From positions 1-64,000 of the forward strand of contig CATKZP010000015.1 of assembly GCA_949841355.1 (NCBI GenBank): a stretch of 64,000 nucleotides of DNA, given 5' to 3'. Each line of letters starts with the position of its first letter. Positions within the stretch are counted from its first letter, which is position 1. The position numbers and the translations under genes were made by a program. The notes beneath the pieces were generated by a model. That model saw only the letters and a program-made list of their open reading frames with translations. It was not told the DNA's origin and searched no databases. This stretch comes from an uncultured Oscillospiraceae bacterium (GTDB lineage: Bacteria > Bacillota > Clostridia > Oscillospirales > Oscillospiraceae). This document shows, piece after piece, positions 1 through 64,000 of this stretch.

Positions 1-32
1 GGGGGATTCCGTAGTAGTCGGCACTGTGCGTA

Positions 33-159
33 ATGTGCATAACTTGCTATCTTATGGAGTTGTGGGAAAGTCTGTTTGCAGAATGTGGGAAAGCTGCACT
101 TTAGCTTTTCCATGTTCTGTGAACGGACTTTTCCATGACGGAATAGCAAGTTATACACA
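33..159. repeat. Inverted repeat with nested hairpins at left edge
   Basis: The arms ATGTGCATAACTTGCTAT (33-50) and its near-complement ATAGCAAGTTATACACAT (142-159) differ at one base. Between them lie two direct copies of TGTGGGAAAG (61-70, 84-93) and two of CTTTTCCATG (105-114, 128-137), which can pair with each other. The arm contains TTATACACA, a DnaA-box-like string. The base composition differs from the conjugation genes to the right. It could be a replication/regulatory region of another mobile element or the end of an inserted element. No coding function is seen in 1-252. Confidence 0.5.
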
Positions 160-252
160 TTTCCACGGTGCTCGTCTTTTGGTCTTTGGTTTCTTTGGTT
201 CGGAATAGTGTGGTGCTGGCGGTCTATCTCTTGTTTTCGGTTGCTTGCTTCT

Positions 253-393
253 TTACCGTACATGAGCATTTGAGCCAGGGTTGTCCGAGCCGTAGCCCTC
301 CAAGAGATTCACCACGCCCCACACGCCAAGCCCTGCGCCGAGAGCCACAACAAGGGTCTGTAAAGTGCTGATAGCAGATGCAAAAAATTCCAT
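253..393 (-). pseudogene. Truncated Maff2-family conjugative element membrane protein
   Basis: The first 40 residues (MEFFASAISTLQTLVVALG..., one TM helix, then NLLEGYGSDNPG) match the start of the Maff2 family, small membrane proteins encoded directly after the VirD4 gene in Tn1549-like elements. After DNPG the family normally continues AKSQGIKQLMAGGG. Here it changes to SNAHVR and stops, giving only 46 residues. The GGAGGC SD at 398-403 supports the ATG at 393. The reading frame is broken by a junction near 275, to the left of which the sequence is unrelated. This is therefore a remnant, and the conjugation operon appears cut off here. Confidence 0.75.
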
Positions 394-427
394 ATAGCCT
401 CCATTTCTCCGGGATATTCCCGGCCAT

Positions 428-452
428 GAAAAAAGCCGCCATTTCTGGCGGC
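428..452 (-). terminator. Hairpin with T-tract after the coupling-protein gene
   Basis: On the minus strand GCCGCC-N6-GGCGGC is followed by TTTTTT. It lies between the stop of the VirD4-like gene and the SD of the Maff2 remnant, so it could end or attenuate the transcript. Confidence 0.6.
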
Positions 453-466
453 AGGTAACAAACCTC

Positions 467-481
467 GGGACACTTTGTCCC
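467..481. repeat. GGGACA-N3-TGTCCC palindrome, copy 1
   Basis: Perfect 6-bp arms around CTT, just after the stop codon of the VirD4-like gene. It is one of four similar sites in the conjugative block (467, 2823, 4158, 5166). Confidence 0.7.
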
Positions 482-491
482 AAAGCCCTAT

Positions 492-2330
492 TTATGCAAA
501 GGCATCCGGATCGTCAATATCGTCATAGTTGAGGATGTCCTCGTCCTCGCTTGTGAACCCATTGTCCGGTACGGATACCTCATACACCTCGCATATCTCA
601 TTGGGCCCGGGCCGCCTTCTGCGGTTTATGAGCCTGTCGAGCTGAAAGGCATTTCCTGTTTTATCGGCCTCAGCCGTGTAGCGGTAGTTGGGGTGCTTTT
701 TCAAATCATACTTGGGTGACAGGAACGGGGGCAGGCCCCGAAGCTGCAAAATGCACTTGTCCCCGGGCATGGTTGCCAGCTCGCTGGGGGTCATAAGTTC
801 CCGGCCCAGCCGCTGGGTGTTCTGGCTGTAGCTTTCCGACTGGCCACGGGAGCGGCTGTCGGTCTGCATACTGATGGTGGCCTTTCCCAGCCAGTTTTCC
901 GATATTTCCTTGATGGTGCTGGCCTCCCGGCCCCCGAGGAATACCACGCTGTCCATGTTGCCGAGGATCGTCTCGGCGTGTTTGTCATAGATGGCCTTAC
1001 ACTGCGCCAACTGCTGGTAGAACAGGGTCAGGCTGATCTCCCGGGAGCGGATCACGGCTACAATCTTTTCAAGCTGGGGCACTTGCCCCGTGTTGGCCGC
1101 CTCGTCCCACAGCACCCGCACATGGTGGGGCAGGCGGCCGCCGTGAACATTGTCGGCCCGCTCGCACAAAAGGTTGAACATTTGGGAAAATGCCAGAGCC
1201 ACAAGGAAGTTATAGGTCTGGGTGGTGTCCGAGATAATGAAGAACACTGCCGTTTTCCGATCCCCGATGCGGTCAAGCTCCAGTTCGTCATAGGACATAA
1301 TCTCCCGGAGCTGGGGGATGTCAAAGGGGGCCAGCCTTGCCCCGCAGGAAATCAAAATGCTTTTTGCCGTCTTGCCGCTGGCTAATTTGTATTTCTTATA
1401 CTGCTTGACCGCAAAGCAGTCCGGCTTTCGCTTTTCCAGCCCGGAAAACATATAGTCCACAGCGTTCATAAAATCCTCGTCATCTTCTTTTACTTCCATC
1501 CCGGAAATCATATCCACTAAAGTGTTCATGTTCCGATCCTCGGCGGGGCCCTCAAAAATGATATAGGCGATTAAGGCGCAGTAGAGCAAAGTCTCTGATT
1601 TTGTCCAGAACGGGTCGCCCTCCTTGCCTTCGCCCTTGGTGTTGGAAATGAGGGCATCCACAAACTTCAGGATGTCGGCTTCGTTTCGGATATAGGCCAG
1701 CGGGTTATAGTGCATGGACTTGGAAAAGTCGATGGAATTAAAAACCTTGACCTTATATCCCTTTTTCTTTTGGAGAAAACAGCCCACTTGGGACAGCACC
1801 CCGCCCTTGGGATCAACCACCACGAAAGAGGAATGAGCCTGTAAAAGCTGGGGCGTAAGCCAAAAGCGGGTTTTTCCCGAGCCGGAGGAGCCGATGACAC
1901 AGCAATTTAAGTTCCGGGCGTTGGCCGGGATTTTGGGCCGGGTATTCATGGTGAGAAACTCCGTCCCGGTGAGAATGACATTGTTTTCAAACTTCGGATC
2001 GGCAAAAGGGCGTATATCTTTTTCATTTCCCCAACGGGCACTCCCGTACTCTTCATCCCGCCGAAATTTCTTTGCGTTCTTGCTTTTCACATAGATCAGC
2101 AAGCGAAAGCCCGCCGCCCCCGCAATACCGATGAGCCAGTCAAAGGGGTTGAGCCCCGGGGCGAAATCGGCAAAGGCCGGGCCGATGGTTAAGCCCAGCC
2201 CCATGAGCTTATGGGCGAAGTCCGCCCCCGCCGCCAGACGGTAGGCCGTCCCCATTTTCAGACAGGCCCACAAAATGAACAGATACGGGATGTTGGGAAT
2301 GAGATATTTCTTGATCTTATCGTTCTTCAC
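492..2330 (-). CDS. VirD4/TraG-type type IV coupling protein
   Basis: A 612-residue conjugative coupling ATPase that would deliver the relaxase-DNA complex to the mating channel. N-terminal membrane segments (about residues 11-30 and 62-80) are followed by a P-loop GSSGSGKT (147-154), VVDPKGG (171-177) and a Walker B VLWDEA (406-411). These are the usual TraG/TraD landmarks, and the N-terminal layout matches the Tn1549-like subfamily. I chose the GTG at 2330 because it has a GGAGGTGGTTC SD directly upstream; the frame stays open further but without family-like sequence. It overlaps the 3' end of pcfB by 14 nt, as is common in these operons. The gene appears intact although the next gene downstream is truncated. 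Confidence 0.93.
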   Translation of the reverse strand: MKNDKIKKYLIPNIPYLFILWACLKMGTAYRLAAGADFAHKLMGLGLTIGPAFADFAPGLNPFDWLIGIAGAAGFRLLIYVKSKNAKKFRRDEEYGSARWGNEKDIRPFADPKFENNVILTGTEFLTMNTRPKIPANARNLNCCVIGSSGSGKTRFWLTPQLLQAHSSFVVVDPKGGVLSQVGCFLQKKKGYKVKVFNSIDFSKSMHYNPLAYIRNEADILKFVDALISNTKGEGKEGDPFWTKSETLLYCALIAYIIFEGPAEDRNMNTLVDMISGMEVKEDDEDFMNAVDYMFSGLEKRKPDCFAVKQYKKYKLASGKTAKSILISCGARLAPFDIPQLREIMSYDELELDRIGDRKTAVFFIISDTTQTYNFLVALAFSQMFNLLCERADNVHGGRLPHHVRVLWDEAANTGQVPQLEKIVAVIRSREISLTLFYQQLAQCKAIYDKHAETILGNMDSVVFLGGREASTIKEISENWLGKATISMQTDSRSRGQSESYSQNTQRLGRELMTPSELATMPGDKCILQLRGLPPFLSPKYDLKKHPNYRYTAEADKTGNAFQLDRLINRRRRPGPNEICEVYEVSVPDNGFTSEDEDILNYDDIDDPDAFA

Positions 2331-2793
2331 GAACCACCTCCTTTGCCCGTTCTTTCGTTTTGGGCTTTTCCTTGGCAAGCTGATCCGCCGCCCGCTTGAG
2401 CTGTTCCCGGATGGGGATGCGGCTGGATTTTGATTTTCCAAGCAGTTTCCGGGAATAGCTTTCAAAACAGGCGGTGATGGCGTCCGCCTGCCCAGCTTTG
2501 AAAAACAGCAGGTATTTGTCCGGCCCGGTCTGGTAAAACGCATAATCCACATTGAAACGGCGGGCCATGCGGTCAAAGAGCTTGGGGGACTCTACCTCGA
2601 TGCTGTTTACATTTTCCCCGTGCCCCATGAGCTTTTTTACGCTCTGCCTGCCGTGGGGCCGCTGGGCCGCCCTATGCCGTTTGGCAATCTGGCGGCCCGC
2701 CGCCTGGAGCACATAAGCCAGCCCCCGGGCCGTCAGTTTTCCGGCCCGGACGGAAATCGCTATGGAGCTCCGGGAAATTTCTTCGTCAATCAG
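2317..2793 (-). CDS. pcfB: PcfB-family (DUF3801) conjugation protein
   Basis: The typical family sequence IDEEISRSSIAISVRAGKL begins immediately after a CTG at 2793, which is preceded by a good GGAGGC SD with 7-nt spacing. An in-frame ATG-TAA lies just upstream and cannot be used. The most economical reading is therefore a CTG start giving 159 residues; the first canonical alternative is a GTG at 2712 that would cut off the conserved N terminus. PcfB of plasmid pCF10 helps recruit relaxosome DNA to the coupling protein, and it is encoded just before VirD4 here too. The C-terminal 30 residues are Lys/Glu-rich. Confidence 0.85.
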   Translation of the reverse strand: MIDEEISRSSIAISVRAGKLTARGLAYVLQAAGRQIAKRHRAAQRPHGRQSVKKLMGHGENVNSIEVESPKLFDRMARRFNVDYAFYQTGPDKYLLFFKAGQADAITACFESYSRKLLGKSKSSRIPIREQLKRAADQLAKEKPKTKERAKEVVREER

Positions 2794-2822
2794 TTACATC
2801 GCCTCCTTTCTTGGGCCGCCTT

Positions 2823-2837
2823 GGGACAAAGTGTCTC
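2823..2837. repeat. GGGACA-N3-TGTCTC palindrome, copy 2
   Basis: Lies between the ardA stop and the pcfB SD. It has one mismatch in the right arm relative to copy 1. Confidence 0.65.
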
Positions 2838-2848
2838 GAAGCGCCTTG

Positions 2849-3553
2849 TCAGCGTTCCTCCCGGCCTTTTTCAGTCAGCCGCCGGAATCCCTCTTTTGAG
2901 GAACCGTCAATCACCTCCTTATAGGCGGCCATCTGTTCCCGGATGGAAAGCTGGGGAAAAGAAAAAACCTTGTGCCCGGCGGGAATGTCCTTGGTATCGT
3001 GATAATATTCCTTGAAATCGCCGCTGGTCTGGACGATATAGCCGCCCGGGGCAAAGTGGCCGCCCTCGTTGATCGAAACATCCCGCCCGTATGCCCCATA
3101 ATCAAAATAATCTTTCAGTTCTGCCGGGATGGGCAAGTCATCGGCCCAGTAACGGCCCAAGTCCTCCTCCGTTTCAATATCCGGGTAAAACTCAAAGCAG
3201 TCCAGATTTTGCGCCAGGTTGATAATGTCCGCCACGCTGGAAGTATGGGTGCCGATGTTCAGGGCGGCCTCAAATTTTTCCAGTTCGTCTTGATCCAGTT
3301 CCGAGAGCAGGCAGGCAAGGTGGTTTAATTCGTCCAGATTTTCATACTCGCCAAGGTAGTCATAGAGCCCCAGCACATCGCCGTCAAAGCTGGTAATGAA
3401 AAATTCCTCGTACCGTATGCCGTCCACCCCGATATGTTTTAACAGGGCCTGCACCTCCCGGGGGCTGGTGGGGAATTTCAGCGTTTCCCCCACCAGTTCC
3501 CCCTCGTTGTATTTCCCAAGGTTGGTGATGTAGGCTTCAAACAGGGACGGCAT
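2849..3553 (-). CDS. ardA: ArdA-like antirestriction protein
   Basis: A 234-residue acidic protein starting MPSLFEAYITNLGKYNEGEL, the characteristic ArdA opening (AYxxNLGKYNEG). Later it has LDELNHLACLL and GAYGRDVSINEGGHF. ArdA proteins mimic B-form DNA and inhibit type I restriction enzymes when conjugative DNA enters a new host; the many Asp/Glu residues fit that role. The ATG overlaps the TGA of the DUF7768 gene (TGATG), so the two are translationally coupled. The usual ArdA length is about 165-235 residues, so this is full length. Confidence 0.88.
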   Translation of the reverse strand: MPSLFEAYITNLGKYNEGELVGETLKFPTSPREVQALLKHIGVDGIRYEEFFITSFDGDVLGLYDYLGEYENLDELNHLACLLSELDQDELEKFEAALNIGTHTSSVADIINLAQNLDCFEFYPDIETEEDLGRYWADDLPIPAELKDYFDYGAYGRDVSINEGGHFAPGGYIVQTSGDFKEYYHDTKDIPAGHKVFSFPQLSIREQMAAYKEVIDGSSKEGFRRLTEKGREER

Positions 3554-3894
3554 CAGCGGTGCCCCTGTTCCTTGACGGTCAAAATGCCCTCAAGGGTGGT
3601 GGCGGTGATCCCCAGCCGCTGGGCCACGGCAATATCGTTTTTCATAGCCTCGGTCATGGTGTGTCCGCAGACCACCAGCACATGGGAGCGGCGCAAGAGG
3701 TCACGGCCCATGTCGATGCCGCTTTTATGCTCCTCGGGTACTGCGTCATTGAGGAACAGCGGCAGATAGAGGGTAGGACAGATCGGGGAGAAGCCCGCCT
3801 CATAGACTGCCCGGCAATACTGGACGGCCAGTTCTGCGTTTTCGCTGTCGCCGCCAAACCATGCGGCGGTAATGTAAGCAAGGGGTCGTTTCAT
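3553..3894 (-). CDS. DUF7768 / deoxyribosyltransferase-fold protein of conjugative element
   Basis: A 113-residue protein starting MKRPLAYITAAWFGGDSENAE, with GGAGG (3904-3908) ten bases upstream. The pattern of a short beta strand, an Asn/Glu-containing helix, CPTLYLP, and DLLRRSHVLVVCG near the C-terminal half resembles small nucleoside 2-deoxyribosyltransferase-like proteins carried by Firmicute mobile elements. The enzymatic role is not established. It is the first gene after the palindromic region 3941-4124 and is coupled to ardA. Confidence 0.7.
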   Translation of the reverse strand: MKRPLAYITAAWFGGDSENAELAVQYCRAVYEAGFSPICPTLYLPLFLNDAVPEEHKSGIDMGRDLLRRSHVLVVCGHTMTEAMKNDIAVAQRLGITATTLEGILTVKEQGHR

Positions 3895-3940
3895 AAGTAA
3901 AAACCTCCATTCTATCGTGAAATTGTTCAACCCTAACCCC

Positions 3941-4124
3941 CCGCCCTTTCCCAATCTTGGGAAAGGGGGCGGCTCTGGAGGATATACCCCCGCCGCCTGC
4001 CGGGGAAATAGCACAGCCGGGGCAGACCGTCAAGGGCAGGCCGCCGCAGGCGGCGGGGCCGTTGGCCCCCTTGACGGCCCGCTCCCGGCTGTGCTAAACA
4101 ACAGACGGCGACGGGGGATATATA
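3941..4124. repeat. Nested inverted repeats, candidate transfer origin
   Basis: A hairpin at 3941-3973 (CCGCCCTTTCCCA / TGGGAAAGG) is followed by nested arms. The outer arms 3981-3999 and 4102-4124 share GATATA-CCCCC-GCCG. The middle arms 4009-4036 and 4068-4096 (TAGCACAGCCGGG...CCGTCAAGGG) match along almost 28 nt. A small inner hairpin GCCGCC-GCA-GGCGGC lies at the centre. No gene fits the region. It separates the ParB-like gene from the DUF7768-ardA-pcfB-traG block. The position fits an oriT or a regulatory RNA leader, but no relaxase gene or nic motif is visible to confirm it. Confidence 0.6.
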
Positions 4125-4157
4125 CCACCAGAGCCATCGCAAGGGGCAAAGCCCCTC

Positions 4158-4172
4158 GGGACAAAATGTCTC
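4158..4172. repeat. GGGACA-N3-TGTCTC palindrome, copy 3
   Basis: Located just after the stop codon of the ParB-like gene; centre sequence AAA. Confidence 0.65.
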
Positions 4173-4179
4173 GAAGTGA

Positions 4180-5592
4180 TTACTTGTCTTTTTCCATCTT
4201 TTTCGGAGCTTTCGTAAGCTGGGGCGGCTGTTTCTGTTTCCACTCGTCCAGCAGGCCCATGATCTGCTCCTTCATTTTGGCGGGAGTAACCTCCTTGCCG
4301 AAATACTTTTCCAGTTCAGCGGTTGAAATAATCACGCCTTTATCCTCCTTTTTCTTTTCTGATAAGATGCCGTCAATCACATCCCCGTTGAGCTTTCCCT
4401 CCTTATCCAGCTCCCGGAGCCGTTTTGCCTGGGCTACCGAGGGGGAGGACTGCTCGCCGTCAATGGAAACGGCAACAAGCCTCTGGTTTTTCGGTTTAAT
4501 GTAGGACAGCTCCACGGCGGGCATAAAGCCAAGCCCTTTCTCGTCCACCTTGTTCAAGAGCTCCGGGACAAGGGAGTTCAGCCGGATATAGCGCATGACT
4601 TTTTTATAGTTCATGCCGTTGTTTTCCCCGACAATCTCAACGGAGCGTTTTCCGATGTCCCCCTCGGCCACGCCGTCCAGACGGCCTCCCTGGTGCTTGA
4701 TGGCCTCCACTTCCAGATCCAAAAGTTTTGCAAGCTCGCTGGGCAGGGGCTCCCCACGCTGTTTGTTGCTGTTTTTCATTTCCCGGACAGCTTCGATGTC
4801 CGTCATGCTGCGGACGATACAGGGGAGCTCCTTTAGCCCGGCCAGCTCACTTCCACGGTGGCGGCGGTGGCCCGCCACAATCTCATAACCGTTGCCGTCC
4901 TTTTCCGGGCGGACGGTGGCGGGGGTCATAACGCCATGCTCCTTGATCGTCCCCACCAGCTCGGCCATTTTTTCATCGTCCTTTACCTGGAACGGGTGAT
5001 CCCGGAAAGTATGGAACGCATGGAGATCGGAAAGTTTCAAATAAACCAGCTTTCCCTCGTCAATGGGACGGGGCGGGGCGGCGGGCTCGGGAGCAGGCGG
5101 CTCCGGGACAGCGGCCTCCCGGACGGGAGCACCCTTTGGGGCATCCGGGGCTTTGCCGTCACTTCGGGACACTTTGTCTCGTTTGGGCGGCTTTGCCTTT
5201 CCGGAGGCCGTTTTATCCTCCTTGGGCGGGCGGCCCTTGCGTGGCTTTGTTTCCTCCTTGCCAGCGGGCCCCGCTTTTTCTTCTTTGGGCGGACGACCAC
5301 GCCGGGGTGTTTTCGGCTTATCGCTGCCAGCGGCGGGAATTTCCTCCTTTCCGTCTTTACCCGCCGCCTCCTTTTCCACCTGGGCCCGGGCCGCCTGCCG
5401 CTTTTCGCCCATCAGCTCATTGATCTTGTCAAAGGATACCACCACATCGCCTGGAGCGGGCTGGGCAAGCCCGGCCTGTTCCTGCTGGGGTGCGGCGGCC
5501 TGTTCCTGCCGGGGCGTGGGTGTGGCGGCCTGTTCGGGAGCCTCCGGGAGTTTTTCACTGCCGGGGCCTGTGTTCAGTTTTTCATCTGCCAT
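4180..5592 (-). CDS. ParB/RepB-family DNA-binding protein of conjugative element
   Basis: 470 residues. The first 170 are low-complexity Ala/Pro/Lys/Glu with two AT-hook-like strings (TPRRGRPPKEEK and KPRKGRPPKEDK). The ParB N-terminal domain runs from about 180 to 280, with the arginine patch GHRRHRGSELAG, followed by a KorB-like helix-turn-helix region and an expected DNA-binding middle domain. A strong AAGGAGG SD supports the ATG. In Tn1549-like elements this protein sits at the head of the transfer block; segregation or regulatory roles are inferred from the family. No ParA partner is in the window. One of the GGGACA palindromes (5166-5180) lies inside the coding sequence. Confidence 0.85.
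   Translation of the reverse strand: MADEKLNTGPGSEKLPEAPEQAATPTPRQEQAAAPQQEQAGLAQPAPGDVVVSFDKINELMGEKRQAARAQVEKEAAGKDGKEEIPAAGSDKPKTPRRGRPPKEEKAGPAGKEETKPRKGRPPKEDKTASGKAKPPKRDKVSRSDGKAPDAPKGAPVREAAVPEPPAPEPAAPPRPIDEGKLVYLKLSDLHAFHTFRDHPFQVKDDEKMAELVGTIKEHGVMTPATVRPEKDGNGYEIVAGHRRHRGSELAGLKELPCIVRSMTDIEAVREMKNSNKQRGEPLPSELAKLLDLEVEAIKHQGGRLDGVAEGDIGKRSVEIVGENNGMNYKKVMRYIRLNSLVPELLNKVDEKGLGFMPAVELSYIKPKNQRLVAVSIDGEQSSPSVAQAKRLRELDKEGKLNGDVIDGILSEKKKEDKGVIISTAELEKYFGKEVTPAKMKEQIMGLLDEWKQKQPPQLTKAPKKMEKDK
5166..5180. repeat. GGGACA-N3-TGTCTC palindrome, copy 4 (intragenic)
   Basis: Fourth copy of the motif, inside the ParB-like gene, where it encodes part of a Lys/Arg-rich linker. It shows the motif is kept even within coding DNA. 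Confidence 0.6.
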
Positions 5593-6071
5593 TCACTAAC
5601 CTCCTTTTTTGTGAAAGTTGCATAAATTTAGGGGTTAAATTTCTGTAATTATTTTTTGCCTCCTTTCCGTCTATCCACGCAAAAAAGCCGCCCGTTTTTT
5701 CATGCCGGACGGCTTTTAGCGTAATGTGATAGATCAAATATTATTTTTTGTGGTTGGTAGGCTTTAAAAAGCCTTGTATTTACAGTGTTCTTATTAAGAA
5801 ACAATCATAAGAAACCTATGTACAGCCCGAAATACGTGGATTATTTGGACAAAATGCGTATCGAGAGTGCATTTTATAACCCTAAATCAAAGCCCAAGAC
5901 TTGAGTGGGAATAGTATTTTCAGAAACTAGTAAAAATCAAGACCCGCAAACCGTTGAAAATCAAGGGTTTGCGGGTTTGCCATTTTCAGAATGAGCATTG
6001 ACTTTGCGGAACATATGCGGTACAATCAGGGCATGAAATGCGGAACAATTCAAGCCTAGGAGGTATGACGG
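5593..6071. other. Intergenic region with terminator-like hairpin and integrase-site repeats
   Basis: No convincing gene. An imperfect hairpin (AAAAAAGCCGCCCG / CGGACGGCTTTT, 5681-5717) can act as a terminator. An 11-bp inverted repeat ACCCGCAAACC (5942-5952) / GGTTTGCGGGT (5966-5976), with the direct repeat AAAATCAAG beside it, lies about 100 bp before the integrase start and could be an arm-type or core recombination site. An unled 28-codon frame at 5818-5904 was not called. Confidence 0.45.
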
Positions 6072-6888
6072 ATGAAGTACACCGCTGTTAGTGTTCGGCA
6101 ATTAGACCGCAAGGGCAAGCCGTGGCAAGCAAGGGCAAAATACAAAGATACACAAGGAAAGTGGAAAGAACTTAGTAAAATGTTGCCAGACGCAAAGGGC
6201 AAGAGAGAAGCGCAACGGATAGCAAAAGAGTGGTTAGACGCTCTTAATGCAGAAGCCGATTTAATGCCAAATGCGGGAAAGGCTAGTACAGTAGATAAAA
6301 CATTTATGGAATATCTAAAGCACCAGCTAGATACAGGAGAAATAGAAAGAAGCACTTATAGCAATAGCATACACTCATACAACAAGTATATAAAACCGTA
6401 TTTAGGAGATTATATATTTGCAACGGTTGATAATACTGTTATTAACAGTTGGCTAACAAAGCTATATAATTTAGGACTATCGAAAAACACAATACATACA
6501 ACCTATGCAAGACTGAAAAAGGTATATAACTACTTCTACAATAACGGTGAATTGTTAAAAGACCCATTCAAAGGCGTAAAAATGCCGAAAAAGGGAGATG
6601 TAAAAGTAACACACTTGACAAATGAACAGATGGACAATGTTTTAGAAGCTGTCTATTTGGACTTTGAGCCGCAAGACCCTATGTATGTAGGAATACTGTT
6701 AGCCTTTTACGCCGGGTTAAGGCGTGGGGAGATTTGCGGGTTAAGATGGAATGATATAGACTTTAATAGGCACGCTATACGGATTAGGTCAGCAGTAGGA
6801 GTAAGTGAGGGAAAAGGATTAAGAGATTACACTAAATACTTCCTATTGGGAAGATGAAGAAGAACAAGCCGCCGACAAGGAAGAATAA
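6072..6888 (+). pseudogene. Tyrosine integrase with internal deletion and frameshift
   Basis: Begins MKYTAVSVRQLDRKGKPWQAR (AP2-like arm-binding N terminus), then a SAM-like core-binding domain (residues 72-170) and the first catalytic arginine in AGLRRGEICGLRWNDID. The frame then ends after 261 residues, before the HxxR box and the catalytic tyrosine. In the next frame (6826-6888) the tail ITLNTSYWEDEEEQAADKEE resembles the end of such integrases (TLNTY...YW-acidic). About 100 or more codons are therefore missing between the R box and the tail, and the tail is out of frame. The enzyme cannot be active. The AGGAGG at 6059-6064 is a good SD. Confidence 0.8.
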
Positions 6889-6898
6889 GAGGGGTATT

Positions 6899-7015
6899 AT
6901 GTGTGATAACTACGATTTGCCGCTTGCACTGATATTTGAAGAAATACTAACAGACAATCCGCCGAAAGAGACAGAGGAAGAACAGGAAGAAGAAAGGACA
7001 GGGGGAACGGCCTAG
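6899..7015 (+). CDS. Small acidic protein after the integrase
   Basis: 38 codons from ATG (6899) to TAG (7013-7015): MCDNYDLPLALIFEEILTDN followed by a Glu-rich tail. A GAGGGG SD lies 5-6 nt upstream and the gene follows the integrase tail by 10 nt, so it is probably the second gene of the old integrase operon. I do not recognise a family. The stop codon sits in the loop of the terminator hairpin that follows. Confidence 0.45.
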   Translation: MCDNYDLPLALIFEEILTDNPPKETEEEQEEERTGGTA

Positions 7016-7033
7016 CCGCTCCCCCTCTTTTTT
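7000..7033 (+). terminator. Intrinsic terminator of integrase operon
   Basis: AGGGGGAACGGC-CTAG-CCGCTCCCCCT followed by CTTTTTT; one internal mismatch. Confidence 0.8.
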
Positions 7034-7665
7034 GCTACCGCCGCCGCTAGGCCGCTTGTAAGGGCCGATAGGCGGCTTTTGCGGCGTGGGTAGTTGTGGG
7101 TGTTGCCTGTGGCCTTGAAACGATCCTAGGCTTTTATCGCCTAAGGCCCTCTAAAGGCCGGGGACACATGGGCAAGTCTCTAGGGGGCTTCTATGGGCCT
7201 CCTATGGCCTTATAGCTGCCGAGCAAGCATAGACCACCGCCGCCAGCGTCTAACCATTTGCCGAGCTTCAGCAGCTCCCGCCGCCGATCTTCTCCCGCTC
7301 GCTGGGGCCAACTTCGCCGCCGCCCATTGTGGCCTATCAGTCTCCCGCTTGCAGTTCCGCAAGGGCTTTTGTTATCTCATCAGCGAAAGAGGTAGTAGAA
7401 CTCATTTTTAATTTCAGGTTTTCCGTAGCTTTCTGTCCAATTTTTTATCCCCTCATCTATAACAACTTCCCAAACATCTAACGTAAAATCTGTTTTCGCT
7501 CCTGATACCCTGAGCATAAACTGGTATTTCTGGGCTTCAACTCCTACGGTTTGGAAAAGCGTAAGCTATACGACGATTTTGTCGATTGTTGTCAGGCGAT
7601 TGATGCGGGAAAATATCTGTCTCATGAAATCAATAAGAAGCAGCTTTTGGAGCTGCAGGAGGAAA
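7034..7665. other. Mosaic of gene fragments between two recombinase remnants
   Basis: No intact gene. On the minus strand a frame ending with TGA at 7380-7382 reads QTVGVEAQKYQFMLRVSGAK and on to WEVVIDEGIKNWTESYGKPE; it looks like a real protein C terminus without its start. On the plus strand, 7503-7665 reads KLVFLGFNSYGLEKRKLYDD and on to HEINKKQLLELQEENP, again coding-like but cut on both sides. I could not assign either to a family. 7034-7370 is GC-rich with short GCCGCCG repeats and nothing recognisable. Confidence 0.4.
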
Positions 7666-8785
7666 ACCCAGAGAGCTCTACCTGCCGACGAAGTGCGTCC
7701 GCTTCATTGCCATCAATGATGGGGTGGACTCCCTGGTGGAGAGCAGTACAGATTTCAATCCCATTAGGAACTGGGCAAACGAGCTGCACGTCAAGGACAC
7801 CAGCAAAAAGGTTCGGGTGGTGAAGAAGCTCCAGGTGGAACGGGGGGAGCGTCTGAGCGGCAGGCCGCTCTACGGCTACCGCAAAAAGTCCTCAGGCAGC
7901 AAAGAGATCGTCCCAGACGAGGAGACTGCCCCCATCGTCCAGCGCATCTTCCAACTGTGTGCCGGCGGCAAAGGCCCAAACCAAATCGCCCGTATTTTGA
8001 CTGAGGAACAGATTCTGACACCCGCAAATTACGCCTATCAGAAAGAGGGAAAGTCCCATAACCATGTGGACATCACCCGTTCCTATGACTGGAGCGGTAG
8101 CTCTGTGACGGGCATCCTGGACAACAGGACTTACCTTGGGCACACGGTGGGTTTGCGATCCACCTCACTCTCCTACAAAAACAAAAAGCTGATCCGCAGG
8201 CCGGAAGATGAGCAAATCATGGTGGAGAACACCCACCCGGCGCTGGTCACCCAGGAGCTGTGGGATATCGTACAGGATGTGCGGCAGCACAAAAAGCGCA
8301 TCCCGAAACAGATGGAGGAGCCGAATATCTTCTCTGGGTTAGCCTTCTGCGCCGACTGCGGCAAGCCTATGGTACTCCACCGGGCCAGCACGATGAAAAA
8401 GGCCAGGTACAATTTTACGTGTTACACCTACGGGAAACGGGGCAAAACCGCGTGTTCTCCCCACCATATCCGGGAGGATGAGCTGTGCAAAATTGTGCTG
8501 GACGATCTCCAACGGGTGACCCATTTCGCCCGGATGAAGGAGCGGCAGTTTGCAGCCTACATCAATCAGAAGAACAGCAAAGAGCTGCACCGGGAGATGA
8601 ATGCGCTCCAAAAAGAGCTGGACGCTATGCAGAAACGGGATGGTGAGCTGTCCGCGCTGTTCAAGCGCCTCTATGAGGATCATGTCCTCCAACGGATTAC
8701 CGCCGAGCGGTTCCGGATGCGCTCCGCTCTGAACATTTCACCGCATGGGTCAAAACCTGGGTCTTGCAAAAAATCAAAATTTTGA
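7666..8785 (+). pseudogene. Large serine recombinase lacking its catalytic domain
   Basis: The frame enters at YLPTKCVRFIAINDGVDSLV, the end of the resolvase catalytic domain. It then runs through the Recombinase domain (GRPLYGYRK..., residues about 50-160), a zinc ribbon (CADCGKPMV...C...C) and a coiled coil (LHREMNALQKELDAMQKRDG). The roughly 130 N-terminal residues with the active-site serine are absent; upstream sequence is unrelated. Near 8730 the frame appears shifted, since the end reads SALNISPHG while another frame gives EHFTAWVKTWVLQKIK. The whole is a broken remnant of a Tn4451/TndX-type recombinase. Confidence 0.8.
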
Positions 8786-8848
8786 CCATCCAGAAAAGTG
8801 ATTAAAAGTAAGCAAATCCTTCGATTTCCAGAGAAATCAAAGGATTTG

Positions 8849-8897
8849 TGGTTGTGGGAGCCAGATCTGAACCGACGATCTTCAAGTTATGATCTGC
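8849..8897 (-). other. 3' tRNA-Met-like fragment, probable attachment-site scar
   Basis: Read on the minus strand, the segment has CATAA anticodon-loop-like sequence, a variable region, a T-arm (GTCGGTTCAGATCTGGC) and an acceptor end finishing CCCACAACCA. This matches the 3' part of a CAU-anticodon tRNA. The 5' half (D-arm and acceptor 5' strand) is missing and the anticodon stem does not pair, so it is not a functional tRNA. It lies exactly between the mobile remnants and the ordinary chromosome, as expected of an att copy left by an element that integrated at a tRNA 3' end. Confidence 0.5.
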
Positions 8898-9015
8898 GGC
8901 CGACGGCAGCTTTTTGGCGATTTCGGACCGTGCTTGCCCCAATAAGGATGCTTTTCAGTCCTACTCCCTCTGTTGCTTCCGCCCGCTCTTTTCCTATTCT
9001 GGGTCAAAATCTGGG

Positions 9016-10338
9016 TCAGCTTTCCTGCTCGCCCGGCCAGCTCATAGCAGTGAACTGAAACCAGCCGTCCTCCCGGCTGATGGCGTAGGAGACCTGATGG
9101 TTTCGCAGCACCCGGTCTACCGTCTGCAAACCGAAGCCGTGTAACATTGGGTCCTGCCGAAGAGCAGCATCCTCCGGCGGAAGCGGATTGCGGACAGAAA
9201 GCACCAGCTCGCCTTCCTGGCACAGCAGCTTGACGTTGATCTCCCGGTGCTCGTCCAACTTACGGCAGGCGTCGAGCGCATTGTCCAGCAGATTGCCTAG
9301 CAGCTTGACCACTTCGTCGTCCGTAAAAGGCAGACTGGACAGATCGCCCACCATAAAACGCACGGCGGTCTGCTGCTCCCGCGCCTGGGTGTATTTCAAG
9401 TTCAGGACCGCGTCGGCAACGGGGTGGTTGGTCTGCACGGTAGGGCTGTCCTGATAGGTATACTGGGTGAGCTGCTGCAAATAGGCGCTGGCCTCTCCGT
9501 ATTGCTGCTGGGCCAGCAGCATGGAGAGCACCGTCAACCGGTTGCGGTATTCGTGGGTCTGGATGCGCTGGCTGCAAAACATCTGGTGCAGTTCCTTCAT
9601 CTGGCCGTGCTCCTTTTCCTGCTGCCGCAGCTGCTGCTGGCACTGCCCTTGGAGCTTCAGCGCCCGGAGCGTCCATGCCACCCCCAACACTAAAACCAGC
9701 TCCAGCGCCACCAGCAGTATACACAGCACCCACGGAACTCTTTCGATGTCTGCGTCCGGCCCGAGGCGGCTGCGCACTTCCGGCCAGACAATGGCGCAGA
9801 TACAGCCCAGCCCCGCCAGCGGCAGCAGGGTAAGCAGCGCTGCAGTCGGACGGCTCAGCGGCTGCAGCCCGCGCCGGGTCTGCTGAAACTGTCCGTATGC
9901 CATGCACAGTGCCAGCACAAAACAACGGGAGGCAATGCCCGTCACCGGCACGCTGATGCCGTGGTTGTAACCCACCACGAGATTCAGCCGAAAGGCGGAT
10001 ACGGTCAACTTCCCGACCTGAACGGAGGCAAAGCAGAGCAGCGCAAAAATGGCCGCCACAACCATGGCTTTCCGTATCAGCTTTCCCTCATAGGCCGCGC
10101 AGGCATACAGCAGCCACAGCAGCGCGGGTACCGCGATGCGCGCCGCCTGCTGCCAGTCACCCCCTGCCCCCGGCCTCTCCACCGGCGTCCAGGCCAGCAC
10201 ATGCACAGCGCTGCACAGCACCGGCCCGGTCCAGCGGAGCCACCCGCGCCCGGCGGCGGGCGCCAGGGTCATGCGTAGCACCAGCCACACGGCGGCGCAT
10301 TCCAGCACGGCGGGCGCCAGCCGCAATAGTTCTTTCAT
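9016..10338 (-). CDS. AgrC/CitA-like sensor histidine kinase (GHKL)
   Basis: 440 residues. The N-terminal half (1-225) has about six hydrophobic helices. It is followed by a coiled linker and the H-box QTHEYRNRLTVL (phospho-acceptor His262), with the SpoOB-like arrangement of quorum/peptide-sensing kinases. The ATPase domain has KLLGNLLDNALDACRKL and HGFGLQTV. The ATG at 10338 has the SD AAGGAGAG. It lies 37 bp after the LytTR regulator in the same operon. The polytopic sensor suggests a small external ligand such as a peptide, but no AgrB/AgrD pair is visible nearby. The divergent ABC importer is a possible target. Confidence 0.88.
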   Translation of the reverse strand: MKELLRLAPAVLECAAVWLVLRMTLAPAAGRGWLRWTGPVLCSAVHVLAWTPVERPGAGGDWQQAARIAVPALLWLLYACAAYEGKLIRKAMVVAAIFALLCFASVQVGKLTVSAFRLNLVVGYNHGISVPVTGIASRCFVLALCMAYGQFQQTRRGLQPLSRPTAALLTLLPLAGLGCICAIVWPEVRSRLGPDADIERVPWVLCILLVALELVLVLGVAWTLRALKLQGQCQQQLRQQEKEHGQMKELHQMFCSQRIQTHEYRNRLTVLSMLLAQQQYGEASAYLQQLTQYTYQDSPTVQTNHPVADAVLNLKYTQAREQQTAVRFMVGDLSSLPFTDDEVVKLLGNLLDNALDACRKLDEHREINVKLLCQEGELVLSVRNPLPPEDAALRQDPMLHGFGLQTVDRVLRNHQVSYAISREDGWFQFTAMSWPGEQES

Positions 10339-10375
10339 GGGCGGTTCTCTCCTTTCTGGGCCGCGGCCCCCGCGC

Positions 10376-11080
10376 CTACCGGCCTTTCCAGCCCAGCAGT
10401 TTCTCCACCAGCTGGGTGTAGTTTTGCCTGCTGCACGGCAGGCGTTCGCCATTTGCCATGTAGGCTTGGTAATTGGATATTTTTCTGCACAGATCCATGT
10501 TAACCAGCATACTTTTTTGAATGCGCAAAAAGCCCTCCGGGACTAGGTTGGACTCCCAGTCCTGGAGTTTTCCGTAAAACTCCAGCTCGGCTCCTGTCGT
10601 CAGGTGAGCGCACAGCAGATGGCGGCGGCTTTCCAGATACACTATCTTGGCCAGCTCCAGGGTCACCGGCTGATTTTGAATGGTCACGGTGACGCTGCTT
10701 TTTCGATGGCGCAGCTCCCGAAGGGCCTCCCCCATGGTGGTGGCAAAGGTGCCGGCGAGCTCCTCCTTCAGCAGGTAGGAGAAGGCGCGCACCGCGTATC
10801 CCATGATGGCGTAGTTCACATAGGCGGACAGGAAGATCAAAATGGCATCCTGATTCTGTTCCCGCAGGGCCTTGGCGGCCTGGATGCCGTCCAGCTCCTG
10901 CATAGAAACATCCAGCAGCACCAAGTTGTAGCTGGCAAGCTCACTGGATACAAAGGCCAGCGGGGAGGTGAAACAGCTGATTTCCGTTTCCACGCCCTGT
11001 CCGTCAAAAAAGCGACGGGTCAATTCCTCGACTTTGCTGACAAAAGCCAGTTCGTCATCGCAGATCGCAACCCGGATCAA
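10376..11080 (-). CDS. LytTR-family response regulator (AgrA-like)
   Basis: 234 residues from a TTG start at 11080, chosen because GGAGGGGGAGAG lies just upstream and the receiver begins at once (IRVAICDDE). The receiver domain has the acidic pair at residues 8-9 and phospho-acceptor Asp57 in LVLLDVSMQE. The LytTR DNA-binding domain spans about 130-234 (VYLESRRHLLCAHL...GFLRIQKSMLVN). It is first in the operon, with its kinase downstream. The start region faces the divergent ABC-transporter operon 195 bp away, so it may control both directions. Confidence 0.9.
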   Translation of the reverse strand: MIRVAICDDELAFVSKVEELTRRFFDGQGVETEISCFTSPLAFVSSELASYNLVLLDVSMQELDGIQAAKALREQNQDAILIFLSAYVNYAIMGYAVRAFSYLLKEELAGTFATTMGEALRELRHRKSSVTVTIQNQPVTLELAKIVYLESRRHLLCAHLTTGAELEFYGKLQDWESNLVPEGFLRIQKSMLVNMDLCRKISNYQAYMANGERLPCSRQNYTQLVEKLLGWKGR

Positions 11081-11275
11081 CAGTCTCTCCCCCTCCCCGT
11101 CCGATGTCTTTTCTTGATTATAGTATACGCGCTCATATTGTGTCAAACACAGGCAGCACGCATGTTGTGCCAGAAAGCCGCATCTTGTGCAAAGACACTT
11201 GCGCGGGGCGGAAAACCGCCCCATAATGGCAGCAGGAAACGTGGCAAAGGCCGCAGAAAAAGGGGGGGGGCCGCG

Positions 11276-12079
11276 ATGCAAACCAAAACCAGCCGGACGG
11301 GCCCTTTGCTCATCCTTCCTAGCCTGGCAGGGGTATGCGCGTTTTATGTGGTCCCCTTCCTGTCCAGCCTCTGGTACACCTTCACCCAGGGGGTGTCGGA
11401 GCCCCGGTTCGTGGGGCTTGCCAACTTCCGGGAGCTGCTGGACAGCCCGGTCTTTCGTCAGGCGGTGGGCAACACCGCCTTGTTTTTGATCCTGGGCGTG
11501 CCGCTGGCGCTGGCCGGCGCTATCCTGCTCAGCGTGGCGCTGTCCAAGGGCCGCTTCTCCTGGCAGCGCTGGGCGCTGCTGCTGCCCTTCGTCCTGCCCG
11601 CCTCCAGCCTGGCCGTGGCCTGGCAGGGGCTGTGGGGGCGGGAGGCGCTGAACGGCCCCGCCACCCTGCCCATCACCCTGCTTTTGTATCTGCTGCGCAA
11701 TGTGGGCTACCTCAGCGTCATCCTCACGGGGGCCATCCGCGCCCTGCCGGTGGAATATCAAGAGAGCTGCTGCCTGGACGGCGGCGGCGAGGGACGCTAT
11801 CTGGTCCATGTGCTCATCCCCCTGCTCTCGCCCACCCTGCTCTTCGCGGGCATCGTGGCGGTGATGAACTACTTCCTGCTCTTCCGGGACGTGTATATGC
11901 TCTGCGGAGACAGCCCGCCCCGGCGGCTGTATATGCTCCAGCACTTCATGAACAGCAGCTTCTACCGGCTCAACTACCAGCGCCTGAGCGCCGCCGCTTT
12001 CGTGACGGTGCTCACCCTGTCCGCCCTGGTGGCGGCGGTGCTGCTGCTCCAGAGAAGGGTGAAAAGCCATGTGGAATAA
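11276..12079 (+). CDS. Carbohydrate-type ABC transporter permease (MalF/UgpA-like)
   Basis: 267 residues with six TM helices and the BPD_transp_1 fold. The cytoplasmic EAA-type loop appears as EYQESCCLDGGGEGRYLVHVLIP, where the usual EAA is replaced by ESC. The ATG at 11276 follows a purine-rich AAAAGGGGGGGGG. It overlaps the second permease by 11 nt. With the MalG-like partner it should form the membrane channel of a sugar or similar importer. No ATP-binding subunit is encoded in the cluster, so a shared MsmK-like ATPase elsewhere is likely. Confidence 0.88.
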   Translation: MQTKTSRTGPLLILPSLAGVCAFYVVPFLSSLWYTFTQGVSEPRFVGLANFRELLDSPVFRQAVGNTALFLILGVPLALAGAILLSVALSKGRFSWQRWALLLPFVLPASSLAVAWQGLWGREALNGPATLPITLLLYLLRNVGYLSVILTGAIRALPVEYQESCCLDGGGEGRYLVHVLIPLLSPTLLFAGIVAVMNYFLLFRDVYMLCGDSPPRRLYMLQHFMNSSFYRLNYQRLSAAAFVTVLTLSALVAAVLLLQRRVKSHVE

Positions 12080-12842
12080 GGGCCTGGGCTGGCGGCTCCA
12101 GCGCGCCGCCGTCTCCGCCGCGGCCGTCGCCTGTCTTATTCCGGCGGGCGTGCTGCTGCTGGGCTCCCTGCGGGCGGGGGAACGGGCTTCCCTGGGGCAG
12201 TACGAGGAGATTCTGCTGGGTTCCAAGGAGTTTTTCACCTGGTTCTGGAACTCGGTGGGGTACACCGCCGGGATTCTGGCGCTGTGCGTGCCGGTGGCGG
12301 TGCTGGCGGCCTATGGCCTGAGCCTCCACCGCTTTCCCGGTCGGAACGCCCTGCTGTTTCTCTACACCCTGCTGATGCTCCTCCCGTTCCAGGCCACGGT
12401 AGTGGCCCAGTACCTCACCCTGCGCGCCCTGGGGCTGCTGGACACCCCCGCCGCCATCATCCTGCCCTGCGCCTTCGGGGCCTTTGGAGCGTTTTTGCTC
12501 ACCCAGTTCATGCGGGGGCTGGACGGGGAGATTCTGGAGGCCGCCCGGCTGGACGGCGCGGGGTGGGGGAAGGTCCTGCTGCACATCGTCTGCCCCCTGT
12601 GCAAGCCCGCCATCCTGTCTCTGGTCACCCTCCAGGCCATCAGCTGCTGGTCCATGGTGGACCAGCCGGTGGTATTTCTGCGCAGCGAGGCGCTGCTCCC
12701 CCTGTCCCAGCGGCTGAGCGGGCAGACCTTCGGCGGCGCGGCCTTTGCGGCGGGGGTTTTGTACGCGGTGGCGCCCATGCTCCTCTACCTGTGCTGCCAG
12801 AAGGCGCTGGAGGAGGGCATCAGCCTGACCAGCATCAAGTGA
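12069..12842 (+). CDS. Carbohydrate-type ABC transporter permease (MalG/UgpE-like)
   Basis: 257 residues, six TM helices, with the conserved loop EAARLDGAGWGKVLLHIVCPL typical of the second permease of CUT1 importers. Translation is coupled to the first permease through an 11-nt overlap. The very GC-rich codon use equals that of its neighbours. The substrate cannot be inferred from the permease alone. Confidence 0.9.
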   Translation: MWNKGLGWRLQRAAVSAAAVACLIPAGVLLLGSLRAGERASLGQYEEILLGSKEFFTWFWNSVGYTAGILALCVPVAVLAAYGLSLHRFPGRNALLFLYTLLMLLPFQATVVAQYLTLRALGLLDTPAAIILPCAFGAFGAFLLTQFMRGLDGEILEAARLDGAGWGKVLLHIVCPLCKPAILSLVTLQAISCWSMVDQPVVFLRSEALLPLSQRLSGQTFGGAAFAAGVLYAVAPMLLYLCCQKALEEGISLTSIK

Positions 12843-12855
12843 AGGAGGCCGGGAG

Positions 12856-13248
12856 ATGAACCGGACAGCCGCCAAAGCCATCGCCGTTTTTCTGCTCCTC
12901 ATGCTCTTTTTCACCTTCGCCAGCCACCATCTGGACGCCCTGCGCACCCCCCAGGTGCTGTGCGTGACGCCCAAGCCCGGCGTTGTCGCCGGGGAGCGCT
13001 ATAGCGCGGTGGTGCCCTCCGAGGCCGTCCATTTTGACCGGGACCCCTATGTCTACGTGGTGGAGGACACCCTCTCTTATTTCTACCCGGTGGCCGCCCG
13101 GCGGGCGCTGGTGCGCGTCATCGCCAGCGGGGATGGGCTCACCGCGGTGGACGGGCTCTACCGGGAGGCCCGGGTGGTGCGGTACGCCGACCGGGCGCTC
13201 CTGGGCGGCACCATCCCCGTGCGGGCGTGGGAGGTGGAGGCGCCATGA
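12856..13248 (+). CDS. Membrane-anchored protein with adaptor-like domain
   Basis: 130 residues: one N-terminal signal-anchor helix (residues 8-24), then an extracytoplasmic beta-rich segment (VLCVTPKPGVVAGERYSAVVPSEAV...). This resembles the membrane-proximal domain of HlyD/MacA-type periplasmic adaptors, but it lacks the coiled coil and lipoyl parts, so the function is unknown. The GGAGG SD overlaps the end of the preceding permease gene. It overlaps the next gene at ATGA. Always being between permeases and binding protein here suggests an accessory role in the importer. Confidence 0.65.
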   Translation: MNRTAAKAIAVFLLLMLFFTFASHHLDALRTPQVLCVTPKPGVVAGERYSAVVPSEAVHFDRDPYVYVVEDTLSYFYPVAARRALVRVIASGDGLTAVDGLYREARVVRYADRALLGGTIPVRAWEVEAP

Positions 13249-14021
13249 GGCGGCGGGCAGTCATCTGTGCGCTGGCGGCGCTGGTGTTCGCCGCAGCCCT
13301 GACGTGGCATACGCTGGCGCTGCGGGAGCTGCCGGAGGGCCGGGTGGAGGTCCTTGTCTCAGACCTCCCGGCGGCGGAACAGGCGCTGGCCCCGGTGGCG
13401 GCGGAGTGGGGCTGGACGCCCGGCAGGGAGGGGGAGCGTCTCGTAATTCTCTCCGAAAGCCCCTTTGCGGCCTCGGCCATCCGAGCGGCGCTGGCGGGCG
13501 CAGATATCGAAGGCCAGGTGCTGGACTACGCCTGGGCCCCCGCCGTCACCGCCCAGAGCGGTACGCTGTGGCTGGGCTGGGGGGCAGTCTGGGGGCTGTG
13601 GCTGCTGTGGAGCCTGTTCTGGGCCCAGGGCCGGACAGAGTGGAGCCGCGCCCAGGCGGCGCTGGAGCGGCAGTATCCGGGGCAGTACCTGTCCGACGCC
13701 GGGGTGCGGCTGCTGACTAAGGCAATCGTTTTGGATGTGGGGGCGGTGGCGGCCATTCTGGCGCTGCAATGGCTGTGGCGGACGGAATTGGTACTGCCGT
13801 CCGGCCTGCTGCCGGAGGGGACGCTCTTTGACCCGGCTCACTACCGGCAGTGGGGGCAAAACGCCTTCCCGGACGGTTTGTGTTCCGATTACGGCGCGGC
13901 GCTGGCCGCGAAGCTGCGGCTGGGCCACGCCCTGGCGGCTGTGGAGTGCGCAGCTCTGGCGGCGGCAGCGGCGGCGCTGCGGGGCGTATTGAAACAAAAG
14001 CGAGTGGAGGAGCGAACATGA
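13245..14021 (+). CDS. Uncharacterised membrane protein of the ABC importer operon
   Basis: 258 residues from the ATG that overlaps the upstream TGA. It has an N-terminal hydrophobic helix, then an extracytoplasmic part of about 80 residues (VLVSDLPAAEQALAPVAAEW) that could be a small receptor-like domain. Three further TM helices lie at roughly 105-125, 160-180 and 228-248. I recognise no family. It overlaps the start of the binding-protein gene (ATGA), so all five genes form one tightly coupled operon. A guess would be a transporter accessory or sensing subunit; nothing in the sequence proves it. Confidence 0.65.
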   Translation: MRRRAVICALAALVFAAALTWHTLALRELPEGRVEVLVSDLPAAEQALAPVAAEWGWTPGREGERLVILSESPFAASAIRAALAGADIEGQVLDYAWAPAVTAQSGTLWLGWGAVWGLWLLWSLFWAQGRTEWSRAQAALERQYPGQYLSDAGVRLLTKAIVLDVGAVAAILALQWLWRTELVLPSGLLPEGTLFDPAHYRQWGQNAFPDGLCSDYGAALAAKLRLGHALAAVECAALAAAAAALRGVLKQKRVEERT

Positions 14022-16372
14022 AAAACAAGAAATTTCAGCTTGCCGCCCTGGGAACGCTGCTGGCGGCGGTCATTGCCGTGGGCGCGTGGCTGGTGCTGCG
14101 CACGCCTGGGGAAAGCGCCCCGGAAACCCTGGAAACCCCTCCGGCAAACAGCGGCGATGTCCAAAGACCCACGGAGTCCCAGCCCATTGACATTTCCGGC
14201 TTCAAGCCCTCCATCTACCGCCCCGTGCGGCAGGCGGAGGAGGACTCTCTGCCGCGCCGAGCTCCCGTAGACCCTATGCTCAAGATTTTCTCCTTTGAGA
14301 ACCAGCCCTGTGTGTTCTCCTACCGCCAGGGAGAGTCGGAGGAAGACCTTTCTGTGGATGTGGTGTCCATGGCCTCGGGAGAGGTTCTGCGCACCTACGG
14401 CCCCGAAGAATTCTATGAGGGATGCAATTTCAATACGCTGGCCTTTGACCAGGACGGGACGCTGTGGTGTGCATATTACGATGGGGAGCGGGTGACGCTG
14501 GCCCCCTGCCGGGCGGGCGTCACACAAGCTGATGTGGTTTCTTATGAATCTGATCAAGTGCCAAATGATATGGCGGTTCAGGACCACTATTTCATGCTCA
14601 CCTTCTACGGAGGGGGAACCCAGCTGCTGGACACGTCCTCCGGGACGGCAGAGGTGACAGCCGCCTGGGAAAAGATCCAGTCCTTCTGCTTTGATGAGGA
14701 CGGAAGCCTGTACCTCCTGGAACTGGAGTCCGCCCCTGATTACGGCCTGTTCTTGATTAAGTATTCGCCAGAGAAGAGAAATGCGGTGTGCCGGTTCCCC
14801 CTGAAAAATTTCGAGCTACACCTCATTTGGAATAATGTCAACCCCGCTATGTTCCCTGCCGACGGCGGAGTTCTCGTCCTGTTCGAAGGCGACCAAAAGC
14901 TCTTCTGGATAGACCCGGAAACGGAGGAAGCTCAGCTTCTGGTGAGCTTGAGCGACGATGTGGACGGGCTGGACGGCGAATGGATTGGCTTGAATGGCGA
15001 AATTTCCTGTGCAATAGACAGCCAGAACCAGATCTATATCGGTTATTGCAACTATGACTTCAGCGACCCGAACAACCGCATTTACTCGCGGAAGCTGTCC
15101 GTCTTGGAGCCGGATCGCATTCATGTGGACCCGGCGGACGTGGTGACGCTGACCATCACCGCGCCCTATCAGGTGGACAGCATCGCCGCCGCGGCCCGGA
15201 ATTACCTGCGGGACCACCCGGAGGTGGAGCTGGTTTGGGACACCCAGTTCCTATCCCGGGAGGAACTGCAAAAGAACGCCACAGAGTACAAGGACCAGAT
15301 CGCCCTGCGGGTGATGACCGGGGACGTGGGGGACTTGGTGATGGTGACCGGCTCCGGGTTGGGCACTGAGACCATGACCGAGACCGACGCCTTTGCCGAC
15401 CTGTCCGGCTATCTGGATGCCTGCCCCTTCCGGGACGAACTGCCGGACAATCTCCTGGAGCCCCTGCGGGGGGAGGACGGCGCTATCCGGGGACTGCCCC
15501 TGGGGGTGCGGCCCAACTACTACGTCTGGAATCAGGAGCTGCTGGACGAGTTGGGCATCGACCCGTATACCGCCACCTGGTCCCAGCTGCTGGACCTGGC
15601 GCTGGGGTGGAAGGAGCAGGGAACGGACCTCTCCCTGGAGATATCCGACGCAGGGATCGGAATGTACGGCTCCCAGGAGCAGATTGTTCAAGACATTCTG
15701 CTGGCCAACCTGTACGACCTCCCCAAGACCAACGGCAGCGTCCGGCTGGACCAGCCCTATCTGCGCCAGCTTTTGGAGAAGTTCAAGGCGCTGTCCGGCA
15801 GCACCCAGCTGCTTCGCTCTGACGGCGATGCCTCCAAAGCCCTCATCCTCAGCGGCGGAATGGACAACGGCAACGTGAGCGACCGAGTGCATCGGATCAA
15901 AATGGCGACAAGTAATCACGGCATTCGATTGCAGGCGGCCCCATACCCCTTGGGGGAGGTCAGCGAGAAGCGGCAGGGCTACGCCTTCTGCTGGGCCATT
16001 TCCCAGCGCTCGAAAAACCAGGAGGCGGCGTGGGAGTTCCTGCAATATCTGGCCAGCGCCGACGCCATGACGTTGGAGAGCAGTTACAGCTATACGAGGG
16101 ACACCCTGCCTGCCAACACTGCGGCACAGGAGCGGTACCTTGAATATTATAAACCGCAATGGAAGGGCCAGGGCAGCGACCCAGAGCAAATGGAGGTGCA
16201 CTTCCGACAGATGCAGAAGGCCATGAACGTGCCCTACGTTCGGTTTGACCAGATCACCGGGTGGTACCCCGCCGTGGTCGAGCCGCTGGGGCAGTATGTC
16301 AGCGACGAACTCACCCTGGACGAGGCCATGGAGCAGGCGGACAGTAATTGGGCGCGGTTTTTGATGGAGTAG
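14018..16372 (+). CDS. Solute-binding protein with N-terminal propeller-like half
   Basis: 784 residues, nearly twice the length of a usual sugar-binding protein (about 420). Residues 6-28 form a TM anchor without a lipobox cysteine. Residues about 85-385 show repeated SFCFDEDGSLYLLELES / AIDSQNQIYIGY / TLAFDQDGTLWCAYYDGE patterns like NHL or two-component-regulator propellers. Residues about 385-784 look like an extracellular solute-binding protein family 1 domain (DLVMVTGSG..., YYVWNQELLDELGID, YAFCWAISQRSKNQEAAWEFLQYL). The GGAGG SD lies inside the upstream gene. The architecture suggests that ligand capture is combined with a second sensing or docking surface. Confidence 0.85.
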   Translation: MKNKKFQLAALGTLLAAVIAVGAWLVLRTPGESAPETLETPPANSGDVQRPTESQPIDISGFKPSIYRPVRQAEEDSLPRRAPVDPMLKIFSFENQPCVFSYRQGESEEDLSVDVVSMASGEVLRTYGPEEFYEGCNFNTLAFDQDGTLWCAYYDGERVTLAPCRAGVTQADVVSYESDQVPNDMAVQDHYFMLTFYGGGTQLLDTSSGTAEVTAAWEKIQSFCFDEDGSLYLLELESAPDYGLFLIKYSPEKRNAVCRFPLKNFELHLIWNNVNPAMFPADGGVLVLFEGDQKLFWIDPETEEAQLLVSLSDDVDGLDGEWIGLNGEISCAIDSQNQIYIGYCNYDFSDPNNRIYSRKLSVLEPDRIHVDPADVVTLTITAPYQVDSIAAAARNYLRDHPEVELVWDTQFLSREELQKNATEYKDQIALRVMTGDVGDLVMVTGSGLGTETMTETDAFADLSGYLDACPFRDELPDNLLEPLRGEDGAIRGLPLGVRPNYYVWNQELLDELGIDPYTATWSQLLDLALGWKEQGTDLSLEISDAGIGMYGSQEQIVQDILLANLYDLPKTNGSVRLDQPYLRQLLEKFKALSGSTQLLRSDGDASKALILSGGMDNGNVSDRVHRIKMATSNHGIRLQAAPYPLGEVSEKRQGYAFCWAISQRSKNQEAAWEFLQYLASADAMTLESSYSYTRDTLPANTAAQERYLEYYKPQWKGQGSDPEQMEVHFRQMQKAMNVPYVRFDQITGWYPAVVEPLGQYVSDELTLDEAMEQADSNWARFLME

Positions 16373-16435
16373 AGGTTTTGTGAAACCAGAAAATCGGAGA
16401 CCGCCGGAAATCACCGGTCCGGCGGCATCCAAAAC

Positions 16436-16476
16436 AGCGCGGCGGCCCATAGCCAAAAGGCTTGGGCCGCCGTGCT
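16436..16476. terminator. Bidirectional terminator between convergent operons
   Basis: AGCGCGGCGGCCCA / TGGGCCGCCGTGCT with a 13-nt loop lies between the end of the importer operon and the end of the convergent FtsX-type gene. A second small hairpin (CGCCGG...CCGGCG) precedes it. Confidence 0.7.
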
Positions 16477-16509
16477 ATTATAATGAAATGTTTTTGGCGG
16501 AACTCCCAC

Positions 16510-18594
16510 CTATTTACGCCGCATGAGGCTGCGCCTGGCGGTGAGGGCGGCCCAAACGGCCTCCGCTGCGCCCAGCACGGCCAGCTGCAAGAGCGCGCAT
16601 ACCGCCAGTCCAATCCAGTCCGGGGCGAGGACCTGGGACAAGACGAGCTGGCACACCCGTCCGTACAGCAGCCCGCCCAGCACGCCGCCCGCCAGCACCC
16701 CCGCCGCCGTCAGCGGCAGCAGAGCGCCGAGCATGTCCTGCGTTACCCTGCGGGAATTGGCCCCCAGCAGCCGCAGGCTCCGCGCCGAGGGCGACATGCG
16801 CGCGAAGCTGGCCAGCAGAAATACCGCCGCGCCGATCAAAAACGCCGCCCCGCCCAGCACCGCCAGCCGCAGGGCGCCCTCCCCCATGGACTCCAGGGAG
16901 GACCTGATCTCGGTGTAGCCGTAGTCGTGGTAGCGGAAACGTTTAGCCGCACCGTTTTCCACCATATACGCCTCGAATTCCTCGATTGAACCGTTTTTCA
17001 GCACCAGCGTGTTTAAAAGCGGCGTCACCTTGTCCTCCTCGGCGGCATTGACCACCTCGGGAGCCGACGCTTTGGGTGCCAGCACCGTGTCCCCCCGGAA
17101 GCCGTGACCATCCGGGTCGCAGGGGCGGGCGGGCGTGGAGTACAGCCCCACGATGGTGTAGTCCCGGGTCACGCCCAGCCGGTTTTCCTCCGCCAGCGGC
17201 ATACAGCAGGTGTAGTAGAATCTAATTTCCTGCGTCATCATCATGAAGACCCCTACTCTTGGAGTGAAGTAGGAGGGTTTATAGAGGTCCAGGGTGATGG
17301 TGTCCCCCACCTTTAAATCGTTATACAGGGCGTAGTCTGCCCCTACCAGGCACACTGGAGCCCCGGTCTCGTACTCCTCCCGGGTGATGAACCGCCCCTC
17401 CAGCAGGGCGGATTCCTCCTGGCAGAACTGGGACAGGCCCTGGATGTTGTCGGTGAGCAGCACGGCGGCGGAGTCGTGGCTGCGCTCAAAGCAGGGGATA
17501 ATTTCCTCCTTCCACACCCGGCCCTCCTCGGTTTCCAGGAAGTCCCGCCAGTCCCCCTCATATTCCGCGTACAGCGGCCAGCTGTTCTCCGGGACGCTGA
17601 CGGTATAACCAATCCCCAGGCTGTTTTTCTCCTCCGGGAGGGGCTTGCAGTCCACATAGAAGTTGGGGGTCAGTGAATAGGGGTGGCCCATACAATCTGT
17701 GGTCAAAGAGGAACCGTCCTCCCCACGGAGGGGAAGGTCTATGTCGAAGGTCTGCCACGGGGCGTCGTTCAGATGGCTGGAGGGGTCTCTGGTACAGTCC
17801 ATCCCTACTTCATCCTGCGTGCAACGGTACCAATAATACTCCGAATGTTCCGGTTCCTCATCGGTGGCTTTTATGATCCGGTACCAGTAGAACACTCTGA
17901 AATCAATGAAATTCCCCCGGAGCAGGTAAGTTTTGCCCACCTCAAAGGGGGCGCGGGGATTCCCGTCCTCGTCCACATCCAGGCCGACGGGGTAAGAAAA
18001 TCGGATCACCCGGGAGTGCTCCGGCAGGTCGTAGGCCTCCATCCGGCACACCGGGTCGATCCACTCAAACCAATAGTGATAGCAGTTCATACTATATGGA
18101 GACTGCCCGACATCCGGGTTCTCATCGATCCGCACGCACCGCACGGCCGCCACCGACTGGGCGTAGCGGCCCTGGTCGTAGGCATCTGCATAGGTCATCG
18201 GGTCCACGGTGCCGGAGCTCATCCCCTTGAGGCCCGGGGTGTGGGCGGCGGTGAGCACATTGGTCTCCCGGCCAAGCACTCCCGGCGCCTGTTCCACCAG
18301 CTCAGCCACCTGGCTGTCCGGAATCCAGGTCTCGCCCTCCGGGCTGATCACAGTGCCGTCGTCCAAGATAGTATAGTTGAGCAAGCCCAAAACGTAGTAA
18401 CTGTATCCAAATGGCATTTGGCTGCCGTTGACGGCGTAGGCCACAGTGGTATATAGGGCGTCCAGCCCGGCGATCTGCCGCCGGAAGGAGGCCCAGACGG
18501 ACAGGCCGATGCAGGAGAAAACGGAGGTCAGCGCCAGCAGCAGAGCCAGCAGGATAACGGCCAAGGGCTGGCGGGCGTTTTGCTTGTGGAACAT
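16510..18594 (-). CDS. FtsX/MacB-type ABC transporter permease, lone
   Basis: 694 residues. TM1 is at about 10-32, followed by a very large extracytoplasmic region (about 33-560), then three TM helices in the last 130 residues with the FtsX signature MSPSARSLRLLGANSRRVTQDML. Only one FtsX module is present, whereas BceB/MacB-like exporters pair TM1 with a C-terminal three-helix unit, so this is a MacB-like topology. No ATPase gene is adjacent. The GGGAGG SD fits the ATG. The substrate is unknown. Confidence 0.85.
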   Translation of the reverse strand: MFHKQNARQPLAVILLALLLALTSVFSCIGLSVWASFRRQIAGLDALYTTVAYAVNGSQMPFGYSYYVLGLLNYTILDDGTVISPEGETWIPDSQVAELVEQAPGVLGRETNVLTAAHTPGLKGMSSGTVDPMTYADAYDQGRYAQSVAAVRCVRIDENPDVGQSPYSMNCYHYWFEWIDPVCRMEAYDLPEHSRVIRFSYPVGLDVDEDGNPRAPFEVGKTYLLRGNFIDFRVFYWYRIIKATDEEPEHSEYYWYRCTQDEVGMDCTRDPSSHLNDAPWQTFDIDLPLRGEDGSSLTTDCMGHPYSLTPNFYVDCKPLPEEKNSLGIGYTVSVPENSWPLYAEYEGDWRDFLETEEGRVWKEEIIPCFERSHDSAAVLLTDNIQGLSQFCQEESALLEGRFITREEYETGAPVCLVGADYALYNDLKVGDTITLDLYKPSYFTPRVGVFMMMTQEIRFYYTCCMPLAEENRLGVTRDYTIVGLYSTPARPCDPDGHGFRGDTVLAPKASAPEVVNAAEEDKVTPLLNTLVLKNGSIEEFEAYMVENGAAKRFRYHDYGYTEIRSSLESMGEGALRLAVLGGAAFLIGAAVFLLASFARMSPSARSLRLLGANSRRVTQDMLGALLPLTAAGVLAGGVLGGLLYGRVCQLVLSQVLAPDWIGLAVCALLQLAVLGAAEAVWAALTARRSLMRRK

Positions 18595-19143
18595 GAAAAT
18601 ACCTCCCAGGGTAGAAAGAGGCCCGGCGGCGGGATTCCGCCGAACCGCAGGTGAAAAGCTGTGGACACTTTACTATGATATAGTATATCAAACGAGGGTG
18701 GGGTTTGTCCATGCCGTTTTGAGGTTGCGGGGAGTAAAATTTTTCAAATTATTTTCGGAGGGTTTGACGAAAAAATGTGAGACAAGTGCAGATGAGCCGC
18801 GAAAAATCCCCCGGCCGGATGGCTGGGGGATTTTGTCGTGCCTCAGTTTACGCGCCTGCGCGCACAACTCCACATAGAATGCAGCAGAGCTGTATTGATA
18901 TGCGGATACGCCGCGCGCTGCGGCCTGTCGCCGGTGAGAGTGGGCGGCGTCGGGTAAGATTGCTTTGACATTTTGTTCCAATGATGCGTCTGGGTGCAAA
19001 ACCAAACTGAGCAGACATTTGCTGAAAATGACGAAAAAGGACTGCGGCGGCGAAAAAACACGAAGCCGCCCTGCGTGGCGGCTTTCCGGATTGAGACTTT
19101 GGAGAGGATTAAGCTGATGTAAATTTAGAAAGATTGCAGGAAT
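18595..19143. other. Non-coding stretch with several hairpins
   Basis: I see no supported gene. Besides the hairpin at 18803-18834, AAGCCGCC-CTGCGT-GGCGGCTT near 19067-19090 is a second stem-loop. The region 18700-18780 is AT-richer than the surroundings. Short open frames here lack SD sites and family-like sequence. Confidence 0.5.
18803..18834. terminator. Stem-loop with AAAATCCCCC arms
   Basis: AAAATCCCCC (18803-18812) pairs with GGGGGATTTT (18825-18834), giving a symmetrical terminator-like hairpin. It is not immediately after any called gene, so it may end an unseen small transcript or be an intergenic repeat. Confidence 0.5.
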
Positions 19144-19323
19144 GTGTACCTTATTGCAACCAAAAGTCCGTCATAACGTGTACCTTTTTGCACTTGAATT
19201 TTATTTCCCAAAAAATTTATAAAAGGTATTGAAAATTCCTAATTTATGTGGTACATTGTTTCTGGAATAGTGCGCGGACCGGTTACAAAAAGGTACACAT
19301 TTTTGTAACCCCCTACCTATAAT
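19144..19323. promoter_or_regulatory. Repeated GTGTACCTTTTTGCA sites, inverted repeat and -10 box
   Basis: GTGTACCTTATTGCA (19144-19158) and GTGTACCTTTTTGCA (19178-19192) are direct repeats 34 bp apart. A third copy lies on the other strand at 19284-19298, inside a perfect 11-bp inverted repeat GGTTACAAAAA / TTTTTGTAACC (19281-19310). TATAAT follows at 19318-19323. The layout fits an operator array before the AP2-like gene. The multiple-end-repeat pattern is also what an IS21-type element end looks like. Confidence 0.55.
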
Positions 19324-19333
19324 GAAGGGGCGA

Positions 19334-19918
19334 ATGCGGGCGATGAGGCATTCCACACGTAAATTGGACCTGACGGGGCAGCGGTTTGGAAAGCTGTCCG
19401 TTCTGGGGCCTGCGGAGAACATCGGCGTGCAGACAGCCTGGCGGTGCCGGTGCGACTGCGGGCGGGAAACAGTGGTCACCACGAAGCGGCTGCGGGCGGG
19501 ACGCACGGTATCCTGCGGCTGCGTCTATGGTAAGAGCATTGGAAAACGGCTGACCTATGTGGATGGAACCTGCGTGGAGATGCTGCGGGCCAAAACGGTG
19601 CGGCGCAACAACACCAGCGGAGTGCCGGGAGTGGGGTGGACGCCGTCCAAGGGTCTGTGGCGGGCTACCATCTGCTTCAAGGGAAAACGGTATTACCTGG
19701 GCGGCTACAAGAGCTTCGAGGACGCCGTCCAGGCCAGAAAGCGGGCGGAGGAAGAGCTGCACGACGGGTTTGTGCGGCAGTTTTCCGGTCTGCCGGAGGC
19801 ACAGAAGCAAACGCCGGTTGTGCCTGATGAGAAAGGAGGCAGCCCAATGGAAGAGGCGATCCCGCCCTGGAACGGCCCCACCGTCACATGCGCCGACGGC
19901 GGTGGGAGCAGGGGGTAG
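19334..19918 (+). CDS. AP2-domain DNA-binding protein with zinc-ribbon-like N terminus
   Basis: 194 residues from the ATG at 19334 (ATGs at 19322 and 19343 are alternatives; AAGGGG lies between the first two). LTGQRFGKLSVLGPAEN and WRCRCDCGRE...SCGC form the Cys-containing N-terminal part typical of phage and mobile-element DNA-binding proteins. GVPGVGWTPSKGLWRATICF and YYLGGYKSFEDAVQARKRAE form an AP2/ERF-like three-strand DNA-binding domain, as in homing-endonuclease families. No nuclease domain is present. The TAG stop falls at the very start of the first riboswitch aptamer, so this gene may read into, or supply transcription to, the c-di-GMP leader. Confidence 0.75.
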   Translation: MRAMRHSTRKLDLTGQRFGKLSVLGPAENIGVQTAWRCRCDCGRETVVTTKRLRAGRTVSCGCVYGKSIGKRLTYVDGTCVEMLRAKTVRRNNTSGVPGVGWTPSKGLWRATICFKGKRYYLGGYKSFEDAVQARKRAEEELHDGFVRQFSGLPEAQKQTPVVPDEKGGSPMEEAIPPWNGPTVTCADGGGSRG

Positions 19919-20002
19919 GGCGCACCGGCAAACCATTGGAAACAATGGGACGCAAAGCCAGGAAGCTTCGGTGCGTTCTTTGCACCATGCTCGTTCGGCT
20001 GC
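19917..20002 (+). promoter_or_regulatory. c-di-GMP-I (GEMM) riboswitch aptamer 1, locus A
   Basis: Contains the near-invariant GEMM core: CCGGCAAACC, a P2 stem CCATT-GGAAAC-AATGG with a GNRA-type loop, GGACGCAAAGCC, then a P3 hairpin GGTGC-GTTCTTT-GCACC and a closing strand. The match to the class I c-di-GMP aptamer is strong along the whole fold. cGAMP-binding GEMM variants cannot be excluded by eye. Confidence 0.88.
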
Positions 20003-20088
20003 ATACCGGCAAAGCGGCGGAAACGCCGGCTACGCAAAACCAGAGGCTACGGGGCGGGAAGCCGCCCTATGCTCGTTCGGTTACCGGG
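20003..20088 (+). promoter_or_regulatory. c-di-GMP-I (GEMM) riboswitch aptamer 2, locus A
   Basis: Directly abuts aptamer 1. It has CCGGCAAAGC, stem GGCG-GAAA-CGCC, then CTACGCAAAACCAGAGGCTACGG and a P3 stem GGGCGG-GAAG-CCGCCC, ending TGCTCGTTCGGTTACCGG. The core is less canonical than in aptamer 1 (ACGCAAAACC in place of ACGCAAAGCC). A tandem arrangement can give steeper ligand dependence or two-input logic. Confidence 0.8.
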
Positions 20089-20123
20089 TACTTTGCGTCC
20101 GTTCAAACGGCAAAGAAAGGAAG
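20089..20123 (+). promoter_or_regulatory. Predicted expression platform and SD, locus A
   Basis: CTTTGCGTCC (20091-20100) is exactly complementary to GGACGCAAAG of aptamer 1 (19948-19957). It can instead pair locally with ACGGCAAAG just before the SD AAAGGAAG. The two pairings exclude each other, so ligand binding should decide whether a hairpin abuts the ribosome-binding site. No T-tract is present, which favours control of translation over termination. Confidence 0.65.
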
Positions 20124-20129
20124 ATTTTT

Positions 20130-23100
20130 GTGAAAAAAACGATTACTAGAGTGTGTGTCTGGGCGCTCTCCGTGATCCTGGTAATCTCGCTTCTGCCGAT
20201 GAGCGCCTTCGCGGCAACGGTTGCGGCGAAACAGGTTTGCGAGAAGGAAGAGCACGAGCACAACGACGGCTGCTACAAAGCCACCGGCGAGACGGAGACG
20301 GTTCTGGTCTGCGAGAAGGAGGCCGAGGGCCATGTCCACACCGACGAGTGCTATGAGCAGCACTATGAGCTGAATTGTCAAGAGCCCAGCCATCAGGATA
20401 AGGTGGGCTGCGCCCACACCGACGAGAAATGCTGGAGCACTTACACCCTGCTGGTGTGCACGGCTGACGAGCACACCCACAGCGATGTGTGCCAGAAGAC
20501 CTGCGACCTGGCTGAGCATCAGCACAGCGAGGAGTGCGGGGAGGAGTGCGCCATCGCGGAGCACGTCCACAGCGATGCCTGCCAGCAGGTGTGCACCGTT
20601 GAGGAGCACACCCATGACGACAGCTGCTGCACCCAGGAGAAGAAGCTGGTCTGCACCCTGCCCGACCAGGCGGAGGAAAAGCACACCGAGGCTTGCTACC
20701 GCTACGTGAAGGCGGAGGACGCCAAGCTGCTGTGCACCCTGACCGAGGACGCCCAGGCTCATGAGCACACCGAGGAGTGCTATGTGACCCAGGATGTCAA
20801 AGAGCTGACTTGTGAGCTGGATGAGCACAAGCACAATGCGGAGTGCTTTACCAACACAACCGAGGACGGCAAGACCTTGGAGCAGGCTCTGAAAGACGCT
20901 CTGGAGGCCGCTGGCAAGGATGGCGCCGAGGATACCCAGGTTATCCTGATCCTCAATGGCCAGACCCTGAATGTTGACCAGCATGGCACCCTGACTAGCA
21001 TCCGTCTGGAAGGCGGCCAGAGCCTGTCCATTGAGGACGGCATTGTGGCCGGCGGTACGATCCAGGGCAAAGGCGACAGCGTGCGCCTCATCACTGTGAA
21101 AAACGGCAGCGTCAACCTGAGCGGCAGCACCGTGCTCACGGGCGGCAACGGCACCGGCGGCGGCGCGATTTACGTGGGCAGCAACGGCAGCCTGAACATG
21201 TCCGGCGGCACCATCACCGGCAATACCGCCATCGTGGGCAGCGGCGTCGCTTCCAACGGCGGCGCGGTCCTGGTGGAAAACGGCGGCAAGTTCGAGATGT
21301 CTGGCGGCTCCATCACCGGCAATACCGCCACTGGCAACGGCGGCGGCGTGTCCGTGGGTCAGAACGGTCAGTTCACCATGACCGGCGGCTCCATCGACGG
21401 CAACGAGGCCGTCGTGGGCGGCGGCGTCTATGTGGGCGTTGACAACAACAATGCCGTCAAGGGCGGCGAGTTCACTCTGTCCGGCGGCTCCATTTCCAAC
21501 AACACTGCCACCAACGAAGGCGGCGGCGTCTTTGTGGACAAGAAATGGGACAAATCGGTGGGTAACTTCACCATGAACGGCGGCGTCATCGACCACAACA
21601 CCGCTATGGCCGGCGAGGGCGGCGGCGTGTATATCAAGGGCGAGGGCACCATCACCAGCGGCGCGATCACCAACAACGTGACCAACACCTACAAGGATCT
21701 GGGCGGCGGCGGCATCTACATTGAGGCCGACGGCGTGCTGACCCTGAAGAACGCCATCATCACCGGCAATACCGCCAACGGCCTGGGCGGCGGCCTTGCG
21801 GCCTGCGTCCACGGCAAGACCTACGTGTATGCCCTTGAGGGCGCGATCATCGCCGGCAACAACGCTCTGGGTCAGGGCCACACCGAGGGATACCAGAACG
21901 GTCAGGGCTCCTACAACGGCAGCTTTACCGACGGTTATTCCTACTGGGCGTCTGCGGAAGACGTGATCAAGAATGCGGCTCAGGACATTTTCGCTGCGGG
22001 CGACGCCTTTGAGGCGAGCCTTGCCAACCCCGGCACCGCGACCAACGGCCAGGGCACTGCCGGCATCATTGTCAGCAACAACCTGCCCCAGGGCAACGGC
22101 GCCGCCAACTGGAGCGGCTACACCTTCTCCTACGTGACCGACGAGGACGGTAAGCCGATGAGGGACAGCAACGACAATTATATCTTTGAGCTGACTGAGA
22201 TCACCGACACCAACAACGGCGTGGTGTACGGCAACCGGCTGGTGTTCCTGACTGCGGACCCCAGCGAGGAGTCTGTGCAGAAGGCCATTGCGGCCATGCA
22301 GGGCGGCGTGATCATCTCCGGCAACCTGTCCACCAACAGCCACGGCGGCGGCATCGCCAACAACGGCGTGCTGACCATCGGTGAAGGCCCCATGACTGGC
22401 ACCAACAGCTACCGGCCCGAGCCGGAGCTGGATAAGACTCTGATGGACACCAACGGCAACGAGCTGGAAAAGGTCGAGGCGTTCCAGTTCCAGATGACCG
22501 ACGCGGACGGCAACGTCGTGGGCACTGTGACCAACGATGAGAACGGCAAGGCCATCTTCAACATGCTGCCTGACTACGTCAACGAGAAGCTCGACAGCTT
22601 CGAGGGCGACGAGCTGGTGCTTGAGCTCTTCGTCACCGAGCTGGCGGACGCCGAGAAGTATTCCAACGTGATCTTCGACGGAACCCAGTACAAGGTGGTC
22701 ATCAAGATCACCCGCACGGTGGAAGAGGTCACCCTCGGCCAGGGTACGGTCTCCATGGAGACCGTGACCGTTGGCGAGCCTGAGATCTGGGTGCTCAAGG
22801 TTGACGAGAATGGCGACGCCGTTGTCGATGAGAACGGCAATCCGGTCTACGAGACTGCGGCGGACGGCATCGCGTTCACCAACAAGTATGTTGAGCCCGG
22901 CAAGCCCATTGATCCCCCCGGCGGCGGCAATAACGAGGACGATCCCGGCGACGACGTGACGCCTCCTCCCACCGAGGAAATCCGTGAGCCTGAGGTCCCC
23001 CTCGAGGAGCTGCCTGAGCGGCCCGAGGAAGCCGAGAAGCGGGAAGAGATCGAGCTGGAGGACCCCGATGTCCCCCTGTCCGACGTGCCCCAGACCGGCG

Positions 23101-23195
23101 ACATTTCTCTGGGCTGGTACGGCGCTGGCATCCTGTCCGCGCTGGGCCTGCTGATGCTGAGCCTCTTCGGGCGAAAGAAGTCCCAGGAGGACTGA
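20130..23195 (+). CDS. Large secreted surface protein, Cys/His repeats, beta-helix, VPQTGD anchor
   Basis: 1021 residues from a GTG start at 20130 with SD AAAGGAAG. A signal peptide (1-28, cleavage after AFA) is followed by about ten Cys/His repeats of the form EHxHxxxC between residues 35 and 260. Next comes a right-handed beta-helix of GGG-(I/V)YV-x-GSLNMSGGTITGN-type repeats (about 300-720), then a Spy0128/pilin isopeptide-like domain (FQMTDADGNVVGTVTNDENG ... GIAFTNKY). The C terminus is a Pro/Glu-rich stalk, the sorting signal DVPQTGD, a hydrophobic helix and a GRKKSQED tail. It should be attached to the cell wall, probably by the class B sortase that follows. Function is inferred as adhesin or envelope structure. 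Confidence 0.9.
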   Translation: MKKTITRVCVWALSVILVISLLPMSAFAATVAAKQVCEKEEHEHNDGCYKATGETETVLVCEKEAEGHVHTDECYEQHYELNCQEPSHQDKVGCAHTDEKCWSTYTLLVCTADEHTHSDVCQKTCDLAEHQHSEECGEECAIAEHVHSDACQQVCTVEEHTHDDSCCTQEKKLVCTLPDQAEEKHTEACYRYVKAEDAKLLCTLTEDAQAHEHTEECYVTQDVKELTCELDEHKHNAECFTNTTEDGKTLEQALKDALEAAGKDGAEDTQVILILNGQTLNVDQHGTLTSIRLEGGQSLSIEDGIVAGGTIQGKGDSVRLITVKNGSVNLSGSTVLTGGNGTGGGAIYVGSNGSLNMSGGTITGNTAIVGSGVASNGGAVLVENGGKFEMSGGSITGNTATGNGGGVSVGQNGQFTMTGGSIDGNEAVVGGGVYVGVDNNNAVKGGEFTLSGGSISNNTATNEGGGVFVDKKWDKSVGNFTMNGGVIDHNTAMAGEGGGVYIKGEGTITSGAITNNVTNTYKDLGGGGIYIEADGVLTLKNAIITGNTANGLGGGLAACVHGKTYVYALEGAIIAGNNALGQGHTEGYQNGQGSYNGSFTDGYSYWASAEDVIKNAAQDIFAAGDAFEASLANPGTATNGQGTAGIIVSNNLPQGNGAANWSGYTFSYVTDEDGKPMRDSNDNYIFELTEITDTNNGVVYGNRLVFLTADPSEESVQKAIAAMQGGVIISGNLSTNSHGGGIANNGVLTIGEGPMTGTNSYRPEPELDKTLMDTNGNELEKVEAFQFQMTDADGNVVGTVTNDENGKAIFNMLPDYVNEKLDSFEGDELVLELFVTELADAEKYSNVIFDGTQYKVVIKITRTVEEVTLGQGTVSMETVTVGEPEIWVLKVDENGDAVVDENGNPVYETAADGIAFTNKYVEPGKPIDPPGGGNNEDDPGDDVTPPPTEEIREPEVPLEELPERPEEAEKREEIELEDPDVPLSDVPQTGDISLGWYGAGILSALGLLMLSLFGRKKSQED

Positions 23196-23235
23196 TCCAC
23201 AGCCTGCATAGCAGGCGGAAGCATAGTGCTAAAAG

Positions 23236-23264
23236 GAGCCGGGGCCCTCAGCGGGCCCCGGCTC
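23236..23264 (+). terminator. Hairpin between surface gene A and sortase A
   Basis: GAGCCGGGGCCC / GGGCCCCGGCTC with a 5-nt loop and only a short T run (CTTGACC). It probably lowers read-through into the sortase gene and so sets the ratio of substrate to enzyme. Confidence 0.65.
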
Positions 23265-23300
23265 TTGACCATGAGCAGAAAAGGGAAGGAATGGACGAAT

Positions 23301-24128
23301 ATGAACCAAAAAGTGGTCAAATTGCTGCGGATTGTACTGTTCGGAGTGCTGATAGCGGCGGTTGGAGTGGTGATCTGGCGTCAAGCGGAGTACGCCGGGG
23401 GGAGAGCGGACTATGACAAGGCGGCGGAGCTGGCGGGCCTGACTGAGACGGCGGCCCCTTCAGCCTCGCCGTCAGCCCAGCCTTCCGGCGGCCCTGCCGC
23501 TGCGGAGGAGACCCTGCCGCCGGAGGAGGAGGCCCCCATCCGCCTGGAGGATGTGGACCTGGCCGCCCTCCAGCAGGTGAACAGCGACGTGATTGGCTGG
23601 ATCTCCATTCCGGACACTGAGCTGTCCTACCCTGTGCTTCAGGGGGAGGACAACCAGTATTACCTCAACCACACCTGGCGGAAGCAGCGCAACGGGGTGG
23701 GGGCGATTTATATGGACTACCGCTTTGATCCGGGCCTGACGGATTTTTACACCCTGATCTACGGCCACCGGATGCACAACGCCACCATGTTCGGCAGCCT
23801 GGCCCGATATGACAGCAAGGCCTACTGGGAGGAGCACCCCAGTGTGTACATAGCCCACGAGGGCGGAGTGAACGAATACGACATCTTCGCCGCCTTTGAG
23901 GCCAGCGTGGACAGCGATGTCTACCGCCGGGGGTTCTCCCAGACGGAGGACCGGGAGGCGTTCATCTCCTGGTGCCTGGAGCAGTCGGTGATCGACACCG
24001 GGGTGCGTCCCACAGCGGAGGGAAGGATCATCACCCTGTCCACCTGCACCCAGAGCGGCGGGGCCGCCACCCGTTGGGTGGTGCTGGCGTCGCTGGCCGA
24101 GACGGAGGAAAACAGCTCCGCCGGGTAA
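23301..24128 (+). CDS. srtB: Class B sortase, locus A
   Basis: 275 residues from the ATG at 23301 (AAGGGAAGGA SD). An N-terminal anchor helix (10-26) and a Pro/Ala/Glu linker are followed by the sortase barrel. Catalytic residues are visible: His156 in YGHRMHN, Cys249 in TLSTC and Arg258 in TRWVV. The features WISIPDTELSYPVLQG and the extra helix before the catalytic Cys place it in class B. It stands alone after the VPQTGD surface protein, so it is probably the dedicated anchoring enzyme. Confidence 0.93.
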   Translation: MNQKVVKLLRIVLFGVLIAAVGVVIWRQAEYAGGRADYDKAAELAGLTETAAPSASPSAQPSGGPAAAEETLPPEEEAPIRLEDVDLAALQQVNSDVIGWISIPDTELSYPVLQGEDNQYYLNHTWRKQRNGVGAIYMDYRFDPGLTDFYTLIYGHRMHNATMFGSLARYDSKAYWEEHPSVYIAHEGGVNEYDIFAAFEASVDSDVYRRGFSQTEDREAFISWCLEQSVIDTGVRPTAEGRIITLSTCTQSGGAATRWVVLASLAETEENSSAG

Positions 24129-24135
24129 TTCCTCG

Positions 24136-24164
24136 TTGACGCGGGCCGCTCAATCTGGCATAAT
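24136..24164 (+). promoter_or_regulatory. Sigma-A-type promoter of the GH13 gene
   Basis: TTGACG-N17-CATAAT, 75 bp before the GH13 start codon. Confidence 0.55.
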
Positions 24165-24238
24165 ATACCGCGTCCGGGCAAGGCTCAGGCGCGCCCCTTC
24201 TGGGAGCGGGACCAATTGACGAGCAGGAGGAATATGCC

Positions 24239-25522
24239 ATGGCGGAAAACACCGGGAAAACCTGGAGAAATCAAGTGATTTACTCCATTTTTGTGCGTAA
24301 CCACACCCAGGAAGGCACCTTCGAGGGGGTGCGCCGGGACCTGCCCCGCATCCGGGGGCTGGGCGTGGATGTGATCTGGCTGCTGCCCATCCATCCCATC
24401 GGGGAAAAGGCCCGCAAGGGCGTGCTGGGCAGTCCCTACGCCATTCGGGACTATCGGGCGGTCAACCCGGAGTACGGTACGCTGGACGAGTTCCGCCGCC
24501 TGGTGGACGAGGCCCACAGGCTGGGGATGAAGTGCGTCATCGACGTGGTGTATAATCACACCTCTCCCGACTCCGTGCTGGCGCAGGAACACCCGGAATG
24601 GTTCTACCACAAGGAGGACGGCTCCTTTGGCAACAGGGTGGGGGACTGGTCTGACATCATCGACCTGGATTACCGGGACCGCGGGCTGTGGACCTATCAG
24701 ATCGAGACGCTGAACTACTGGGCGTCCATGGTGGACGGCTTCCGCTGCGACGTGGCGCCGCTGGTGCCGCTGGGCTTCTGGCGGGAGGCTAGAGCGGCGG
24801 TGGAGAGCGTCCGCCCCGGCTGCCTGTGGCTGGCGGAGACGGTGGAGCCCAGCTTCATCGCCTCCCTGCGGGCGGAGGGCTTTGGCTGCCTGTCCGACTG
24901 CCAGACCTATGAGGCGTTCGACATCTGCTACGACTACGACATCTACCACGCCTTCCGGGGCTATCTGGACGGCACGGCTCCCCTGGAGCGCTACGCCCAG
25001 GCGGTGAACCGGCAGGAAGTGATCTATCCCGACAACTACTGCAAGCTGCGCTTTCTGGAAAACCACGACCAGCCCCGAGCGGCCTTCCTGGTGCCCGACG
25101 GGCCGTCCCTGCTCAACTGGACGGCCTTCAGCTTCTTCCAGAAGGGGACGGGCTTCATCTACGCCGGGCAGGAGGCGGGCTGCGCCCATCTGCCCAACCT
25201 GTTTTACAAGGACCCGGTGGACTGGACGGGTCCGGACCGCTCGGAGCAGTTCCGGCGTCTGTGCGCGCTGAAAAAGCACCCGCTGATGGCGGACAGCGCC
25301 TATGAGGTCCACGCCCTGCCCGGGGACGTGCTGTGCGCCGTCCACCGCAAGGGGAGCCATCGGCTGACGGGTGTGTTCAGCGTGCGCGGCGCCAAGGCGC
25401 TGGTCCGGGTGGACATACCGGACGGCTGGTATGAAAACCTGTTCGACGGCGGCAGGGTGGAGGTGAAGGACGGGCGGCTGAGCTGCCACGGTGCGCCCAT
25501 TATCATTGAGACGGCGCAGTGA
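24239..25522 (+). CDS. Alpha-amylase family (GH13) glycosidase
   Basis: 427 residues, cytoplasmic (no signal peptide). The four GH13 regions are present: DVVYNH (102-107), DGFRCDVAP with nucleophile Asp171, LAETVEP with acid/base Glu200, and LENHDQPR with Asp277. At 427 residues it is shorter than most amylases; domain B is small and the C-terminal beta domain reduced. Substrate is probably a short alpha-glucan or a sucrose-like oligosaccharide; the exact subfamily cannot be read by eye. The ATG has AGGAGG 5-10 nt upstream. It is monocistronic. Confidence 0.9.
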   Translation: MAENTGKTWRNQVIYSIFVRNHTQEGTFEGVRRDLPRIRGLGVDVIWLLPIHPIGEKARKGVLGSPYAIRDYRAVNPEYGTLDEFRRLVDEAHRLGMKCVIDVVYNHTSPDSVLAQEHPEWFYHKEDGSFGNRVGDWSDIIDLDYRDRGLWTYQIETLNYWASMVDGFRCDVAPLVPLGFWREARAAVESVRPGCLWLAETVEPSFIASLRAEGFGCLSDCQTYEAFDICYDYDIYHAFRGYLDGTAPLERYAQAVNRQEVIYPDNYCKLRFLENHDQPRAAFLVPDGPSLLNWTAFSFFQKGTGFIYAGQEAGCAHLPNLFYKDPVDWTGPDRSEQFRRLCALKKHPLMADSAYEVHALPGDVLCAVHRKGSHRLTGVFSVRGAKALVRVDIPDGWYENLFDGGRVEVKDGRLSCHGAPIIIETAQ

Positions 25523-25615
25523 CGCGCCGGGCGTTTCCCACGGGGAAAATTCTGCATAACAGCCCGCAGGGATGGGCATACTAGGGGCACCAACGTCAAG
25601 GAGGGAACCCGAGCC

Positions 25616-25801
25616 ATGTCAAACCTGAGCACCAAGGAGCTGTCCGCGCTGGAGGATCAGCTGGGCTTCGAGCGGATGCTGTGCTGCAAGTATCAGGAGG
25701 CAGCCCAAACCACCACCGAAGCGGAGCTGAAAAACACCTATACCCAGTACGCCGCACAGCACAAGCAGAATTATGAGACCCTGCTGAGCTTCCTGAAGTG
25801 A
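25616..25801 (+). CDS. Small CotF-like ferritin-fold protein
   Basis: 61 residues (MSNLSTKELSALEDQLGFER...), a two-helix protein resembling the N-terminal half of CotF-type spore coat proteins. AGGAGGGAA SD. It lies 14 bp before a second, longer CotF-like gene, so the two may be a split coat-protein pair. Such proteins are common in sporulating clostridia; their place in the coat here is inferred. Confidence 0.7.
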   Translation: MSNLSTKELSALEDQLGFERMLCCKYQEAAQTTTEAELKNTYTQYAAQHKQNYETLLSFLK

Positions 25802-25815
25802 GGAGGAAACGCGCC

Positions 25816-26079
25816 ATGAAGGACAATGAGATCATCACCGACCTGCTGCTCACCGAAAAGAAGATGAGCACCAACTACAATCTGTTCGCCTCCGAGTGCA
25901 CCAACGTGCAGCTGCGGGACGCCTTTGTCAACCTGCTGGTCCAGGGCCACAAGACCCAGACCCAGCTGTTTGAGGCCGGCAAGAAGAAGGGCTGGTACAA
26001 GGTGGAGCAGGCCCAGCCCCAGATGGTGGCCCAGGCGGAGCAGAAGTTCACCAACCAAGCTCCCACAGCCATGGGCTGA
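25816..26079 (+). CDS. CotF-family spore coat protein
   Basis: 87 residues: DNEIITDLLLTEKKMSTNYNLFASECTN..., the conserved opening of CotF domain proteins (DKxIxxDLLxxxKxxxxxYxxxxxE), ending GWYKVEQAQPQ, also typical (GWY.). The start at 25816 has GAGGAGGAAAC upstream. Co-transcribed with the 61-residue partner and ended by a strong terminator. No sporulation sigma promoter could be identified with confidence. Confidence 0.85.
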   Translation: MKDNEIITDLLLTEKKMSTNYNLFASECTNVQLRDAFVNLLVQGHKTQTQLFEAGKKKGWYKVEQAQPQMVAQAEQKFTNQAPTAMG

Positions 26080-26108
26080 GCGGGAAACATTAAAAAATGC
26101 TAAAGTCT

Positions 26109-26139
26109 GCCCCCGGCGTCTGGAAACGCCGGGGGCTTT
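26109..26139 (+). terminator. Terminator of the CotF pair
   Basis: GCCCCCGGCGT / ACGCCGGGGGC with a 6-nt loop and TTT; TATACT at 26144-26149 right after it may be the -10 box for the next gene. Confidence 0.75.
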
Positions 26140-26179
26140 CTGCTATACTGGCGTTTAGTAAGCAAATGGGGGGAACACC

Positions 26180-26869
26180 ATGGAAAACGCCAACATCCTG
26201 GTCGTGGAGGACGACGCCGACATCAACCGCCTGCTGTGCACCATTTTGGAGAGCGCGGGCTACGCCTGCCGGGCGGCCTTTTCCGGCAGCGAGGCCCTGC
26301 TGTGGGCGGAGAAATACGACTACGATCTCATCGTGCTGGACTTGATGCTCCCCGGCGTGACGGGGGAGGAGCTCATCGCCCGCATACGCCGGGGCAAGAC
26401 CATGCCCATCATCGTGGCCTCCGCGAAGGTGGGGGTGTCCGACCGGGTAAACGTGCTCAAGCTGGGGGCGGACGACTTCATCCCCAAGCCCTTCGACAAC
26501 GCCGAGGTGCTGGCCCGGGTGGAGGCCCAGCTGCGCCGCAGCCGCCAGTTTTCCTCGGCCAAGGCGGACGTGCTCACCGCGGGCCGCCTCACCCTGGACC
26601 GGGACAGCCACACCGCCAGCCTGGACGGGGAGGAGCTGCTTCTCACCGGCCGGGAGTTCGACATACTGGCGCTGCTGATGGAAAATCCCCGCCGGGCCTT
26701 TTCGCGGGCGCAGATTTACGAGGCGGTGTGGGGAGAGGACTTCTTAGGGGACGAGAACACGGTGAACGTCCATGTGAGCAATCTGCGGGCCAAGCTGGCC
26801 AAGGCGGACCCGGACCGGAGCTATATCAAAACTGTCTGGGGGATTGGGTTTAAGCTGGCCGAGGGGTGA
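26180..26869 (+). CDS. OmpR-family response regulator
   Basis: 229 residues: receiver domain with acidic pocket EDDAD (10-14), phospho-Asp53 in LIVLDLMLPG and Lys in FIPKPFD, then a winged-helix domain (LTGREFDILALLMEN ... NTVNVHVSNLRAKL ... YIKTVWGIGFKL). It heads a locus with an ABC ATPase, a permease, a small membrane protein and a kinase. This is the BceR/BcrR-type arrangement used against membrane-active peptides. The kinase is at the other end of the operon. Confidence 0.92.
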   Translation: MENANILVVEDDADINRLLCTILESAGYACRAAFSGSEALLWAEKYDYDLIVLDLMLPGVTGEELIARIRRGKTMPIIVASAKVGVSDRVNVLKLGADDFIPKPFDNAEVLARVEAQLRRSRQFSSAKADVLTAGRLTLDRDSHTASLDGEELLLTGREFDILALLMENPRRAFSRAQIYEAVWGEDFLGDENTVNVHVSNLRAKLAKADPDRSYIKTVWGIGFKLAEG

Positions 26870-26932
26870 GCCTGGGGGCGCTGTCCTTTTCCCGCGGAGC
26901 CGAGGGACGGCTTTGCGGGGACCCAATTGGCA

Positions 26933-26986
26933 TTTAGACTTTCTTTAGACTTCCTTTGAGGAGTTTTGGCCTTTCCGCGCTATGAT
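26933..26986 (+). promoter_or_regulatory. Response-regulator direct repeat and promoter of the ABC operon
   Basis: TTTAGACTTTC (26933-26943) is followed directly by TTTAGACTTCC (26944-26954), one 11-bp period, as OmpR-family dimers require. A -35-like TTGAGG and TATGAT (26981-26986) follow. The placement upstream of a poor -35 fits activation by the regulator encoded just upstream. Confidence 0.65.
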
Positions 26987-27018
26987 GACATCAATCTAAA
27001 CAGAAAGGCGGAAACGCT

Positions 27019-27945
27019 ATGATTGAAAATACGGCTGTCATGGCCGCCTACGGCCTGCAAAAGGTCTATGGAACGTGTAAAGCGCTGGACGGGGTGAACA
27101 TGCAGGTGCGCCGGGGAGATATCTACGGCATGGTGGGGCGCAACGGTGCGGGCAAGACCACCCTCATGCGCATGGTCACCGGCCAGTCGGAGCCCACCGG
27201 GGGAGAGATGGAGCTGTTCGGCGCGTCGGGGAAGGAGATGCGGCTCCAGCGCTCCCGCACCGGGGTCATGATTGAGATTCCCTCTTTCTCTCCGTTCCTC
27301 ACCGCCCAGGAAAACCTGGAGTATTACCGCCTCCAGCGGGGCATCCCCGGAAAGCATGTGGTGGACGAGGTGCTGGAACAGGTGGACCTGAAGGATACGG
27401 AAAAAAAGAAGTTTAAATCCTTCTCCCTGGGCATGAAGCAGCGGCTGGGCCTGGCGCTGGCGCTGATGAACCACCCGGACTTCCTCATTCTGGACGAGCC
27501 CATCAACGGCCTGGACCCGGAGGGGGTGGCCGAATTCAGGCAGATTCTGCGCACGCTCAACCGGGAGCGGCAGACCACCATTCTGATTTCCAGCCACATC
27601 CTGTCCGAGCTGTCCAACGTGGCCACCCGGTACGGCTTTATGGACAAGGGCAGGATTTTAGAGGAGATCTCCGCCGAAGCCCTCCACGACAAATGCCGCA
27701 CCTGCCTGCGGCTGGAGGTGGACGACGCTGCCCGGGCCGCCGCCACGCTGCAAAGCCAGCTGGGTACGGACAAGTTCGAGGTGCTGCCCGGCAACGTGGT
27801 GCAGCTCTACGACTGTCTGGACGACCCCAAGCGGGCGTCCTACGCCCTGGCGCAGAACGGCGTGGCCCTGCTGGCCATGGAGCAGAAGGGCGCGGATCTG
27901 GAAGCGTACTTCCTGGAGCTGATCGGAGGTGGCCGCCATGCTTAA
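27019..27945 (+). CDS. ABC transporter ATP-binding protein, bacitracin/lantibiotic-immunity type
   Basis: 308 residues. Walker A GRNGAGKTT (44-52), Q-loop, signature SLGMKQRLGLA, Walker B FLILDEPINGLDP and the H-loop SSH are all present, followed by a C-terminal extension of about 100 residues as in BcrA-like immunity ATPases. It pairs with the downstream permease, whose start overlaps this gene by 8 nt. The likely role is protection against, or response to, antimicrobial peptides, from gene order and family. Confidence 0.9.
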   Translation: MIENTAVMAAYGLQKVYGTCKALDGVNMQVRRGDIYGMVGRNGAGKTTLMRMVTGQSEPTGGEMELFGASGKEMRLQRSRTGVMIEIPSFSPFLTAQENLEYYRLQRGIPGKHVVDEVLEQVDLKDTEKKKFKSFSLGMKQRLGLALALMNHPDFLILDEPINGLDPEGVAEFRQILRTLNRERQTTILISSHILSELSNVATRYGFMDKGRILEEISAEALHDKCRTCLRLEVDDAARAAATLQSQLGTDKFEVLPGNVVQLYDCLDDPKRASYALAQNGVALLAMEQKGADLEAYFLELIGGGRHA

Positions 27946-28717
27946 CTACATCCGCGCAGAGATATACAAGCTGCTGCACCGGCCCTACACCTATATCACC
28001 CTGGGGATTATGCTGGTGCTGGAGGGGCTGTACGCCTCAATGTTTGCCTTCCACAACAGCCATTCCCTGGTCACCCCCTTCGGCGGGGCTGTCGCCACCC
28101 TCGTGGAGATGGGAAGCATCGGTTTCTGTATCTGCCTGATTACCGGGGATATCGTGTTCGCCGCGCAATACAAGAACTCCACCCTGAAAAACGAGGTGTC
28201 CTTCGGCCTGAGCCGCACCCAGATTTACCTGGGCAAGCTCCTGGCCCAGACTCTGCTGTCCCTGGCGTACCTGGTGGTGATGATGGCCTTTTTCATCGGT
28301 CTGTGCGCCGTCTGCCTGCCCATGAATGGGCCCGCCGGATTCTACTCCTCCCAGGATGCCCTGATTATTGTGGGCTACTTTCTGGCGGCGGGCATCCCCC
28401 TGTGGATCGGCGGACAGGCGGCGGTCTGTATGTGCCAATTCCTGGTCAACGGGGAGATGGCCAGCTCCTTTCTCTACGTGGGCGTCGTGTTCGTGCTGGA
28501 CACCACGCTGGAGGTGGCGGGTCTGCTGAGTCAGGGCTGGTTTGGGAATGTGCTGGTCAAGATTTCCGGGTACTTCCCCAATACCATGCTGAACAACGCC
28601 AAGTCCGTGGTGGGCGACCTGGTCTATCTGGGGCAGGCGTGGCTGGTGGGGGCGTTCTGGCTGGCGGCCTGCACCGCCGTCGGGCTGTACGCCTTCCACA
28701 AAAAAGAGATCAAATAG
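27938..28717 (+). CDS. ABC permease of the immunity-type transporter
   Basis: 259 residues from ATG 27938 (GGAGGTGGCC SD). MLNYIRAEIYKLLHRPYTY is the typical opening of ABC2-type lantibiotic permeases, with six TM helices. It overlaps the ATPase gene and is followed by a hairpin that may reduce expression of the small protein and kinase downstream. Confidence 0.88.
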   Translation: MLNYIRAEIYKLLHRPYTYITLGIMLVLEGLYASMFAFHNSHSLVTPFGGAVATLVEMGSIGFCICLITGDIVFAAQYKNSTLKNEVSFGLSRTQIYLGKLLAQTLLSLAYLVVMMAFFIGLCAVCLPMNGPAGFYSSQDALIIVGYFLAAGIPLWIGGQAAVCMCQFLVNGEMASSFLYVGVVFVLDTTLEVAGLLSQGWFGNVLVKISGYFPNTMLNNAKSVVGDLVYLGQAWLVGAFWLAACTAVGLYAFHKKEIK

Positions 28718-28718
28718 T

Positions 28719-28759
28719 GGGCTTCAGCCGGGCCGGGAGGGTCCGGCTAAAGCCCTTTT
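28719..28759 (+). terminator. Intra-operon terminator/attenuator
   Basis: GGGCTTCAGCCGG pairs with CCGGCTAAAGCCC and TTTT follows. It sits between the permease and the small membrane protein. Confidence 0.7.
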
Positions 28760-28771
28760 GCGAGGGGTTCC

Positions 28772-28969
28772 ATGAAAACGACGCTTACTTTGCTTCCCAC
28801 TGAGCTTTACAGGGTGCTGTTTGGGACGAATCTTGGCATTATGGGTCCTGTCCTGCTGATTGCGCTGGGGCTGTGGCTGGGGCGGGGGGACCGCTCGCCC
28901 TGGTATGTCAAATTGATCCTTTTCATGCTGCTGGCGATGCTGTTCCTCATCATGTTCGGCTTTCTGTGA
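28772..28969 (+). CDS. Small two-TM membrane protein of the immunity operon
   Basis: 65 residues with two hydrophobic segments (22-36 and 47-64) around a short charged loop (RGDRSPWYVK). GAGGGG SD. No family recognised. It lies between the transporter and the kinase, where small auxiliary sensors or immunity peptides are often found, so a modulatory role is possible but only inferred. Confidence 0.65.
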   Translation: MKTTLTLLPTELYRVLFGTNLGIMGPVLLIALGLWLGRGDRSPWYVKLILFMLLAMLFLIMFGFL

Positions 28970-28990
28970 CAGGGAAGGGGGCTTTTAGCC

Positions 28991-29890
28991 ATGAAAACCG
29001 TCCTGATTATCGCGCTGGCTCTGGCGTGCGCCGGCCTCATCGCGCGTCAGGCCACATTGGAAAGGGGGCTGCGCCTGGCCGCCCGCCGGATGCGGGAGCA
29101 GATGGCGGACCAGACCACCGCCCGGCTGGCCCTGCCCTGTCCCAGCGCCGGGGCGGAGGAGCTGCTGGTCTGCCTCAACCAGCTCTTGGAGCTGCGGCAG
29201 GAGGAGCGGGCGGTCTACCGCCGGAAGGAGCAGGCCCTGCGGCAGCAGATCGCCAACGTGTCCCACGACCTGCGCACGCCGCTGACCTCCATTCTGGGCT
29301 ATTTGCAGCTGCTGGAGGAGGATGGGCTGTCTCCGGAGAAAAAAGCGGAATACCTGGCGGTGGTGGAGGGGCGGGCCCGCACCCTTCAGGTGTTCATCGC
29401 CACGTTCTATGACCTGTCCCGCATCGAGGGGGGCGAGCTGCCCCTGGAGCGGGAGAAGGTGGACCTGGGCCGGGCGCTGTCCGACCAGCTGGCGGCGGCC
29501 TATGAGCAAATCGAGGCGGCGGGGCTGGCGGTGGAGGTGGACATGGAGCCCAACCTGCCCCCGGTGTGGGCGGACAGCGGCGCGGCGACCCGGATTTTCT
29601 CCAACCTGCTCACCAACGCCCTTCGCCACGGGAGGGACACCTTGAGCGTCCGGCTGTATCGGAAGGGGAACCAGATTGTGTCCGCCTTCTCCAACCGGGC
29701 GGAGGACCTCACCGCCGAGGACGCCGCCCACGTGTTCGAGCGGTTCTACACCGCCGACAAGATGCGAACGGGGCAGTCCACGGGGCTGGGGCTGGCCATC
29801 GTCAAGGCCCTGGCGGAGCGCATGGGCCACGCCACCGCCGCCCGCTGGGAGGCCGGGGTGTTCACCGTGGAGGTCAGGTGGACGATCTGA
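28991..29890 (+). CDS. Membrane sensor histidine kinase (HisKA/HATPase)
   Basis: 299 residues. One N-terminal TM helix, a coiled linker, H-box NVSHDLRTPLTSILGYL, N-box FSNLLTNALRHG, and G boxes ending TGLGLAIVKALAE. It lacks a large extracellular sensor domain, as in intramembrane-sensing kinases, though only a single TM helix is seen here rather than two. It should act with the OmpR-type regulator at 26180-26869 and probably senses through the ABC transporter. Confidence 0.88.
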   Translation: MKTVLIIALALACAGLIARQATLERGLRLAARRMREQMADQTTARLALPCPSAGAEELLVCLNQLLELRQEERAVYRRKEQALRQQIANVSHDLRTPLTSILGYLQLLEEDGLSPEKKAEYLAVVEGRARTLQVFIATFYDLSRIEGGELPLEREKVDLGRALSDQLAAAYEQIEAAGLAVEVDMEPNLPPVWADSGAATRIFSNLLTNALRHGRDTLSVRLYRKGNQIVSAFSNRAEDLTAEDAAHVFERFYTADKMRTGQSTGLGLAIVKALAERMGHATAARWEAGVFTVEVRWTI

Positions 29891-29931
29891 CCCGGCTTAA
29901 GGGTTTGCCTTGTCAATTTTAACAAACAGTT

Positions 29932-29961
29932 AAAGGGTTGGCGGTTTACGCCAACCCTTTT
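29932..29961 (+). terminator. Terminator of the sensor/ABC operon
   Basis: AAAGGGTTGGCG / CGCCAACCCTTTT with loop GTTTA. Confidence 0.8.
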
Positions 29962-29973
29962 CTGTGGTATGAT
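29945..29973 (+). promoter_or_regulatory. Promoter of the P-type ATPase gene
   Basis: TTTACG-N17-TATGAT; the -35 lies in the loop of the preceding terminator. Confidence 0.55.
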
Positions 29974-30017
29974 ATGCCATAGCACCGTCAAATTACGACA
30001 AAAAGGAGCTTGCTTTT

Positions 30018-32528
30018 ATGGCTCAGCAGTCAGCGCAGTTCCAGCAGGCCCCGCCCCCCAAGCGCGGGCGGAACGACAAAATACAGTCCCGCCGCAGGGA
30101 GGAGCGCCCCGCCCGGGACCGCCGGGAGCCGGAGCGCATCTTTCCCGACCCCAAGCTGGGCCTGACCACCGCCCAGGCCACCCAGCTCCTGGAGCAGGGC
30201 ATGGGAAACGAGGCGGTGGCCTCCAACGCCAAGAGCACCGGCCAGATCATCCGGGAGAACACCCTCACCTTCTTCAACCTGGTGTTTGTGGTGCTGGCGG
30301 CGCTGCTGGTGGTGTCCGGCAACTTCCGGGATATGATGTTTTTGGGCATCGCCGTGGTCAATTCCGTCATCGGCATCATCCAGCAGCTGCGCTCCCGGGC
30401 CACCCTGGAAAAGCTCACCCTGCTCAGCGAGGCCAGGGTGAAGGTGGTGCGGGACGGCCAGCTGGGCACCGTTCCCCTCCACAAGCTGGTGCGGGAGGAC
30501 ATCGTGGAGCTGGGCGCGGGGGATCAGATCCCTGCCGACGGCCCGGTGATGTCCGGCCAGGTGACGGTGAACGAGGCCCTCATCACCGGCGAGGCCGACC
30601 CCATCACCAAAAACCCCGGCGACGAGCTTTTGAGCGGCAGCTTCGTGGTATCCGGCAAGTGCCGGGCCCGGCTGGACCGGGTGGGCTCGGCAAGCTACGC
30701 CGCCCGGCTGTCCCTGGAGGCTAAGGCCGACCAGGGGGTGGGCCGGTCGGAGATGATGAAGTCGCTGGACAAGCTGATCCGGTTCATCGGCTTCGCCCTC
30801 ATCCCCATCGGGGCGGCGCTGTTTTATAACGAGCTGGTGGTGCAGGAGAACGCCTTCAACCAGGCCGTTCCCGCGGTGGTGGCCGCCCTCATCGGCATGA
30901 TCCCCGAGGGGCTGTACCTGCTCACCAGCGTGGCGCTGGCGGTGTCGGTGATGCGCCTTGCCCAGCGCCAGACCCTGGTGCACGAGATGAGCGCGGTGGA
31001 GACCCTGGCCCACGTGGACGTCCTGTGCGTGGACAAGACGGGCACCATCACCCAGCCGGAGATGTCGGTGCGGGAGGTGGTTCCCCTGGACGAGGACCGC
31101 TGTCCCGCCGGGAAGGTGGAGGAGATCTTCAACGCCTATTATCAGGCCATCGATGCGGACAACGACACCGCCCGGGCCATGGCGGCGCGGTTCCACAAGT
31201 CCTCCATCTGGCAGGTGGAGCGCACGGTGCCCTTCACCTCGGCCAACAAGTGGTCGGCGGTGGTGTTCCGGGGCTACGGGGCCTACGTGGTGGGGGCGCC
31301 GGAGTTCATTATGAAGGCCCGGTACGCCGATTTGGAGCACATGGTGGCTCCCTATCAGGCCCAGGGCTGCCGTGTGCTGCTGCTGGCGAAATGCGCCGGC
31401 GCCCCCACCATGGAGGGGGGCATCGTGGGCGGGGTGGAGCCCCTGGCCCTGGCGGTCATCAGCAACCCCGTGCGGGCGGAGGCGCCGGACACCTTCCGCT
31501 ACTTTGCCCAGCAGGGAGTGACGGTGAAGGTTATCTCAGGGGACAATCCGGCCACCGTGTCCGCCGTAGCGGTGGAGGCGGGCATTGCGGGGGCGGAGCG
31601 CTATGTGGACGCCGCCACCCTCAAAGAGCCCGCCGACTACGCCCGGGCGGTGCGGGAGTATAACGTATTCGGCCGCGTTACCCCGGACCAGAAGCGCAAG
31701 CTGGTGAAGGCCCTGCAAAAGGCGGGCCACACCGTGGCCATGACGGGGGACGGCGTCAACGACGTGCTGGCGCTGAAGGACGCGGACTGCGGCATCGCCA
31801 TGGCCTCCGGCGCGGAGGCGGCGTGCCAGGTGGCCCAGGTGGTGCTGCTGGACTCCAACTTCGCCTCCATGCCCGAGGTGGTGCAGGAGGGACGGCGGGT
31901 CATCAACAACATCCAGCGGGCGGCGGCGCTGTATCTGGTGAAGAACATCATGTCCCTGTTTTTGTCCCTCATCAACCTGTTCGCCGGCTTCCCCTATCCC
32001 TTCATCCCCATTCAGCTCACCCTCATCAGCGCCCTGACCATCGGCGCGCCCTCCTTTGTGCTGGCGCTGGAGCCCAACCACGAGATCGTGAAGGGCCGGT
32101 TTATGACCAACGTGCTGCGCCGGGCGCTGCCGGGGGGGCTGACCAACGTGCTGCTCATCGTGGGCATCGAGCTGTTCACCCTGGCGTTCGCCTTTGAGCG
32201 GGTCACCCTGTCCACGCTGGCCACCGTCATCATGGGCGAGGTGGGCCTGCTGGTGCTCTACTACATCTCTAAGCCGCTGGATTGGAAGCGGTGGACCCTG
32301 CTGGGAACCATGGCGGTGGCCTTTGTGGTGGCGGTGCTGGGCTTCGGCTCGTTCTTCCAGCTCACCCCGCTGGACTTCCAGTCGGGGCTGGTGATCGTGG
32401 TGTTTCTGCTGCTCACCCCGTCGGTGATCTACGTGCTGGAGCGGGGGGTGGACGCGGTGGTGCGCCTGATCGCCCTTTGCAGGAAAATGGCCCGGGAGTC
32501 GGACCGCGCCCGCCGGGAAAAGACATAA
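30018..32528 (+). CDS. Cation-translocating P-type ATPase (CtpE/PEGL type)
   Basis: 836 residues. A basic cytoplasmic N terminus of about 75 residues is followed by TM pairs, an actuator domain with TGEA (190-193, in place of the common TGES), TM4 PEGL (296-299), phosphorylation site DKTGT (Asp339) and hinge TGDGVND, then six C-terminal TM helices. TGEAD and PEGL together resemble the CtpE group of calcium-type pumps. The ion is not proven. Monocistronic, with its own promoter and terminator. Confidence 0.9.
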   Translation: MAQQSAQFQQAPPPKRGRNDKIQSRRREERPARDRREPERIFPDPKLGLTTAQATQLLEQGMGNEAVASNAKSTGQIIRENTLTFFNLVFVVLAALLVVSGNFRDMMFLGIAVVNSVIGIIQQLRSRATLEKLTLLSEARVKVVRDGQLGTVPLHKLVREDIVELGAGDQIPADGPVMSGQVTVNEALITGEADPITKNPGDELLSGSFVVSGKCRARLDRVGSASYAARLSLEAKADQGVGRSEMMKSLDKLIRFIGFALIPIGAALFYNELVVQENAFNQAVPAVVAALIGMIPEGLYLLTSVALAVSVMRLAQRQTLVHEMSAVETLAHVDVLCVDKTGTITQPEMSVREVVPLDEDRCPAGKVEEIFNAYYQAIDADNDTARAMAARFHKSSIWQVERTVPFTSANKWSAVVFRGYGAYVVGAPEFIMKARYADLEHMVAPYQAQGCRVLLLAKCAGAPTMEGGIVGGVEPLALAVISNPVRAEAPDTFRYFAQQGVTVKVISGDNPATVSAVAVEAGIAGAERYVDAATLKEPADYARAVREYNVFGRVTPDQKRKLVKALQKAGHTVAMTGDGVNDVLALKDADCGIAMASGAEAACQVAQVVLLDSNFASMPEVVQEGRRVINNIQRAAALYLVKNIMSLFLSLINLFAGFPYPFIPIQLTLISALTIGAPSFVLALEPNHEIVKGRFMTNVLRRALPGGLTNVLLIVGIELFTLAFAFERVTLSTLATVIMGEVGLLVLYYISKPLDWKRWTLLGTMAVAFVVAVLGFGSFFQLTPLDFQSGLVIVVFLLLTPSVIYVLERGVDAVVRLIALCRKMARESDRARREKT

Positions 32529-32538
32529 GCCGCGCAGA

Positions 32539-32567
32539 CAGCCGCCCAAGCCGGGCGGCTGTTTTTT
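32539..32567 (+). terminator. Terminator of the P-type ATPase gene
   Basis: CAGCCGCCC / GGGCGGCTG followed by TTTTTT. Confidence 0.85.
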
Positions 32568-32568
32568 G

Positions 32569-32597
32569 TTGCAATTCCCATCCCGGCGCGCTATAAT
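32569..32597 (+). promoter_or_regulatory. Promoter of the DUF975 gene
   Basis: TTGCAA-N17-TATAAT, 59 bp before the start codon. Confidence 0.75.
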
Positions 32598-32655
32598 AAA
32601 AAAAGAGGGCGAGGGGCGGCGCGGACCGTCCCGAGCCAAGAGAGAGGGAGGTATC

Positions 32656-33774
32656 ATGATGCAATACAATCGTGCGCAATTGAAGCTGAGCGTCAAGGCG
32701 GCCATGCGGAACACCAGGACGAAGCCCATGCTGATCACGCTGCTGTTCTCCGTCATTGTGGGAGTGGGGACGGGGCTGGTGAATTTCGTGGGCAACCTGT
32801 TCAACGGCGGCCTGGGCAGCTACAGCGAGCGGCTGGTGAACTACATGATGATGGGCTACGACGCGGAGGAGGCCATGGAGATGGTGCTCCTGGACTTCAT
32901 GAGCCGCGGGCCCAGTGTTCTGCTCGGCATGGTATGGGCGGGATTTGTGGTGTCTGTCATCCTCTACCTGTGGCAGAGCGTCATGGGCGTGGGCTATGAG
33001 GGCTACGCCCTGGCCATGGTCCGGGGGGAGGACCCGGGGGTGGGCCAGCTTTTCTGCGCGTTTCCGCGCCTGGGCGGCGTGCTGGTCACCCGCATCCTCA
33101 CGGGGCTGTATATCTTTTTGTGGTCGCTGCTGCTGGGCCTGGGCCTGGTGGTGGTGATCGTGCTGGCCGTGGTGGTGGCGATGGCGACGGAGACGGCGGG
33201 GCTGTCGGTGCTGCTGATGTTTGTGGGCCTGGTGGCCTATGAGATCGGGATGGTGTGGGTCACCATGCGCTACGCGCTGGTGGACTACGCCCTGCTGGAT
33301 CAGGGCCTGTCCGGCTCGGAGGCCATCCGGGAGAGCAAGCGGCTGATGCAGGGCAATGTGGGCAAGGCATTCGTCCTCCAGCTGTCCTTCATCGGCTGGG
33401 AGCTGCTGAGCCTTGTGCTGATCCTGGTGGGCGTCGGCGTTTTGGCCGGGGCTCTGATCGTCCCCCTCATGCTCCAGTCGGGCAGAGGCACGCCGGATGT
33501 GGCGGGGCTGATCGCCGGGGCCGGGCTGGGCCTGCTGGTGATGCTGGCGGCGTTCATCGGCTCGGCCATCATCGGGCTGTGGCTGCGCCCTTATCAGACG
33601 GGGGCCATGGCCAAGTTCTACGACTGGGCCAAGGGCGTGTCCGCCCCCGCAGGCCCCGCCGGATGGAGCGGTCCCACCGGCTACTCCTGGTCCACCGGGT
33701 CCACCATTTCCGGCCCCTCCAATCCCGGCGGCGCCACCGGTCCCACCGGACCCAAGGACGACCCCTGGAAGTGA
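32656..33774 (+). CDS. DUF975 family integral membrane protein
   Basis: 372 residues, six or more TM helices. The N-terminal LKLSVKAAMRNTRTKPMLITLLFSV and GLSGSEAIRESKRLMQGNVGKAFVLQLSFIGWELL segments are characteristic of DUF975 membrane proteins of Firmicutes. The C-terminal 50 residues are Gly/Pro/Ser/Thr-rich (GPSNPGGATGPTGPKDDPWK), a disordered tail not usual in the family. GGGAGG SD; the second ATG (32659) is an equal alternative. Function unknown. Confidence 0.88.
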   Translation: MMQYNRAQLKLSVKAAMRNTRTKPMLITLLFSVIVGVGTGLVNFVGNLFNGGLGSYSERLVNYMMMGYDAEEAMEMVLLDFMSRGPSVLLGMVWAGFVVSVILYLWQSVMGVGYEGYALAMVRGEDPGVGQLFCAFPRLGGVLVTRILTGLYIFLWSLLLGLGLVVVIVLAVVVAMATETAGLSVLLMFVGLVAYEIGMVWVTMRYALVDYALLDQGLSGSEAIRESKRLMQGNVGKAFVLQLSFIGWELLSLVLILVGVGVLAGALIVPLMLQSGRGTPDVAGLIAGAGLGLLVMLAAFIGSAIIGLWLRPYQTGAMAKFYDWAKGVSAPAGPAGWSGPTGYSWSTGSTISGPSNPGGATGPTGPKDDPWK

Positions 33775-33790
33775 GCGCTTAAAACACTGC

Positions 33791-33820
33791 GGCGGGGACG
33801 GGCATCCGCCCCCGCCCTTT
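33791..33820 (+). terminator. Terminator after the DUF975 gene
   Basis: GGCGGGGACGG / CCGCCCCCGCC with loop GCAT and TTT. Confidence 0.7.
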
Positions 33821-33844
33821 CATACCAAAAAGGAGAGATGACCC

Positions 33845-35044
33845 ATGGACAAGCTGCAAATGAAAACCCCCCTGGTGGAGATGGACGGGGACGAGATGAC
33901 CCGCATCCTCTGGCAGCAGATCAAGGAGGAGCTGCTGGAGCCCTACATCGAGCTTAAGACCGAGTATTACGACCTGGGGCTGCCCCACCGGGAGGAGACC
34001 GGCGACCAGGTGACCGTCGACGCGGCCCAGGCGAATAAAAAGTACGGCGTGGCCGTGAAATGCGCCACCATCACCCCCAATCAGCAGCGGGTGGAGGAGT
34101 ATAAGCTGTCCCAGATGTGGAAGTCCCCCAACGGCACCATCCGGGCCATTCTGGACGGCACGGTGTTCCGCGCCCCCATCATGGTCAAGGGGCTGAACCC
34201 GGGGGTGAAGAACTGGAAGCAGCCCATCACTATCGCCCGCCACGCCTTTGGCGACGTGTATAAGGCCGCCGAGATCAAGGTGCCCGGTCCGGGCAGGGCG
34301 GAGCTGGTGTTCACCGGCGCGGACGGCGTGGAAAAGCGCCAGACCATCCACCAGTTCGACGGTCCCGGCGTCCTCCAGGGGCAGTTCAATGTGGAGGCGT
34401 CCATCGCATCCTTCGCCCGCTCCTGCTTCCAATACGCGCTGGACACCCGCCAGGACCTGTGGTTTTCCACCAAGGACACCATCTCCAAGCAGTACGACCA
34501 CACCTTCAAGGACATCTTTGTCGAGATATACAAGTCGGAATATGAGCAGAAATTTCAACAAGCCGGTATCACCTATTTCTACACCCTCATCGATGACGCG
34601 GTGGCCCGGGTCATCCGCTCCCAGGGAGGCTTCATCTGGGCCTGCAAGAACTACGACGGCGACGTGATGAGCGACATGGTGTCCACCGCCTTCGGCTCCC
34701 TGGCCATGATGACCTCCGTGCTGGTGTCCCCCGACGGGAATTACGAGTACGAGGCCGCCCACGGCACCGTCACCCAGCACTACTACCGCCACCTGAAGGG
34801 GGAGCAGGTGTCCACCAACCCCATGGCCACCCTGTTCGCCTGGACGGGGGCGCTGGGCAAGCGGGGCGAGCTGGACGGTCTGCCTCAGCTCACCGCCTTC
34901 GCCCGCAGGCTGGAGGAGGCTGCCGTGGATACCATTGAGAGCGGCGTCATGACCGGCGACCTGGCGGGCCTCTGGGAGGGGGAGGCCCCGGCCCGGAAGG
35001 TCACGGGTCTGGAATTCCTCCGGGCCATCCGCGCCCGGCTGTGA
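33845..35044 (+). CDS. icd: NADP-dependent isocitrate dehydrogenase, eukaryotic-like subfamily
   Basis: 399 residues. Starts KMKTPLVEMDGDEMTRILW-like (LQMKTPLVEMDGDEMTRILW), the hallmark of the homodimeric NADP-IDH subfamily shared by mitochondria and some bacteria. Substrate motif SPNGTIRAILDGTVFR and metal-binding Asp in IDDAVARVIRSQGGFIWACKNYDGD are intact, as is the NADP loop AAHGTVTQHYY. It makes 2-oxoglutarate and NADPH from isocitrate. AGGAGAG SD. No other TCA-cycle genes are adjacent. Confidence 0.96.
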   Translation: MDKLQMKTPLVEMDGDEMTRILWQQIKEELLEPYIELKTEYYDLGLPHREETGDQVTVDAAQANKKYGVAVKCATITPNQQRVEEYKLSQMWKSPNGTIRAILDGTVFRAPIMVKGLNPGVKNWKQPITIARHAFGDVYKAAEIKVPGPGRAELVFTGADGVEKRQTIHQFDGPGVLQGQFNVEASIASFARSCFQYALDTRQDLWFSTKDTISKQYDHTFKDIFVEIYKSEYEQKFQQAGITYFYTLIDDAVARVIRSQGGFIWACKNYDGDVMSDMVSTAFGSLAMMTSVLVSPDGNYEYEAAHGTVTQHYYRHLKGEQVSTNPMATLFAWTGALGKRGELDGLPQLTAFARRLEEAAVDTIESGVMTGDLAGLWEGEAPARKVTGLEFLRAIRARL

Positions 35045-35068
35045 GAGCAGCCCTGTCAAAAACGCAAA

Positions 35069-35100
35069 AACACCCGCGCCGGAACTCCGGCGCGGGTGTT
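35069..35100 (+). terminator. Terminator of icd
   Basis: AACACCCGCGCCGG-AACT-CCGGCGCGGGTGTT, perfect 14-bp arms. Its last four bases are part of the parS site. Confidence 0.85.
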
Positions 35101-35112
35101 TCACGTGAAACG
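35097..35112. promoter_or_regulatory. parS-like chromosome-partition site
   Basis: TGTTTCACGTGAAACG matches the bacterial parS consensus TGTTnCACGTGAAACA at all but the last base, with the full inner palindrome GTTTCACGTGAAAC. Such sites are bound by chromosomal ParB (Spo0J) and usually cluster around the replication origin. Confidence 0.85.
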
Positions 35113-35119
35113 GTTGTTT

Positions 35120-35236
35120 TAGGACTTGCTTGAAAATTGCCAATAGCCCAAGCGATGGGTCTTTTTCCGCCATGTGCCGTTGATGGCGAAAAAATCCCTC
35201 GCCGCTGGGCGCAGCGCCAATTTCAAACAGCGCCTA
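35120..35236. mobile_element. MITE-like palindromic element, copy A (117 bp)
   Basis: Bounded by TA on each side (35120-35121, 35235-35236). Terminal inverted repeats start GGACTTGC...TTGAAAATTGCCA on the left and, on the other strand, GGCGCTGTTTGAAATTGGC. The two halves are imperfect complements along their length (TGGCGGAAAAAGACCC against TGGCGAAAAAATCCC), so the element folds into one long hairpin. It shares its sequence with 55671-55835. The TA at the right end gives the TAG stop of the lipoprotein gene. Confidence 0.8.
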
Positions 35237-35728
35237 GTCCGGCGGGCTGTCCTCCTGGAAAAATTTCTGGAACTCCTGCTGGGCCAGCCCGTTCTTTTGG
35301 GACACGATGAGGGCCACATACCGCCCCTCCCGGGTGAGCACGGCGCTTTCGGTGAGGGGGACCTGCTCCGGGTCGTACTGGGCGAAGGCGTCCCGCCGGG
35401 CCTCCAGATGGTCCGCAAGGGAGTCCATCAAAGCTGCGGCGTCCGCCCTGTCCTTGAGCTTGACCACCGCCATCTCCTCCGCGGTCCCGGCGCTGGCGCA
35501 GGCGTAGAAGTAGTCCTCCACCCTGCCGTAGTCCAGGCCGGACAGGTAGGTAAAGCCGTCCGCGCCGCCCTCCCCGCCGGAGCGCTCCGTCATCTCGGGC
35601 AGGGTGGTGTCCGCCGCCATCATGGCCCGGACCAACTCCGCCGGGTCCAGGTCGGGCCCATCGGGGGCGCAGCCCGCGCAGACCAGCAGCGCCAGGGCGA
35701 GAAGCAGGGCTTTTTTCACGTGTCGCAT
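35234..35728 (-). CDS. DUF4358-type lipoprotein
   Basis: 164 residues from ATG 35728 (GGGAGG SD). A basic N terminus and hydrophobic stretch end in the lipoprotein cysteine of VCAGCAPD. The mature part matches the DUF4358 pattern (LSGLDYGRVEDYFYACASAGTAEEMAVVKLKD...), small exported lipoproteins of clostridia with unknown role. Coupled closely to the transglutaminase-like gene (22 bp). The TAG stop is contributed by the end of the MITE-like element, so the natural C terminus may have been changed. Confidence 0.85.
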   Translation of the reverse strand: MRHVKKALLLALALLVCAGCAPDGPDLDPAELVRAMMAADTTLPEMTERSGGEGGADGFTYLSGLDYGRVEDYFYACASAGTAEEMAVVKLKDRADAAALMDSLADHLEARRDAFAQYDPEQVPLTESAVLTREGRYVALIVSQKNGLAQQEFQKFFQEDSPPD

Positions 35729-35750
35729 CAGAAAACCTCCCGCAGAGCGC

Positions 35751-36929
35751 TCAGCCGGCGGCCCCGCCGCCCAGGGTAAAGCTGGGGCCGGGGGCCTCGC
35801 TGAGGGGCTGGCCACCCAGCGCCGCCGGGTCCACCCCGAAGGCCTCCGCCACCGCCCGGATAATGGCCTGCCCCTCGGGCGTGCCGGCGTCGATGCCGGC
35901 GGGCTGATCCTCCACCCGGTGGCTTTCCAGCAGCAGGCCCAGGACAAGGCTGTCCTCCTCGCCGGGATACCAGGAGGCCCGGCAGTAATAGCGCTCATCC
36001 AGCATCCCGCTCAGCACCGGCTCCAGGCTGCGCACCAAAAATTCCGCCATCTCCATGTCCTGCTGGGTGAGGGGGGACTTGAATTGGAAGAACAGCGCGC
36101 CGCTGCTGCCGTCCAGGGCCTGCTTCAGCGCGGCGGGGACGTCCAGAACGCCGTCCACCGGGATGCCGTTTTGGACGGCGGGGGTGTACTTCAAGCTCTT
36201 GGCCTCGGGCAGGGCGGACTCGTCCCAGCTGTGGCCGTCTCTGGCTACCGCGTCGGTCATGTTGAAATTGCCGTAGAGCACGCCGTGGGCGTCGCCGTAG
36301 ACGTCCACGTGGTACCAGCCGTCCTCCAGCCGCACCAGGTTCCAGGAGTGATACTCGTTGTGCACGACGCGGCAGTCCAGCCCCAGCATGTTCATGAACA
36401 GCCGGAAGGTGGTGGCGTAGCCCACGCACACCGCCGTGCGGCTTTCCAGCACGTCGTGAGGGGTAAAGGCGGAGCGGGTCATGCCCGGGCGGCTGATGGC
36501 GCCGGTGGAGCTGGCGCCGATGTGCCGCGCCATCCAGAGGTAGACCGCCTCCTCCTTTTCATAGCCGCTCATGCCGCTGTGGGTGATCTGGTCCAGCACG
36601 TCCCCGGCCATGGACAGGGTCTCTTTGTCCTCGGCGCTGAGCTGGCTGGCGTCGCCGCTGAGGTAGGCGTCGGATATGTGGGCGGTGGAGCGGATCTCGT
36701 ACTGGCCGCCCACCTGATAGCCGTCCTCGACGTACTGGTTTTCACGCTTGGCCTCCTCGGCCTGGCGCTCCAGCTGGCGGTCGATGTACTCGCTCACCTT
36801 TCGGTTCTGGACGGCGGCCTGATAGATGTTCAACCCCAGGCTGGCGGCGAGGCAGCCGGACAGCAGCACCGCGGCGGCGGCTTTCACCGCCCGCCGGCGC
36901 TTGGCGGGGGCGTTGGCGGGTGTGTTCAT
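35751..36929 (-). CDS. Transglutaminase-like domain protein, membrane-anchored
   Basis: 392 residues. An N-terminal TM anchor (about 15-37) and a charged helix are followed by a transglutaminase-core domain with the likely triad Cys in RTAVCVGYATTF, His in HNEYHSWNLV and Asp in YHVDVYGD. The C-terminal 150 residues have no recognised domain. Such proteins act outside the membrane as proteases or crosslinkers; substrate unknown. It is followed by the DUF4358 lipoprotein and probably works at the cell envelope with it. Confidence 0.85.
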   Translation of the reverse strand: MNTPANAPAKRRRAVKAAAAVLLSGCLAASLGLNIYQAAVQNRKVSEYIDRQLERQAEEAKRENQYVEDGYQVGGQYEIRSTAHISDAYLSGDASQLSAEDKETLSMAGDVLDQITHSGMSGYEKEEAVYLWMARHIGASSTGAISRPGMTRSAFTPHDVLESRTAVCVGYATTFRLFMNMLGLDCRVVHNEYHSWNLVRLEDGWYHVDVYGDAHGVLYGNFNMTDAVARDGHSWDESALPEAKSLKYTPAVQNGIPVDGVLDVPAALKQALDGSSGALFFQFKSPLTQQDMEMAEFLVRSLEPVLSGMLDERYYCRASWYPGEEDSLVLGLLLESHRVEDQPAGIDAGTPEGQAIIRAVAEAFGVDPAALGGQPLSEAPGPSFTLGGGAAG

Positions 36930-36980
36930 GGCGGGAAGGTCCTCCGTTTCGTGGCTGGCTGAGGCGGGCCCCAGCGGAAA

Positions 36981-37005
36981 GGGCGGCGGGGAATCCCCGC
37001 CGCCC
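36981..37005 (-). terminator. Terminator of clpE
   Basis: GGGCGGCGGGGA / TCCCCGCCGCCC, followed on the minus strand by TTTCC. Confidence 0.65.
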
Positions 37006-37011
37006 TGGGCT

Positions 37012-39576
37012 TTAGTCGGTGACGATGTTCAGCTGCTCCCCCTCGGCGGACAGCTCCACCCGGGTGACGGGCTGGGCGTAGCGCTGAATCAGCTTGGCGG
37101 CGATGGGGTCCTCCAGGTCCTTCTGAATCTGGCGGCGCAGGTTCCGGGCGCCGTAGGCGGCGGAGTAGGACTTCTTCACCAGGTAGTCCAGCACGCTCTC
37201 GCCGTAGGAGAAGGCGATGTTCTTGTCCCTCATGACCGCCTCCAGCTCGGACAGCATGATGCGGGCGATGGCCTTGAAATTGTCCTCGCTGAGCTGGTTG
37301 AAGTAGACGATTTCGTCCACGCGGTTGATGAATTCGGGGCGCAGGAAGCTCTCCAGCCCCTTCATGGCCTTTTCCTTACCCAGCTGGTTGGCGGAGCGGC
37401 CGAAGCCCAGAGAGCCGCCCTTGATGTCGCTGCCGGCGTTGGAGGTCATGACGATGACGGTGTTCTCGAAATTGACCACCTTGCCGTGGGCGTCGGAGAT
37501 ATGGCCGTCGTCCAGAATCTGGAGCAGCACGTTGAGCACGTCGGGGTGGGCCTTCTCGATCTCGTCAAAGAGGACCACCGTATAGGGCTTGCGGCGGATC
37601 TTCTCGGTGAGCTGGCCCGCGTCGTCATAGCCCACGTACCCCGGCGGGGAGCCGATAATGCGGGACACAGAGTGCTTTTCCATGAACTCGCTCATGTCCA
37701 GCCGGATGAGGGACTCGGGGGAGGAGAACAGGTCGGCGGCCAGCTGCTTGACCAGCTCCGTCTTGCCCACGCCGGTGGAGCCCACGAAGATGAAGCTCAC
37801 CGGCTTGTGCTTGGCGGAGATGCCCACGCGGCCCCGCCGGATGGCGCTGGCCACCGCGTTCACCGCGTCGTCCTGGCCCACGATATGCTCCTTGAGGCGC
37901 TGGTCCAGCTTGGCCAGGCGCTCGAACTCCTGCTCCTGGATGGAGGAGGCGGGAATTTTGGTCCACAGCTCGATGACCCGGGCCAGATGGGCGGCGGTGA
38001 GGGGCGGGTCCCCCTTGGCGGCCAGGGCGTCCCGCTCCGCGGTGAGCTGGGCCTGACGGCTCTTCAGCTCCGCCAGGCGCTGGTAGGCCTTGTCGTTGGC
38101 GGCGGACTGCACCGCCTGCTTCTCGGCGGTGACGGCGGCCAGCTTCTGCTGAAGCTCAGCGATCTGCCTGCGGCGGCCGTCCTGCCGCTCCTGGAAGGCG
38201 GGGTCCTCCCGGTTGGGGGCCTCGGCGTCGTCCCGGCTCACCGCCATCTCCAGGGTGTCCCGCTGGCGCTGGAGCTTCTGCTCCTGCTTTTGCAGGTCCT
38301 GGAGCTTGGGGTCGTTCTGGGCGCCGGTGGAGGCCAGAACCACCTCCATCTCCTTGGCGTAGTCGGCCAGCTCCTTGTCGATCTCGGCCAGCCGGGCCAG
38401 GTCCTTGTTGTGGAGGTTCATGTCCGACGACGCCTCGTCAATGAGGTCGATGGCCTTGTCGGGCAGGTACCGGTCGGTGATGTACCGCTCGCTCATGGTC
38501 ACCGCCTGACGGCAGATGTCGGGGCTGATGGTCACGTGGTGGAAGGACTCGTAATAGGGGGCGATGCCCTTCAAAATCTCCACCGAGTCGTCGATGGAGG
38601 GCTCCTCCACGACGACGGGCTGGAAGCGGCGCTCCAAAGCGGAGTCCTTTTCGATGTACTTGCGGTACTCGGTGAGGGTGGTGGCGCCGATGACCTGGAT
38701 CTCCCCCCGGCTCAGGGCGGGCTTGAGGATGTTGGCGGCGTTCATGGAGCCCTCCGCGTCCCCCGCGCCCACGATGGAGTGAACCTCGTCGATGACCAGG
38801 ATGATATTGCCCAGCTTCTTCACCTCGTCGATGAGGCCCTTCATGCGGCTTTCGAACTGGCCGCGGAACTGGGTGCCCGCCACCAGGGCGGTGAGGTCCA
38901 GCAGATAAACCTCCTTGTCCAGCAGCTTATAGGGTACGTCCCGGTCGTAGATGCGCTGGGCCAGCCCCTCAGCGATGGCGGTTTTGCCCACGCCGGGGTC
39001 ACCGATGAGGCAGGGGTTGTTCTTCTGCCGCCGGTTGAGAATCTGGATGGTCCGCTCAATCTCGTTGGCGCGGCCCACGATGCGGTCCAGCTTGCCCTCG
39101 TGGGCCTTGCGGGTGAGGGAGATGCAGTAATTCTCCAAAAACTTCCGCTTAGGAGGCTGGCTCCGGTCGGATTTGGGAGCGGCCTTCTCCTCCTTGTCCT
39201 TGGCGGCGCCCCCCCGCTGCATGGGGTCCCGGTCGGGGCCGCTGTCCGACTGGCCGCCGAACAGCTTGTTCAGGAAGGGGAAGGTGGCGGTGCGCCCCTC
39301 GTCCTCCTCGCTGTCGCCGTCGTCCTCCCCGGCGGCGGGGGTCAGGCCGTCCGGCTCCTCCGCGCCGCCGAAAGCGGACATCATCTCGGTGGAAATGGAC
39401 TCCAAATCCTCGTCGGAGATGCCCATTTTCTTCATCATGTCGTCCACCGGCTTGATGCCGAGCTCCCGGGCGCACTTGAGGCAGAGCCCCTCGTTTTTGG
39501 CCTCGTTGTTTTCAATTTTGGTTATGAAGATGACCGCCACGTTCTTTTTGCAGCGGGTACACAGAGTGGGATGCAT
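37012..39576 (-). CDS. clpE: ClpE-type AAA+ unfoldase with N-terminal zinc finger
   Basis: 854 residues from ATG 39576 (AAGGAG SD). Zinc-binding Cys6, Cys9, Cys32 and Cys35 (CTRC...CLKC) mark ClpE. An acidic linker of about 100 residues leads to AAA-1 (Walker A GDPGVGKT 192-199, Walker B VIDEVHS), a middle coiled-coil (about 435-560) and AAA-2 ([20 protein letters not shown]). Firmicute ClpE is usually about 700-750 residues; here the linker and coiled coil are longer. It would feed substrates to ClpP. No classical CtsR heptad repeat is seen upstream. Confidence 0.92.
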
Positions 39577-39595
39577 GATGCCGCTCCTTTCTAGG

Positions 39596-39609
39596 GAGAA
39601 CAAGTTCTC
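39596..39609. promoter_or_regulatory. Palindrome GAGAAC-N2-GTTCTC upstream of clpE
   Basis: Perfect 6-bp arms, 20 bp before the clpE start on the minus strand. It could be an operator or a leader hairpin; it is not a CtsR or CIRCE site. Confidence 0.4.
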
Positions 39610-39750
39610 ACGTTCTTGATGCAGTTTGGCAGTACCATATCAGATAAATATGAACACGTCATGAATTTTAGAGTGGTAATTTTCGCGCTCCCAGGGAAAT
39701 CTGCCGTCCCCTTGAAAAACCAGGGGCGCCGCGCCTGAAGCCGGGCGGGG

Positions 39751-40425
39751 TCAGACGGACAGTCCGCCCAGCAGCTCCCACAGCCTGTCCACGGTGAACA
39801 GGGACAGGACGGGGGTGTCCGGCGGGCAGGGGACGGCGCCGGCCAGCTGGCCCAGCCACACCAGCACCACCGCCAGCAGCCCGCCCTTCACCAGCCCGGC
39901 GATGAGGCCGCCGACGGTGTTTACCTCCGCCAGAATGGGCAGGTGGAAGGCCAGGTCCAGAGCGTGGCTCACCAGGAACCAGATGAGCAGGATGATTAGG
40001 AAGCTGCCGCCGAACAGCAGCGCCCGGGCGATTCCCAGGGAGAGGTAGCCCGCCAGGGCGTCCAGCGGGGACAGGGGACCGTGGCCCAGGCTGTCGTAGG
40101 CCACGCCCTGCTCCAGAAAGTCGGAAAAGCCCTCAAACAGGCCCTTTTCCTGAATGGAGGAGAGCAGCTCCTCCACCGTGTAGCCCTGGGCCGGGTCGGC
40201 GGGGATGGGCTCGGCCTCCGCCCCCCGGATGGTTTGGGCGACGATGGGCCGCAGGATGCCGGCCACCGGCTGGCAGAATTGGTCGGACAGGAACTGGGCC
40301 GCGAAGAAGGCCACGAACACCGCCGCCAGCCCGCACAGGGACAGCACCAGCCCCTTGGCCGCCCCCCGCCAGGCCATCAGGGCCAGCAGAGCCACGATCA
40401 GAATATCAAATATGTATCCGCTCAT
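39751..40425 (-). CDS. CvpA family membrane protein
   Basis: 224 residues, four to five TM helices. IFDILIVALLALMAWRGAAKGLVLSLCGLAAVFVAFF is the typical CvpA opening (short helix, then a Gly-rich second helix), and GGLIAGLVKGGLLAVVLVWL the typical ending. The loop between TM2 and TM3 is longer than in colicin V production protein. Lies 37 bp after the DUF5711 gene and probably shares its transcript. Confidence 0.85.
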   Translation of the reverse strand: MSGYIFDILIVALLALMAWRGAAKGLVLSLCGLAAVFVAFFAAQFLSDQFCQPVAGILRPIVAQTIRGAEAEPIPADPAQGYTVEELLSSIQEKGLFEGFSDFLEQGVAYDSLGHGPLSPLDALAGYLSLGIARALLFGGSFLIILLIWFLVSHALDLAFHLPILAEVNTVGGLIAGLVKGGLLAVVLVWLGQLAGAVPCPPDTPVLSLFTVDRLWELLGGLSV

Positions 40426-40462
40426 AAGCGCCTCCTTTTCCCGCGTGCCCGCAGGAGACCCG

Positions 40463-41692
40463 TCAGGGGATATAGAACCCGGCGCTGTCCGCCGAGATGA
40501 GGATGGCCGAGCCGTCCGGCATGAGCAGGACGTTCCGGGCCCCCTGGGTGCCCTCCAGGGTGTTATACAGCTCCAGCTGGTCGGTGTAGAGGTCCAGCCG
40601 GTCGCCGGTGAGGACCGCCAGATACCGCCCGGCGGCGGAGATGGACAGCACCTGCTCGTTCAGCTCCAGAACGCGGCGCTGGCCGGACTCGTCCACCACC
40701 CACAGCTCGGCCTGGCTGCCCGCCCGGTACTTGCCCAGCAGAATGGCGGCGAAGCCGTCCCCGCTGAGGGTGTAGCGCCGCAGGTGCTTGTCCGCCCAGC
40801 TCACGCCGGAGGAGCGGCCGTCGTGGCCGGTGACGGTGAGCCCCCGATCCGCCAGGGACCACACCGCCGAGGCGGTGTGCTTTGTCTCCAGCACCACGCC
40901 GCCCCCCAGCTCACAGGTGAAATCGGGGGCGTACTCGCCGCTGGCGTAGCTCATTTCGTACAGCTCCAGGCTGGTGGCGAAGGCGCCGCCGGACTGCCCC
41001 ACGGTGAGAATGGCCAGGGTGTGCCCGTTGTCGGACAGCGCCGCGTCCATCACAAAGGCGGAGGACAGGTCAATGTGCATGACGGGGGAGTAAGCGGCGT
41101 CGTACACCGTCACCATCCCCCGGTAGCCGCTGGCCTGGGTGACTACGGTGAGCTGGCCGTTTTTGTTGAGCCGGGCGGACAGGATGGACTCAAAGTCCTT
41201 GGAGGACCACACCAGGGAGCGCTGGCCTAGCACGTACAGGTCGGTCCCCCCCGCGTCGTACACCACCGCCAGAGAGCCGTTGGTGTTCACCACGGGGTTT
41301 TCCATGCCCACCGGCTCGTTGATATACTGGGCGCCGCTGCCGGAGTAGAGGGAGATGGCATTGCGGGAGCACACCAGCAAATCCCCGTCCAGCACGGCGA
41401 AGGTGTCGGTGAGCTCGCCGCCGTAGGGGAAGGACTCCGCCCGGCCGCTGTCGCTGCGGATGAGGGAGCGGTAGGTGAACCAGCGCCTCACGCTGTCCGC
41501 GTTCAGCCGGTCCCGAAAGACCAGCGCGGCCACCAGGCTCACCGTCACCGCCACCACCACCAGGGTGGCCGTAAGGCGCACCAGAAAGCGGGGCAGCCTG
41601 CGCCTGGGCTGAGGAGGCTGTTCCTCCTCGTGCCGCCTGGGGGCGGGGTTGAGAGGCTGGATCTTCGGTTTTTTTTGGCTGTTTTCGTCCAT
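40463..41692 (-). CDS. DUF5711 family propeller-like membrane-anchored protein
   Basis: 409 residues: a basic/proline-rich cytoplasmic tail, one TM helix (about 37-58), then an extracellular region of repeated short beta motifs (SLAVVYDAGGTDLYVLG, GQLTVVTQASGYRGMVTVYD, HTLAILTVGQ) consistent with a beta-propeller. This matches the DUF5711 group, common next to CvpA genes in clostridia. Role unknown, perhaps in envelope or sporulation. Its start is 12 bp after the GNAT gene. Confidence 0.8.
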   Translation of the reverse strand: MDENSQKKPKIQPLNPAPRRHEEEQPPQPRRRLPRFLVRLTATLVVVAVTVSLVAALVFRDRLNADSVRRWFTYRSLIRSDSGRAESFPYGGELTDTFAVLDGDLLVCSRNAISLYSGSGAQYINEPVGMENPVVNTNGSLAVVYDAGGTDLYVLGQRSLVWSSKDFESILSARLNKNGQLTVVTQASGYRGMVTVYDAAYSPVMHIDLSSAFVMDAALSDNGHTLAILTVGQSGGAFATSLELYEMSYASGEYAPDFTCELGGGVVLETKHTASAVWSLADRGLTVTGHDGRSSGVSWADKHLRRYTLSGDGFAAILLGKYRAGSQAELWVVDESGQRRVLELNEQVLSISAAGRYLAVLTGDRLDLYTDQLELYNTLEGTQGARNVLLMPDGSAILISADSAGFYIP

Positions 41693-41704
41693 AAAAACTC
41701 CGTT

Positions 41705-42151
41705 TTACAGTGCTTTGGTGAGGTAAATCATGTCCACCAGCTGCCGCCCGCCCTCAAAGATGGGGTGGTCGTAGTGGTCGGTGAAAAAGTTGGGGATTAC
41801 ATGGGAGCGGACAAAGCCGCATGCCTCGTAGAAGGGGAGGGTGAGGGGGCTGTCCCCGGTGCCCGCCACCAGGCGGGCGTAACGGCCTTGATAGGTCTGG
41901 CACAGAAAGTCCACCATGCGCCGGCCATAGCCCCGGCGCTGGCACGCCGGGGACACCGCCAGGTTTTTCAGCTCCAGCGCGCCGCCCCCCTCGTCCGTAA
42001 CCACGCAGACGGCATGGACGGTTCCGCCGTCCTCCAGGGCGTACATGGTCCCCCGGTCCAGGTAGCGGTCAATCATGTCCTCCTGCTCGTCCCCCAGCAG
42101 CAGCAGGGGGAGGTGGCGCTTTTTATCGGTTTTCACCTCGAAAATATTCAC
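41705..42151 (-). CDS. GNAT-family N-acetyltransferase
   Basis: 148 residues from a GTG start at 42151. The acetyl-CoA loop is RRGYGRRMVDFL, preceded by LELKNLAVSPACQ (beta4) and followed by TLPFYEACGFV. The GTG overlaps the TGA of the truA-end remnant (CTGTGA), which suggests that it was once translationally coupled to truA. Substrate not identifiable. Confidence 0.88.
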   Translation of the reverse strand: MNIFEVKTDKKRHLPLLLLGDEQEDMIDRYLDRGTMYALEDGGTVHAVCVVTDEGGGALELKNLAVSPACQRRGYGRRMVDFLCQTYQGRYARLVAGTGDSPLTLPFYEACGFVRSHVIPNFFTDHYDHPIFEGGRQLVDMIYLTKAL

Positions 42152-42201
42152 AGCACGCCCTCATCATACCAAAGGTTGGTCATATACAGCCCGTCCGGCG
42201 G
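42150..42201 (-). pseudogene. Duplicated 3' end of truA
   Basis: This 52-bp stretch equals the last 52 bp of truA (42306-42357) with five mismatches, and still encodes PPDGLYMTNLWYDEGVL-stop (truA has EDVL). The 98 bp between the two copies hold a hairpin (GCCGGGGCGGAA...TTTCCGCCCGGC). It is the scar of a local tandem duplication. Confidence 0.8.
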
Positions 42202-42304
42202 GATTGAAACAGCCGGGCGGAAATGAATTCCGCCCCGGCTGCGCCGCTGGGCGGCGGCCTGCTGACGCAGGCTTACCGCGCCGCAGAAGCACGGTCCGCA
42301 TGGC

Positions 42305-43060
42305 TTACAGCACATCTTCGTCATACCAGAGGTTGGTCATATACAGCCCGTCCGGCGGCGCGGTAGGCCCGGCCAGGGTGCGGTTGCGGGATTCCAGGAT
42401 GGCGGGGATTTCCGCCGGCTCCAGCTTGCCCTCGGCGGCGTAGATGCAGGTGCCCACCATCGCCCGCACCATGTTATAGAGGAAGCCGTCGGCGCACACC
42501 CGGCAGTCGATGACGTCGCCGCGGCGCTCAATGTCGAAGTAGTGGACGGTGCGCACGGTAGTGCGGGTCTCGGTGCCCACGCTGCGCACGGCGGCAAAGT
42601 CGTGCGTGCCCACAAACTGCGCCGCCGCCCGGGCCATGATTTCCTCGTCCAGCGGCTTGGGGTAGAACCACACCCGGTTAACAAAAAACGGGTCCCGGAT
42701 GCGGGAATTGTAGATTTTGTAGGTGTACTCCTTCTTCCGGCAGGAGCTGATGGCGTTGAAGCCGCCGGGCACCACCGTGGCCTTGAACACCGAGATGTCG
42801 TCGGGCAGGCGGGTGTTCACCGCCAGGGGCAGCCGCTCCACGGGAATGCCGGAGGTGGTGCGGAAGTTGGCTACGTAGACCTGGGCGTGAACCCCGGCGT
42901 CGGTGCGCCCCGCGCCGGTGAGCTTTACCGGGTGGCACACCACCGAGGAGAGGGCCTTTTCCAGCGTCTCCGCCACGGTGACGGCGTTTTTCTGTACCTG
43001 CCAGCCGTGGTAGGCGGTGCCGGTGTAGCTCAGCCGCAGGGCGATATTTCTCTGCTCCAT
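42305..43060 (-). CDS. truA: tRNA pseudouridine synthase A
   Basis: 251 residues with the family landmarks: YTGTAYHGWQVQKNAVTV, catalytic Asp54 in GAGRTDAGVHA, SSCRKKEYTYKI and DGFLYNMVRAMVGT. It isomerises uridines 38-40 in the anticodon arm. It starts 1 bp after ecfT, the usual order ecfA-ecfA-ecfT-truA of Firmicutes, which confirms the operon. AGAG-type SD within ecfT. Confidence 0.95.
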   Translation of the reverse strand: MEQRNIALRLSYTGTAYHGWQVQKNAVTVAETLEKALSSVVCHPVKLTGAGRTDAGVHAQVYVANFRTTSGIPVERLPLAVNTRLPDDISVFKATVVPGGFNAISSCRKKEYTYKIYNSRIRDPFFVNRVWFYPKPLDEEIMARAAAQFVGTHDFAAVRSVGTETRTTVRTVHYFDIERRGDVIDCRVCADGFLYNMVRAMVGTCIYAAEGKLEPAEIPAILESRNRTLAGPTAPPDGLYMTNLWYDEDVL

Positions 43061-43061
43061 A

Positions 43062-43868
43062 TCACAGCCCCCAGCAGCCCAGCACGCCGGCGGCCACCGC
43101 CGCCGCCAGCGCCCCCAGCATGAACAGCACGTCGCCGGGGCGCCAATGCAGCTGCTTCATCCGGGTGCGGCCCTCGCCGCCGTGGTAGCAGCGGCACTCC
43201 ATGGCGGTGGCCAGCTCGTCCGCCCGCCGGAAGGCGGAGATGAACAGCGGTACCAGAAGGGGGATCAGGGCCTTGGCACGCTGGATCAGATTCCCTGAGT
43301 CGAAGTCCGCGCCCCGGGCCCGCTGGGCGGACATGATCTTGTCCGTCTCCTCAATGAGGGTGGGGATGAACCGCAGGGCAATGGACATCATCATGGACAG
43401 CTCGTGGACGGGGACGCGCAGCTTCTTCAGCGGCCCCAGCAGGCTCTCCAGCCCGTCGGTGAGGGCCAGGGGAGAGGTGGTGTAGGTGAGCAGAAAGGTG
43501 CAGGTGATGAGCATGACGATGCGCACCACCATGAAAAACGCGTGGAGGAGGCCCTCCTTGGTGATGGTGAAAATCCAGAAGGAGACCAGCGCCTGGCCGG
43601 GGGTGTAAAAGATGTTGAGCACGGCGGTGAACACCAGAATGAACACCACCGGCTTCAGACCGCGCACCAGGGCGCGGGGCTTGACGGTGGACACCTTCAC
43701 CACCGCCGCCAGGATCAGCAGCAAAAGGGCGTAGCTGACGAACCACTTGCCCAGGAAGAGGGCCACGATGTAGCAGATCATAGCCACCAGCTTGGCCCGG
43801 GGGTCCAGGCGGTGGATGGGAGATTCCCCTGGGAAGTACTGGCCCAGGGTGATATCGCGCAGGGCCAT
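43062..43868 (-). CDS. ecfT: Energy-coupling factor transporter T component
   Basis: 268 residues, six hydrophobic helices, starting LGQYFPGESPIHRLDPRAKL, the conserved EcfT opening. The coupling-helix signatures AQRARGADF and ADELATAMECRCYHGG (usually A-R-G with Arg in both) are present; these contact the two EcfA ATPases. It overlaps ecfA2 by 1 nt. S components that set vitamin specificity are not in the window. Confidence 0.95.
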   Translation of the reverse strand: MALRDITLGQYFPGESPIHRLDPRAKLVAMICYIVALFLGKWFVSYALLLLILAAVVKVSTVKPRALVRGLKPVVFILVFTAVLNIFYTPGQALVSFWIFTITKEGLLHAFFMVVRIVMLITCTFLLTYTTSPLALTDGLESLLGPLKKLRVPVHELSMMMSIALRFIPTLIEETDKIMSAQRARGADFDSGNLIQRAKALIPLLVPLFISAFRRADELATAMECRCYHGGEGRTRMKQLHWRPGDVLFMLGALAAAVAAGVLGCWGL

Positions 43869-44734
43869 CAGTGTTCCTCCCTTCGATGGAGGGCGGCCAG
43901 CACGGCCTCCCGGGCCTGGGGAATGGTGTAGACCGACGCGGGCAGATCCACCCCCATGGACCGCAGGCGGGCGAACACCCGGGTCATGGCGGGCACGCCC
44001 AGGCCCATGGCCTCCAGCTCCTCCCCATGGGTGAACACGCGCTCAGGCGTGCCGGAGAAGGGGATGGCCCCCCGATGGATGACCACCAGGCGGTCCGCCT
44101 CCCGGGCCACCTCCTCCATGGAGTGGGACACCAGGATGATGCAGGCGTTTTTCTCCTGGTGGTAGGTGCGGATATTATCCAGAATCCGGGCGGCGCCGGA
44201 GGGGTCCAGCCCCGCCGTGGGCTCGTCCAGCACCAGCACCTGAGGCTCCATGGCGATGACGCCCGCGATGGCCACCCGGCGCTTCTGCCCCCCGGACAGG
44301 TCGAAGGGGGACTTCTCCAGCACTCCGGGCTCCAGCCCCACGAACCGGGCGGACTGCTTGACGCGGCGGTCCACCTCGTCCCGGTCCAGCCCCATGTTTT
44401 TGGGGCCGAAGGCGATGTCCTGATACACCGTCTCCTCGAAGAGCTGGTACTCCGGGTACTGGAACACCAGCCCCACCTGGCAGCGGACCTGCCGGGTGCG
44501 GTCTTTGGACTCCCAGATGTCGGCGCCGTCGAAGAGCACCTGTCCGGCGGTGGGCTTCAGCAGGCCGTTCAGGTGCTGGATCAGGGTGGATTTTCCCGAT
44601 CCGGTGCGGCCGATCACGGCAAGGTATTCGCCCCGCGAGGCGGAAAAGTCCACGCAGTCCAGGGCGGTGTGCTCAAAGGGTGTGCCCTGGCTGTAGGTGT
44701 GGGTGAGTTGTTTGGTTTCGATGATAGCTCCCAT
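43868..44734 (-). CDS. ecfA2: Energy-coupling factor ATPase EcfA2
   Basis: 288 residues from ATG 44734 (AAGGAG SD). Walker A GRTGSGKST, Q-loop region FQYPEYQLFEETVYQD (typical EcfA2), signature LSGGQKRRVAIAG, Walker B VLVLDEPTAGLDP, H-loop. With EcfA1 it forms the ATPase pair of the ECF module for vitamins and other micronutrients. Separated from ecfA1 by an AT-rich insertion that contains a 58-residue membrane protein gene. Confidence 0.95.
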   Translation of the reverse strand: MGAIIETKQLTHTYSQGTPFEHTALDCVDFSASRGEYLAVIGRTGSGKSTLIQHLNGLLKPTAGQVLFDGADIWESKDRTRQVRCQVGLVFQYPEYQLFEETVYQDIAFGPKNMGLDRDEVDRRVKQSARFVGLEPGVLEKSPFDLSGGQKRRVAIAGVIAMEPQVLVLDEPTAGLDPSGAARILDNIRTYHQEKNACIILVSHSMEEVAREADRLVVIHRGAIPFSGTPERVFTHGEELEAMGLGVPAMTRVFARLRSMGVDLPASVYTIPQAREAVLAALHRREEH

Positions 44735-44780
44735 GTAGAAACTCCTTGAAATGGAGATAATGTGCAAAAATCATAGATTG

Positions 44781-44957
44781 TTATTCATGTTTGTCCTTTT
44801 GGGAGGGAAGGAATGTCATGAAAACTCCGGCAAGTCCTATCAGGACAAAGATAGTGTGCCAGCTCATACTCAAATCAAAAAATGCCTCGTTCCCATAAGT
44901 TAGGGTGAGCAGAATAGCCATCAGAATCAGGGAAATACCTTGGAGTTGACGCTTCAT
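44781..44957 (-). CDS. 58-aa two-TM protein between ecfA1 and ecfA2
   Basis: ATG 44957 to TAA 44781: MKRQLQGISLILMAILLTLT, a short loop with NEAFFDLSMSWH, a second helix TIFVLIGLAGVFMTFL and a charged tail PSQKDKHE. AGAGG lies 10 nt upstream. Two TM helices with positive ends fit a small inner-membrane protein. The codon use is AT-rich, unlike the 60-70 percent GC flanks, so it may have been acquired. Normally ecfA1 and ecfA2 are adjacent. No family recognised. Confidence 0.7.
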   Translation of the reverse strand: MKRQLQGISLILMAILLTLTYGNEAFFDLSMSWHTIFVLIGLAGVFMTFLPSQKDKHE

Positions 44958-44983
44958 ATTTCATGTACCTCTTTTCAATTTGG

Positions 44984-45841
44984 TCATGGCACTATACACA
45001 GCAGTTCTTTCAAAACCCCGGCGCACTCATCCACCGTCAGGGCGGTGAGGGGCACGTCCACCCCGGCCTGCCGCAGCTCGTAGAGCAGGGCCACCGGCTC
45101 GGGCACCTCCAGCCCCAGGGAGCGCAGGCCGTCCACGTTCTGGAACACCAGCTCGGGCTTGTCGTCCGCCACGATATGGCCGTCGTGCATGACGATGAGG
45201 CGGTCCGCCTGGGCGGCCTCGTCCATGTGGTGGGTGATGAGCACCACCGTAATATTCTGCTCCCGGTTGAGCCGCCGGATGGTGTCCAGCACCTCCTTCC
45301 GGCCCACGGGGTCCAGCATAGCGGTGGGCTCGTCCAGCACAATGCACCGGGGCCGCATGGCCAGCACGCCCGCGATGGCCACCCGCTGCTTCTGCCCGCC
45401 GGACAGCAGATGGGGGGCGTGGCGGGCATAGTCGGTCATGCCCACGGCGGCCAGGGCGGCGTCCACCCGCTCCCGGATTTCGGCGGAGGGCACCCCTAGG
45501 TTCTCCGGGCCGAAGGCCACGTCCTCTTCCACCACGCTGGCCACGATCTGGTTGTCCGGGTTCTGGAACACCATGCCCACCCGGCGGCGGATGTCCAGCA
45601 GCTTGTCCTCGTCGCAGCTGTCCATGCCGTCCACCCAGACCTTTCCCCCGGAGGGGAGCAGAATGGCGTTGAAGTGCTTGGCCAGGGTGGACTTGCCCGA
45701 GCCGTTGTGGCCCAGCACCGCCACGAACTCCCCCGGCCGGATGGTCAGCGACACCCCGTCCAGCACCGTAGGGGCCACGCCCTCCTCGGTGGTGTAGCGG
45801 AAGGTGAGATGTTCGGTTCGCAGGATAGGTTGGTCAGACAT
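44984..45841 (-). CDS. ecfA1: Energy-coupling factor ATPase EcfA1
   Basis: 285 residues. Walker A GHNGSGKST, FQNPDNQIVASVVEEDVAFGPEN (typical EcfA1 Q-loop), signature LSGGQKQRVAIAG, Walker B CIVLDEPTAMLDP, H-loop. First ATPase of the ECF operon, 4 bp after the TfoX-C gene. The paired FQNPDNQ / FQYPEYQ sequences of A1 and A2 allow confident assignment of each. Confidence 0.95.
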   Translation of the reverse strand: MSDQPILRTEHLTFRYTTEEGVAPTVLDGVSLTIRPGEFVAVLGHNGSGKSTLAKHFNAILLPSGGKVWVDGMDSCDEDKLLDIRRRVGMVFQNPDNQIVASVVEEDVAFGPENLGVPSAEIRERVDAALAAVGMTDYARHAPHLLSGGQKQRVAIAGVLAMRPRCIVLDEPTAMLDPVGRKEVLDTIRRLNREQNITVVLITHHMDEAAQADRLIVMHDGHIVADDKPELVFQNVDGLRSLGLEVPEPVALLYELRQAGVDVPLTALTVDECAGVLKELLCIVP

Positions 45842-45845
45842 GGCG

Positions 45846-46103
45846 TTACCCCTTTAAACAATCGCTGAATTCTTTCAAATCTTGCTTTACTTCCTTGGAC
45901 AGGCTGTTGAAGTCCACGCCTCGAATCGCGCCTTCCAACGCGTACAGATGCACCAGACAAACCTGAGGATACACCTCTTTCAGCCGAAAAAACGAATGCT
46001 TCGCACCCAATTCCATCAGCGCTTCCGGGGAGTTTACCCCAACGGAAGCCAGCTTTCTTGCCATTTCCTTCCCGATATTTTTCATGGACGTCAATTCCGG
46101 CAT
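45846..46103 (-). CDS. TfoX C-terminal domain protein
   Basis: 85 residues: LTSMKNIGKEMARKLASVGVNSPEALMELGAKHSFFRLKE, the helix-hairpin-helix-like TfoX_C domain found alone in many Firmicutes; in Haemophilus the two-domain TfoX/Sxy controls competence. The TfoX_N half is absent. GGAGGG SD. Codon use is less GC-rich than in its neighbours. Confidence 0.88.
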   Translation of the reverse strand: MPELTSMKNIGKEMARKLASVGVNSPEALMELGAKHSFFRLKEVYPQVCLVHLYALEGAIRGVDFNSLSKEVKQDLKEFSDCLKG

Positions 46104-46135
46104 GCTGATTCCCTCCTAAAAGCACTGCGCCTGCA

Positions 46136-46999
46136 TTACCCGCAGGTCCATCGCCCCGCAGCCCCACAGGGCAAAGCCAGCCCCGTGGCGGTGACGGGCA
46201 GGCCCAGCTCGTCGGACACGGTGCGTCCGCCGAACTTTTCCCCAATGACGGTCTGCAAAATATAGGTGAGCACCGACGGGGACAGCCCCGTGGTGTAGGA
46301 GTTCAAAATCACAAACAGCGGGTCATCGGACAGCACCCCCGCCACCAGCTCCACAAAGGGGTACAGGTTTTCCTCCAGCTTCCACACCTCGCCGGAGGGG
46401 CCTCGGCCATAGGAGGGCGGGTCCATGATGATGGCGTCGTACTTCCGGCCCCGGCGGATCTCCCGCTCCACGAACTTGGCGCAGTCGTCCACAATCCAGC
46501 GGATGGGCCTGTCCTCCAGACCGGAGGATTTGGCGTTGTTCCGGGCCCACTGCACCATACCGCGGGCCGCGTCCACATGGCACACGCTGGCCCCGGCCGC
46601 GGCGCAGGCGATAGAGGCCCCGCCGGTATAGGCAAACAGGTTGAGCACGCTCACCGGCCGGCCGGCGCGTTGAATCTGCTCCCGGGCGAAGTCCCAGTTG
46701 GCCGCCTGCTCGGGGAACACCCCGGTGTGCTTGAAGTTCATCAGCCCCACGTTGAGGGTGAGATCCCTGTAATTCACCTGCCAGTGCTGGGGGACGTTCT
46801 GGTCCCGCCACTGGCCGCCGCCGGTGTTGGACCGGGCGTACCGGGCGTCGGGACGCCGCCAGCCCTTGTGGGTCCGGGGGGTGTTCCAGATGGCCTGGGG
46901 ATCGGGCCGCACCAGCAGCTTGTCCCCCCAGCGCTCCAGCTTCTCGCCCCGACCGCAGTCCAGCAGCTCGTAATCCGCCCAATGTTCAGCGACCCACAT
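46136..46999 (-). CDS. Class I SAM-dependent methyltransferase, RlmI-like
   Basis: 287 residues from ATG 46999 (GGGGGTGGGG-type SD). SAM-binding loop VLNLFAYTGGASIACAAAGA, acidic residue in VCHVDAARGMVQWAR and catalytic-type motif DPPSYGRG, the layout of the 23S rRNA (cytosine/guanine) methyltransferases of the RlmI/RlmK group. The N-terminal PUA domain is reduced. Likely an rRNA-modifying enzyme; the target base is not readable from sequence. Confidence 0.85.
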   Translation of the reverse strand: MWVAEHWADYELLDCGRGEKLERWGDKLLVRPDPQAIWNTPRTHKGWRRPDARYARSNTGGGQWRDQNVPQHWQVNYRDLTLNVGLMNFKHTGVFPEQAANWDFAREQIQRAGRPVSVLNLFAYTGGASIACAAAGASVCHVDAARGMVQWARNNAKSSGLEDRPIRWIVDDCAKFVEREIRRGRKYDAIIMDPPSYGRGPSGEVWKLEENLYPFVELVAGVLSDDPLFVILNSYTTGLSPSVLTYILQTVIGEKFGGRTVSDELGLPVTATGLALPCGAAGRWTCG

Positions 47000-47162
47000 G
47001 GCCCCACCCCCAGAAATGATAATCAAGGTATTATACAACAGGAACGGCGATTAGTCAAACCCCGCGCGGCATAAAAAACCGCCGGGCGTTATCATGACAC
47101 GGCAGGCTCACAGCCGCTCCGGCCCGGTCCGCCGTCCAAACTATGCCCGCGATAATGGAGAC

Positions 47163-47200
47163 AGCGCCGTCTTGATGGCGCTCTGCGGATGTGCTATAAT
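47163..47200 (+). promoter_or_regulatory. Promoter with operator-like inverted repeat
   Basis: TTGATG (47172-47177) -N17- TATAAT (47195-47200). The -35 is overlapped by AGCGCC (47163-47168) / GGCGCT (47177-47182), so a repressor could act there. It drives the unrecognised two-gene module. Confidence 0.7.
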
Positions 47201-47255
47201 ATCCCTGCAATTGGGCGTGCCTGCCCTGCGCTATTTTTGAGTAGGAGGGATTTTT

Positions 47256-47729
47256 ATGACGCATCAAGAGGTGTCCGCCCAGCTGGATATGGAGCTTGAG
47301 AGCTTTTTCCAAGCGCACCCGGAATGCTGCCACCCCTTTCTGATGGATGAACGGCAAACCCTTCTGGATTCCCGCGCCGATGTCTCGTCCCTGGATATGA
47401 ATGCGTTTGCCCTGTTTGACGAGATCCTGTCCTGCCGGATGGGCTTCAACCGGGACGATTCTCAAGAGAACAAAACCCATTACAACGCCGTCTGCCATCA
47501 GATATACCTGTTTTTCACCTCGGACGAATACAGGGAGGAGAAGCTCACCGCCGCCGTGGTGAAGGAAATGGTGATCCCCATGGCGGCGGTAAGCCTCAGC
47601 GAAACCACCCGGCTGGACCCGGTGCTGGCCTGCGCCGCAATCTCCCTGACCTTGAACACGATCCTCAAGATCGGGGTGCGGGCCTGGTGCGAATACTACC
47701 GGAATAAGCACCCGGAGCTGAAGCCATGA
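47256..47729 (+). CDS. Unrecognised protein, first gene of two-gene module
   Basis: 157 residues, soluble, mostly helical, with an acidic N-terminal two thirds and CEYYRNKHPELKP at the end. A hydrophobic stretch (AAVSLSETTRLDPVLACAAISLTLNTILKIGV) could be a buried helix or a weak membrane segment. AGGAGGG SD. It overlaps the next gene at ATGA, so the two products are made together. I find no family for it; it has its own promoter with an operator-like repeat. Confidence 0.75.
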   Translation: MTHQEVSAQLDMELESFFQAHPECCHPFLMDERQTLLDSRADVSSLDMNAFALFDEILSCRMGFNRDDSQENKTHYNAVCHQIYLFFTSDEYREEKLTAAVVKEMVIPMAAVSLSETTRLDPVLACAAISLTLNTILKIGVRAWCEYYRNKHPELKP

Positions 47730-49192
47730 CCACGGGAAATTACGTCTATGATAATTTTGTGCGGATAGACTGCGGGCTGTCCCCCCAAGAGCTGTGGACC
47801 AGCATTGTCCACGAAACCGCCCATTTTACCCTGGCTAAGCAGTCGTCCTACGGTCTGTTCTGCTTCTTCCTCCAGCAGGATATGAAGGCTGGCAACGAGG
47901 AGTGCGAGCCGGTCCTCCGGCTTCTCGACCAGGCCGTTGAGCGCACCAGCGAGTGCTATGCGCGCACGATGGAGCTGCTGCTCGACGCCTCCTTCACCGC
48001 GCTGTCCCCCGGCGAGCGGGCCCGCGTCGTGGAGGAACGGCGTGCGCAGCCTTATTGGAGCCGCTACCGGATGGACCTGCTCGAGCCGCTGCTGCTGAAT
48101 CCCGACAGCGCAAAGGCCCCGGTTTTTCCCCACCTGCTGTTTATTTTGGCGGCGCATGTGGATACGCGGCCCCTTTTTCATAGGGACGTCTCAGACAGCG
48201 CTGCAATCAGAGCCATGATGCTGCAAAATCCCCTGGGGCTTTGCCCTGACCGGAGGCTTCCGGTTCTCATTCAGGCGTTCACCCGGCTGCTGGATACGGC
48301 TGCGCCCGCGCAGATTACGTGCGAACGGGTCATGGAGGAGAGCGGCCTTACGTTTCTGGATTCCGGCAGCCGCCAGAAAACCTTTCTGCGCAAACTGTGG
48401 GAGGAGGGGAAGCTCAGCCCGGGTATCCGAGCGCCTCTGGAGCGCAATCTGGCTGTTTGGGAGTGGGAGGACATCTGTTTTCTTGACCCAAAGGTGGTGT
48501 CCCTGGCGTTCGGTATGTCCATCACCGATGCCGCGATTCCTTACACCCTGCAGCCCCGTTTTTCTCAGCAGGTGCTGGACCTTCCGGCGTTCAAACCCGC
48601 CCGAAACGTGGTGTCCATTATGCTCAATGCCGCTGATTCCGTGCTTCCTCACAGCCAACTCCACGCTGCGCCTTCCCAATGGGCGTGTCCAGCTGTACTC
48701 CAATTTTGGGATACCTGGAATGGAATTCGGTACCAGCCTGCGCTGGTAGAGGACGTCAGGAAGCTGGGGCCTGTGCTGGAGCTGTATCAAGGCGCCCTGT
48801 ATTTTTATCTGGACGACTACAGTTCAATCCGGAAAACCGCGGCGCTGAACGGCATACCCGCCTTTTTTCGGGTGGACCTGCCCTGGAACCAGATGGAGGA
48901 CGAACTGTGCCGGCGGGGCTTTCGCGTCCGGAGCATGCTGCTGCAAAAGTATTCGGAAAGCGTCTTTTTCTGCTTTCGCTTTAACGAGGCTGGAAACGCG
49001 GCCTTTTCCATGCATTTTCATTGGGAGCTCCAAAAAGCGTTTCAGGATTTTTGCGTCGGAAATATTGTGCCGGCGGCGTCCTACGGCAGCTTTGGATGGA
49101 AGCGGTTCCGGGACCTGATAGCGGCGGTCACGGAGGACCAGAACTATGCCGGCCTGTCCTATTCGGATTTTTGCGCCCTGCGTCTGCTCTAA
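47726..49192 (+). CDS. Unrecognised protein with HExxH motif (possible metallopeptidase)
   Basis: 488 residues. SIVHETAHFTLAKQSSYGLF at 27-46 contains HExxH (His29, Glu30, His33), preceded by a beta strand, as in zincin peptidases; a possible third ligand (Glu/His) cannot be fixed by eye. The rest is helical with no signal peptide or TM segment. It is cytoplasmic, coupled to the preceding gene by a 4-nt overlap, and ends 60-70 bp before the palindromes at 49311. Function unknown; a protease acting with or on its partner is one possibility. Confidence 0.75.
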   Translation: MTTGNYVYDNFVRIDCGLSPQELWTSIVHETAHFTLAKQSSYGLFCFFLQQDMKAGNEECEPVLRLLDQAVERTSECYARTMELLLDASFTALSPGERARVVEERRAQPYWSRYRMDLLEPLLLNPDSAKAPVFPHLLFILAAHVDTRPLFHRDVSDSAAIRAMMLQNPLGLCPDRRLPVLIQAFTRLLDTAAPAQITCERVMEESGLTFLDSGSRQKTFLRKLWEEGKLSPGIRAPLERNLAVWEWEDICFLDPKVVSLAFGMSITDAAIPYTLQPRFSQQVLDLPAFKPARNVVSIMLNAADSVLPHSQLHAAPSQWACPAVLQFWDTWNGIRYQPALVEDVRKLGPVLELYQGALYFYLDDYSSIRKTAALNGIPAFFRVDLPWNQMEDELCRRGFRVRSMLLQKYSESVFFCFRFNEAGNAAFSMHFHWELQKAFQDFCVGNIVPAASYGSFGWKRFRDLIAAVTEDQNYAGLSYSDFCALRLL

Positions 49193-49310
49193 GGTTTAGG
49201 ATCACTTGGGACGTAAAACATGGGGTTGAAATAAAGTTTAAGGTGTGATATACTTTAAGTGCCATCCCAGGCGATGGTAATATTTTCTTACATGCGCGCA
49301 AAGTCTATAA

Positions 49311-49350
49311 AAATGGGGGTACCCCCATTTCCCTGCTCCATGGAGCAGGG
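49311..49350. repeat. Two adjoining perfect 20-bp palindromes
   Basis: AAATGGGGGTACCCCCATTT (49311-49330) is followed at once by CCCTGCTCCATGGAGCAGGG (49331-49350); both are perfect. Direct repeats GCGCGCAAAG flank them at 49295-49304 and 49362-49371. They could form a cruciform, a terminator of the upstream module or an operator. They precede riboswitch locus B. Confidence 0.75.
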
Positions 49351-49449
49351 AAGGGCAGTTGAGCGCGCAAAGGGAGGGTATGTGCATGAGGGACGAAAAA
49401 CCTTGGGCCGACCCCGCCGCCGGATACGCCGACAGCGGCGGGGTGACAG

Positions 49450-49531
49450 GGCACCGGCGTTGGCAAACCATTGGAAACAATGGGACGCAAAGCCAGGGGC
49501 TGTTGGGCGATGCCCTATGCTCGACCGGTTG
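49450..49531 (+). promoter_or_regulatory. c-di-GMP-I (GEMM) riboswitch aptamer 1, locus B
   Basis: CACCGGCGTTGGCAAACC, P2 CCATT-GGAAAC-AATGG, GGACGCAAAGCCAGGGGCTG and P3 GGGC-GAT-GCCC, ending CTATGCTCGACCGGTTGC. The core from GGCAAACC to GCAAAGCCA is identical to locus A aptamer 1 over 34 nt. Confidence 0.88.
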
Positions 49532-49621
49532 CATGGCAAACCATGGGAAACCATGGGACTGCAAAACCAGAGGCTAAGGTGCGGTACGGCGTGGTATTGC
49601 GCTATGTTCGTTCGGTTACCG
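49532..49621 (+). promoter_or_regulatory. c-di-GMP-I (GEMM) riboswitch aptamer 2, locus B
   Basis: TGGCAAACC, P2 CCATG-GGAAAC-CATGG, GACTGCAAAACCAGAGGCTAAGG, then P3 and CTATGTTCGTTCGGTTACCGG. As in locus A the second aptamer has GCAAAACCAGAGGCTA instead of GCAAAGCC and ends with the same GTTCGTTCGGTTACCGG strand. Confidence 0.82.
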
Positions 49622-49656
49622 GACCCTTTGCGTCCGCGAATTGCAAAGAAAGGAAG
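49622..49656 (+). promoter_or_regulatory. Predicted expression platform and SD, locus B
   Basis: CTTTGCGTCC (49626-49635) is complementary to GGACGCAAAG in aptamer 1 (49483-49492), or locally to TTGCAAAG just before AAAGGAAG. The string GCAAAGAAAGGAAG is the same as in locus A. Confidence 0.65.
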
Positions 49657-49664
49657 TAATTAGC

Positions 49665-51779
49665 ATGAAAAAAATGATGAATCGCGCGTTGTCAATCGCT
49701 TTAGCCCTCATCATGTGCGTAGGGATGCTGTCGCTGAGCGCATTCGCGGCGGAGAGCACCAAATGCAGCGATCCGCTGGGCCTGAACTCCAGTGGAGAGC
49801 ATACCTGGTATCAGGGCATTTGCGTGTGGTGTCAGGAGCCGCAGAATGGCTCTGCCGACGTGGAAACCGACGATGCCACAAAGCCTGGGAACGTCCAGGA
49901 GCCCGAAAACAGCAAGGACGACAGCAAAAATGATGGCAAGGACGACGGCAAGAAAGGCCCCTGCACCGGTGGGTGCCGGTATGTCGATGGCAAGTGCCTT
50001 TACTGTGGTTCGATTCAGGTAGGAACAGACCCTGAGCCCAGCAAGCCCGGCGGCTCGTTCTCTCCCTATGAATACCATCTGGAGAGCGAGTGCACCCCCG
50101 GTCCGTGGCAGTATGACGAAAATACCAAGGAGCACTATCGGACCTGCAATAAAAATGATAGCCGCTGCCCGCGGGAAAAAGACATGTACGAGATGAACCG
50201 CGGAGCGTGCACTTATGGTGAGATGGACCAGCAGGGCTATCAAACCTGCAAGGTGTGCGGCCACCAGAAGTCCTCTGTGACCGTTGGCCCTGGCGATGAC
50301 GGATACTGCAAGGATCACGAGTTTGGCAACACATACCAGCGCGGCGAGGGCAGCCACAGGCTGAACTGCATGAATTGCTCTTATGCGACCGACTGGGAGA
50401 TGTGCGACTGGGAAATCGAGTACAAGGGCGGCAGCAATGTGGCGATTGCCTATGTCTGCTCTGTCTGCGGCAACTCAAAGAGCATTAATAATGTTCCTGT
50501 GTGCGACCCCAAGAACCCGGCTAAGGGTCATGATTGGCGGGTCAACCGCACCGAGCTGGCTGCGGACGGCAAGACGATGCTCACCATTGTGAGGTGTGAG
50601 AACTGCGGCGCTGAAATGGTCGATGGCAAGTGTGACTCCCCGGAGGGGTTCTACACGCTGACCATCCAGTATGTCTATGAGGACGGCGGAGAAGCCAGCA
50701 AGACTGTGACTGGAGCTTACGCCAAGGGCGCTCACTATGATGTGAAGTCGCCGGAAATTGATGGCTACACGGCGGACCGGAGTGTGGTGAGCGGCGATAT
50801 GCCCGCCGCAGACCTTACGGTGACGGTGACCTATACAGCCAACGCCTATACCCTGACCATCAAGTACGTGTATGAGGATAACAATGGGCTAATCTATACA
50901 TACACGGATGATGTGGCTGTGGGTGAGAAGTACGACGTAAAGTCTGTGGAAGCGCCCAGGGGCTATGAACTGGCGGACAGCAATCAGAGCAGCGTGACGG
51001 GCACGATGCCCGCGAAGGACCTAGAGCTCACGGTGAGCTATAAGGCCATCTCTTACACTTGGACCATCCTCTACGTGGATGAGCAGGGCGAGCCGATGGA
51101 AGGCATGGAGACCTTTGTTAAGCCCTTCAACGTAAACGAGATCAAATCCCTGGAAAGCGTGACCTCTCCCACCAAAGAGGGCTACACGACCAGCGATGCC
51201 GTGGTGGCTGCGCCCACTGATATCGGAGACATCACGGTCAAGGTCGTTTACACCCTCAGCGCCGACTTCAGCCTGACCGTCATCCACCGCTATGTGGCTC
51301 TGGACGGCACCGTCAGCGAAACCACCGAGGATTTGGGCAAGTATAAGATTGGCGGCAGCTACGCCACCAATCCACAAAACCGGGAGGGCTACACCCTTTC
51401 CGCCACTCCGGACAACGCCAACGGCGTTTTTGAGGCCAAGGACGTGACCGTAATTTACGTCTACAATGCCAACGAGCCCGTCGAGCAGCCCGACGACAAT
51501 GGCGGCAATACCCCTGACCCCATTCCGCCGGAGCCTTCTGTAGAGATCAATGAGCCCGAGGTGCCTCTGGCCGAGGAACCCGGCACGGAGATCGAGGAGC
51601 CCAGCGTGCCCAAGGCTGAGGAGCCGGTGACTGAGATTGAGGACCCCGGCGTACCCATGGCCGACGTGCCTGAGACCGGGGATAAGTCCCTGCTCTGGGG
51701 ATGCCTCAGCTTGATTTCCGGCGTCGGCCTGGCGCTCCTGGCCATGATGGACAAGAAGCGAAAGGACGCCGGGAAATAA
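49665..51779 (+). CDS. Secreted surface protein with CxxC region, MucBP-like repeats, VPETGD anchor
   Basis: 704 residues from ATG 49665. A signal peptide (1-29, ...LSLSAFA) is followed by a Cys-rich part with many CxxC pairs (CVWC, CLYC, CKVC, CMNC, CSVC, CENC) likely binding zinc. Four MucBP/Flg_new-like repeats follow (YTLTIQYVYEDGG..., YTLTIKYVYEDNN..., YTWTILYVDEQGE..., FSLTVIHRYVALDG...). A Pro/Glu stalk with repeats of (E)EPxVPxAEEP leads to DVPETGD, a hydrophobic helix and KKRKDAGK. MucBP-like repeats bind mucin or polysaccharide in other Firmicutes. It is the counterpart of the 1021-residue protein in locus A. Confidence 0.88.
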   Translation: MKKMMNRALSIALALIMCVGMLSLSAFAAESTKCSDPLGLNSSGEHTWYQGICVWCQEPQNGSADVETDDATKPGNVQEPENSKDDSKNDGKDDGKKGPCTGGCRYVDGKCLYCGSIQVGTDPEPSKPGGSFSPYEYHLESECTPGPWQYDENTKEHYRTCNKNDSRCPREKDMYEMNRGACTYGEMDQQGYQTCKVCGHQKSSVTVGPGDDGYCKDHEFGNTYQRGEGSHRLNCMNCSYATDWEMCDWEIEYKGGSNVAIAYVCSVCGNSKSINNVPVCDPKNPAKGHDWRVNRTELAADGKTMLTIVRCENCGAEMVDGKCDSPEGFYTLTIQYVYEDGGEASKTVTGAYAKGAHYDVKSPEIDGYTADRSVVSGDMPAADLTVTVTYTANAYTLTIKYVYEDNNGLIYTYTDDVAVGEKYDVKSVEAPRGYELADSNQSSVTGTMPAKDLELTVSYKAISYTWTILYVDEQGEPMEGMETFVKPFNVNEIKSLESVTSPTKEGYTTSDAVVAAPTDIGDITVKVVYTLSADFSLTVIHRYVALDGTVSETTEDLGKYKIGGSYATNPQNREGYTLSATPDNANGVFEAKDVTVIYVYNANEPVEQPDDNGGNTPDPIPPEPSVEINEPEVPLAEEPGTEIEEPSVPKAEEPVTEIEDPGVPMADVPETGDKSLLWGCLSLISGVGLALLAMMDKKRKDAGK

Positions 51780-51809
51780 GCTCCACGCGCAGGCCCTGAA
51801 CCAAACGCA

Positions 51810-51842
51810 AGTGCGGCCCGGGAAACCGGGCCGCACTTTTTA
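51810..51842 (+). terminator. Strong terminator between surface gene B and sortase B
   Basis: AGTGCGGCCCGG-GAAA-CCGGGCCGCACT followed by TTTTT. Confidence 0.85.
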
Positions 51843-51861
51843 ACAAAGGGAGGAACGACTG

Positions 51862-52716
51862 ATGGGGAAAAAGATGCGCGCCGCCCTGACGGCGCTGCTG
51901 GCGGCGGTATTTCTGTGCAGCGCGGCCTCTACGGCCTGGCATCTGCTTCAATACTGGAAGATTGGCGGCGACCGCCAGGAGGCGGAGCAGATCGCGGGAT
52001 TGGACTCCGCCCAGCCCACGCTTTCGCCCGCGCCCCCAGAGACGCCCGAAGCGCAGCCCGAGCCCACCGCGCCTTCGGAAACGCCCGAGCCTCTGCCCCA
52101 GGAGGCCGCCGCTCTGGAGGATGTGGACCTGGAGGCCCTGCGCAGGGTGAACGGGGACGTGCTTGGCTGGATCATGATTCCAGGCACAGAGCTGTCCTAC
52201 CCCGTGGTGCAGGGGACGGACAACCGCTATTACCTCACCCATAACTGGAAAAAGGAGCCCAGCAGCGGCGGCGCGGTGTTTTTGGAGTCTACCAACAGCC
52301 CGGACTTCACCGGCTTCAACACCATCATTTACGCCCACCGGATGAACAACGACACCATGTTTGGCACGCTGAAATACTATGACAGCCAGGACTTCTGGCA
52401 GGCCCACCCCAGCGTCTATGTGGTGGCGGGGGAGACGGCGCGGCGCTACGACATATTCGCCGCCTGGGAAGTCGGCGTCCGGGACATCGTCTACCGCCTT
52501 GACCTGGAGGAGAGCGCCTTGGAGGAGGAGTTCATCCAGACCTGTGTGGACAGCTCACAGATCGACACGGGCCTGCGCCCCGGCGCGGACGACCGGGTGC
52601 TTACTCTGTCTACCTGCACGGGCTTGGGGGCCTCCCCAAACCGCTGGATCGTGCAGGGCTATCTGGCCCAGGAGTACCCCCTGGCTCCGGCGGGGGAGAG
52701 GAGCGGCGCACCCTGA
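51862..52716 (+). CDS. srtB: Class B sortase, locus B
   Basis: 284 residues (AGGGAGG SD). Anchor helix (8-25), Pro/Glu-rich linker, then catalytic His159 (YAHRMNN), Cys252 (TLSTC) and Arg261 (NRWIV). It shares LEDVDLxALxxVNxDVxGWIxIPxTELSYPV with the locus A sortase, so the two are recent paralogues with the same preceding stalk. Its stop codon is inside a hairpin shared with the convergent reductase gene. Confidence 0.93.
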   Translation: MGKKMRAALTALLAAVFLCSAASTAWHLLQYWKIGGDRQEAEQIAGLDSAQPTLSPAPPETPEAQPEPTAPSETPEPLPQEAAALEDVDLEALRRVNGDVLGWIMIPGTELSYPVVQGTDNRYYLTHNWKKEPSSGGAVFLESTNSPDFTGFNTIIYAHRMNNDTMFGTLKYYDSQDFWQAHPSVYVVAGETARRYDIFAAWEVGVRDIVYRLDLEESALEEEFIQTCVDSSQIDTGLRPGADDRVLTLSTCTGLGASPNRWIVQGYLAQEYPLAPAGERSGAP

Positions 52717-52735
52717 GTCGCCGGTTCAGGGTGCG
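52707..52735. terminator. Shared hairpin covering both convergent stop codons
   Basis: CGCACCCTGA (52707-52716) pairs with TCAGGGTGCG (52726-52735). The TGA of the sortase gene and the TGA of the convergent reductase gene are the symmetric ends of the two arms. Confidence 0.75.
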
Positions 52736-53883
52736 GACTGGAAGAGCTGGGCGGCATTCCTCATCCGCTGGGCGATCTGTACTCCGAAGGGACAGCGGCC
52801 CTCGCAGCTCTTACAGCCGACGCACTCATCGGCGTGGTGGTCCAGCGCCAGGTAGTGAGCCCGCACCGTGGCGGGTACGTCCGGCTGCATGGAGGCCAGA
52901 TCGTAATATTTATTCACCATGGCGATGTCGATGTTGGCAGGACAGGGCTTGCAGTGGCCGCAGTAGGTGCATTCCCCCTGGCCGAAGGTGTGGCGGGGCG
53001 CACGGGCCAGTACGCTGGCGTAGTCCTTTTCCTCCTCGGAGGCGCTCTCATAGGCCGCGGCCTGCTCCACATGCTCCGGGGTGTCGTACCCCGCCAGCAC
53101 CGACGCCACGGCGGGCCGGGTGAGGCAGTAGTGAATGCACTGCACCGGGGTGAGCGCCGCGCCGAAGGGGGAGCGCTGGGCGTCAAACAGCCGCCCGCCG
53201 GCGTAGGGCTTCATCACCGTCAGCCCCACGTTGTGCTGTTCGCACAGCCGGTAGAGCTGGGCGCGCTGGGGGTCGATGCCCCCCAGGTCCGCCTGATAAT
53301 TCTCCCAATCAAAATAGGCGTCCAGATCGTCGCTGGAGGGGTGCATATCAAAGGCGGGGTTGACGCTGAACAGCATCATTTCCACCAGCCCATGCTCCAC
53401 CGCCCGCCGGGCCATGGCGGGGTTGTGGGTGCTCATGCCGATATGGCGGATTCTGCCCTGGGCCTTCAGCTCCAAAACATAGTCCAGATAGGGGCCGCCC
53501 ATGGCGTTTTCCCAGTCCTGCTCGGTGTCCACAAAGTGGATCATGCCCAGGTCGATGTAATCGGTCTGGAGCCGTGCCAGCAGGTCCTCAAAAGCGATCC
53601 GGCACTGCTCCACGTCCCGGGTGCGGACATACTGCCCATCCTGCCAGGTGGAGCCGATGTGGCCTTGGATGTGCCAGCGCTCCCGCCGCCCCGCCAGGGC
53701 CAGGCCCAGGCTGGTGCGCACTTCGGGGTTGGACATCCAGCAGTCCAGAATATTGATGCCCAGCTCCTGCGCCCGGTCCAGGACGGCTTTGCACTCCTGG
53801 GCGCTGTGGCGCTCCATCCACTCCGCGCCGAAGCCGATCTCGCTGACCATCAGGCCGGTTTTTCCCAATACGCGGTATTTCAT
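52726..53883 (-). CDS. Aldo/keto reductase with C-terminal 4Fe-4S domain
   Basis: 385 residues. An N-terminal TIM-barrel (MKYRVLGKTGLMVSEIGFGAEW, YIDLGMIHFVD, AQGRIRHIGMSTHN) is followed by a C-terminal domain with two ferredoxin-type clusters, CTYCGHCKPCP and CVGCKSCEGRCPFGV. This group of oxidoreductases is common in anaerobes; redox partner and substrate are unknown. In the AKR part the usual catalytic Tyr is not clear. Co-directional with the ArsC-like gene 15 bp upstream. Confidence 0.9.
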   Translation of the reverse strand: MKYRVLGKTGLMVSEIGFGAEWMERHSAQECKAVLDRAQELGINILDCWMSNPEVRTSLGLALAGRRERWHIQGHIGSTWQDGQYVRTRDVEQCRIAFEDLLARLQTDYIDLGMIHFVDTEQDWENAMGGPYLDYVLELKAQGRIRHIGMSTHNPAMARRAVEHGLVEMMLFSVNPAFDMHPSSDDLDAYFDWENYQADLGGIDPQRAQLYRLCEQHNVGLTVMKPYAGGRLFDAQRSPFGAALTPVQCIHYCLTRPAVASVLAGYDTPEHVEQAAAYESASEEEKDYASVLARAPRHTFGQGECTYCGHCKPCPANIDIAMVNKYYDLASMQPDVPATVRAHYLALDHHADECVGCKSCEGRCPFGVQIAQRMRNAAQLFQSAP

Positions 53884-53898
53884 GGCTGTGCTCCCCCC

Positions 53899-54264
53899 TC
53901 AAGCGTTGGTTTTGCCGCCCAGAGCGGCGGCCCAATCCGCCTCCCGGAAGCCGGCCAGCACAAAGCCGTCCCCCACCAGCAGGGGCCGTTTCACCAGCAT
54001 TCCGTCCGATGCCAGCAGGGTCAGCTGCTCCTCTTCGCTCATGCCGGGCAGCTTGTCCTTCAGCCCCAGCTCCTTGTACTTCAGGCCGCTGGTGTTGAAG
54101 AATTTTTTCAGCGGCAGGCCGCTGCGCTCCCACCACTGACGCAGCTCGGCCGCGGTGGGGGGATCGTCCTTGATGTGGCGGGCCGTGAAGGCTGCGCCCT
54201 GCGCCTCCAGCCACTTCCGGGCCTTCTGGCAGGTGGAGCATTTTGGATATTCCAAGAATAACAT
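53899..54264 (-). CDS. ArsC/YffB-family thioredoxin-fold protein
   Basis: 121 residues from ATG 54264 with SD AGGAGG. LEYPKCSTCQKARKWLEAQG gives the CxxC motif (Cys near 8 and 11) typical of ArsC-like/Spx-related proteins; RHIKDDPPTAAELRQWWERSGLPLKKFFNTSG and KRPLLVGDGFVLAGFREADW complete the fold. Family members range from arsenate reductase to redox regulators. No arsenic genes are nearby, so a general redox role is more likely. Confidence 0.85.
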   Translation of the reverse strand: MLFLEYPKCSTCQKARKWLEAQGAAFTARHIKDDPPTAAELRQWWERSGLPLKKFFNTSGLKYKELGLKDKLPGMSEEEQLTLLASDGMLVKRPLLVGDGFVLAGFREADWAAALGGKTNA

Positions 54265-54332
54265 GGCAGACACCTCCTGAGGACATTATAAAGGGAAAAG
54301 CCGCGCAAGTCAAACCTGGAGAGCGGCGGCGC

Positions 54333-55571
54333 TCAGAGGGAGTCCAGCCTGCGGAACACCCTGCGGGAGTAGAGGGCGATGAGTGCTGCGGCCACACTCA
54401 CGCCCATCAGCACCGCCCAGGCGGGACAGATCTCAAACAGCCCGCCATAGACGGCCTGGCCCAGAGGAGAGGCGCAGTTGGAAACCGCCATAATAAACGC
54501 CATCACCTTGCCCAGAAGCTCTGGAGGCGTCTGCCGTTGGGCGGCGGTGCTTAGCTGTACGATCAGCATGGTGGACAGAACCATGATGGAAAAGCTCATG
54601 GCTGTGATGACCCACCATGCGGCGCGGAGCGGCGCTCCCGGGAGCAGAGCTGCCCCCATGACAGCCGCCGTCAGGCTGGCACAGAGCAGGATAGCGCTGC
54701 CTTGACGCAGGCGCAGTCGCTCTCCCAGACAGGCCGCCAGCAGCCCGCCCAGCAGTCCGCCCAGCCCCATGGACGCCTGGGTGAATCCCAGGCGTGTGTC
54801 GCTCATGCCCAGCACCTGCACCACGCCTACGGGGATGCCCACGATCAGCGCGGCGGACAGGACCAGATTGAACAGCGCCAGCACCAGCATCACGGACAGG
54901 AACACCGGCTTTTCCCGCCGGCAGAAGCGCCAGCTCTCATCCAGGTCCTGCGCCACCGTGGACAGCACGCCACCCGCTCCGGGCCGGGGATGGTGAGGGA
55001 TGCGGATGAACAGCTCCATGACGGCGGAGAGGAAGAAGCAGGCGGTACTCACCCACAGAATGGGCCGAATGCCGAAAGCGCCGAAAAGCATTCCGCCTGC
55101 CGCCGGGCCCAGCAGCCCGGCCAGGGTGCTGACCATGTTGATGACTGCGTTGGCGGAGGTCAGCCGTTCCGGCCGGACCAGAAGAGGGACGCTGGCCTGC
55201 ACCGCGGGCTGATAGGCCCCCGCGATGCCGTAGAGGATCATGAGAAAGGCGGCGATCAGGGGGACGAGCTGCGCCTGCTCCAGCAGAAGGGTGAAGGCCA
55301 GCGTCAGCCCCGCTGTGGAGAAGTCCAGCGCCGCCATGATGTTCTGCTTGTTTACCCGGTCCGCCACCACGCCTCCGATGGGGGAGCACAGTACGGCGGG
55401 GATGAATGCCGCCGCTCCCACTGCGCCTAATAGGGCGGGGGACCCGGTTTGGCGGAGAAGGTACAGGGGCAGGGCAAAGCGCAGGATGACATTGCCGAAC
55501 AGCGAGATGATCTGTCCGGCTACCACCAGGGCGAAGTCCCGCTCAAACAGAGGTGTCTTTGATTGTTTCAT
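54333..55571 (-). CDS. MFS efflux transporter
   Basis: 412 residues, twelve TM helices: FALVVAGQIISLFGNVILRFALPLYLL at the start and motif A-like GGVVADRVNKQNIMAA between TM2 and TM3 place it in the drug/macrolide-type efflux group (MFS_3, EntS-like). Preceded by a 17-bp TetR-type operator (AAACCGACCGTCGGTTT) and adjacent to a TetR regulator, which suggests induction by a toxic compound. Confidence 0.88.
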   Translation of the reverse strand: MKQSKTPLFERDFALVVAGQIISLFGNVILRFALPLYLLRQTGSPALLGAVGAAAFIPAVLCSPIGGVVADRVNKQNIMAALDFSTAGLTLAFTLLLEQAQLVPLIAAFLMILYGIAGAYQPAVQASVPLLVRPERLTSANAVINMVSTLAGLLGPAAGGMLFGAFGIRPILWVSTACFFLSAVMELFIRIPHHPRPGAGGVLSTVAQDLDESWRFCRREKPVFLSVMLVLALFNLVLSAALIVGIPVGVVQVLGMSDTRLGFTQASMGLGGLLGGLLAACLGERLRLRQGSAILLCASLTAAVMGAALLPGAPLRAAWWVITAMSFSIMVLSTMLIVQLSTAAQRQTPPELLGKVMAFIMAVSNCASPLGQAVYGGLFEICPAWAVLMGVSVAAALIALYSRRVFRRLDSL

Positions 55572-55590
55572 GGTTAAACTCCTCTCAAAT

Positions 55591-55607
55591 AAACCGACCG
55601 TCGGTTT
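55591..55607. promoter_or_regulatory. TetR-type operator upstream of the MFS gene
   Basis: AAACCGACCGTCGGTTT, an odd-centred perfect palindrome with 8-bp arms, 20 bp before the MFS start codon. The likely binding site of the neighbouring TetR protein. Confidence 0.7.
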
Positions 55608-55670
55608 TTATATTTCCAAAAAGAAACCACCCATTCCGGCAGTTTCCTTTCAGCGATGTTTTTCCTGGTC

Positions 55671-55835
55671 TAGGCGCCGTTTGAACATTGGCGATGTGCC
55701 CAGCGGCGAGGAATTTTTTCGCCAGACGAGGCGATTTGACGCCGAAATACTTTGCGTATTTCAAGCCAAATCAACGACATATGGCGGAAAAAGACCCGTC
55801 GCTTGGGTATATTGGCAATTTTCAAACAAGCCCTA
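55671..55835. mobile_element. MITE-like palindromic element, copy B (165 bp)
   Basis: TA-bounded (55671-55672, 55834-55835) with ends GGCGCCGTTTGAACATTGGC and, on the other strand, GGGCTTGTTTGAAAATTGCC. It matches copy A at both ends (for instance TGGCGGAAAAAGACCC and GCTTGGG) but has about 48 extra bases in the middle. The TA with the next C gives the TAG stop of the TetR gene on the minus strand. Confidence 0.8.
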
Positions 55836-56495
55836 GAGGGGATGGCGGGCCATCTCCCCGTACCGCACCAGGGTGTCCACGATCTCCTCGTCGATGAGCC
55901 CTTCAATGCCAAAGCAGCTGAACAGCTGGTTATAGATGGCGCACCGGGCGCGGATCTCCTCCGGGGCGGTGGGCTGGACGATGGGGTTGATCCAGACGTC
56001 GGACAGCATCATCATGGCCTCCGCCAGCGCTTTGGGGTGATCGGTGTGGATGGAGCCGTCGGCCATGCCCTGGCGGATGATGGGCTCCACGAACACAGGG
56101 ACCACCTCGGTGAAGATGCTGCGCATTTCAGTGGTCAGGAATTTGGCATGATCCAGCAGATAGGGCATCATGCAGAACATTTTCGCCTGCCGCTCTGGTT
56201 GGAGAGAGGCTTTAAATATGGCCCGCAGCTTCTCCAGGCCGTTTAACCCGGGGTTGTCCCGAAACTGAGAGAGCACTTCGGCGTTGCGTCGGCCGATGCG
56301 GTCGCATACGGAATAGAAGATGTCCTCCTTAGAGGTGAAATGGTGGTAGATAGCTCCCTTGGAAAGCCCCGTGGCCGTTATGATATCCTGGAGGGAAGCT
56401 CGGTCGTAGCCCTTTTCAATGAACAGCCGCTCCGCCACGTCCAGGATTTTCTGCACGGTCTGTTCTGGATGTTTATTGCGCGGCACAGCTCTCAC
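55833..56495 (-). CDS. TetR/AcrR-family regulator
   Basis: 220 residues. The helix-turn-helix part is TVQKILDVAERLFIEKGYDRASLQDIITATGLSKGAIYHHFTSKEDIF, textbook TetR. The ligand domain is helical and unassigned. The gene ends inside the MITE-like element. It is transcribed toward, and probably with, the MFS gene, although the MITE lies between them. A partly symmetric site (56501-56521) in its own leader suggests autoregulation. Confidence 0.92.
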   Translation of the reverse strand: MRAVPRNKHPEQTVQKILDVAERLFIEKGYDRASLQDIITATGLSKGAIYHHFTSKEDIFYSVCDRIGRRNAEVLSQFRDNPGLNGLEKLRAIFKASLQPERQAKMFCMMPYLLDHAKFLTTEMRSIFTEVVPVFVEPIIRQGMADGSIHTDHPKALAEAMMMLSDVWINPIVQPTAPEEIRARCAIYNQLFSCFGIEGLIDEEIVDTLVRYGEMARHPL

Positions 56496-56500
56496 CTCTT

Positions 56501-56521
56501 AAACAAACTGTTGGTCTGTTT
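56501..56521. promoter_or_regulatory. Partly symmetric operator upstream of TetR gene
   Basis: AAACA and TGTTT ends with AC/GT inside; about 14 of 21 positions are dyad-symmetric. It resembles the AAACCGAC site before the MFS gene only in its ends. Confidence 0.4.
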
Positions 56522-56565
56522 CTAAAATACCACACTGCCGCCCCAGTGTCAACGGCGGCTTGCAG

Positions 56566-56597
56566 GAAAAAGGCAGGGCGCTTGAGCACCCTGCCCT
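56566..56597 (-). terminator. Terminator of the MCP/FIST operon
   Basis: GGCAGGG / CCCTGCC stem with a 10-nt loop; on the minus strand it is followed by TTTTTC. Confidence 0.7.
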
Positions 56598-56706
56598 TAT
56601 TTTACAGCGGCCGCGCCCCGCGCCTGTCCGTTCCGCCGTGGGAAGATGTGCGCCCACTCAGCTTCATGGCGAAGGCGCTTCGGGTTAAGGCTTGGTTGCG
56701 AACGAT

Positions 56707-57648
56707 TCAGCCGTTGGTCTGCATATCCCGAACCAGCGGGGAGATCTGGGAGATGATATTGTCCATATCCTCGAACATGGCGCTCTTGGTGGTGCCCAGG
56801 CGGCTGGCAGAATCAATATGGGTGACCACCTCCTGATATTGACTCTGGATGTGGTCGAAGAACTGGCACAGCACCTGCAATTCCCCCTGGGAGGCCTGGA
56901 TGACCCCGGCAATGCCGCCCTGAACGGAGACGGCGCCCTCCGCCGCGGCGGTGATCTTCTCAAAGCTCCCCTCGGTCTGGCCCACGATGGCGGTGCTTTG
57001 GCCCAGGGTTTGCTCCGCGCTAGAAATGCTCTGGCTCAGCTCCCCGGCGCGAGTCTCTACGTCGTTTACGCCGCTGTCCACCTCGCCTGCCAGAGCCTTG
57101 ATTTCCTCCGCCAAGGTTTTGACCTGAGTGGCCACGACCGCAAACCCCCGGCCCTCCTGCCCGGCACGGGCGGCCTCAATCGAGGCGTTGATGGCCAGAA
57201 TATTGGTCTGCTCCGCGATAGACACGATCTTGCCCATGGACTGCTGAATGCTTCGGATGGCGGTCTCCAGGTGGTCGAAGGTTTCCGACATGGCGTTGAA
57301 GGACTGCTGCACCCGCGCGGAGACATGCTCCAAATCGCCCATCTGGCTGCGGGCCTCGGCCACCGACTGGCCGATTTCATCCCGGACTTGGCCGAACTGC
57401 TCCGCCGTCTGGCTGATGCTGGAGAAGGACTCCCCCAGCTGCTGGAGCTTGGCCTGGAACTGCTCCCCCTCCCGAAGCACGCCGGCGAAGGAGTCGCCCA
57501 CTTGGCTCAGCTCCCAGAGGGAGGACACTTCCTTTTTCACCAGCTCCTGCTGGTACTGCTTCAGGCTGCCCGCCATATGCAGAACCGGATAGAGGTCCTG
57601 CTTCTGCTGAGCCTGACGGGGCTGACGGTCCGTTTTCTTAAACAGCAT
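56707..57648 (-). CDS. Soluble methyl-accepting chemotaxis-type protein
   Basis: 313 residues with no TM helix. Residues 80-313 are a continuous coiled coil with the conserved signalling tip [40 protein letters not shown]. The first 80 residues are helical without a recognised sensor domain. Coupled (14 bp) to the FIST-domain gene upstream, which could supply the sensing function in trans. No cheA/cheW in the window. Confidence 0.92.
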
Positions 57649-57662
57649 GACCGATTCCTCCT

Positions 57663-58718
57663 TTATTCAAAGACCACACAGGTCATGGACTGGTTGACGA
57701 ACCGGTTGTTATAGTGCTCGCCGTAGCCGACAAAGCCCGCGTGATTGCCCAGGGCCGCCATGTCCCGCAGGTAGTTTTGCATGTATCCCTGCTCAGAGAA
57801 CAGCTTATAGCGGAACAGGCAGTTCACCGAGAAGATGGCCGAGCGCCGGGGGAACTCCCGGCAGATCTGCTGGATGGTGCTCTGAACGATGGCGCGGTAA
57901 TCGCCCAGCTCCAGCAGGATGAGCACGTCGGAGTCGTTCACCTGCCGGAAGCAGGCCAGGGCATTGCCCTGGACCTCTTTGATGGAGATGATGCAGGTGT
58001 CGTCCCCGTTGAGCTTGCCGAAGGGGTTTTGGAAGGTCCGGGTGAGGATCTCCTCGTCGGTGACGTGGAGGATGTCCTTATATACCTGCTTGGCGCTCTT
58101 GCCGTTGAGGGCTCCCAGGATATAGTTGGCCCGGTCGGTGCCCGAGGCCACGAAGCGGTAGTCCCCCATCTGGTGGTAGATGTTTTCCTTATAGGTCTTG
58201 ACCCGGCCGTTCTGGTTGCGCACCAGGCCATAGGCCACGGCGTCCTGATATACCCGGCCGTTGGCGGATACCCGCCCCTGGTCGCCGGTGCCCCCCACCA
58301 AGGAGATGCCCCGCTTGCGCAGGGCGGTGTTGATGGTGGTGAGCACGCACGCGTCATTGCCCGCGCAGAAGTCGATGCACACGGTGTCCCGTTCGCTGCC
58401 GCCCACCGTCTGCATGTCCCGCTCCAGGCGCTGTATGTATCTTACCGGCATAGTGGACGCCTGTTCCAATACGTTGGCGGCGGCGGTAATGCCGTCGGAA
58501 AAGGCGATGACGCCCACCCCGTTTTCCACCACGCCCATCTGATAGCTCATGCCGATGCAGCCAATGCTGGGCACACCGGGAAAGCGCTTTTCCAGCGCCG
58601 CCACGTGGCTTTCGAACTGGTCGTTGTTGGATAACAGCATAATAAATTGCGGATTATGGAGCCCCTGGACCGCCTCGTCCAGATTTCCCCGCTGGCTCAT
58701 GCCAAAAAATTGCTTCAT
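57663..58718 (-). CDS. FIST-domain sensory protein
   Basis: 351 residues from ATG 58718 (GAGGAGG SD). FIST N (about 25-220, [28 protein letters not shown]) and FIST C (about 225-345, [22 protein letters not shown] ... [10 protein letters not shown]). FIST is a predicted small-ligand-binding sensory module often linked to chemotaxis or c-di-GMP proteins. First gene of the two-gene operon with the soluble MCP. Confidence 0.88.
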
Positions 58719-58861
58719 GCTTTTGTCCTCCTCTCTGGGTCTTATAATCGTATGCATTATAAAATAAAATGACCAGTGTGTCAATCATTTGATAAGGAAG
58801 AGAACCGCCGCCATGCGCCGGTGCGGCGGGCTGAAATACCCGGAGTTTGCGAAAAGAAGGA

Positions 58862-58890
58862 TTGATTTATGCCCCTTTTGATGATATACT
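58862..58890 (+). promoter_or_regulatory. Promoter of the LacI-family gene
   Basis: TTGATT-N17-TATACT, about 60 bp before the start codon. Confidence 0.75.
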
Positions 58891-58949
58891 GAATATTACA
58901 TTCAAGCGCCCGATGGTTGGGCGCTTTCTTCGAAATGAAACAGGCGGTG

Positions 58950-59984
58950 ATGCTCGTGGGGAAAAAGGTGTCAATCAAAGACGTGGCCAGCCTGGCAGGC
59001 GTGTCGGTGAGCACAGTGTCTCGGGTGCTGAACAATGGAACCTATGTGACGGAGGAGAAGCGCCGCCGCATTATGGACGCGGTGGCACAGCTGGATTTCC
59101 GGCCGAATTATTTTGCCAAATCCCTGAAGGCGGGGGTCAGCAAGATCATCGCGCTCATCGTTCCCAACATTAACAACCCGGTATATGCGCTGATTGCCCA
59201 GGGGGCGGAGTCGGTGACCCGGTCCCAAGGCTATAACCTGATCCTCTGCAATACGGACGAGGACCCCTCGCTGGAGCTGGAGCATATCGTCCAGCTCAAA
59301 AGCCGCAATGTGGACGGAATCATCTTTGCCACCGCCCGGAGCGACACGCATTACATTGACGAACTGAATATCCCCATGGTGGCCGTCATGCGCTCTACCA
59401 TGGGGATTAACGCGGTTACGGTGGATAATTTCAAGATCGGCTACAGCGCCACCGAATATTTAATCAAACGGGGCCACCGGAAGATTTTCATTTTTAACGG
59501 GGACAGTCATATCAGCTCCTTCCGTGTGCGCACCGACGGCTACCGTCAGGCCATGGAGGATAACGGCATTCCTGCCCAGAAGGCCTATGAGTTTTCAGCG
59601 CCCTCGGAGGATGCGGACACCCTCTTCCGCCTATCGGTGGAGATGATTGAGAACTGCGGCGTGCCCGATGCGATTTTTTGTGTGAACTGGTTCCGCACCA
59701 TCGGCGTGTACGGCGCGGCGAAAAAGCTGGGGATACGCATTCCGGAGGACATGTCCGTCATGGGAGTGGACGACCTGATTTTTAATGAGTTCCTGCACCC
59801 CCCGCTGACTACGGTGTCCCAGCCCTTTTATGAGATGGGGACCAAGGCGGCGGAGATTCTCCTCAGCCAGATCTCCGAGCAGGGCAAGCAGTCGGGCCCC
59901 CAGTCGTTCATGCAGATCATCATGCCCACCAGTATCATTGAGCGCGATTCGGTGGCGGATAAGACCGCTGCGGCGGAAGTGTAA
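58950..59984 (+). CDS. LacI/GalR-family transcription regulator
   Basis: 344 residues. HTH VSIKDVASLAGVSVSTVSRVLNN at once after the start, then the hinge FRPNYFAKSLKAGVS and a periplasmic-binding-protein-like ligand domain (IIALIVPNINNPVYALIAQGAE, VMGVDDLIFNEFLHPPLTTVSQP). Start chosen at ATG 58950; a GTG at 58956 is possible. It probably controls the locus downstream, where a LacI-type operator TGAAAACGTTTTTA overlaps the promoter at 61061-61113. The ligand is likely a sugar or sugar acid. Confidence 0.9.
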   Translation: MLVGKKVSIKDVASLAGVSVSTVSRVLNNGTYVTEEKRRRIMDAVAQLDFRPNYFAKSLKAGVSKIIALIVPNINNPVYALIAQGAESVTRSQGYNLILCNTDEDPSLELEHIVQLKSRNVDGIIFATARSDTHYIDELNIPMVAVMRSTMGINAVTVDNFKIGYSATEYLIKRGHRKIFIFNGDSHISSFRVRTDGYRQAMEDNGIPAQKAYEFSAPSEDADTLFRLSVEMIENCGVPDAIFCVNWFRTIGVYGAAKKLGIRIPEDMSVMGVDDLIFNEFLHPPLTTVSQPFYEMGTKAAEILLSQISEQGKQSGPQSFMQIIMPTSIIERDSVADKTAAAEV

Positions 59985-60003
59985 CGGACGCGGCGAACAC
60001 GTC

Positions 60004-60037
60004 AAAGCCCGGACCCTTTGCGAAGGGTCCGGGCTTT
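60004..60037. terminator. Bidirectional terminator between lacI-type gene and convergent AKR
   Basis: AAAGCCCGGACCCTT-TGCG-AAGGGTCCGGGCTTT, perfect 15-bp arms with A/T ends on both sides. Confidence 0.85.
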
Positions 60038-60064
60038 GGTGCGTACAGAAGGGCGGAGGGCGGC

Positions 60065-60919
60065 TCAGAACGTGGTGGTGTCCGGATCGCGGGGAACGCC
60101 CCCGCAGTCCAGAGCAGCGATGGCCGCCACATCCTCGTCGCTGAGGGAAAAGTCAAATATCTGAATGTTCTGCGCCATGCGTGTGGGATCGGCAGACTTG
60201 GGCAGCGGGAGAAAGCCCATTTGGAGGCTCCAGCGCAGGCAGATCTGGGCGGCGGACCGGCCATATTTTTCGGCGTAGGCGGCCATCTCCGGCACGTTCA
60301 GCACCCTGCCGGTGCCCAGGGGGCTGTATGCCTCCAGGAGCATCCCCATCTCCCGGCTGTAGCGGCACAGCTCGTCCTGGGTCAGGCCGGGGGAGAGGCT
60401 GAGCTGATTGACCATGGGCGCGATCTGGGCGGACTCCAAAAGGGCCTCCAAATGGCGTTGGCAGAAATTGCTTACGCCGATGGCCCGGATGCGTCCCTCC
60501 CGGTAGAACTCTTCCATAGCTCGCCAGGTGCCGGCGTTGGCCTGCTTCCACTGGTCCCGGAAGGCGATGGGATTGGGCCAGTGGATGAGGTAGAGGTCCA
60601 GGTAATCCGTCCCCAAGCTGTCCAGCGTGCGCAGAAAAGCGGCCCGGGTGGCCTCGTATCCGTGATCGGGGTTGGCCAGCTTGCTGGTGATGAACAGCTC
60701 CTCCCGGGGCAGGCCGCTGGCCCGGATGGCGTTGCCCACGCTGCGTTCATTGCCGTAGGCGGCGGCGGTGTCGATGTGGCGGTAGCCGGCGCGGATGGCG
60801 GCCAGGACGGCGTCGGCGGTGCCGCTCCCATCGGGCATCTGCCAGGTGCCGTAGCCGACGCAGGGGATGGCGGCGCCGTTGGAGAGCGTGCAGCAGGCGG
60901 AGAGAGAGTTGTGTTCCAT
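60065..60919 (-). CDS. Aldo/keto reductase (AKR5-like)
   Basis: 284 residues from the second ATG at 60919 (GGAGTG upstream); the first ATG at 60937 lacks an SD. Motifs: IPCVGYGTWQMPDG, GYRHIDTAAAYGNERSVGNAI with catalytic Asp and Tyr, Lys in SKLAN, LDLYLIHWPNP, IRAIGVSNF. Typical of the DkgA/AKR5 group, reducing carbonyls of sugars or 2-keto sugar acids with NADPH. Divergent from the LacI-controlled operon; LacI-like half sites (GAAAACGATATC, 60959) lie in its promoter region. Confidence 0.9.
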   Translation of the reverse strand: MEHNSLSACCTLSNGAAIPCVGYGTWQMPDGSGTADAVLAAIRAGYRHIDTAAAYGNERSVGNAIRASGLPREELFITSKLANPDHGYEATRAAFLRTLDSLGTDYLDLYLIHWPNPIAFRDQWKQANAGTWRAMEEFYREGRIRAIGVSNFCQRHLEALLESAQIAPMVNQLSLSPGLTQDELCRYSREMGMLLEAYSPLGTGRVLNVPEMAAYAEKYGRSAAQICLRWSLQMGFLPLPKSADPTRMAQNIQIFDFSLSDEDVAAIAALDCGGVPRDPDTTTF

Positions 60920-61060
60920 AGCGGGGGTCCACTCCATTCTAAGTGAGAATCGGGAATAGAAAACGATATCATTATATAATACGTTGCGCTATCTGTCAAG
61001 TAAAACAAGAAAACCAGAAATATTCACAATATTTTTCCCTTATATTTGGCGGTGTGTCGG

Positions 61061-61113
61061 TTGACAAAACACGCTCCCCTCTGGTAAAATACATTTGCAT
61101 GAAAACGTTTTTA
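61061..61113 (+). promoter_or_regulatory. Promoter with LacI-type operator
   Basis: TTGACA (61061-61066) -N18- TAAAAT (61085-61090) is followed by TGAAAACGTTTTTA (61100-61113), close to the LacI/CcpA-type consensus TGNAANCGNTTNCA. Its place just after the -10 fits repression by blocking elongation or initiation. Confidence 0.75.
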
Positions 61114-61138
61114 TAACTGAGAGGGAGGCACTTCCACT

Positions 61139-62233
61139 ATGGAACACACCATGAACCTAAACGATGTCCTGCTTCGGTATGCCGACTACCAGATGAATGC
61201 GCGGAAGATATTGAACCCCTCCTGCCGGGTTTGCAAGATCTGCAACGGCGTGGCGTGCGCCGGGCGCTTCACCAACTCCCTGGAGTTCGGGGGCAAGGGC
61301 AATAACGGCGGATTTATTAACGCGGTGCGGGGACTGGCGGACATCCAAATTGAACTGGACCCCATCCACGAGGACTATATCCCAGACACCCGGTGCTCGT
61401 TCTTCGGTCACGATTTCGACCTGCCGGTGTTCGCGTCCCCCATCGCCAAGATCCTCACCGACTACACCTTCGACAGCCCGTTTTTCAACAACAACGGCAA
61501 GTATGCCGCCGCGCTCATCAAGGGCTGCTGGCAGGCGGGCGGCATGGCCTGGCTGGGCGACAACAAGGAGCCAGGATATTTCCCCGGTCAGGTGGAGCCC
61601 ATCCGAGAGGTGGGTGGGGCGGCCGTGCCCACCATCAAGCCCTGGGCGGACCGGGAGGAGTTCTGGAAGCGGGTAGAATGGTCCCGCCAGGCTGGGGCCA
61701 TGGCCATCGCCACCGACCTGGACGCCATCGGCCTTGGCTACCAGTATTCCGGCGCAGTGGGCAGCAAAAACGAGGGCGTTTGCACCCGGACGGTGGCGGA
61801 ACTAAAGGAGATCGTGGAGCGGATCGACCGGCCCGTGGTCATCAAAGGCATCATGTCGGTGAAGGCCGCGGTAAAATGCAAGGAAGCCGGGGCCTACGGC
61901 ATCCTCATCTCCAACCATGGCGGCAATGTGGTGGAGAACTCTGCGGCCCCCTGCGACGTGGTGGCCGGCATCCGTAAGGCGGTGGGCCACGGGATGAAAA
62001 TTTTTGCCGACGGCGGCGTGCGCTCCGGCGAGGACGTGTTCAAAATGCTGGCCCTGGGCGCGGACGCCGTGGGCATCGGGCGGCCTTACGTGGTGGCGGT
62101 CTACGGCGGCGGGCAGGACGGCGCCAGCATCTATACCCAGAAGATCTATTGGGAGCTGCAAAACATCATGCGCCTGACGGACTGCCGGACGCTGAAGGAT
62201 ATCACAGCGGACAAGCTAATCCGTCGGAGATAA
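61139..62233 (+). CDS. Alpha-hydroxy-acid oxidising FMN protein (LldD/lactate-oxidase family)
   Basis: 364 residues. FMN and substrate sites: ISNHGGN (catalytic His), FADGGVRSGEDVFKMLALGADAVGIGRPYV, VIKGIMSVKAAVKC (Lys). An unusual N-terminal Cys cluster CRVCKICNGVAC could bind iron-sulphur or be structural; lactate oxidases lack it. Members in anaerobes act on 2-hydroxy acids, or on isopentenyl-type substrates in the IDI-2 branch. AGGGAGG SD, first gene of the LacI-controlled operon. Confidence 0.85.
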   Translation: MEHTMNLNDVLLRYADYQMNARKILNPSCRVCKICNGVACAGRFTNSLEFGGKGNNGGFINAVRGLADIQIELDPIHEDYIPDTRCSFFGHDFDLPVFASPIAKILTDYTFDSPFFNNNGKYAAALIKGCWQAGGMAWLGDNKEPGYFPGQVEPIREVGGAAVPTIKPWADREEFWKRVEWSRQAGAMAIATDLDAIGLGYQYSGAVGSKNEGVCTRTVAELKEIVERIDRPVVIKGIMSVKAAVKCKEAGAYGILISNHGGNVVENSAAPCDVVAGIRKAVGHGMKIFADGGVRSGEDVFKMLALGADAVGIGRPYVVAVYGGGQDGASIYTQKIYWELQNIMRLTDCRTLKDITADKLIRRR

Positions 62234-62248
62234 CGGGAGGTGGAGAGT

Positions 62249-63103
62249 ATGGCAAAATGTTATCGCTCCGAGCTGGTGGGCACGTTTGGCAACCCCATCG
62301 ACGAGAACCCCACCGGTGTGGTCATGGAGGCGGGCTTTGCCGAGAGAGGGCTGGATTACCGCTATATCACCATGAAGGTGGCTCCTGGCGATTTGAAACC
62401 GGCCATGGAGGGCATGAAGGCGATGAATATGCGGGGGGTCAACCTGACCATCCCGTTCAAGGTGGAGGGAGCGGCCCTCATGGACGAGCTGTCCCCGGCG
62501 GCGGAGATTATCGGGGCCATCAATCTGGTGGTGAACCGGGATGGCTGGCTCTGGGGGGAGAACACGGACGGCAAGGGGCTGCTGGCCTCCTTCCGCAGCG
62601 AGGGAATCGGTGTGGAGGGGAAAACCATCATGGTGCTGGGCGCGGGCGGCGCGTCCCGAGCGATCTGCGTGGAGTGCGCGCTGGCCGGGGCGCGGAAGAT
62701 CACAGTGGCCAACATCGTCTGGGAGCAGGGGTTGGAGCTGGCGGAGCTGATCCGGCAGCGGACCGGCGCTCAGAGTGAGTTTGTCTTTTGGAACGGTCCT
62801 GTGGCAGTGCCGGAGGATACGGACATCCTGGTCAACGCCACGTCCGTGGGGCTGTTCCCCAACGTCCAGGAAAAGCCGGACGTGGCTTATGATTCCATCC
62901 GCCCCGGCATGGTGATCAGCGACGTGATCTTCAACGACCCGCGCACCCTGTTCTTGGGTGAGGCGAACAAGCGGGGCGCCAAAACGGTCAACGGCCTGGG
63001 GATGCTGGTGAATCAGGCGGCGCTGAACTTTGAGATTTGGACCGGGACAAAAGCGCCGTTCCAGGTTATGCGGGAGGCGCTGGAGAAGGAGTTCGGGCTG
63101 TGA
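62249..63103 (+). CDS. Shikimate/quinate dehydrogenase family protein
   Basis: 284 residues from ATG 62249 (GGGAGG SD). Catalytic Lys in NLTIPFKVE and Asp in GENTDGKGL, NAD(P) loop VLGAGGASRAICVECALAG, closing motif GLGMLVNQAALNFEIWTG. The substrate-specificity loop (FGNPIDENPTGVVMEAGF) lacks the SxSxxxHN of true AroE, so it is more like YdiB/quinate or the sugar-acid-using branch. It is in an operon with the hydroxyacid oxidising protein, not with other aro genes, which also speaks against housekeeping aroE. Confidence 0.85.
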   Translation: MAKCYRSELVGTFGNPIDENPTGVVMEAGFAERGLDYRYITMKVAPGDLKPAMEGMKAMNMRGVNLTIPFKVEGAALMDELSPAAEIIGAINLVVNRDGWLWGENTDGKGLLASFRSEGIGVEGKTIMVLGAGGASRAICVECALAGARKITVANIVWEQGLELAELIRQRTGAQSEFVFWNGPVAVPEDTDILVNATSVGLFPNVQEKPDVAYDSIRPGMVISDVIFNDPRTLFLGEANKRGAKTVNGLGMLVNQAALNFEIWTGTKAPFQVMREALEKEFGL

Positions 63104-63129
63104 CGCTGCGGCTGTTCGGCATTTGAAAA

Positions 63130-63170
63130 GAGCGGGGCTCGGAAACCTTTTGGGTTTCCGAGCCCCGCTC
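63130..63170. terminator. Bidirectional terminator
   Basis: GAGCGGGGCTCGGAAACC-TTTT-GGGTTTCCGAGCCCCGCTC: 18-bp arms between two convergent genes. Confidence 0.85.
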
Positions 63171-63193
63171 TTGTTCGGACGGACAGAGATGCG

Positions 63194-64000
63194 CTAGCGA
63201 AACAGAGGATAGGTGGATTCCAGAGCCTGATAGCAGCGCTCGAAACGAAGGCGCAGGCGGGCGTATCCGGCGGCGGTATCGGGATTCGGGACGCAGGCGG
63301 AGCTGAAGCTCAGGAACCGGTCGATGGCGGTGAAGTCCTGGAAGAGCCCTGCGCCCACGCCGCCGATCACTGCGGCGCCCATAGCTCCGGCCTCTTCCAG
63401 AAGGGTGGGGACCACAACGCGGGTCTGATAGATGTCCGCCATGATCTGCCGCCAGAGGGGGCCCTTGGCGCCGCCGCCGATGACCACGATCTCGTCGATG
63501 TCCACGTGAGCGCGCAGGATATCCAGCACGATGGAGAGGTTCATGGCCACGCCCTCCAAAACGCTGCGGATCAGATCCCCTCGGGTGGCGGCGGCGGTGA
63601 TGCCCAGGAAAGCGCCGCTGGCGTCCGGGTTCCACCTCGGCGCGCGCTCCCCCATGAGGTAGGGCAGAAAGACCAGCCCATTGGCGCCGGGAGGGCTCTG
63701 CGCCGCCTGGGCGTCGATGAGCGCGTAGGGGGAGACGCCCTCCCGCCCGGCCTGTCGGAGCTCGTCCGTGCATACGGTGTCTCTGAGCCAGCTGTAGGAG
63801 GCTCCGGCAGTCTGCATGGTGCCGTTGGGGGCGTAGAGGCCGGGAATGGCGTGACACCAGGTGACGGTGCGCATGTCCGGATCGAAAATGGGGGACTGGG
63901 TGGTGGTGGTGATCCAGGCGGAGGTGCCCATGCAGCAGTAGGTCCGCCCGGGGGCGATGGAGCCGGCGCCCACATTGGCGGCGACGCCGTCCCCCGCGCC
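63194..64000 (-). CDS. FGGY-family carbohydrate kinase, C-terminal part (cut by window end)
   Basis: At least 268 residues are visible; the 5' end lies beyond the window. GDGVAANVGAGSIAPGRTYCCMGTSAW is the phosphate/substrate region; GLVFLPYLMGERAPRWNPDASGAFLGI and VVIGGGAKGPLWRQIMADIYQTRVVVP are signatures of xylulokinase/gluconokinase-type members. The catalytic Asp (DGVAANVGAG) is present. It should phosphorylate a pentulose or a sugar acid, in keeping with the adjacent LacI-type locus. Confidence 0.9.
   Translation of the reverse strand, partial: GAGDGVAANVGAGSIAPGRTYCCMGTSAWITTTTQSPIFDPDMRTVTWCHAIPGLYAPNGTMQTAGASYSWLRDTVCTDELRQAGREGVSPYALIDAQAAQSPPGANGLVFLPYLMGERAPRWNPDASGAFLGITAAATRGDLIRSVLEGVAMNLSIVLDILRAHVDIDEIVVIGGGAKGPLWRQIMADIYQTRVVVPTLLEEAGAMGAAVIGGVGAGLFQDFTAIDRFLSFSSACVPNPDTAAGYARLRLRFERCYQALESTYPLFR

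Follow-up and report, generated by a model that had tools for sequence, protein, structure and literature searches.

A 2022 survey (PMC9481103) lists 347 doublet and 12 triplet arrangements of c-di-GMP-I aptamers, and doublets and triplets are also listed in PMC12452182. As a kind, tandem GEMM aptamers are therefore not rare, contrary to the original prediction, which had called them uncommon; in the genome studied here all five c-di-GMP-I leaders found are tandem. In Bacillus thuringiensis, the same-ligand tandem aptamers Bc3-5 precede one operon; each is part of a full riboswitch that has a predicted terminator of its own, and the three were assumed to be independent elements (PMC4759541). 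In the tandem glycine riboswitch, similar aptamers act on one platform, and the relation between the number of sites and the steepness of the switch is debated (PMC9481103).

The locus described here (locus A) lies in a window of 64,000 nucleotides, positions 1 to 64,000 of contig 15 of the 2.76-Mb genome of an uncultured Oscillospiraceae bacterium. All coordinates refer to this window, and all features lie on the + strand. Like Bc3-5, locus A has same-ligand tandem aptamers ahead of one operon, but these aptamers are contiguous and are followed by one translational platform. The platform between aptamers that marks pseudo-cooperative tandems is absent, as the junction is 5 nt long and contains no terminator-like site. 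With the tandem glycine riboswitch the locus shares the arrangement of two aptamers and one element; it differs in aptamer and ligand, in cluster sizes of up to five among relatives, and in that cooperativity is here only putative. G20, C92 and the core are conserved as in the c-di-GMP-I family (GEMM-I, RF01051), and both aptamers score above its cut-off. Unlike in that family, there is scarcely any room for a P1 helix between the aptamers, and several of them share one element on the side of the SD sequence. Translational riboswitches of the preQ1 type carry an H-type pseudoknot that adjoins the SD. A pseudoknot beside the SD is predicted here as well, but it would be the platform and separate from the ligand-binding aptamer. 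Our literature search, which left supplements and most subscription papers outside its range, yielded no description of contiguous c-di-GMP-I arrays with at least four aptamers or of a shared SD-side platform.

Aptamer 1 (19917..20006) matches RF01051 with 61.7 bits (E=1.2e-9), the G20 and C92 equivalents being 19927 and 20002. Aptamer 2 (19998..20088) scores 49.1 bits both in the genome search and when scanned alone (E=3.3e-9), with the equivalents at 20008 and 20084. Both are full length with respect to the model (1-87) and exceed its gathering score of 35 bits. The original prediction had read two back-to-back GEMM-type aptamers from the letters and had proposed the Rfam GEMM-I covariance model as a check; the scores bear out the pair. 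The ligand-contact bases G20, A47 and C92, to which we assign the aligned positions by presumed equivalence with Vc2 numbering, are present in both aptamers. The core of aptamer 2, ACGCAAAACC, had been regarded as non-canonical. This proved wrong: in the model alignment a G-C pair of AGCC/GGCU is replaced by A-U, such that the canonical pairing is kept as AACC/GGUU. The departures from the consensus are an additional nucleotide in P2, a U in place of the G immediately 5' of ACGC and, in P3, one absent nucleotide and one non-standard pair. The ligand pockets are separated by the junction ATACC (20003..20007), where by eye at most UACC could pair with GGUA as a short P1; the RF01051 model does not contain P1. 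The related aptamer Cd1 bound c-di-GMP without a detectable P1 helix, whereas Vc2 requires P1 (PMC9262584). No terminator-like site was found on the + strand between 18500 and 20200, and transcription termination was therefore dropped as a mode of action at locus A.

A second c-di-GMP-I doublet of the window, locus B (49452..49623), scores 59.6 and 51.5 bits and has a junction of 2 nt. When the whole window was searched with cmscan, only the first aptamer was reported at each locus, that is, two of the four, and in a cmscan of 19600-20400 the one match that covered aptamer 2 was a weak one to RF03167 (17.6 bits). The two hits at locus A share 9 nt of unpaired flank, and among overlapping matches of the same clan the tool keeps the best one; this likely explains the absence of aptamer 2 from the whole-window result. 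At gathering level, cmscan listed 34 of the 47 aptamers that the genome search had found in 12 arrays, a shortfall that probably stems from the overlap of neighbouring hits. According to PMC9481103, some candidates with overlapping coordinates were discarded there as false positives. Arrays like these could be lost in such an overlap-removal step, and surveys that drop overlapping matches could more generally undercount contiguous arrays.

The original prediction had further suggested that the two aptamers might differ in affinity, which may be the case, or even respond to two ligands. The base at position 20 is A in cGAMP-binding relatives (GEMM-Ib). In both aptamers of locus A it is G, which on the basis of structural work we take to indicate c-di-GMP. 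Three GGDEF proteins were found in the genome, two of which keep GGEEF/GGDEF; in all three domains, D occupies the position at which Hypr cGAMP synthases have Ser, a residue that presumably marks the cGAMP-making enzymes. A gate in which one aptamer senses c-di-GMP and the other cGAMP is thus highly improbable. It could draw on the A20 found in some later aptamers elsewhere (14 of 61 last and 6 of 39 middle aptamers), but both aptamers here have G20 and C92, none of the three GGDEF domains is of the Hypr type as we understand it, and C or T also occurs at this position (11 of 61 last aptamers). cGAMP was therefore rejected as a second ligand for the window. Across the arrays, G20 is present in 58 of 61 first and 35 of 61 last aptamers, one of the position-20 calls being a '?'. 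In 25 of the 61 last aptamers, among them those of L015 and L220, the base is A, C or T; C and T sit uneasily with what is known of ligand binding.

According to the original prediction, the aptamers end 7 nt before the SD. However, the SD occupies 20116-20123, the C92 equivalent of aptamer 2 being position 20084, and the interval 20085-20115 is a conserved 31-nt element. Two helices can be drawn in it. S1 (20085..20101) pairs CGGGU (20085-20089) with GUCCG (20097-20101), and S2 (20091..20115) pairs CUUUGC (20091-20096) with GCAAAG (20110-20115); the SD AAAGGAAG (20116..20123) follows immediately 3' of S2. Starting at C92 of the last aptamer, the consensus reads C-CGGAY-N1-2-CUUUGC-RUCCG-N4-10-GCAAAG-AAAGGRAG. 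A nested S1 and a crossing S2 with loops of 1-2 nt, none and 4-10 nt are compatible with the geometry rules for H-type pseudoknots. The same element and SD occur at locus B (49619..49657, by alignment), ahead of a MucBP protein (PF06458, E=6.8e-21) with a VPETGD motif.

In an alignment of 49 distinct platforms, collected by means of patterns biased towards S1, standard pairs occupy 99.4% of the 539 cells of S1 and S2 (99.6% in S1 and 99.3% in S2), compared to 26.5-42.9% in slid registers. The alignment omits L051 and L064, which lie beyond the pattern range, as well as identical rows and L233. The pair types of S1 include GC/AU, AU/GU and UG/UA/CG, the last set belonging to columns 6/15 (UG 20, UA 16, CG 12, one mismatch). 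Covariation of S1/S2 was 0.099 versus 0.074 in shuffled alignments, and none of 500 shuffles reached the observed value. A two-sided change was seen in one pair only (G-C to A-U in L063) and was equalled by 22 of 500 shuffles; additional pair types were not in excess over the shuffles (8 vs 8.0; 484/500). Four platforms folded alone were of unremarkable stability (z from +0.40 to -1.12). In the platform at L087:470-510, one S2 strand is altered to UGCUG and matches a shifted CAGCA, as if the register had moved.

Of 77 clusters examined, which come from the genus and from the family genomes G071, G110 and G111, 62 have the element on their 3' side; the 15 clusters without it comprise nine single aptamers, three spaced pairs, two cut by contig ends and one decayed copy (L233). 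A pattern search of 42 genus genomes gave 42 sites in 11 genomes and none in the reversed control, and all 42 sites lie at most 155 nt from the end of an RF01051 cluster. A scan of 84,980 species genomes gave at least 117 stretches. Among the matches listed (83 sites, 80 loci, some of which coincide with loci of the genus set), upstream aptamers were detected at 73 sites by pattern and at two more, in L143 and L153, by Rfam, the pattern having given zero there; one further site is cut by a contig end and seven, in unrelated genomes, have no pattern-detected aptamer. Cultured bacteria are among the carriers, for example Oscillibacter sp. 1-3 (L107), Flintibacter muris DSM 110149 (L126) and, from the Lachnospiraceae, Acetatifactor muris DSM 23669 (L150/L160).

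The genome of the window has 13 aptamers above the cut-off, distributed over its five leaders as 2, 2, 3, 3 and 3. Within the genus, 17 of 42 genomes gave RF01051 matches (E up to 0.001), with 137 hits in 62 clusters, namely 16 single, 23 double, 17 triple and 6 quadruple ones. These sizes are lower bounds; in L051, L064, L072 and L084 the platform lies 94-155 nt past the last reported aptamer hit. Between the C92 and G20 equivalents, 70 of 75 genus junctions measure 1-31 nt, 25 of them being 2 nt and 26 being 1-2 nt, and the remaining five measure at least 118 nt; the formula for junction length presumes hits that reach the model ends. Hits were found in 107 genomes of the family, of which 14 were picked as a contrast set for having several hits; of the family-wide search, in which 10 candidates were scored per genome, the tally alone was used. 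Three of the 14 have contiguous junctions (six in G071, 12 in G110 and five in G111) along with two spaced ones, and the other 11 have 19 spaced junctions and no contiguous one. G110, from another genus, carries two five-aptamer clusters (L220 and L221) ahead of exported proteins; one is wholly contiguous, with junctions of 7, 9, 7 and 1 nt, and the other has one junction of 81 nt.

These counts bear on the view that the aptamers are independent, pseudo-cooperative riboswitches with a platform each, as with Bc3-Bc5 of B. thuringiensis. Table 1 of PMC9481103 appears to file c-di-GMP-I tandems under multiple expression platforms, and other genera of the family contain spaced tandems, in which, for example in G138, a terminator-like inter-aptamer hairpin with a T run was seen by eye. 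Junctions of 1-31 nt are, however, too short for a platform each; at locus A no terminator-like site was found on the + strand, and of the two weak terminator-like sites on the + strand of locus B one falls within the P3 arm of aptamer 2 and the other 5' of the array. We therefore regard independent switches as very improbable. That several aptamers are joined to a single platform is, as judged from the sequences, near certain.

A further alternative is that the last aptamer alone works with the platform, and that the upstream ones tune its folding or are duplicates kept by chance. The platform is joined directly to the last aptamer, and platform loci with one detected aptamer exist (L061, L099). 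On the other hand, the upstream aptamers score above the cut-off, 172 of 177 aptamers, whatever their place in the array, have C at the C92 equivalent, and with respect to G20 (see the counts above) the upstream copies are if anything better conserved than the last. This alternative seems unlikely to us.

The gene behind locus A (20130..23195) begins with a GTG codon at 20130 and codes for an exported protein of 1021 residues with a pattern-detected signal peptide and a C-terminal VPQTGD sorting signal; the protein has no Pfam match up to an E value of 0.01. A sortase gene (23226..24128; PF04203, E=1.4e-15) follows. The surface protein had been named correctly in the original prediction, and its control by tandem c-di-GMP-I aptamers is supported by the covariance scores, the gene context and the GGDEF proteins of the genome. 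Each of the five target genes of this genome encodes an exported protein; two of these proteins have sorting signals and are followed by sortases, and three have SLH domains. Among 77 leaders, a signal peptide was recognized, by a crude pattern, in 66 of the 69 that have an ORF, a sorting motif in 15 and an SLH-like motif in 15. If several aptamers do feed one platform, the arrays suggest that c-di-GMP sets the display of many surface proteins of gut Clostridia.

The first strand of S2 has a second potential partner. CUUUGCGUCC (20091-20100) is complementary over 10 nt to GGACGCAAAG in the core of aptamer 1. A perfect 10-nt complement of the platform strand within the array, namely this core sequence, exists in 32 of 52 arrays, whereas shuffled strands reached 8 nt or more in 1.8% of cases. 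The 10-nt complement is present in 32 of the 34 arrays that carry CUUUGCGUCC and in none of the 18 that carry CUUUGCAUCC; in the latter the anti-core pairing is weak because the complement spans only 6-7 nt. In 43 arrays with two or three aptamers, the strand was predicted to pair with core strands at 0.27 on average, compared to 0.03 for shuffled strands, and the value was higher in 37 of them. When all aptamers of these 43 arrays were forced to fold, the upstream pairing of the strand fell from 0.44 to 0.17. In a shuffled-strand control with 39 arrays, the drop was 0.235 versus 0.088 and was larger in 27 of 39.

Other parts of the folding calculations gave a less uniform picture; nested folding cannot score pseudoknots. 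In the array of locus A, the nested model did not release the strand when both aptamers were forced (0.63 to 0.67). Predicted S2 did not rise on average under forced aptamers (0.35 to 0.32), and nested folding predicted occlusion of the SD in neither state (mean SD accessibility 0.74 and 0.79). Over 58 whole leaders, the mean values were 0.07 for S1, 0.31 for S2, 0.45 for upstream pairing and 0.66 for SD accessibility.

Taken together, we propose that a contiguous two-aptamer array, with up to five aptamers in relatives, feeds one translational platform by strand exchange and switches translation off, a reading to which we assign a probability of roughly 45%. CUUUGCRUCC would choose between the SD-side GCAAAG and the identical GCAAAG in the core of unoccupied aptamers. 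Empty aptamer cores would hold the platform strand; c-di-GMP would lock the cores and thus free the strand to pair with the SD-side copy. S1 could then stack under the ligand-paired C92, the pseudoknot would form against the SD, and the surface protein would be translated less. If each empty aptamer is able to act as a decoy, repression would need every site to be filled, which would create a sharp threshold. We regard strand exchange as such as likely. As to the direction, OFF is favoured only slightly, ON being nearly as likely.

As an ON switch, the same array and platform would work such that bound aptamers keep C92/C93 or the platform strand off the SD side, and the pseudoknot or a related fold would be the ligand-free OFF state. 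Adhesins and other surface proteins are usually raised by c-di-GMP, and the targets, exported and often sortase- or SLH-anchored, belong to this class; this argues against an OFF switch and for an ON switch. Moreover, in three of the four platforms folded alone (locus A, L015 and L016, not locus B) the CC of C92 and C93 reaches around S2 to pair with GG in the SD, and release of the strand was not predicted for the array of locus A. However, this CC-GG helix consists of two pairs only, and the usual device, a P1 at the last aptamer, has no 5' strand where junctions measure 1-2 nt (26 of 75). A match of the 5' flank GGCGCA to the platform's UGCGUC was seen in the constrained fold of locus A as a helix closing the array around both aptamers; in the rows inspected by eye the flank remains constant across the G/A variant of the platform (UGCAUC arrays), which speaks against this support for an ON switch, and we do not claim such a helix. 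The ON switch as a whole is a tentative reading that we rate as possible.

Returning to repression by strand exchange, a more specific form of it would be a threshold sensor, in which every empty aptamer serves as an antisense decoy, all two to five sites must be filled before the SD pseudoknot forms, and the steepness grows with aptamer number, possibly with a second input from a Pro-Pro-Trp/Gly leader peptide. We consider this form doubtful. The stacked layout could make the response to c-di-GMP unusually sharp. If several aptamers feed one platform, nature would provide a series of one to five sites on near-identical platforms, on which steepness could be measured against site number.

The region upstream of the array contains the candidate leader peptide. 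Its ORF MEEAIPPWNGPTVTCADGGGSRG (19847..19918), preceded by the SD AAAGGAGG, was recognized by its pattern of SD, start codon and motif. The pattern, which combines an SD and a start codon with a PP[W/G/R/V/E] or xPW motif, matches upstream of 48 of 77 clusters. Among 28 distinct PP cases, the Pro codons differ in their third base, and the prolines are followed by W in 15, G in seven, R in three, V in two and E in one. As PP is part of the search pattern, this codon variation is suggestive only. Adjacent prolines are able to stall ribosomes (PMC8129111). Within the frame lies a G+C-rich hairpin, CCCACCG/CGGTGGG (19877..19906, by direct reading), and equivalent arms were seen by eye in other leaders, for example at 49411-49444. 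Leader peptide and hairpin, located 5' of the first aptamer, may possibly constitute an attenuation-like second input.

The leader-peptide frame is traversed by a 198-residue ORF (19322..19918) that ends with TAG at 19916-19918 and gives a weak match to the AP2 domain (PF00847, E=3.7e-4, 21.2 bits, below the cut-off of 33.3). A promoter-like site, TACACA-18-TATAAT, is found at 19294-19323 and agrees in 10 of 12 positions. Related AP2-type frames, at a distance of no more than 300 nt, precede 17 of 77 array loci from three genera, locus A included. In many array leaders, as at 49311-49352 of the window and in L046, L047, L085 and L099, two successive palindromic hairpins occur near the presumed 5' end; their sequences differ and their form is the same.
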